This document shows, piece after piece, positions 1 through 24,425 of a stretch of DNA of 24,425 nt; position 1 is the stretch's first letter, and each line of letters starts with the position of its first letter. The DNA comes from a virus: positions 1 to 24,425 of IMG/VR virus record IMGVR_UViG_3300009149_000266. One strand, given 5' to 3'. The notes beneath the pieces were generated by a model. The model made no database searches, was not told the origin of the DNA, and saw nothing but the letters and a program-made list of their open reading frames with translations. Position numbers and translations under genes: made by a program.

Positions 1-104
1 TCGTGGAACCACCAGTAGCCCGCCCACAGAACGAAACCAAGTAGCGCTACCAGCACTACTGCGACACAAGTCCACCCGATTACGTTAGCGATCGTCGATT
101 CCAT
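1..104 (-). CDS. Small single-pass membrane protein, partial at left edge
   Basis: An ATG at 104-102 opens a minus-strand frame that stays open for 34 codons to the window edge, so the C-terminus is missing. After about ten polar residues (MESTIANVIG) comes a strongly hydrophobic stretch rich in V, L, A, F and W (about residues 11-31), which reads as one transmembrane helix ending in an aromatic belt (GYWWFH). It lies downstream of the 133-156 hairpin in the main transcription direction. Function is unknown; phages carry many such small membrane proteins (holin-like, exclusion or orphan), and nothing visible separates these options. The ribosome binding site is weak (AGGG about 14 bases upstream). 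Confidence 0.5.
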   Translation of the reverse strand, partial: MESTIANVIGWTCVAVVLVALLGFVLWAGYWWFH

Positions 105-132
105 ACCACTATTACCCTATCGTACATGAAGA

Positions 133-156
133 AGCCCCTGTCAGATAGCAGGGGCT
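133..156 (-). terminator. Hairpin, probable intrinsic terminator of the minus-strand virion block
   Basis: AGCCCCTG at 133-140 pairs perfectly with CAGGGGCT at 149-156 around an 8-base loop. Read on the minus strand, the stem is followed by TTCTTCATG, a short pyrimidine-rich tail; on the plus strand it is followed by CCTCC. The 8-bp GC-rich stem sits in the gap between the gene ending at 210 and the gene starting at 104. The tail is short, so termination may be partial. Confidence 0.6.
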
Positions 157-209
157 CCTCCATTCAAGCGGGGGTAGGTTTAGATCCTACAGCGGGGTGA
201 ATTGGAGCG

Positions 210-602
210 TCAAGGAATCTCCTCGAAGGGTGGGAGCGGTGCAAACCGCGCCTTGGCTCGGTCCTCTAACGTCTCACCGCCTATCGTTCCTAGACCACGT
301 GGACTCCGTCCCAGCTCTACGGGAGTCTCCAAGAGGCTCTTCGCGGCCGACACAGTAGGGACCCCATCAGGGACGAGATGCACCATTTTCCGAACGCCCT
401 CTAGCACTGTCGCCCTGGCATTTCTGCCCATTCCGCTGGTGGCGTTGATCGACCTGGCGACACCTTCCAGCGTTCGTGCGACTTCGACCTGTTCCGAGTG
501 GGGGACGCAGCCAGACGTCAGAACAGGGTGCCACTTTCTGACGACCTTGTCATCAAAGGACTCTCCAGTTGGGTTGAGTTGTGATTGGGCCATTTCCCTC
601 AT
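210..602 (-). CDS. Hypothetical 130-aa protein downstream of the homing endonuclease
   Basis: Not confidently recognised. It starts with ATG at 602-600, overlapping the TGA of the upstream endonuclease gene (ATGA), so the two are translationally coupled; an ATG three codons in (593) is an alternative start with AGGG close by. The protein is soluble, with no signal or membrane segment. Residues about 19-50 contain VRKWHPVL and a following helix, which loosely recalls the N-terminal KWxPxL-plus-helix of T4 gp23-type major capsid proteins. The capsid shell domain is absent, so if related this is a truncated or pared-down piece. It is the last gene before the terminator hairpin. The capsid resemblance is inference from eye alignment only. 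Confidence 0.6.
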   Translation of the reverse strand: MREMAQSQLNPTGESFDDKVVRKWHPVLTSGCVPHSEQVEVARTLEGVARSINATSGMGRNARATVLEGVRKMVHLVPDGVPTVSAAKSLLETPVELGRSPRGLGTIGGETLEDRAKARFAPLPPFEEIP

Positions 603-1933
603 ACCGAAGCCCCTCTTCTCTTCCGGGCTATGCCCCTACGTCGGATCTCACCGTAGACGATATCACGGCTCAGTCCGGTCTTACCGGCGACCGTGGTGAT
701 GGAATCCCCTGTGAGGTAAAGCGCGGCCGCACGATCTCGGGCCGCCTGCGGGACTCGCCCTCGATTGGACGCGCCCTTCGGCCGGACAATGCCGCGCTCG
801 TTCACCACCTGCGATACGACGGTATGGGATCTTCCGATTGCGGCCGCAGTTTGGTGAATCGTCTTACCACTGGCGTAGACCTCAGCAATGCGGTCCTTCT
901 CCTCAGCGGTCACCTGGCTGACGCACACGGGGTAGCTAGGACCAGGCATCACATCCTCACCCTCGATCTTGATGTCCAAGATACCGCGCTCCCTAAGCTC
1001 CGGCTCGTCCCACGTAGCAAACGGTAGCTGTGGATACATGGCCTCAAACGTCACGATCGCGTCCTCGGACGCGGGCCGCAGCCAGCCCTTCACGTCGATC
1101 AACTGAACAAGGTCGCCGCCGTCATAAACCCAGAAGTCTGGGGTGTAAGTGCGGCCGCCTCCAAGGTCGTAAGCGAAGTGCTCGTAGTGCCACGACCTGT
1201 CTGCGTCGTCGAGCCACTTGGCGGTCTTGATCTCCCACAGGCTGCGCATGTAGAAAACGCGGCCCGACTTGTCGGACCACCTGAGCCCCGTGGCCTCGTC
1301 GAAGCTACGGATAGAGATCCCAGCGTCTGTGAGAACCTTGTTGACCGCGTCTCGACTGCATTGGTAGATATCGGCGAGTGCTGAGCCGCTCATGCCGAGC
1401 TCGTATTTCTCACAGACTGCTTTCTGGTCTTCTGGTCGACCCCAGAACACGCCCCTGGCGCCAGCCCGCCTCGGTGGAATCCCCCGGCGCTTGAGCTCGT
1501 TGTAAATGACGGACCTAGACAACTTGGGGTGCAGCTGGAGGTCGATGATCTCTTTCGCCGTCTTGCCAGACTCGTAGAGTGCGATCGCCTTGTCCCGAAC
1601 CTCTTGGGGAATCCTGTCAAGTCGGCCCTGTGCCCTCGACTTCAGGATCCCCTTAGTGCGCAAAACAGAGCACACCGCACCAATAGATCGCTGGACAAGC
1701 GCAACGATCTGATCGGCTGTCTGCCCCTGCTCATACAGACCGACGATCTTGTCCCGTTCGGCGTCTGAAAGGGGGAGTACCGTGCGGATCGGTTTGTAAA
1801 CTCCTCGACTCTTTAGAAGCTTATGAACCGACTGACCGGAGATATCAAACACTCTTGCCAAAGAGGCGGGTGTTTCTCCCGCTTCATACCCCTTGCAAAT
1901 AGCGTCACGTTGCTGGTCTGTAAGCTTGCCCAT
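599..1933 (-). CDS. Free-standing homing endonuclease: HTH array with central PD-(D/E)XK nuclease
   Basis: A 444-aa modular protein. Four helix-turn-helix repeats of about 45-50 residues (roughly 4-50, 54-101, 107-157, 164-213) share the pattern 'RDxAxxLYxxGxTxxxIA...SxxxVxxxLxxRGI'. A nuclease core spans about 218-330. Two more HTH repeats follow (about 340-388 and 394-440). The core shows E234, E251, the PD of YTPDF (D266) and IDVKG (D280, K282), fitting the E-PD-(D/E)XK signature of the T7 endonuclease I / Vsr-like phage nuclease fold. It is inserted directly behind the tail sheath gene, and its stop overlaps the next ATG. This matches free-standing homing endonucleases that sit between essential phage genes. 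Its SD lies inside a perfect hairpin (1942-1975). The nuclease call is firm; the homing role is inferred from position and architecture. Confidence 0.85.
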   Translation of the reverse strand: MGKLTDQQRDAICKGYEAGETPASLARVFDISGQSVHKLLKSRGVYKPIRTVLPLSDAERDKIVGLYEQGQTADQIVALVQRSIGAVCSVLRTKGILKSRAQGRLDRIPQEVRDKAIALYESGKTAKEIIDLQLHPKLSRSVIYNELKRRGIPPRRAGARGVFWGRPEDQKAVCEKYELGMSGSALADIYQCSRDAVNKVLTDAGISIRSFDEATGLRWSDKSGRVFYMRSLWEIKTAKWLDDADRSWHYEHFAYDLGGGRTYTPDFWVYDGGDLVQLIDVKGWLRPASEDAIVTFEAMYPQLPFATWDEPELRERGILDIKIEGEDVMPGPSYPVCVSQVTAEEKDRIAEVYASGKTIHQTAAAIGRSHTVVSQVVNERGIVRPKGASNRGRVPQAARDRAAALYLTGDSITTVAGKTGLSRDIVYGEIRRRGIARKRRGASV

Positions 1934-1941
1934 AACAGGTT

Positions 1942-1975
1942 GACCCTCCTACCAGGCAAGCCTAGTAGGAGGGTC
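1942..1975 (-). promoter_or_regulatory. Stem-loop sequestering the ribosome binding site of the HTH-nuclease gene
   Basis: GACCCTCCTAC (1942-1952) pairs perfectly with GTAGGAGGGTC (1965-1975), an 11-bp stem with a 12-base loop. On the minus strand the 3' arm contains AGGAGG (1950-1945), 11 bases before the ATG at 1933, so the SD of the nuclease gene is buried when the hairpin forms. No U-run follows, so it is a poor intrinsic terminator. RBS-masking hairpins are known in front of several T4 homing endonuclease genes. The regulatory role here is inferred. Confidence 0.6.
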
Positions 1976-2031
1976 GGTTGTTGTCAAGCATTCGCGTCGG
2001 ATTATCTGGTTATCAGAATCCAACGTCGTAA

Positions 2032-4989
2032 CTACAGCAGTGTGCTGGTGCTAGCTGTCCCTGCGGGTTGGCTGAGCGTGAAGACAACGAACTCTGCTGG
2101 TTTGTTCGGGGAGAAACCGATATCGATGTTCACGCGTCCCTGATCGATCGAGGTCTGGCCGTTGTTGTTGGCGTTGCACTTGATGAAGAACGCCTCAGCC
2201 TGAGTCTGACCGAAGAAGTAACCGAGACGGAACAGCGAGCCGTAGTAGCCGTTGAGTGCCGTTTCGATCTTCTGCCACAATTGCGGCCCGTTGTTCTCAA
2301 ACACCGCCCACTGCAGCTGCAGCTTCGTGGTGTACATCAGGAAGATGTGGAGCAACCGAGCATTGATGTAGCGCCAGCGAGGCACCTTCGAGAGCCCACG
2401 CGCTCCGTTGACGATGAAGCCAGTAGCCACGCCGGTCGGAAGCGGGTTGATCCGCGACTGGAAGAGGTTGTCCTGATCTGCCCGAGTGAGGCGGAACTCG
2501 GGCCCAACCGTGCCGGGGGCGTCCAGCGCGCCATCGACAATACCGGCCGGACTCTTACCAACGTTCTTGTTCCGAGCCGTCTTCGCGTAGACACCTGCAG
2601 CGAAACCGCTGGCAGGAATCAGCTCAGGGAGCTCAGTCGAGTCGTTGATGAAGTACACGTTCGGGTAGTAGATGGCCGCATTCGTCGTGTCGAAGGCCTG
2701 GGTCACCAGCACATACTGGATTGCCTCGGGAACCGTGGTTCCGTTTGCGAAGGCGAAGACCGCGTAGCGATCCTGTCTTGCATCGCAGAAGTCCACGATG
2801 TCCGCCTGCACGAAGGCAGAGCCCTCGAAGTCAGGTACAACAAGGTTGACCGGCTCTTCGACCAAGTCGAGGGCGTAGATCCCAGCCTTGGTTCCTTCCA
2901 GGGACGGGTTCGACACGTCGTTTCGAGTGATCACCGTGCCGTCGGACCCCCCAGTCATCTGGAACTGGACCGCCGACGCCAGCTTCGTGTAGACCGCCGT
3001 GATCGGCGTCGCAGCCGGAGGAGGCGTAGCCCACGTGAAGTCCAACGCACCAGTGTTGTAGTCGATCGTGTTCGACCCGTCTGGATCTACGTCACCGACG
3101 ATAGCGCCCAGGCCATTGTCCTGTGCGTATTGCCCGGTGTCGTAGAGAACGTCGATCGTTGAACCAGTGAGAGGCGCAAGCGTAGTGGCCATATCGACCA
3201 GGCCTGTGTCTGCGTTGATCGTGGACGTAGCCGTCACATCGCCGAGCAGGTTACCGGTCGTGTTGGCCCATACGTTACCGAGAGAGACGTAGTCGAGGTA
3301 GAAGAACGTGCCCCCGATTGGGGCCACTGACGTGGTGACCTCAATCGCACCCGAGCCAACCGAGAACGCGGTCTGGCTGTCAACCAGGCCGATCGTGTTG
3401 ATACCTCCACCGTCGACCGAGCCGAGAAGCGGGACATCAACCTCTAGGTTGTTGAAGTAGGCAAGATCGATCGTGCCGGCAGTAATCGGAGTTCCACCAG
3501 CCGTGGTGAATGACCCGGGAACCAGAGCGACACCGGTTACCGGTGCCCCAACCCGGAAGACCCCTCCGACTACGGACAGAATAGTGGCCGTAGAAGCAGC
3601 GGAGTCGGTGACAACGTCACCTGCAACTGCCGGGCCGCCTGTGATACCACTGACCTCAATGGTCTGGACGTTATCCTTAGTGATGACGCCGGACGTCGCG
3701 TGGTTTGCGACCACTGTGGATGAGGCGGCTAGTGCCGCCGTGATCCCGGTCAATGCGCCCGTAGCGTAGTTAATCGTGCCGCCCAGGGGCAAGGATCCAC
3801 TGCCACCAGTCAGCACGCCGGCACCGTCGTCGGTGATGGTTGCCAGGCCGACGCCTTCCACGTTGACGGAGATCGCCAGCGTGCCGGGGTGAACTGGGAA
3901 CGCCGCCAAGGGTGTTGGAGATCCGACCAAGTCATAGACCGCCGGCGTGCCGCCGGTGGTTGACAACGTCTGCGGAGCAGCTGTCGCGCTGGCATACTTC
4001 AGGCTGAAAGCTACAACCTCACGGTGGACCGGGTTATCAATCACACCTGCGTCGAAGGTGAAGGCCTTGTTTGCGCCGTCGATGAGACCCGCACTAGCCG
4101 GCACCACCTCGTTGGTAATCGACCGCCTCTGATAGAAGAGACGGGCCGAGCCCTCGACCACCGGAAGGTTAGTCAGCTGAAGCTCAAAAGCCGTGTTCGT
4201 ACCGTTGATGGCCCCTGTAGTGGGAGCCGTCGGCAAGTGCTTCGTAGTTCCAGAAACGGCGGTCAACGTTAGCGTGTTCGAGAGAACCGGCAGGTTGACC
4301 AGTGTTGCAAGGAATTGCTGCGCCAATGGGGCACCGCCGCCCGTACCGATAGACTCGGACAGAACGTTGACAGGAAGCATCGCCGATGGGGTACCGCCGA
4401 CCCCGATAGACGTCGTAACCAGCAGGCTGGGCCGCCTCGGATCCTGAATCACGTTCAGGAGGTAGTCGGAGGCGGACGGGTCATCGAACTGAATGGCCTC
4501 GTAGGTCTCCACAGCGTCGTCGAAGGCGGGGTTGAAGTCCGCCGGAGCGAGGATTTGGAGATCAAACTTGTCCCACGAGTTCGTGGTGTAGTTGAGGAAG
4601 TTCCTGTTACCACTGACGCGGATCTTGAGGTCGTTGCCCCAGATCCCCTGACCGTTGGCCGTGAACGACCACTTTGCCGGACCCGGAACGTCGTCGACGC
4701 TGACGTCGGCGTAGGTCGAATCGGCTGGAGCAATCCGGTTGACCCAGACGCGCTCACCACCAGTACCGAAGAACGCTCGAACTGTCTGCGGAACCACACC
4801 GCGCGTGTTGACCGGGCCGAAAACCCGGGTGAAATCCTCAACTGAGCGGACCTCGATTGGGAAGTTAGTAGGACCCTTTTGGGTCCAGCCGACAGTGCCC
4901 ATCTTGGCAGGAGAGAACTGATCCGGCGCGCGAGCTGGATCCTTCTCCTCACCGTAGACACCTGCAGACCGATATTGAATGATCGGCAT
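2032..4989 (-). CDS. Contractile tail sheath protein (T4 gp18-like) with large central insertion
   Basis: The 985-aa product forms the contractile cylinder around the tail tube. N-terminal residues 1-190 carry the sheath start (MPIIQYRSAGVYGEE, then GPTNFPIEVRSVEDFTRVFG and FFGTGGERVWVNRI). The C-terminal region, about 675-985, carries the conserved assembly domain (WRYINARLLHIFLMY, WAVFENN, LWQKIETALNGYYGSLFRLG, a late NIDIGFSP, then PAEFVVFTLSQ). Between them about 485 residues rich in G, T, V and A form extra beta-rich domains, with three spaced repeats of a T-I-[NxY/A]-x-TG-hydrophobic pattern at about 405-416, 590-601 and 641-652. T4 gp18 is 659 aa, so the insertion explains the extra length; it is probably displayed on the tail surface. 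The start has GGAG 6 bases upstream of ATG. It follows the 103-aa gene by 3 bases. Confidence 0.93.
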   Translation of the reverse strand: MPIIQYRSAGVYGEEKDPARAPDQFSPAKMGTVGWTQKGPTNFPIEVRSVEDFTRVFGPVNTRGVVPQTVRAFFGTGGERVWVNRIAPADSTYADVSVDDVPGPAKWSFTANGQGIWGNDLKIRVSGNRNFLNYTTNSWDKFDLQILAPADFNPAFDDAVETYEAIQFDDPSASDYLLNVIQDPRRPSLLVTTSIGVGGTPSAMLPVNVLSESIGTGGGAPLAQQFLATLVNLPVLSNTLTLTAVSGTTKHLPTAPTTGAINGTNTAFELQLTNLPVVEGSARLFYQRRSITNEVVPASAGLIDGANKAFTFDAGVIDNPVHREVVAFSLKYASATAAPQTLSTTGGTPAVYDLVGSPTPLAAFPVHPGTLAISVNVEGVGLATITDDGAGVLTGGSGSLPLGGTINYATGALTGITAALAASSTVVANHATSGVITKDNVQTIEVSGITGGPAVAGDVVTDSAASTATILSVVGGVFRVGAPVTGVALVPGSFTTAGGTPITAGTIDLAYFNNLEVDVPLLGSVDGGGINTIGLVDSQTAFSVGSGAIEVTTSVAPIGGTFFYLDYVSLGNVWANTTGNLLGDVTATSTINADTGLVDMATTLAPLTGSTIDVLYDTGQYAQDNGLGAIVGDVDPDGSNTIDYNTGALDFTWATPPPAATPITAVYTKLASAVQFQMTGGSDGTVITRNDVSNPSLEGTKAGIYALDLVEEPVNLVVPDFEGSAFVQADIVDFCDARQDRYAVFAFANGTTVPEAIQYVLVTQAFDTTNAAIYYPNVYFINDSTELPELIPASGFAAGVYAKTARNKNVGKSPAGIVDGALDAPGTVGPEFRLTRADQDNLFQSRINPLPTGVATGFIVNGARGLSKVPRWRYINARLLHIFLMYTTKLQLQWAVFENNGPQLWQKIETALNGYYGSLFRLGYFFGQTQAEAFFIKCNANNNGQTSIDQGRVNIDIGFSPNKPAEFVVFTLSQPAGTASTSTLL

Positions 4990-4992
4990 GGG

Positions 4993-5304
4993 TTACTCCT
5001 GGCCGCCTGTGGGCTTCTTGGTGGACTTCTTTTTGGCCGCCTGAGTGGTGACCTGGAGGGGTGAACGGGGGACCGGAGGAACGATGGCACGACGCTCATT
5101 GGACGCAGCGTCGACCTTGAACTGAGGCACCTCGCGGGGGGTAACCTGCCGGATCAGATTTTGGCGCATCAGCCTTGTGACCGTCGAATTGGTCGGGTGG
5201 GCCTTGAACACAAATCCAGTCGGGTAGCTGACGACGTTCCCATTTGGGAATTCGACAGTCACAGCGCTCCTGGACATGACTTGATAGGTTTGATCACGCT
5301 TCAT
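4993..5304 (-). CDS. Hypothetical virion-block protein, 103 aa
   Basis: Not recognised. The ATG at 5304 overlaps the TGA of the preceding gene (ATGA) and has a strong SD (GGAGG about 6 bases upstream). The N-terminal two thirds look like a small beta-rich domain (VTVEFPNGNVVSYPTGFVF). The last ~25 residues are basic and low-complexity (AAKKKSTKKPTGG), suggesting a flexible nucleic-acid- or partner-binding tail. It is co-expressed directly upstream of the tail sheath, which suggests a tail or neck assembly role; no motif proves it. Confidence 0.7.
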   Translation of the reverse strand: MKRDQTYQVMSRSAVTVEFPNGNVVSYPTGFVFKAHPTNSTVTRLMRQNLIRQVTPREVPQFKVDAASNERRAIVPPVPRSPLQVTTQAAKKKSTKKPTGGQE

Positions 5305-6173
5305 CGTGGCCTCCTTCCGTAGACTCCTGTACGAATAATTGGCCTACCGGTGCCGTAGAGTCCGCCAACACCAGGGTCTGGGTTCTGCACACCACCGGGG
5401 CAGAGTGGGATCCCGTTCTCGTCCGCCGGAACGCGGCCATAGCCGCCCGGTCCAGGAACAAGTTGATAACCGTCTCCACCAGTTCCAGGGAGCGGATCAG
5501 TGGTCTGCGTTCCCGTGAACGAGGGAATGCAAAGAGCCTCGCGGTCCAGCGTCAACTCCCCCTCAACGCGAATGGAGAGGGAATACCCCGGGATACGCTC
5601 CACAAGGGAGCTCACGTCGGTGAGGTCAGTAACGCCCTGCTGGAATGCGGCGTAGGTGCGTGGGTTGTCGAGCCCGTCAACGACTACGATCGTTTCTCCG
5701 CGCATCGGAAACCGCTTCATCATGATCTGCAGCAAGATCTGCGCAACAGTCCGGAAGCGAGCCCAACATTCAATCGTGTAAAAGAAATCGTAGGGCTGTT
5801 CCTTATCCTTCTGCTCATAGCTCGTCCAGCCGAGGCTCCCCCCGACAGAGACCTGCTTCGCGCCGTTGCACGGAACGCGGTAGGAGATGACCGGTGACAA
5901 GAGCCGATCCTCTGCAGGTGTCGTCGAGTCCCGGACGATCGAGATCATGGGAACCGTAGCAGTAACCTGCGTAGGCTCAGGGCGCTTGAAGACCACGAGA
6001 GCCCGATCAATAGGCTCTTGTCGGCCTTCGACTTTGACGAAGATCCCTTCGAGGGGTAGGTAGAACTGATTCTTTGCCTGGTCCGGTAGCGCACCGAGCG
6101 CGGTTGCTACCGCGTCATCGAAGTCGTAGAAATCTACGGACCCCGTGCGTTCTCCGAACTCTAGACCAGCCAC
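5301..6173 (-). CDS. Putative neck/tail-completion virion protein, 290 aa
   Basis: The first gene of the tail cluster on this side of the TnpB-like gene. GTG at 6173 is the start, with GGAG 5 bases upstream (GGAGATAATGTG). Residues 1-210 look globular and alpha/beta, and the ~80-residue C-terminus is rich in Gly and Pro (GTGGDGYQLVPGPGGYG and similar), typical of a flexible virion tail. No signal peptide or membrane segment is seen. In T4-like gene order the interval between portal and sheath genes commonly holds head-completion, neck and tail-terminator proteins, which is the basis for the label; the sequence itself is not recognised. Confidence 0.7.
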   Translation of the reverse strand: MAGLEFGERTGSVDFYDFDDAVATALGALPDQAKNQFYLPLEGIFVKVEGRQEPIDRALVVFKRPEPTQVTATVPMISIVRDSTTPAEDRLLSPVISYRVPCNGAKQVSVGGSLGWTSYEQKDKEQPYDFFYTIECWARFRTVAQILLQIMMKRFPMRGETIVVVDGLDNPRTYAAFQQGVTDLTDVSSLVERIPGYSLSIRVEGELTLDREALCIPSFTGTQTTDPLPGTGGDGYQLVPGPGGYGRVPADENGIPLCPGGVQNPDPGVGGLYGTGRPIIRTGVYGRRPR

Positions 6174-6243
6174 ATTATCTCCAGTCGCATCAGCTAGTGA
6201 TGATAACGGGTGATGCTCTTACCAGTCGAGGGTGTACAGCACT

Positions 6244-6265
6244 ATTAGCTACACGTAAAGCTAAT
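6244..6265. repeat. Inverted repeat (hairpin) upstream of the TnpB-like gene
   Basis: ATTAGCT (6244-6250) and AGCTAAT (6259-6265) form a perfect 7-bp inverted repeat with an 8-base spacer. It is followed immediately by TTGATG (TTGAT at 6265-6269). It lies in the 108-base gap between the divergent starts at 6173 (minus) and 6318 (plus). It could be an operator between divergent genes or a relic of an IS200/IS605-type left-end hairpin. TTGAT is a known target/TAM motif of some elements in that family, but here it lies on the inner side of the hairpin, which is not the expected order. Confidence 0.45.
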
Positions 6266-6281
6266 TGATGCACACTAGAGG

Positions 6282-6311
6282 TTGACCCCGTTAGGGCTCA
6301 GTGCGTATCCT
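6282..6311 (+). promoter_or_regulatory. Predicted sigma70-type promoter for leaderless expression of the TnpB-like gene
   Basis: TTGACC (6282-6287, -35) and TATCCT (6306-6311, -10) are separated by 18 bases. The ATG at 6318 lies 6 bases past the -10, exactly where transcription would begin. No SD is visible before this ATG, so the mRNA is probably leaderless. Its orientation is opposite to the surrounding virion operon, giving the gene its own expression unit. Confidence 0.6.
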
Positions 6312-6317
6312 TGCAGA

Positions 6318-7430
6318 ATGCAGCGCGTGATTCCGATTAAACTCAATGATGACGCAGACTTGCGAGCGACGATTGAGTCCTTCAGACTCATCCAACAGCA
6401 GGTATCTGAGATCGCATTCGCCGCCAATCGGTCGCTCTCCGCAATCGAACTCCACCGCATTGCTTATTCGCAAGTGAAAGGCGTAATCAAGTCCCAGCTC
6501 ACGTGCACCGCGATCCGTACGGTCGCGTCGGAGTATGCACGGCTCAGAAAGCGACGGCGCAGGGCCTATGGGCCCATTCACTTCAGCAAGCCCCGGGCGC
6601 TGTTCCTGATCGGCAAGGCTAAGCGCGACGCACGTCCTCCACGCAGGGATACCATTCAGGTCTGGACCCTAGCTGGCCGCAAGGACATCAACTACACCAT
6701 TCCGGAGCGCTTCGCAGAAACGACCAGTCGCGTCAAATCCTATGATGCGCTCTCGGTAAGCGTCAAACACGGCCGATTGGTCGCCACGCTCTCGGTGACT
6801 CTCAAATCTACTAACCGGAAGGGAACCCTCCCGGCCGGCATCGCAGTCAGCAACAAGAACGAGGTAGCCATCGTTGACGCCGCAGGTAAATCCCTGCGAA
6901 TCGTCACCGTAGCCCAGAACGTAATGGAGGAGACCACCAGAAAAACACGTAAGCGACTAGAGAGGCGTCTGGCCAGTAGGAAGGCAGATGGGCTTGAAAC
7001 ACGTTCTGTGCGACGAGTCCTCAAACGGTTAGGTCGACGGCGCCATATAAGAACCAGAACGTTTAGCCATGCGGCGGCAAACCAACTAGTAAGGTGGGTT
7101 GATGAAGGTTCAATTCTCGTTCTAGAAGACCTTCGCAGGCTCCCACCCTCGCGAAGCTCAAGCCGCTCGGAGACGCGGCCACACTTCTACGAGTCTCTTC
7201 GCAGAAGGATTGAAGAGAAAGCAGAGGCCGCCTCAATCCCGGTCTATTACGTCAGTGTTGCCGGCAATGGGAGGCGGTGTTCGGTGTGCGGCGCGGCCGG
7301 TAAAGCCACCAAACACACCTTCCACTGCGGAACATGTGGGCACGGGGGCCCTCGAAGCAAGAACGCTGCGCTCAACGTAAGGAACAAATTTACGGTCACC
7401 AGGCCGTGGGCTGCTGTTAACCAGCCCTGA
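6318..7430 (+). CDS. TnpB-like (IS200/IS605 OrfB) protein with degraded RuvC active site
   Basis: A 370-aa protein with full TnpB layout: N-terminal WED/REC-like half, arginine-rich bridge helix (RKTRKRLERRLASRK), RuvC and zinc ribbon. TnpB is an RNA-guided nuclease using the omega-RNA made from its own 3' end. Here RuvC-I reads PAGIAVSNK where active proteins have G-[IV]-D, so the Asp is Ala176. RuvC-II keeps Glu270 (VLEDL). RuvC-III reads PRSKNAALN where active proteins have RDxNAAxN, so the Asp is Ser347. The zinc ribbon is intact (C321, C324, C337, C340). Two of three catalytic acids are gone while the frame, ribbon and bridge helix are intact. This is the pattern of TldR-type nuclease-dead repressors. 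ATG 6318 is preferred over TTG 6282, because TTG 6282 forms the -35 box. No TnpA lies nearby. Confidence 0.88.
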   Translation: MQRVIPIKLNDDADLRATIESFRLIQQQVSEIAFAANRSLSAIELHRIAYSQVKGVIKSQLTCTAIRTVASEYARLRKRRRRAYGPIHFSKPRALFLIGKAKRDARPPRRDTIQVWTLAGRKDINYTIPERFAETTSRVKSYDALSVSVKHGRLVATLSVTLKSTNRKGTLPAGIAVSNKNEVAIVDAAGKSLRIVTVAQNVMEETTRKTRKRLERRLASRKADGLETRSVRRVLKRLGRRRHIRTRTFSHAAANQLVRWVDEGSILVLEDLRRLPPSRSSSRSETRPHFYESLRRRIEEKAEAASIPVYYVSVAGNGRRCSVCGAAGKATKHTFHCGTCGHGGPRSKNAALNVRNKFTVTRPWAAVNQP

Positions 7431-7448
7431 AGCTCGCCATCGGGCAAG

Positions 7449-7478
7449 CGGCCTCGGCCGTAGTTGACGAAAAGCTAC
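7449..7478. repeat. Two adjacent hairpins just downstream of the TnpB-like gene
   Basis: CGGC-CTCG-GCCG at 7449-7460 forms a compact 4-bp GC stem. It abuts GTAGTT...AGCTAC at 7460-7478 (6 pairs including one G-T wobble, 7-base loop), and the two share base 7460. The second contains the TAG stop of the converging minus-strand gene. They may act as a bidirectional terminator. They also sit where the 3' part of a TnpB guide-RNA scaffold would be expected on the plus strand. The right hairpin shares AAAGCTA with the left inverted repeat at 6244-6265. Confidence 0.4.
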
Positions 7479-8173
7479 CTCTTCTGATACCAGCGCGACG
7501 CAAAGACGTTCTCGCCGCGTTTAAGGACCGCCTCGCGGCCCGCCACGATCTTCCCCTCGGCACTGATCCGGGTCCAGATAGGCGTGCGGGGAAATCCTCC
7601 CAGACCATATTCCAGCCGCTTTGCAAGGAAGGGGACGTCGGCCTTGATCTTCCCGTTGATCTTCGGAAGCGTAGCGTCGAACGGAAGGACCGGAACCCCG
7701 TGTAGCTGGACCTTCTCTTTGACCTTGGTCAGGTCATTCAGTCGACTCCGACGGAAAGTGGTGACCTCAGAGGGCGACGCGGGCCGCACGAGAAGGTCAG
7801 CAGTGAGACCACCCTTGACCGACGGAATGGTATCCCACGTCCACGGATTGTGCTGAGAGAGGACCCTCGCAACGTCGTCGCTGCCTGAGATCCAGACAAG
7901 GCTGCTTTCCGCAGAGACAGAGGCCGGAGAGATCTCGGTGACCACCGTTGTGAGCTCGTAGTGCGACTCGCTGATCTTGATGACTTTGATGGAGTCCCGA
8001 TAAACGTCGTACCAACCACCCTTGTCCGGGATCATGTCCTGGATTCGACCTCGAAGCTGCTCCGCGAGCTCTTTTAGGGCCGCGTTTCCAGCCTCTTGGG
8101 CCGCCTCGGGAATACTCGACTTTAGACCCTCGACGTCTCTGCGAATCTGAGCATCGTCGATCGTAATGCGCAT
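7475..8173 (-). CDS. Putative head-tail joining / tail-completion protein, 232 aa
   Basis: Follows the portal gene by 4 bases. ATG 8173 (MRITIDDAQI) is chosen over an in-frame upstream start at 8200 because it sits just after the portal stop, with AGG from CGCAGGTAG serving as SD. The N-terminal helix (about 10-55, ending IQDMIPDKGG), then a beta-rich middle and a basic C-terminus, loosely resemble HK97 gp10-like neck/tail-completion proteins, which often begin with a long helix containing a conserved Ala/Leu-rich stretch. That family placement is inference. No membrane or signal segment. Its TAG stop lies within the hairpin shared with the converging TnpB-like gene. Confidence 0.7.
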   Translation of the reverse strand: MRITIDDAQIRRDVEGLKSSIPEAAQEAGNAALKELAEQLRGRIQDMIPDKGGWYDVYRDSIKVIKISESHYELTTVVTEISPASVSAESSLVWISGSDDVARVLSQHNPWTWDTIPSVKGGLTADLLVRPASPSEVTTFRRSRLNDLTKVKEKVQLHGVPVLPFDATLPKINGKIKADVPFLAKRLEYGLGGFPRTPIWTRISAEGKIVAGREAVLKRGENVFASRWYQKR

Positions 8174-8177
8174 GGGG

Positions 8178-11100
8178 CTACCTGCGGTGGCCGCGTCCAA
8201 CAGGTGGGGTAATGAGCTTACCGTTGTTGTTACGAGACATGTAGGTGCTCTTGAACTCGCGGATGAAGGATTCGTGTTGGTGCATCGTTGAGGCGATCAC
8301 CTTGCTCTGCGACTTCACCTCCTTCTGGAGATCCTGAATCTCTTGGTCACGACGACGCGATTCCTGGTCACGTCGCTCCTCAAGCCGTCGGACCGCGTCG
8401 TATCGCTTCCACTCGGTCGCAGTGTTCGGACGGCCGCCTACTCCAGGAGGCGGCCCGATCTCCACGTTGCCTGGGTGCTGAAGGCCACCTTCGTGCGGCA
8501 TGTCCCCGAGGGGTGACGGACTACCATCGCCCCCACCGCCTCCGCCAGCGTCACCCATTAGCTTCTGCTGCTCAGCCTCGCGCTTCATGTCTTCCTCACG
8601 CTCCTTCTGAATCTTCTCGATCTCGTCCTCACTGAGCTTGAGGACGCGCTCCTGGATATAGCGCATGGACACAAAGGGCTGAACGCGGGTAGCGAAGTCC
8701 GCTCGGGCGTTCTTGATCTCGTTGTGCGCCAACTCGTAGATGCCGCTCGGGACGGTCATCATGACCTGGAGGTCATTCTGGAACGGATTGATACCACGAG
8801 CTGCGAGGTCGATCATGATCAACCTCCGGATCATGTTCTTCATCTCGCGTTGGATGCCCATAGTCACACGGGCCGCTCGCACGTCCTCAAAAGAGAGGAT
8901 CGACCGGGCGGGAACAGCGTCGTCCTGTCCCAAGTAGCTACGAGGAACCTTCAGTACGCCGTGAAGCTTCCGCTGAAAGTACTCAACGTCTTCCGTTGCT
9001 TGATAGTCCGGTCCCTGGAGGACCTCAACACGCGCCAGTTCACGGTTCTCACGGACAGCGATGAAGAAATCCTGCATGTTGTCCATGGGATTCATGCGCA
9101 TATCGAGGCGCTGAGTGTTATGGACAAAGACACCGGCTGTGAGACCGAAGTTGTGATACTTCTCGACTGTAAGATCGTAGACGTCCTCAAATCCGTCAGG
9201 CGTAACGCTCACAACCGTATGGTTGAGCTTCGCGGCACCGACTAAACGACGTTGCTTATTCTTCTGAGGTCCATTCTTCCTCGAAGAGATACCGACTACT
9301 CGCTCTTTGAATTCGGCGAAGCTTTTGAATCCGCGTCGTTTAAGAAGTGCGGTCCAGCACCCACGACTCATGGAGACATTGATCGTTGTAGAGATCGATG
9401 CGTAGACACGGGCGAAGTCCTCTTGTCCGTTTAGCCACGCAACCATGTCCTGGGATGTAATGGTTGGGTCGTTGTGAAGCTTCTGCTCAACCATCGCGAA
9501 GATGAGGTTGTATTGCTCATCGGCCCGCTCAGTCTTAGTTGCAGACGCTTTTCGATTTGCGTCGCTGAGACCCTCAGGGTTCTCCGCTCTCCAACTACGA
9601 ATTCGCTCGTAGAGCTCTTTCTTGAACACCGGATCAGTCTGAGCTCGTTCTTTAAGCGCCTTTCTAGCAGCCTGAAGGTGGACGGGGTGTCGACCCCCAG
9701 CGTGCTCACCGGGGGTGAGCAGCTCTAGATTCGACGGGTGATTGTTTTCCTTGTTTTCATCCTTGTGATGGACGTGCAGCCCCTTTGACTTGTAGTCCGG
9801 GTCGAGCAGCTCTTCGGCAACCATCTGATGCGCGTAGCGCACCTTGCCCATGCCGGTGTCCTTGAGTGACCAATACCATTGCTTTCCCTTACTCCCTCGG
9901 GACAGGTAAAGCGGCATCAACGACTCCCCGCGACCTAGATCTTGGGTTTGCTTGTAGGTGCCATTACGAAGCAAGAATGGGTGATCTCCGGTGCAGCGGA
10001 CAATGGCCCCGCTGTCAAGCACCACCCTGAAGACTGCCTTTTTCTTACCGGACAGTGCGGCGCCAACAATCTTGCCTGGTACAACACGGTTTCGCTCTAC
10101 GTCGTAGGAAAACACGTAATGGTGCTTCCCCTCAGCTGCAAGTTTCGGAACCTCTTCCGCGAGCTCACGCATAGAGCGGTCCTTACCGTCCAAGCACGTG
10201 ACCGGTGTTTCCCCTGTGAGGCATCTCGGGTTGACCATCTTCTGTTTGCGCAGGTCCTGCTTGGTCTTCCGGAGGAAGGAGTCGACCTTATCCGAAGGAA
10301 TGTCGGTGACGTCGATGTAGAAGGCAAAGCGTGCAGGCGCTCTTGTGTTATGCACCACCACACCATCGGCAATAAAGTTGTGCTCTTCGGCCTCAACGCC
10401 AATGTCCCATACGTCCTCGATATTCTCCTGCTCAACGCTGAGAATTGGCTCAATGTCAAAGCCGCTGTCCGGACGGTGCGGCGCAACGAGATGGTGAACC
10501 CCGGGAATGAGGTTTTGGACCTCGACATACTCCAGCGAGTCGCCGCTAACGTGAGTCAGGACAGGGTGCGTCCGATTCGCGTGCAACTCAAAACGCTTAC
10601 TCTTGATCCCGTAGAGTTGGTCTGGGCCATTGTTCTTCTTATAGACAACGCGAGTTTGGTGCAGGCGACCATCGTGCCCGAATGAGTAGACCTCGTCGCC
10701 CTCTTCAAGGTCTTTAATGGCCTTGTGGCCGCCGGGAGTCCAGATCTGCGAGTCGCCACGAAGGCACAACTTGTAGATCAGCATCGCGTCTTCAAGCAAA
10801 ACCAGACGCTTCCAGATCCAGCGAGCTCCGTCGGCGACGCCATAGCCATAGGGGCAACGACGGACAGTTCCCCGCAGGCGCGAGTGAAGGATCTGCCATT
10901 CCTCGAACAAAGCTACGTGGTCGGGAATCTTCGTTTGCCCTGCAAGCATGCCGCGAAGGTCGGCCGCGTCCTGTGTAAACTTGCCGGTAATGTCCTGGAC
11001 ATAGCCGATGATCGCACCGTTGGACTGCTCAACCCGACGCATGGTGGGACATGGCAATGAGTTGAGACCTACTACACCGTTCTCGGTGACCAAGACCTCT

Positions 11101-11978
11101 TCGTAGTTGTTTCCCATCTTCACGGTCGAATAGACTATGCTCCAGATGTCGTCCTCGATCCTCAACCGCTTATTGAGGAGAAAGTCGGTCATGTCCTTAA
11201 TGGCTTCGTCGGTCGAGGTGACCCAGACGGTCTTGCCCGTATCAATGTCTGGCTGCGTTGCGTCGTTTGTGAAGTAGTGGTGGGCGCTGTTATGGACGAC
11301 AATGCCGTTGGCAATGAAGTTGTGGGTCTTCGTCGTAACGTCGTAGACGTCCTCTTGGCCGGCCGGCGTAGCAGCCTGCGTAACAGAAAGCGTACCGGTG
11401 ATCGGGTGAAGGAAGGTGCTCATTCCCTTCGTGTCGAACCCGGCCCACATTGAGACGACGGCCGTCCCCTCAATTAGGTCAGACGCATTGATGTAGTCGT
11501 GCTCAACGGTGAGAAACTTGTGGTTCGAGGTGCACTTGATCTTTTCGCCGTTACTGAAACCAACCTCTACAACGTCCTGCTTGTTACCGGTGACCCTTGG
11601 ATTTCCGGCCGGAACCTTGATAAGGCGCTGCTTCTCGGCGTCGTAGGCGAGGATCTCAACGCCGCCCCCATGGGCGGCCAAGTCGTGGAGGCGGAAGGGC
11701 TTGATGATCGAACCCTCGACAACGTAGACCAGCGTATCCGCAGTCAAACAGTTGATGTCGGGGTAGTCGTCCATCTGCTCATAATCCGCATACCTGTCCA
11801 TCAGGTTCTGCGAAACAGAGAGGAGACCGCCTACGTCCTCGCGTCCCCAGACTGAGAAAATCGAGGACGGGAGATGCTTCTCGGCCTCAGCCGAGGGCGA
11901 TTCAGCCCGATCTCGTTCTGCGCGCTCTCGTCCAAATACCTGTCGCAGATAGTTGAGCGCATCGTCCCGAAGTGCCAT
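8178..11978 (-). CDS. Portal vertex protein (T4 gp20-like) containing three inteins
   Basis: The 1266-aa precursor would splice to about 603 aa (T4 gp20 is 524 aa). Exteins are residues 1-76, 231-404, 545-585 and 955-1266. They carry portal hallmarks: VWVTSTDEAIKDMTDFLLN, TRAPARFAFYIDV (the conserved RAPxRxxFYID element), DFFIAVRENR...VEVLQGPDY, then DVEYFQRKLHGVLKVPRSYL. The C-terminus has a charged coiled coil (about 1115-1140), a Gly-rich linker and a second coiled coil (about 1188-1245). The ring of 12 portal subunits forms the DNA entry channel and terminase docking site. Inteins lie at C77-N230, C405-N544 and C586-N954, each followed by Ser or Thr as +1 nucleophile. Virion assembly therefore depends on three splicing events. 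Confidence 0.94.
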   Translation of the reverse strand: MALRDDALNYLRQVFGRERAERDRAESPSAEAEKHLPSSIFSVWGREDVGGLLSVSQNLMDRYADYEQMDDYPDINCLTADTLVYVVEGSIIKPFRLHDLAAHGGGVEILAYDAEKQRLIKVPAGNPRVTGNKQDVVEVGFSNGEKIKCTSNHKFLTVEHDYINASDLIEGTAVVSMWAGFDTKGMSTFLHPITGTLSVTQAATPAGQEDVYDVTTKTHNFIANGIVVHNSAHHYFTNDATQPDIDTGKTVWVTSTDEAIKDMTDFLLNKRLRIEDDIWSIVYSTVKMGNNYEEVLVTENGVVGLNSLPCPTMRRVEQSNGAIIGYVQDITGKFTQDAADLRGMLAGQTKIPDHVALFEEWQILHSRLRGTVRRCPYGYGVADGARWIWKRLVLLEDAMLIYKLCLRGDSQIWTPGGHKAIKDLEEGDEVYSFGHDGRLHQTRVVYKKNNGPDQLYGIKSKRFELHANRTHPVLTHVSGDSLEYVEVQNLIPGVHHLVAPHRPDSGFDIEPILSVEQENIEDVWDIGVEAEEHNFIADGVVVHNTRAPARFAFYIDVTDIPSDKVDSFLRKTKQDLRKQKMVNPRCLTGETPVTCLDGKDRSMRELAEEVPKLAAEGKHHYVFSYDVERNRVVPGKIVGAALSGKKKAVFRVVLDSGAIVRCTGDHPFLLRNGTYKQTQDLGRGESLMPLYLSRGSKGKQWYWSLKDTGMGKVRYAHQMVAEELLDPDYKSKGLHVHHKDENKENNHPSNLELLTPGEHAGGRHPVHLQAARKALKERAQTDPVFKKELYERIRSWRAENPEGLSDANRKASATKTERADEQYNLIFAMVEQKLHNDPTITSQDMVAWLNGQEDFARVYASISTTINVSMSRGCWTALLKRRGFKSFAEFKERVVGISSRKNGPQKNKQRRLVGAAKLNHTVVSVTPDGFEDVYDLTVEKYHNFGLTAGVFVHNTQRLDMRMNPMDNMQDFFIAVRENRELARVEVLQGPDYQATEDVEYFQRKLHGVLKVPRSYLGQDDAVPARSILSFEDVRAARVTMGIQREMKNMIRRLIMIDLAARGINPFQNDLQVMMTVPSGIYELAHNEIKNARADFATRVQPFVSMRYIQERVLKLSEDEIEKIQKEREEDMKREAEQQKLMGDAGGGGGGDGSPSPLGDMPHEGGLQHPGNVEIGPPPGVGGRPNTATEWKRYDAVRRLEERRDQESRRRDQEIQDLQKEVKSQSKVIASTMHQHESFIREFKSTYMSRNNNGKLITPPVGRGHRR
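9117..10223 (-). mobile_element. Portal intein 3, full-length with HNH endonuclease (369 aa)
   Basis: Precursor residues C586-N954. Block A starts CLTGETPVTCLDG. Block B is RCTGDHPFLL (T663, H666). An HNH homing domain spans about 715-770 with GLHVHHKDENKENNHPSNLE as its core. It is followed by a helical, possibly DNA-binding region (about 775-905). Blocks F/G read DVYDLTVEKYHNFGLTAG then VFVHN, followed by Thr955. All splicing and HNH residues look intact, so it may still be mobile. It sits only 41 extein residues downstream of intein 2. Confidence 0.92.
10347..10766 (-). other. Portal intein 2, mini-intein (140 aa, no endonuclease)
   Basis: Precursor residues C405-N544. Block A starts CLRGDSQIWTPGG. 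Block B is HANRTHPVL, with Asn468 at the position usually held by Thr and His471 retained. Blocks F/G read VWDIGVEAEEHNFIADG then VVVHN, followed by Thr545. It interrupts the portal directly before TRAPARFAFYID, one of the most conserved portal elements, a typical site for inteins. No endonuclease domain is present. Confidence 0.9.
11289..11750 (-). other. Portal intein 1, mini-intein (154 aa, no endonuclease)
   Basis: Precursor residues C77-N230. Block A starts CLTADTLVYVV. Block B has CTSNHKF (T150, H153). Blocks F/G read DVYDVTTKTHNFIANG then VVHN, followed by Ser231. All splicing residues (Cys1, TxxH, His-Asn, Ser+1) are present, so splicing is expected. Size and absence of an HNH or LAGLIDADG motif make it a mini-intein that has lost, or never had, an endonuclease. 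The flanking exteins rejoin as DDYPDIN-SAHHYFTND, a conserved N-terminal portal segment. Confidence 0.92.
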
Positions 11979-12019
11979 CGAGTTCCCATATTTCCAGAGG
12001 TTAGCTCAGGGCTACTCTA

Positions 12020-12748
12020 TCAGGCTGGAAGCTCCAGGAACACACCGGATACTGATACGGAGCCCCCAGATTTGACCGATGCGGTATAAACAGACTCCAA
12101 TCGACCGGGGGTAACGCGCTTCACTTTATGATTCGTCTTGCGGGCAGACTCAGCAATCTTCGCTATCCGAGGTGAGGCGCTGGCGCACTCGTCAAGGAAC
12201 TGCTGCGCCTGTCGACACGCCCTAACGAGTTTATGCTTGTGGGTCCGTTTGACTGATCTCATGTTCGGCGTTATGCGTAGGTTGTCCGGATGATAGTTCT
12301 TCCGGTTGGTGTCGATGTGCTCAACGACGGTACCCCTTGCGAGTGGAAAACCCTGCTTCCATTCCGCCATAAGTCTATAGATTTTCCGCTTTGCGCCCTT
12401 TCCTGGAATCTGGTATGTCGGGTACCCGTAGAAATCAGACCCCAAATAAAGTGGCAGCAAGGAATCTCCAGGCTTGAGTTCCGGGGCCAACTTGTAGCGA
12501 CCGGATTTCATGGTGAAACGCGATGAGGCCGACACTTGAATGACGGAATCATCGTCGAGCTCAACCTCAAACACCTGCTCAGTCCCTATAGATCGGACAT
12601 CGCTGATCTCTGATACGAACAGACGTGCCCCAGTCCAAACAAGCGCCACTTCTGTGGTCTTTGGGCTTGAGACTGTCCGATCGTATAAATCTGCGATTTT
12701 CACCGGACCGGAGGCCAATCGGAGAAGCATCTCACCGTGGAGTCCCAC
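12020..12748 (-). CDS. Free-standing Hint-HNH protein: splicing-dead intein relic
   Basis: A 242-aa protein with intein order but broken splicing residues. A block-A-like start GLHGEMLLRLASGPVKIADL has Gly where Cys1 should be. The block-B region reads VIQVSASSRFTM, with Arg in place of the essential His. SLLPLYLGSD matches the same region of portal intein 3 (SLMPLYLSRG). The HNH is intact (VVEHIDTNRKNYHPDNLRIT, H144, D146, N156). The block F/G equivalent ends SVSGVFLELPA, without His-Asn. Excision is therefore not expected, but endonuclease activity may remain. GTG 12748 is the start, with AGGGGG 5 bases upstream. It lies in the same reading frame as the upstream gene, separated only by its TAG and three codons, so the two may once have been one protein. 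Confidence 0.8.
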   Translation of the reverse strand: MGLHGEMLLRLASGPVKIADLYDRTVSSPKTTEVALVWTGARLFVSEISDVRSIGTEQVFEVELDDDSVIQVSASSRFTMKSGRYKLAPELKPGDSLLPLYLGSDFYGYPTYQIPGKGAKRKIYRLMAEWKQGFPLARGTVVEHIDTNRKNYHPDNLRITPNMRSVKRTHKHKLVRACRQAQQFLDECASASPRIAKIAESARKTNHKVKRVTPGRLESVYTASVKSGGSVSVSGVFLELPA

Positions 12749-12757
12749 AGAAACCCC

Positions 12758-14038
12758 CTACCGTCCGGCCAATAGAAGGGGCTCCCTGTCAAGCGCCGCC
12801 TCGGGTACCGCCCGGAACGTTTGCTCAATTCCGACCGAGTCAATTACGGTCAATCCACGAGCACTAACGATTCGGTGAAACGGGGTTGTTCCGATAAGCG
12901 ATCGAGCCGTCCCCTTCTTCATGTATGCCAGAGTTAGGTGAGGGATGTAGCTAGGATGCGTCTGCGGCCGCGAATTAGGGAGCTTCCCGATTGCCTTGTG
13001 CAGCTGAACAAGCGCGTCACTTACGAGTTCGATGTAGAGAACGTCATGGTCCTCCTGCTCGAAGACGTTAAGGGCCCCGAGTGAGACTCTGATAGGTCTG
13101 CCGTGCTCTTCGACGACCTGTCGGATAGCGTCCAAATCACGCTTATCGGCCCCGTAATAGACCGTTGCGTGCGGCCGGTGCTCCATTTTGAGGATGTCGT
13201 CCTCTGAAACATGCTTCGCAATCCAACGAGGTAGTGTGATTCTCAGGTAGCCAAAGTCGACCTGGGTCTGCAAGAACAGCTCGTCTTGCTGCTGACGCTC
13301 AAACAGAAGGTCCTCAGAGAGCTTTCCCTCGCCGCCCTTGTTCCTAAGCGGGTCAATCATGTAGAGGAAGACTTTGCGAACCATCGACCCAGAGCCTCGC
13401 ATTTCGCGGCCCGCGTGGCCGCGCCCCAAAAGCATATTTGCGGCCACCTCAGAAAAAGCCTCCGATGGGTCAGCGCTGGCGTAGGTGCTCGGGAATGAGC
13501 TCGACACGCGCTGGGTCTTCAACCAGAGCTTGAAGAGCCCGAGATCGTCACCGAAGTGCTTGTTGAAATAGAACCAAAGACTCGACTTCTCTGGCTGTTT
13601 CTCGACAACACGGGCTAGTCCCTTCGCCGCAGCGTCGTCGAACGGCTTGCCGGAAGCGTTACAGAACGTCTCCCAGACCTCTTTAGCACCGTCATCAATA
13701 TGCTTGACCCAGACCCGGTGCATCACCTCGTGGATGATTGTCCAGAGAAAGTCTTGAGCCCCTCTCAGTGGGGGATTAAAGATCCGAACCTTGTCGGTCT
13801 TGGGAAGGTAGCGACCGTTAGCCTCTTCCCCCGCTTCGCGTTGAACGATTTCGATGTGTCCACCAAAGTCTTCGTCCGAAAGTCCGAACTCGCGCATTTT
13901 CTCGACAGCGATGTAGATCGCGTTCAAAAAATCACCGACGGCCTCAGGCGGCACAGACCCGTCAGACACCGGTCGGAGGGGTCCCGGTCGATGTGCCCTT
14001 GGGTGTAACAATCTGAAGGCCGCGATGACGCGTTGCAT
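12758..14038 (-). CDS. Zincin-type metallopeptidase fused to a 2H phosphoesterase domain
   Basis: A 426-aa two-domain protein. The N-terminal domain (about 30-240) contains TIIHEVMHRVW, an HExxH zinc site (H103, E104, H107), and a later EAFSEVAANML (E193/E197), which could supply the third ligand. The C-terminal domain (about 255-415) has paired H-x-T motifs, HRPHATVYYG (H290, T292) and YIPHLTLAYM (H367, T369). These define the 2H phosphoesterase/LigT fold, which acts on 2',3'-cyclic or 2'-5' phosphodiester bonds and includes the anti-CBASS nuclease Acb1. The gene begins at ATG 14038, overlapping the previous TAA by one base, and lies in the block leading to the portal gene. Possible roles are an ejected virion protein, a maturation protease, or an anti-defence factor. 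Domain calls are firm; the fused role is unknown. Confidence 0.82.
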   Translation of the reverse strand: MQRVIAAFRLLHPRAHRPGPLRPVSDGSVPPEAVGDFLNAIYIAVEKMREFGLSDEDFGGHIEIVQREAGEEANGRYLPKTDKVRIFNPPLRGAQDFLWTIIHEVMHRVWVKHIDDGAKEVWETFCNASGKPFDDAAAKGLARVVEKQPEKSSLWFYFNKHFGDDLGLFKLWLKTQRVSSSFPSTYASADPSEAFSEVAANMLLGRGHAGREMRGSGSMVRKVFLYMIDPLRNKGGEGKLSEDLLFERQQQDELFLQTQVDFGYLRITLPRWIAKHVSEDDILKMEHRPHATVYYGADKRDLDAIRQVVEEHGRPIRVSLGALNVFEQEDHDVLYIELVSDALVQLHKAIGKLPNSRPQTHPSYIPHLTLAYMKKGTARSLIGTTPFHRIVSARGLTVIDSVGIEQTFRAVPEAALDREPLLLAGR

Positions 14039-14319
14039 TAGTAGATTCCGTCCTCGCTCAGCTCTGCGCCAGTATAGCCGGATTGAGGTTCGACCCGCAT
14101 CGCTAAGATCTTACGCACGTGGTGGATCGGGAACGCCTCGTAGGTGCCGTCAGCCAGCTGAAGCTGTACGCACTCTCCGTCGAGGATGACCCGACGTGCT
14201 GAACGAAAGAAGGTTTTAACATTGGAGCGGTGAGGGTGAATTTCAACACCCCAAGCCAGCCCGTTGTCCCCCTCAGAGTATTGAAGGGCGAGCTCGTCTG
14301 GGTCAGACGGGTTAGACAC
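14038..14319 (-). CDS. Hypothetical 93-aa protein
   Basis: Not recognised. GTG 14319 has AAGGGG 5 bases upstream; the TAA stop shares one base with the ATG of the metallopeptidase-phosphoesterase gene, implying coupled translation. The middle (VKTFFRSARRVILDGECVQLQLADGTYEAFP, about residues 34-64) reads as a small beta-barrel or SH3-like fold, by eye only. It is soluble, with no signal peptide. Confidence 0.65.
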   Translation of the reverse strand: MSNPSDPDELALQYSEGDNGLAWGVEIHPHRSNVKTFFRSARRVILDGECVQLQLADGTYEAFPIHHVRKILAMRVEPQSGYTGAELSEDGIY

Positions 14320-14342
14320 GGCGCCCCTTTCGGGCTGAGGAG

Positions 14343-14525
14343 CTAGTAGGTTTCGGTCAACAGCTGCTGGTTACCCTCGGTCTGCTGCTGCGACTGCAGT
14401 AGCTGCTCAAACCGCTTCGCGGCTGACTCGCTGACTTCGACTCGATTTCCGTCATCCATAGTCACATACCACTGGACATTACCGCCAGCGACCAGAGACT
14501 TGTCTACACTCAAAACACGGTTCAT
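14343..14525 (-). CDS. Hypothetical 60-aa protein
   Basis: Not recognised. ATG 14525 has GAGG 7 bases upstream (GAGGATCATAATG). A short beta-rich N-terminus (VQWYVTMDDGNRVEVS) is followed by a glutamine-rich amphipathic helix (residues ~33-58). It is the first gene of the minus-strand block that leads to the portal and is divergent from the plus-strand gene at 14555. Confidence 0.6.
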   Translation of the reverse strand: MNRVLSVDKSLVAGGNVQWYVTMDDGNRVEVSESAAKRFEQLLQSQQQTEGNQQLLTETY

Positions 14526-14531
14526 TATGAT
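14526..14531 (+). promoter_or_regulatory. Possible -10 element for the plus-strand membrane-protein gene
   Basis: TATGAT matches the -10 consensus at 5 of 6 positions and lies 23 bases before the ATG at 14555. The best upstream -35-like hexamer, TTGTCT at 14500-14505, gives a 20-base spacer, longer than ideal, so this is a weak call. Confidence 0.3.
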
Positions 14532-14554
14532 CCTCAGAAGATTAGGGTGACAAA

Positions 14555-15592
14555 ATGGAGCAACAGAGCCATTCTAACGGGAAGATGACCCCTCGCACCA
14601 TCACGACTTCCGCCAGCTCCCCTTCATTCCGGGTATACGTAGATATGAAAACGGAGCAATCTGCCGACGACGGCACAGTCTACACATCTAAGGAAGAGGC
14701 CGCAGCGAAGACGTGCATTGACTCCCTAGGCGACGACGCGCACTACCGGTTCTCCTGCCGTTGCGGTTGCGGCGCCGAATTTGCCGGCTACGGCGGGGAC
14801 ATCAAGGCTGCTTCCAAGGTGGGCCGCGAATTCACGCCGGTCCCCGTCTGCGCCCCCTTCGTGGACTTTCCAGGCCAGACAACCAACTCCGGATCACTCG
14901 TAGTCAACGGCACCGCTGTGAAGTCACTCACCCTCCCGTCGTCGACCATTGTCGAGGCTGTTAACGGGCTCGCTCCTGGGGACGGTGACGTGTCGCAGAG
15001 CGAGAAACCTACGATCTACATGACGTCCGAAGCCTACAACGACATGACGGCGCTCTGGGGGAGCAAGATCCTTGACGGCGAGACCGTCGTCATCACTGAC
15101 GGTCCGGCTACGACAGAAGCCTCTGAGTCGCAAGGAGTTGGGACTGAAAAGTCGCGGCCCTACGTCTCCGACCGCTTCGTCATGAAGGCCCAGTTTGGGC
15201 TCTCCGACGACGAGATTGACGCCCACCAAGAGGGGCGTCCCGACTCCCTGGAAGCACAAGGCTACAGCCTGGCGGATCGTCAGCCTCCTGGGATCGGGGA
15301 CCTCGCCTACTCCCTTTCAACCGGTGACGGGCCTTACTCGGTAATCGATTACGCCCAGCGAGAGCTGGGCGTAGCGGGCGGGGGTAAGGTCCGGACCCTG
15401 TGCGCCATTCTTCGCGACAGCCGTGGGCATTACCAGTCCGCCCCTCTGGCGGACCTGGCACTCCACTGGGCAGGCCGACCGAAGCCCAGGTCCAGCATTC
15501 TTGTGCCATTGGTATTGGCGTTCGCGTCGATCGCGTCGGCCGCGATCGGATCTGCTGCGGTCGTCGGCGCCTTCGCCTACTTCGGACTCTAA
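14555..15592 (+). CDS. C-terminally membrane-anchored protein, 345 aa, plus-strand accessory gene
   Basis: Not recognised. ATG 14555 has AGGGTG about 6 bases upstream. The first ~310 residues are hydrophilic and soluble, with a compact cysteine group (CRCGCG within the first 70 residues) that could bind metal. The C-terminus (about 312-345) is a long hydrophobic segment rich in A, I, V and L ending at the stop, so it should be a tail-anchored membrane protein with its bulk in the cytoplasm. No N-terminal signal is visible. Its orientation is opposite to the flanking operons. Its stop overlaps the converging stop of the zinc-finger gene by 4 bases. A moron-type role such as superinfection exclusion is possible but not shown. 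Confidence 0.72.
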   Translation: MEQQSHSNGKMTPRTITTSASSPSFRVYVDMKTEQSADDGTVYTSKEEAAAKTCIDSLGDDAHYRFSCRCGCGAEFAGYGGDIKAASKVGREFTPVPVCAPFVDFPGQTTNSGSLVVNGTAVKSLTLPSSTIVEAVNGLAPGDGDVSQSEKPTIYMTSEAYNDMTALWGSKILDGETVVITDGPATTEASESQGVGTEKSRPYVSDRFVMKAQFGLSDDEIDAHQEGRPDSLEAQGYSLADRQPPGIGDLAYSLSTGDGPYSVIDYAQRELGVAGGGKVRTLCAILRDSRGHYQSAPLADLALHWAGRPKPRSSILVPLVLAFASIASAAIGSAAVVGAFAYFGL

Positions 15593-15936
15593 GGAAGCGT
15601 CCCGTTTCGGCGACGCCGCGTGTAGTGCTTAGAGCAGAGCCCTCGGGCTCTTACCTTAGCGTCGCACTCGTCCTCTGAACAAGTCTTCTTGCCGGTCATG
15701 TATTCACGGTCTGGCCGAAGCTCACCGTAGAGCTTGACTTGTCGGGCGTGCTTGCGGCAGTGGCCGCCGCTGACCTGACCCTGCTCGCAAGAAGAAACCT
15801 CGCACTCCTTGAGGCCGCCTCGCTCCGATTCGAGGGTGAGGTGCCCATGTCGGAGTACCTGCATGTAATGCCTTTTACAGTAACCACGAGCGTATGCCAG
15901 TCGGTCGCAGTGCTCTACGCAGCAATAGCCGGTCAT
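15589..15936 (-). CDS. Protein of three tandem C-x4-C-x9-C-x2-H zinc-finger repeats, 115 aa
   Basis: ATG 15936 is the start because GAGGAG lies 4 bases upstream; longer in-frame starts lack this. Almost the whole protein is three copies of one unit with exact ligand spacing: C5-C10-C20-H23, C45-C50-C60-H63 and C86-C91-C101-H104. Each is followed by a basic helix and a turn (RHGHL, LYGEL, RNGTL). This zinc module occurs in phage proteins, often beside HNH nucleases, and is probably DNA-binding. No nuclease domain is present here, so it may be a small DNA-binding regulator or a nuclease relic. Confidence 0.78.
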   Translation of the reverse strand: MTGYCCVEHCDRLAYARGYCKRHYMQVLRHGHLTLESERGGLKECEVSSCEQGQVSGGHCRKHARQVKLYGELRPDREYMTGKKTCSEDECDAKVRARGLCSKHYTRRRRNGTLP

Positions 15937-15993
15937 TAGTCTCCTCAACGCTGTCATCATACAGATTGAATCGAACTGATGCACAGGTGACTC

Positions 15994-16587
15994 GTGAGAT
16001 ACCTCCTCCCCCTATATTTGCTTGCTTGCCTACTAACCGGGTGTGAATCTCTAAAAGAGCGTACCGGAGAGTTCGTAACTGAGGCCGTAGCGGATCACAT
16101 CGCGGATAAGGTTGATGCGCGATTAGAGCAGCGGGGACTATCAATAGCTCAGCTCAAAGACGTAGTCGACGTCAACGGCGACGGTAAGGTCGACATGACT
16201 GAGGTCCGGGAGACGGCCCGGCTTGCGGCCGGCCAAATCGCAATGGCCCAGACCCAGGAATGGCAGCGCAGCAGTCAGGAGCGCTGGCAAGAAGCTACCC
16301 AGAACCTGGTGACCAGGGACGAACAGACCGGGGTCAAAGGTGATGTGCAGGATTTCTGGATGTGGTTGAAGGCCACGATCGGACTGCTGGTCACTACGAT
16401 CGGCGGCTATCTCACCAAGCAGGTATTCTCAGCCAAGAGCGACGGCAAGCGCGACGCTTCGATTGCCAAGGCTGAGGCCCGCATGGACGCGCTAGAGCGC
16501 CTCACAGGGCGCGACCTGAACCATGACGGCCAGATCGGATCTAACGGTGCGGCCGTTACCGGCGGCCCGCCTCACCCGGAGGTCTAG
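15994..16587 (+). CDS. Phage lipoprotein with EF-hand loop and transmembrane segment, 197 aa
   Basis: GTG 15994 is the start, with AGGTGA upstream. Residues 1-17 form a lipoprotein signal (short basic start, hydrophobic run, lipobox LTGC with Cys17). Residues 59-70 (DVNGDGKVDMTE) are a textbook 12-residue EF-hand calcium loop. A second, partial loop, DLNHDGQIGSNG (174-185), lacks the final Glu and looks dockerin-like. A helical region follows, then a hydrophobic segment at about 124-143 (WLKATIGLLVTTIGGYL). The protein would be anchored by lipid at one end and by a helix near the middle. This double anchor recalls unimolecular spanins, but about 50 residues follow the helix, so that role is uncertain; an exclusion factor is the alternative. 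Plus-strand and outside the operons. Confidence 0.78.
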   Translation: MRYLLPLYLLACLLTGCESLKERTGEFVTEAVADHIADKVDARLEQRGLSIAQLKDVVDVNGDGKVDMTEVRETARLAAGQIAMAQTQEWQRSSQERWQEATQNLVTRDEQTGVKGDVQDFWMWLKATIGLLVTTIGGYLTKQVFSAKSDGKRDASIAKAEARMDALERLTGRDLNHDGQIGSNGAAVTGGPPHPEV

Positions 16588-16630
16588 GGCTTCCGGATGA
16601 CCGGCATCGTGAACTTGGTGAAGTCGCCAA

Positions 16631-16954
16631 TCACAACGGTGGCCGGGGTGCGTGCGGCTTCATCTCAGCCCTGGCTACATAGGTCTGGTCGCAGCAGGGC
16701 GCGAAGTGGCGCATGTTTCGGTCATGGCAGTCGCACCTGCACTGGCCCTGCTTGTAGTGGGGCGGCGGTGTCCACGGCTTGGACTTGGCGTAGGTGACCT
16801 TCATGGGAAGAGCAGCCTCGAACTTCGCGGCACAGCAGTCGCAGACCATCGGCTGTGACGGTCCGACCTTGTGGCCGCATTTGTTCCCGCCGTTGCAGAC
16901 CAGAACGACGTTGAGCAGATTACCGTCGTCTTCCCAAACCTCACACTCAGCCAT
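16631..16954 (-). CDS. Cysteine-rich hypothetical protein, 107 aa
   Basis: Not recognised. Its ATG overlaps the TGA of the preceding gene (TGATG), supporting translation. Eleven cysteines (including VCDCC at 37-41 and CRCDC at 72-76) and several His suggest one or two zinc sites. The C-terminus is Pro- and basic-rich. It is the last gene of the small-gene operon and converges on the lipoprotein gene. Confidence 0.6.
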   Translation of the reverse strand: MAECEVWEDDGNLLNVVLVCNGGNKCGHKVGPSQPMVCDCCAAKFEAALPMKVTYAKSKPWTPPPHYKQGQCRCDCHDRNMRHFAPCCDQTYVARAEMKPHAPRPPL

Positions 16955-17328
16955 CAGTATCCTTCCACGGCCACGTATAGGCCCTTCTCGTCTCGTCGGT
17001 CGGCGTAGCAGAGGACCGCGTTCAGCATGCAGGACTCGTCCCAGCCTGAACTGGGGTCCCCGTAGCGATCGTTTGATGTCTTGCCGCAGGCGCCGCAGAC
17101 AAACACCTGGCCCTCAGGGGCAATCTGAGGATACTTCGGAGGCGGCCTGCAGTGGTTGCAAGGCTCGGTAGCCTTGTCCCGCTTATCGCGCTTGCACATC
17201 AAGCACTCGTTGAACATCTTGTCGAAGAACGGGTCAAGAGGCGGCTGTCTTCTCTCTTCGAGTTGGGTCAGCAACTCCTGAATCAACTCCTCGGTAACTG
17301 GATTGGGGGGAATACTATCGTCCGGCAT
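16954..17328 (-). CDS. Zinc-ribbon hypothetical protein, 124 aa
   Basis: Not recognised by family. Three CxxC pairs (C42/C45, C57/C60, C78/C81) indicate zinc binding. An acidic, helical N-terminus (residues 8-28) precedes them. The gene overlaps its upstream neighbour by 14 bases and its downstream neighbour by 3, consistent with a compact polycistronic message. Confidence 0.68.
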   Translation of the reverse strand: MPDDSIPPNPVTEELIQELLTQLEERRQPPLDPFFDKMFNECLMCKRDKRDKATEPCNHCRPPPKYPQIAPEGQVFVCGACGKTSNDRYGDPSSGWDESCMLNAVLCYADRRDEKGLYVAVEGY

Positions 17329-17806
17329 CTAGGCTCTCTCTAAACGCAGCACGGTAAGCCACGATGTCGGCGTCGTTGCCTCGACAGAGGACGTTGCCCT
17401 CCCAGTCGATCAGTATATCCTCCTCCCCGAACTCGCCAGTGAATCGATAGGAGTTGGTGTTCTCAACGACGACGCAGCACTCCGGGTCGCACATGTTGGA
17501 GCGCATGAGCTGGTGCTCCTTGTCGTCGGGCACATCGTCGTAGCGAACGACCCTGCCGGTCAGCCAGTGAACACCGGTGAGCGCCTTGCCGTTGCCGTCC
17601 TCGAAGCGAAATCCGTAGGGCTTGGCGCCGTGGCGCTCGACCACGCCAGCCTTGGCGTAGGCCGCCAGCTTGACGAGGTCTCGCGATTCGATCTCAATCC
17701 GTCGCTGCTCACTGAAGAGCGTGCCGGGAGAGAGAAAATTGCAGAAGAGTTGGCTCTTCCGTGCTTCCTTCAGCTGGGCTTCGAGTTCCTTAACGCTGTC
17801 AGTCAT
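17315..17806 (-). CDS. Hypothetical 163-aa protein
   Basis: Not recognised. ATG 17806 has GAGGAGG 8 bases upstream. The N-terminus is a short amphipathic helix (VKELEAQLKEARKS), followed by an alpha/beta domain containing a Cys pair (DPECC). No membrane or signal segment. It belongs to the small-gene operon; function unknown. Confidence 0.68.
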   Translation of the reverse strand: MTDSVKELEAQLKEARKSQLFCNFLSPGTLFSEQRRIEIESRDLVKLAAYAKAGVVERHGAKPYGFRFEDGNGKALTGVHWLTGRVVRYDDVPDDKEHQLMRSNMCDPECCVVVENTNSYRFTGEFGEEDILIDWEGNVLCRGNDADIVAYRAAFRESLDAGR

Positions 17807-17824
17807 CTTAACGGCCTCCTCTGT

Positions 17825-18013
17825 CTACCTGAGCTTGTCTCGGATTTCGATCAGCTGCATCAACGTCTTACGGAGCATATCCTTGTAGTCCTGGCCGCAG
17901 TCGTCGTGGCCCCAGCACTCGTTGATGACGATCTCGCTAAGGTCTCGGATCGCGTCGCTCACGTGCCCTGCAGCCGAATCTCGGTGCTCGTCGGCATTGG
18001 TGTTTACGCCCAT
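17825..18013 (-). CDS. Hypothetical 62-aa helical protein
   Basis: Not recognised. A short acidic helical protein (SDAIRDLSEIVINE... then DMLRKTLMQLIEIRDKLR) that overlaps the upstream gene by 10 bases. The overlap and position in the operon are the main support. Confidence 0.55.
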   Translation of the reverse strand: MGVNTNADEHRDSAAGHVSDAIRDLSEIVINECWGHDDCGQDYKDMLRKTLMQLIEIRDKLR

Positions 18014-18225
18014 CTACACTGCTCGCAGACAAGCGTCTTCCTGGGCAGGGATACAGACTTTCCACTCAATGCCGTTACGAACACTGGGCCTCTAGGATCT
18101 GTGACCCATCCCCAACCAGTTGGTTCGAGGTTGCTGTTGAGCGTTTCACCATCAGCAACTTCACCACACTTGGCGCAACGGACGATCGGGAGCTCGTGAC
18201 TACAGGTTGGGCAGGCGTTAGGCAT
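18004..18225 (-). CDS. Small zinc-ribbon protein, 73 aa
   Basis: ATG 18225 is chosen over the ORF opening at 18255 because it begins right before the zinc site and overlaps the HU/IHF-like stop by 8 bases. CPTC (C5/C8) and CAKC (C17/C20) form a zinc ribbon, and CEQC (C67/C70) a third pair near the end. Function unknown. Confidence 0.6.
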   Translation of the reverse strand: MPNACPTCSHELPIVRCAKCGEVADGETLNSNLEPTGWGWVTDPRGPVFVTALSGKSVSLPRKTLVCEQCRWA

Positions 18226-18541
18226 CTGACTCAGCCCTGTAAGATGCGGCCACACGGCCCTTCAGCTCCTTGCCGACCTTAAAGGTGCAAACCTTGGTGG
18301 CCGCGACTGGGACTACCTCTCCAGTCTTGGGATTCCGAGCGAGGCGAGCCTTCCGGCTCTTCGGCTCGAAGACGCCAAAGTCTCGAAGCTCAACCCGCTC
18401 GCCCTTAACCAGGGCATGGCTGACAACGACCATGAACTCGCTGACCACGTCTGAGATATCGATCTTCCTGAGATCGGGACGCCGGTTAGCGATCCTGTCA
18501 ACGAGGTCTCTCTTCGAGACGGTCTTAGCGCGGGGCTTCAT
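18218..18541 (-). CDS. HU/IHF-family DNA-bending protein, 107 aa
   Basis: The family signature is clear. Helical dimerisation half (SKRDLVDRIANRRPDL..., residues 9-45) is followed by GERVELRDFGVFEPKSRKAR, then ARNPKTGEVVPVAATKV and FKVGKELKGRV. The ARNPKTGE arm contains the proline that intercalates in the DNA minor groove and produces the bend. Length fits the family (about 90-107 aa). GGAAGG lies 7 bases before ATG 18541. Phage copies are used in replication, packaging or recombination; which applies here is not shown. Confidence 0.93.
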   Translation of the reverse strand: MKPRAKTVSKRDLVDRIANRRPDLRKIDISDVVSEFMVVVSHALVKGERVELRDFGVFEPKSRKARLARNPKTGEVVPVAATKVCTFKVGKELKGRVAASYRAESDA

Positions 18542-18622
18542 TCAGCGACCTTCCATGTCATTGCGGGGGCTTGTTTTACCCTCATTTGCAGGAGCTCGTC
18601 TCTCTGGGCTCACAGGACTCAC
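18542..18622 (-). CDS. Possible 26-aa upstream peptide
   Basis: A GTG at 18622-18620, with GGAG 8 bases upstream, opens 26 codons ending TGA directly before the HU/IHF-like ATG. It fills most of the 108-base gap between two genes. The product is basic and polar. Codon evidence is thin, so it may be a leader peptide or chance. Confidence 0.2.
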   Translation of the reverse strand: MSPVSPERRAPANEGKTSPRNDMEGR

Positions 18623-18649
18623 CCTGGGCACTCCAGATTGTGTAAGAAC

Positions 18650-19138
18650 CTAATGCCCATGCGCGTCGAACTCCTTCATGAGTTGCTCCACGGACCAGCC
18701 GTCATAACAACCAGCTCCTTCGGTGAAGAAAACCAGGGCCTTCTTGAGGCGCTTGATCTCAGCAGCAACGCGCTCCGCCGCTAAGGCGCACCGATTCCTG
18801 TAGCCCTCGTAAGTCAAATGGTGATACGGATTCCGCGAGTCGCGCCTGTAGGTGAAGTGGGAGTTCCTCCCTGCGGCCTCCAGGATCTCGACCTCTGGCT
18901 TGCGCTTGAACGCCTTCTTGGCCTCTTTGAGCATGGGCTGCTGACCGCAGTGCATACAGCGCATGTAGTGATTCCCGCTCTTCTGGCGACTGCCGATCTT
19001 CAGCGAGTCGTCGCGGCCGCATCCATCACAACGGATATTGGTGATCTTGCGCACTTTCGTAGTGGTGGACGTCTCGAAGTAGACGCCGTCATCACTGAGG
19101 CCACTCTTAACCTTTCGGGCTGCCTTCTTCTTAGCCAT
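18650..19138 (-). CDS. Zinc-ribbon protein, 162 aa
   Basis: ATG 19138 is the start, with GGAGG 5 bases upstream; the longer GTG at 19150 overlaps that SD. The N-terminus is Lys-rich (AKKKAARKVK). A zinc ribbon follows, C37-x2-C40 and C61-x2-C64, about 20 residues apart. The C-terminal half is helical with His-rich NPYHHLTYEGYRNRC. It is probably nucleic-acid binding; exact role unknown. Confidence 0.72.
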   Translation of the reverse strand: MAKKKAARKVKSGLSDDGVYFETSTTTKVRKITNIRCDGCGRDDSLKIGSRQKSGNHYMRCMHCGQQPMLKEAKKAFKRKPEVEILEAAGRNSHFTYRRDSRNPYHHLTYEGYRNRCALAAERVAAEIKRLKKALVFFTEGAGCYDGWSVEQLMKEFDAHGH

Positions 19139-19150
19139 CTGACCTCCCAC

Positions 19151-19477
19151 TCAAATATCTAGCAAGCTAAGCAAACGCTTAGACGGGGTTGGCCAAGGAT
19201 GCAGGTGATCTAGGTCTGCTTTCACGCTTTCCAGAAGCTCAACCCGCTTATCAGAGACGAAATGGACGAGACTACTCGCCTTCATCACCCGCCGGTCATC
19301 GAGCCACGTCGTGTTCGCGACCCCGCAACGAGCGAGCTCCTGATATAGGAAGGGCCGACGACCATCGCCCCCATCCAGTCTCACTAGATAGGTCGTCCGA
19401 TTCGCTCGAACAGACTCCTTATCCTCCTCGTGCGCCTCCAGAAGTTGTCGCGCCTCGGCTTTGTCTGCGTCAGTCAT
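19151..19477 (-). CDS. Hypothetical 108-aa protein
   Basis: Not recognised. ATG 19477 has AAGGA 5 bases upstream (AAGGACTTAATG). An acidic helical N-terminus (residues 3-25) precedes a small alpha/beta region. No motifs seen. It is followed by 12 bases and then the zinc-ribbon gene. Confidence 0.6.
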   Translation of the reverse strand: MTDADKAEARQLLEAHEEDKESVRANRTTYLVRLDGGDGRRPFLYQELARCGVANTTWLDDRRVMKASSLVHFVSDKRVELLESVKADLDHLHPWPTPSKRLLSLLDI

Positions 19478-19486
19478 TAAGTCCTT

Positions 19487-19726
19487 CTACCCGAGACACT
19501 CTGGATCTGGACAGAAATCGCCACGAGAACAGCCTTCGCACCTGATCCTGAGTTCATTTGGCCTGCTGTCTGGTCCATAGGTAAAAAGCGGCCCACTTCC
19601 TACATCGAACAGCCGCCACATCACAGCCATACCAGACATGAAGCATTTCAACTGCTCCTCGGTATAGCCCTTCGCGCGTCGAGCCTCATACTCAGCCCAG
19701 GCACACTCTCTGATGTGGTCGCTCAC
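19487..19726 (-). CDS. Hypothetical 79-aa protein
   Basis: Not recognised. GTG 19726 overlaps the TGA that would end the amber-broken small frame (GTGA), evidence that both once formed a coupled pair. The C-terminus has a Cys cluster (CEGCSRGDFCPDPEC), likely a small zinc site. Confidence 0.58.
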   Translation of the reverse strand: MSDHIRECAWAEYEARRAKGYTEEQLKCFMSGMAVMWRLFDVGSGPLFTYGPDSRPNELRIRCEGCSRGDFCPDPECLG

Positions 19727-19881
19727 CCCTTACCGCCATCCTGGAGCTCAACGTAGGCTTCCAGTAGATACGAACCGTAGTTCCGAAGCTAGCACTCCCA
19801 CATTTCTGGAGAGTCCTCAGCCGCCTCTAAGTGACGCAGACCCTCCACCACCTCTTCCTTGGTTATCAGTTCGTCAGCCAT
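19723..19881 (-). pseudogene. Small gene interrupted by an in-frame amber codon
   Basis: The ATG at 19881-19879 shares a base with the TAA of the HNH gene. A 30-codon frame (MADELITKEE...PEMWEC) ends at TAG 19789-19791. The same frame then continues for 21 protein-like codons (LRNYGSYLLEAYVELQDGGKG) to TGA 19723-19725, which overlaps the next GTG. Joined, it makes 52 codons that fill the interval with gene-to-gene overlaps at both ends, as expected of one intact gene. TAG is the normal stop of the portal and sheath genes, so general recoding is unlikely; a nonsense mutation or sequencing error is more plausible. The 30-aa part alone (19789-19881) may still be made. Confidence 0.5.
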
Positions 19882-20708
19882 TACAGCCTATCTCCTTGTT
19901 GTGAGAGTTTCCTACCCGCCAGCGCCTCCTCAGGAGACCACTTCAACTTCTCGATTCTCGCCCTAAACGCGCTAGAGCTCACTCCGGCAAGCGCGGCCCA
20001 CTCGTGGAGCGTCTTGGTGACGCCATTGATCTCGTAACGAGGGGTATCTTTCCTGATCCGGTGCTTGGGCTTGTTGTCTCTCTCGCCCTTTACCGCCTCC
20101 TCTGGCGTCCAGCCCAGTTTAAGCCGCTTCCGAAAGGCGGTATAGCTTACTTTGGCTGTCTCAGCCCACTCAGCGACGCTTCTAGTCTCACCGTGGATAG
20201 TGAGCATAGGAGTGTTCTTCCGGTTCCGGGCCTGCTGCTTCGACGTGGCCCAACGGACGTTTCCCGGCTCGTAGTTACCGGCGTTATCAATCCGGTCGAT
20301 CGAATGCTTATCGGAAGGTCTTGGGCCTACCTCGGCAAAGAATCCGGTAAAGCCCCCAGGACCTCTCCAGTCATCACATACGCTCACATGCTTGTAACGC
20401 TCGTGGTTAGAGGCGTTCGGATCGTGGCAGCGTTGGACCATGGCCGCCCATATCTGGTATTCCGGCTTCCCGGAAAAGTTGTGGGTCCGTCGCGGGTTGT
20501 TGGGCCCATGTAAGCAGATAGAGCACATATGGGATGAGCCAGACGTGAGCTTGTTAACCCTCACCAGGTCGACTGCGCCGCAGTCACACTTGCAGTAAAC
20601 GTGCATCTGCCTAAGTGGCCCATTAGGACCTTCTCTGACAGGGCCAGAGATGACCACGCGTTGGCCGAACCTTGTTCCCTTATCTGGCGGTGAAGTCTTT
20701 CTGGGCAT
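19881..20708 (-). CDS. Free-standing HNH homing endonuclease, 275 aa
   Basis: ATG 20708 is chosen for its SD (AAGGAG 7 bases upstream). A Cys-rich ribbon (CKCDC at 39-43, CSIC at 62-65) precedes the phage HNH core: YQIWAAMVQRCHDP, VCDDW, then HSIDRIDNAGNYEPGNVRWA with H135, D138, N142 and N150. Two C-terminal modules of about 40 residues repeat the same pattern, SVAEWAETAKVSYTAFRKRL (about 176-195) and TLHEWAALAGVSSSAFRARI (about 233-252), each followed by W[TS]PEEA. They look like NUMOD-type HTH DNA-binding units. Located directly downstream of the DNA polymerase, a favoured homing site in phages. Its own insertion history is inferred. Confidence 0.87.
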   Translation of the reverse strand: MPRKTSPPDKGTRFGQRVVISGPVREGPNGPLRQMHVYCKCDCGAVDLVRVNKLTSGSSHMCSICLHGPNNPRRTHNFSGKPEYQIWAAMVQRCHDPNASNHERYKHVSVCDDWRGPGGFTGFFAEVGPRPSDKHSIDRIDNAGNYEPGNVRWATSKQQARNRKNTPMLTIHGETRSVAEWAETAKVSYTAFRKRLKLGWTPEEAVKGERDNKPKHRIRKDTPRYEINGVTKTLHEWAALAGVSSSAFRARIEKLKWSPEEALAGRKLSQQGDRL

Positions 20709-20768
20709 CGACGTCTCCTTGACCTGGGCAAGGATACACCCCACTTCTCGATATGTCAAGCAACCCGG

Positions 20769-23700
20769 TTAGTGAAGTTCATCCCAGGTCCTCCCAGAAC
20801 GAGCGTCGGCCACGAAAGGCACCTTCATACCCCTTGCAACCCCTTCCATGCTATCCTTAACCAGTTGACAAAGTTCCTCTTTAATCACTTGTGGAGCCTC
20901 AAATATCAGCTCATCATGGACTTGGATCATGAAGCGGAACTTGCGCCACAACGCGGCCACGGCTGGCGTGGAGTTCGCGATCATCCTGTTTCGGGTCTCG
21001 TAAAGCCTTATCATCGCTAGCTTTATGAGATCCTGGCAGCTCCCGCTAACCCTAAATTGAATTGCTTGAGTGCCGGCCCGGTAGTCGTTCTTCCGCCACT
21101 CAATGTCGAGCCGCCGGCGACGGCGCGCAATGTTGTAGGCGATGTAGTTATCGGAGACCAGCTGATGAAGCGTCCGCTCGTGCCACGCAGCAATGCCCGG
21201 GTAGGCTTCATGCCACTTGGAGATCAGCTCCTGACCGTAGTCCAGACGGGCCTCGCCGTTGGCGTCAAAGAGACCAGCGTAGATGCAGAACTTCGGAGAG
21301 CCCATGCGGTAGAGCAGTCCAAAATTTTGAGCTTTTGCCAGCTGACGCGCTACACCAACGTCCTCGGCGGTTCGCTGGTGAAGGTCAACGTGACGACACC
21401 GCTTTTGGTGCTCGAACTGATCAGGGTTGGCCTCACCACACCCTACGCATTTCGGCCCATTAGGGGTAATCACCGGAGGAGCCTTTTTATGGCAAGAGAA
21501 GCACTCGTAGAAGGTGAAGCGCTCACACGGGCCGCCGTTTTCTCCCGCGATGCAGCCCCCTGAAATTGAGAACACCTCGATCATGTTCCGCTCGTTGGCG
21601 AGGTGGGCCGCCATGCGCAGCTCCATTTGACTTTGGCCGCTGATCAACCCATTCTCTAGGACATACGTGTGTGTCCCTTCGACGGTGATCTGCCACACCT
21701 CTTTTACGCCCACAGGTTCAATGGAAATGATTCGATGATTACCTACAACTAGCTGCGCCCTCAATCTCCAGCACTCGCGACCGCAGTACTTGGCGGTCTT
21801 CCGTGAGGACTCAAACACCTCCCTACACCTAGCACACTTCGATGAGTAGGTAGTTTCCCCGCGAGATCGGTTTGAACAGGAAGTGCCACAGAACCGCGCG
21901 CTCTTCTTGGTTGGCAAGAAGTTAGTTCCGCAGACCTCACAGTTAATCTCTGTGAGTTTGTTGGCGGTAAAGCACTCACGAGAGCAAAACCGGGATCTCT
22001 TTCCATCACTTCTGTAAAATGGAAGATCGCAGCGTTCGCAGATTAGCTCACAACCATTCTCGCGTGACTTGTGATAACACTCTCTGCTGCAATACTTACT
22101 GTCAGCAGATGGTGGTCGGTAGAATTCCCCGCCGCACGAGAGGCACTCGGTAATGGTCCCCTTCAGCTTTCCGAAGTTCGGGTTCCCATCGTCCTTATAG
22201 GATCGACGGTTCTTCTGTTGCCCCTCTATTAGAGCCCTGGTTTTGGCGGTTCTATGCTTTTCCGTTGCGATTGCCCACCATCTTCTCGCCCCTTGACCAC
22301 GATTCTCGTCAGACGGTAGCCACCTCAGGTTTGTCCGAGAGTTGTCGTCGACATCAGCGTTGATGTGATCAACATCGTGCGCTGGGGGCCTCGGGCTGTG
22401 AAAGTGCTCCGCCAACACGATGTGTTGGAAAGCTGTTGTTCCCTTTATCCTCCACGTCTTGTAACGACCAAGCCTATCGGAGATGACGTGCGCAAGCCTA
22501 TCCCCAGGATTCAAATACTTCGTCTCTACAAGACGGCCCCCGTAGGTCATCCATTTGTGGTCTTCAGTGCAGACCACCTCACTACCGTCTTCAAGGGTGA
22601 CCTTTACGCAGGGCGCTTTACCCACGCATCCACCGGCTACAACCGGCCTGATCTCAAGGGATTTCCCATCTGCCGATGACAATACAGCAGGCATTCGAGC
22701 CGCGACTTCCTCAATTGGCATGACCCCATCGACGGTAACAATCGGGGTTCCTGCAACCAGGCAGTAATCAGCGTCGATCAGGCAGAGCTGGCTGCGCTCC
22801 TCGTCGTAGTCGTCCTCCAGGTGGGCGCAGAAGGCCTTGCGGATCAGGTCCTTGTCCCTGGGCTGGTTCATCAGGTTGACGGGGTCCGCACTGGAGTTGT
22901 GTACGCAAATCTCGCCAGCAATGAAATTGTGGGTTCCTTCGATCTCCAGGTCGTAAACATCAACAGTCTGGTACAACGTCTCAATGCGGACGATGGTGTG
23001 GTTGCCGGGGACGAAGCCCACCCGAGCCATCGTCTCCTTGAGTTTGTAATAGTTCATCCCGTAGCGGACACAGAGCTGCTTCTGACTGCCGCACTCGTCA
23101 AACTTCTCCTCTAGCCACTCCTCGGTGATCTCGGCGTAGGGGGGATGCTTGTCGCTCTCCGGAGGACCCGCGAACTTGCCATCTGCCCACGCCTGGCGCA
23201 TTTGCTCGCGGTGCTTCTCTCTGCGCTCCGGGTCCTCCCAACACGCGTTGAGCTTGTCGGCCGCAATTTCTTTCTCCGCGTCGGAGAGGTTCTCCCACTG
23301 CGCCTTACCGTGCGCAGACTGATGATCGGTCCTGGTTTGAGGCTCTAGGTTCTCCAGCAGGTTATTGAGCTTGTTTTCATCCCTGTGGTGGATGACATAG
23401 CCCTCCGGAATCGGTCCGACAAGCTGTTCGTAGATAAATCGATGTTCAAATCGAAATCGACCAGCGCCCGTGGCATAAAGATCCGAGTAACCCTCATCAT
23501 CCTCCCGCCGAGACAGGGCAAGGACGCGGTCTTTGGGTAGGAGATCTGCGGCCGGACGATAGGTCCCATCAGTCAGTCTTACGGGGTGGTCTGGAGTTAG
23601 ATCCACATAGCCATGGGTAACCGTTCCGTTGCCGTGCTTCCGCCAGTGAACACGAGCTACCGTCTTGTGCCCAGTCTTCCATGACTTGATAACTGGCCGC

Positions 23701-24425
23701 AAAGTTAGGTTGAGATCGTCGTCGTAGGTATAGGCCAGATCTCCCGGTCTCACGTCTTCGATCGGGATTCCCTTGGGGTATTTACTAACGTCGCGGACCA
23801 CCTCGATGGGGGTTCCCTGGGCGACGCAAAGTCTACCTATAACCGTGCCAGTCTGCCTGAACCTGGCGAAAACGCGGCCGTCCTCTTGGGCAAGCTTGAT
23901 CAGCTTCTGGCAGAAGGAGCTTTCGATGACGCCTAGGGATCGATACTTCAGCATCTTTCCGACGAGAGGGAACTGCTCCTTCCGGTGCGAGATCGCCTTG
24001 TCGCCAGTCGCATACTGCTCAAGGTCCTCGTTGTATTCCACGTTCTTAGTCGGAAGCCCAAGGCCCCCCTTGTCTGCGGGCTTGTAGAGAAAGTCAGAGA
24101 CCTGCTTCGGAGACCGCAGGTTCGGAAGCCAGCCGACCTTGGCTTTGAACTCTTCCTCAATTTCCTTCTTCTGACGTTGCAGCCGATCCTGGACGGTGAC
24201 CAACCACTCCCAGTCAATGAAACAGCCGGTGAGCTCCATCTCCATCAAGATCCGCTGGATCTTCATTTCGATCTTCCAGAAGATCTTCTCCAAGTCGGAG
24301 TAGACCCCCGGTGTGTCGTCTAGCGGAGAGCACCAATCGTCCTTGTGCTGCTTCGGTGGGTCCTGGGCCCGGATAGAGTCCATGGCCCACTTCCACAGCC
24401 GATACGTCCAAGCCGTGTCATCACA
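20769..24425 (-). CDS. Family A DNA polymerase containing two inteins, N-terminus beyond the window
   Basis: The frame remains open to the right edge, reading CDDTAWTYRLWKWAMDS, the end of a 3'-5' exonuclease domain, so the true start lies outside. Residue numbers here count from the internal Met at 24383. The polymerase domain has GTVIGRL/SSADPVNLMNQP, motif A DADY/SQMELRMAAHL (split at Y540), motif B RQLAKAQNFGLLYRMG (1013-1028) and motif C VHDELIFEAP (D1157, E1158). Slashes mark intein sites: C186-N496 and C541-Q917. Removing both leaves about 530 visible residues. A Cys-rich insert (about 944-996, seven Cys) sits between motifs A and B, where usual family A enzymes have a short loop before [DI]HxRTA. 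It replicates phage DNA; both inteins must splice for activity. Confidence 0.95.
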   Translation of the reverse strand, partial: CDDTAWTYRLWKWAMDSIRAQDPPKQHKDDWCSPLDDTPGVYSDLEKIFWKIEMKIQRILMEMELTGCFIDWEWLVTVQDRLQRQKKEIEEEFKAKVGWLPNLRSPKQVSDFLYKPADKGGLGLPTKNVEYNEDLEQYATGDKAISHRKEQFPLVGKMLKYRSLGVIESSFCQKLIKLAQEDGRVFARFRQTGTVIGRLCVAQGTPIEVVRDVSKYPKGIPIEDVRPGDLAYTYDDDLNLTLRPVIKSWKTGHKTVARVHWRKHGNGTVTHGYVDLTPDHPVRLTDGTYRPAADLLPKDRVLALSRREDDEGYSDLYATGAGRFRFEHRFIYEQLVGPIPEGYVIHHRDENKLNNLLENLEPQTRTDHQSAHGKAQWENLSDAEKEIAADKLNACWEDPERREKHREQMRQAWADGKFAGPPESDKHPPYAEITEEWLEEKFDECGSQKQLCVRYGMNYYKLKETMARVGFVPGNHTIVRIETLYQTVDVYDLEIEGTHNFIAGEICVHNSSADPVNLMNQPRDKDLIRKAFCAHLEDDYDEERSQLCLIDADYCLVAGTPIVTVDGVMPIEEVAARMPAVLSSADGKSLEIRPVVAGGCVGKAPCVKVTLEDGSEVVCTEDHKWMTYGGRLVETKYLNPGDRLAHVISDRLGRYKTWRIKGTTAFQHIVLAEHFHSPRPPAHDVDHINADVDDNSRTNLRWLPSDENRGQGARRWWAIATEKHRTAKTRALIEGQQKNRRSYKDDGNPNFGKLKGTITECLSCGGEFYRPPSADSKYCSRECYHKSRENGCELICERCDLPFYRSDGKRSRFCSRECFTANKLTEINCEVCGTNFLPTKKSARFCGTSCSNRSRGETTYSSKCARCREVFESSRKTAKYCGRECWRLRAQLVVGNHRIISIEPVGVKEVWQITVEGTHTYVLENGLISGQSQMELRMAAHLANERNMIEVFSISGGCIAGENGGPCERFTFYECFSCHKKAPPVITPNGPKCVGCGEANPDQFEHQKRCRHVDLHQRTAEDVGVARQLAKAQNFGLLYRMGSPKFCIYAGLFDANGEARLDYGQELISKWHEAYPGIAAWHERTLHQLVSDNYIAYNIARRRRRLDIEWRKNDYRAGTQAIQFRVSGSCQDLIKLAMIRLYETRNRMIANSTPAVAALWRKFRFMIQVHDELIFEAPQVIKEELCQLVKDSMEGVARGMKVPFVADARSGRTWDELH
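21633..22763 (-). mobile_element. DNA polymerase motif-A intein B: HNH plus four zinc fingers, Gln C-terminus (377 aa)
   Basis: Residues C541-Q917. Block A starts CLVAGTPIVTVDG; block B is VVCTEDHKWM (T606, H609); the HNH core is DVDHINADVDDNSRTNLRWL. Four tandem C-x2-C...C-x3-C fingers follow, at about 747-769, 782-804, 815-836 and 850-871. The end reads EVWQITVEGTHTYVLENG then LISGQ, followed by Ser918 of SQMELR. The usual His-Asn is replaced by Gly-Gln. Inteins with C-terminal Gln are known and some splice. It lies between Tyr and Ser of motif A. Confidence 0.9.
22896..23828 (-). mobile_element. DNA polymerase intein A with HNH endonuclease (311 aa)
   Basis: Residues C186-N496 of the visible precursor. 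Block A starts CVAQGTPIEVV. Block B is LTPDHPVRL (T263, H266). The HNH core is YVIHHRDENKLNNLLENLEP (about 329-348), followed by a helical/HTH-like region. Blocks F/G read DVYDLEIEGTHNFIAGEICVHN in two adjoining pieces, then Ser497. It interrupts the conserved T-G-R-L-S-S-x-D-P element of family A polymerases between L and S. All splicing residues are present. Confidence 0.93.

What the first reader, a model, noticed from the sequence alone, without database searches (positions are those of the whole stretch)
6318..7430. Nuclease-dead TnpB homologue kept intact by a phage: candidate RNA-guided repressor
Eye alignment to active TnpB shows RuvC-I Asp replaced by Ala176 (PAGIAVSNK) and RuvC-III Asp replaced by Ser347 (PRSKNAALN). 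RuvC-II Glu270, the arginine-rich bridge helix and all four zinc-ribbon cysteines remain. Loss of catalytic acids with preservation of everything needed for RNA and DNA binding matches TldR proteins, which repress promoters without cutting. There is no TnpA, and the gene sits inside a virion operon on the opposite strand. It could silence a host gene, a competing phage, or a phage promoter using a guide transcribed from its 3' flank.
Basis: partly seen in the sequence, partly recalled or inferred. Interest (0 to 1): 0.88.

Follow-up and report, generated by a model that had tools for sequence, protein, structure and literature searches.

The report
Nuclease-dead TnpB with a fixed guide
A family of large tailed phages carries a small CRISPR-like protein that has lost its DNA-cutting residues but has kept its guide RNA, whose first letters are the same in all five divergent phages found, so it probably silences one specific gene, still unidentified, without cutting it.

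Summary
ORF 6318-7430 (+) is a full-length TnpB with RuvC acids replaced (Ala176, Glu270 kept, Ser347). Four further distinct phages carry it at the same place between tail genes (69-76% identity), all Ala/Ser-Glu-Ser, all open, dN/dS about 0.1: an old, maintained, nuclease-dead lineage, not decay. DED-intact relatives were found only at about 40% identity (a phage and Chloroflexota genomes). They define the ancestor: TAM CCAT, and an omegaRNA scaffold ending in GTTGAC, after which the guide starts. The dead phages keep that scaffold (stems plus pseudoknot with compensatory changes; a covariance model built from them alone finds the active ones). The transposon left end is gone, no TnpA was found, and the ORF sits just behind a promoter-like sequence divergent from the tail operon. 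No target was found in the phages' own contigs, so a host or rival-phage target is inferred, and so is repression. It works like a TldR, in phages with no integrase found. RNA, binding and target are untested.

The parts
6318..7430 (+). nuclease-dead TnpB homologue (TldR-like), 370 aa
6843..6845 (+). codon of Ala176, at the RuvC-I catalytic Asp position (Ala in four phages, Ser in the fifth)
7125..7127 (+). codon of Glu270, RuvC-II Glu, kept in all
7356..7358 (+). codon of Ser347, at the RuvC-III catalytic Asp position (Ser in all five phages)
7278..7337 (+). zinc ribbon with Cys321, 324, 337, 340, all invariant
6282..6311 (+). promoter-like TTGACC-N18-TATCCT ending 6 nt before the ATG (possible leaderless start); the TTGACC and the 20 nt before it almost invariant in five phages
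6200..6229 (-). divergent promoter-like sequence reading toward the tail gene 5301-6173, inside a conserved intergenic block
7383..7468 (+). omegaRNA scaffold overlapping the 3' end of the gene: hairpin 7392-7407, stem 1 7408-7413/7422-7427, hairpin 7432-7445, stem 4 7448-7461
7416..7421 (+). 5' strand of the pseudoknot (GTTAAC in the stem 1 loop), pairs with 7463-7468
   Evidence: architecture as in PMC10097598
7463..7468 (+). 3' strand of the pseudoknot (GTTGAC), end of the scaffold
7469..7484 (+). predicted guide (16 nt shown): G-AAAAGCTA-CCTCTTC
   Evidence: boundary from active relatives
7470..7477 (+). invariant guide core AAAAGCTA (guide nt 2-9), overlapping the stop codon of the gene on the other strand
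7475..8200 (-). tail/neck gene whose 3' end overlaps the guide (neighbour, not part of the system)
5301..6173 (-). virion-operon gene on the other side (neighbour); same synteny in the relatives

Best explanation
It is a domesticated, nuclease-dead TnpB that works as a single-target RNA-guided DNA-binding repressor. The gene is probably transcribed from its own promoter, divergent to the tail operon. The 3' end of the transcript folds into an omegaRNA (stems plus pseudoknot ending at 7468) that the protein binds, exposing a guide that starts G-AAAAGCUA. The complex scans DNA next to a CCAT-like TAM, opens a short R-loop over the guide core and, having no catalytic Asp, stays bound and blocks transcription. 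Because the guide core is unchanged in all five phages and no matching TAM-flanked site was found in their own contigs, the target is most likely a conserved site in the host or in a competing element. Shown here by sequence: loss of the acids, kept fold (predicted), kept scaffold, guide boundary in relatives, invariant guide core, loss of mobility parts. Inferred: expression, RNA binding, DNA binding, repression, host target.
For: RuvC D-E-D replaced by A/S-E-S in five distinct phages, against D-E-D in the active relatives. dN/dS about 0.1 with dS above 1.1. Full Cas12f/TnpB fold. Scaffold: cross-family stem 1 and pseudoknot, 8 of 12 pairs changed on both sides, 99.4% of cells paired, 0 of 500 shuffles reach this covariation score; a covariance model built only from the dead phages finds active bacterial omegaRNAs at E 4e-9 to 3e-3. 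Guide boundary: in the active relatives sequence diverges right after GTTGAC and an empty site reads CCAT followed by that guide. Octamer AAAAGCTA invariant in five phages while 8 of 88 fourfold sites of the gene are (p^8 5e-9; 6e-6 if the three stop-codon bases are left out). One omegaRNA per phage contig, no TnpA match, no left-end hairpin. Precedent: phage TldR represses host fliC; a 6-nt seed suffices (PMC13418256).
Against: No target was found: AAAAGCTA elsewhere occurs at chance rate and no CCAT-N-AAAAGCTA occurs in the phage contigs; the host is unknown. No partner gene like fliC is adjacent. No RNA data. The TAM is inferred from relatives about 40% identical and may have changed; it rests mainly on one clean empty site. 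The octamer could have another role (for instance AGCU could pair with AGCU in the scaffold).
Confidence: 0.63

Rival explanations
1. The dead protein is a dominant-negative antagonist of active TnpBs of the same family: it soaks up their omegaRNAs or shields target sites, protecting the phage from cutting by mobile elements.
For: The scaffold has stayed close to that of the active family, and an active relative sits in the tail region of another phage.
Against: This does not need a fixed guide of its own, yet the guide core is invariant. The DED-intact relatives known are only about 40% identical and none was found in the same phages.
Confidence: 0.1
2. It regulates the phage's own genes: the complex binds near its own divergent promoter or elsewhere in the phage genome, timing late genes.
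For: It lies next to a divergent, conserved promoter-like block of the tail operon; G001 has a 13-nt partial match to its guide at 4984.
Against: No conserved AAAAGCTA site with the family TAM in any phage contig; extra exact matches are at chance level and lie in unrelated contexts; the G001 site lies inside a helicase-like ORF with guide nt 2 mismatched and no CCAT. Several contigs are fragments.
Confidence: 0.12
3. The protein is kept for a job without a DNA target, such as binding and stabilising its own mRNA or making an antisense transcript into the tail gene 7475-8200.
For: The guide overlaps the 3' end of the opposite gene, so any read-through is antisense to it.
Against: The invariant octamer lies mostly outside that gene, and in L004 wholly outside it, and the full DNA-binding fold is kept.
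Confidence: 0.1
4. It is a decaying transposon relic with no function.
For: Loss of catalytic residues and of the transposon left end.
Against: Five open reading frames, dN/dS about 0.1, fixed synteny, compensatory changes in the RNA.
Confidence: 0.03

Closest known systems
TldR, TnpB-like nuclease-dead repressors (fliC-associated clade of Enterobacter prophages; csrA-associated clade; PMC13418256, citing Wiegand et al. 2024)
   Same: TnpB descendant with inactivated RuvC, own omegaRNA and guide at the 3' end, phage-borne in one clade, stable locus outside a transposon
   Different: Groups apart from its DED-intact relatives in the Chloroflexota-type family (about 40% identity; not compared with known TldR sequences), TAM probably CCAT, sits antisense in the virion operon of large myophages with no integrase found, no partner gene such as fliC or csrA next to it, target unknown, guide core fixed across divergent phages
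Active TnpB of IS200/IS605-type elements, here the Thermogemmatispora/Ktedonobacterales/L029 relatives
   Same: Domain order, bridge helix, zinc ribbon, omegaRNA scaffold with the same stem 1, pseudoknot and GTTGAC end
   Different: They keep D-E-D, several have a left-end hairpin after CCAT, and guides that differ from copy to copy; the window's gene has none of these
Cas12f and natural DNA-binding-only Cas12 effectors (Cas12m, PMC11013384; dCas12f structures 9n9c, 9n9m)
   Same: Same fold; binding without cutting as a way to block a target
   Different: No repeat array near the gene; single guide encoded at the 3' end of the gene

Membership tests
TldR (nuclease-dead TnpB repressor) | TnpB homologue with RuvC catalytic acids lost | tested here: met
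   A/S176, E270, S347 in five phages; DED in relatives
TldR (nuclease-dead TnpB repressor) | omegaRNA scaffold and guide encoded at the 3' end of the gene | tested here: met
   covariation and cross-family covariance-model hits; by sequence only, no RNA data
TldR (nuclease-dead TnpB repressor) | Domesticated: no TnpA, transposon end lost, fixed position | tested here: met
TldR (nuclease-dead TnpB repressor) | Guide matches a genomic target next to a TAM | tested here: inconclusive
   none in the phage contigs; host unknown
TldR (nuclease-dead TnpB repressor) | RNA-guided binding and transcriptional repression | not testable with these tools
   needs RIP-seq, ChIP-seq, reporter
TldR (nuclease-dead TnpB repressor) | Association with a non-transposon partner gene (fliC, csrA) | tested here: inconclusive
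   always between the same tail genes, but these are virion genes without an obvious regulatory link
Active TnpB nuclease | RuvC D-E-D catalytic triad | tested here: not met
Cas12f CRISPR effector | CRISPR array beside the gene | tested here: not met
   no repeat array in 5000-9000

The most novel reading that the evidence does not exclude
Large, probably lytic myophages use a one-guide RNA-guided repressor, derived separately from known TldRs, whose 8-nt guide core has been held constant across divergent phages because it hits a conserved site near a start codon of a host or rival gene (CCAT reads ATGG on the other strand), as part of host takeover or phage competition rather than lysogenic conversion.
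Probability: 0.35. Interest if true: 0.82.

Novelty: new variant of a known kind. Interest (0 to 1): 0.64.

Why it matters
TldRs are known from prophages and commensals with a visible partner gene. This would extend RNA-guided repression to large myophages, from what looks like a separate line of inactivation, and shows a natural guide under purifying selection. The predicted scaffold, TAM and guide core are precise enough to be tested directly, and the DED-intact relatives give a before/after pair for how a nuclease becomes a regulator.

Tried and rejected
First took the invariant ...AAAAGCTA as scaffold and searched the following sequence as guide: no self-target. Active relatives then moved the boundary to GTTGAC. 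Neighbour-gene scan for an empty site in related phages: all neighbours with enough sequence carry the gene, so none was found; the scan with the 241-aa tail protein gave nothing. Conserved AAAGCTACCA in an intergenic region of G002 and G005 looked like a target but is shared DNA without CCAT, not found in W or G001. A rival long-range RNA fold (the free-energy minimum) has no pair with changes on both sides and 94.6% of cells paired. First AlphaFold model with 6 sequences was poor in RuvC; 16 sequences fixed it. The covariance model did not find the L029 omegaRNAs, whose stems differ more. Rfam: no hit. Codons 225-240 looked conserved in DNA but not convincingly (p 0.03). No relatives of P0001 in the phage or plasmid records by tblastn. 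The main TldR and TnpB-diversity papers are not in the library.

Full report
What is there. The window is a 24.4-kb IMG/VR viral record of a large myophage: tail sheath (phrog_23), portal (phrog_213) and DNA polymerase (phrog_17) are recognised, the last two carrying intein/HNH-like insertions. On the + strand, against the virion operon, 6318-7430 encodes a 370-aa TnpB homologue.

The active site. Against DED-intact relatives the RuvC-I Asp column holds Ala176, RuvC-II Glu270 is kept, and the RuvC-III Asp column holds Ser347; four zinc cysteines are kept. AlphaFold2 with 16 relatives gives pLDDT 84.5 and a full-length match to Cas12f (Z 21.6) and ISDra2 TnpB (Z 18.3).

Not a relic. Contigs L002, L003, L004 (same sequence in L005) and L016 (same in L015, L017) carry the gene at the same place, 69-76% identical, with Ala/Ser-Glu-Ser in each. 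All are open; among the four compared (W, L002, L003, L004) dN/dS is about 0.1 at dS above 1.1. The dead clade is monophyletic against the active relatives (100/100; midpoint root, known TldR sequences not included). DED-intact relatives are about 40% identical to the window's protein: one phage (L029, two copies in its tail region) and Chloroflexota and other genomes.

The guide RNA. DNA from about 7383 to 7477 is nearly invariant although the third positions of the gene are saturated. Within the five phages every pair of the proposed structure is kept, three with changes on both sides, one of them in the pseudoknot (only five sequences, 19 of 500 shuffles as high). Across the family, stem 1 and pseudoknot have 8 of 12 pairs changed on both sides and exceed every shuffle in covariation score. 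A covariance model made from the dead phages alone finds the active bacterial omegaRNAs. The plan, with a pseudoknot between the stem 1 loop and the bases just before the guide, is that of ISDra2 (PMC10097598).

Where the guide starts. In active copies the scaffold ends GTTGAC (ACTGAC or ACTGAT in L077 and L029) and then each copy differs. An empty site in Thermogemmatispora reads CCAT followed directly by the guide of the filled site; a second reads CCAC, and several other left ends follow CCAT. So TAM CCAT and guide from the base after GTTGAC: in the window 7469 onward, G-AAAAGCTA-CCTCTTC.

The fixed guide. Nucleotides 2-9, AAAAGCTA, are the same in all five phages, while guide nt 1 and the bases after nt 9 vary. 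Only 8 of 88 fourfold sites of the gene are invariant, so the octamer is under selection. In four phages its last three bases are the stop codon of the opposite gene; in the fifth (L004) that gene ends further on. Within this set the guide no longer behaves like that of a mobile element, whose guide is whatever lies next to it.

Target. No CCAT-N-AAAAGCTA in the window or in the related contigs, including 203 kb and 134 kb ones; other AAAAGCTA are at chance level. A host or competitor target is therefore inferred, not shown. No tyrosine integrase or large serine recombinase was found, so lysogenic conversion is less likely than for the Enterobacter TldR phages, with the caution that contigs may be incomplete.

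Expression. A promoter-like TTGACC-N18-TATCCT ends 6 nt before the ATG, and a divergent one faces the tail gene; the TTGACC and the 20 nt before it are nearly invariant in five phages. Function of these is inferred from sequence.

Verdict. Works like a TldR; membership is met on residues, guide RNA and domestication, open on target and repression. New variant of a known kind.

Noticed in passing
L029 (IMGVR_UViG_3300031449_000004), copies at 3-851 and 1642-2922: Two TnpB copies with intact catalytic residues (the first cut by the contig end), 81% alike in DNA, flank a small gene next to a sheath-like gene of another phage, both antisense to the virion genes; they could act as RNA-guided homing endonucleases.
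   Followed up: partly
window 8178-11978 and 20769-24383: Portal and DNA polymerase genes carry large HNH/intein-like insertions; in the relative L004 the portal reads as a shorter ORF and the homology skips residues about 405-955, so the insertions vary within the family.
   Followed up: no
window 12020-12748 (-): ORF that looks intein-like beside 12758-14038, possibly another split or inserted intein.
   Followed up: no
G002 44449-44030 and G005 2361-2697 (L075): About 230 bp of conserved, apparently partly non-coding DNA beyond the sheath gene in two phages (80% identity), not found in the window; G002 has a 40-bp insertion in it.
   Followed up: partly
G001 (L038) 4984: 13-nt match to the G001 guide (first A of AAAAGCTA mismatched, next 13 nt matched) inside a helicase-like ORF, no CCAT; unlikely for a single test but found among many comparisons, so probably chance.
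   Followed up: partly
Thermogemmatispora loci L091, L093, L095: Upstream of these TnpB copies lies a shared coding-like stretch; perhaps a passenger gene of the element.
   Followed up: no
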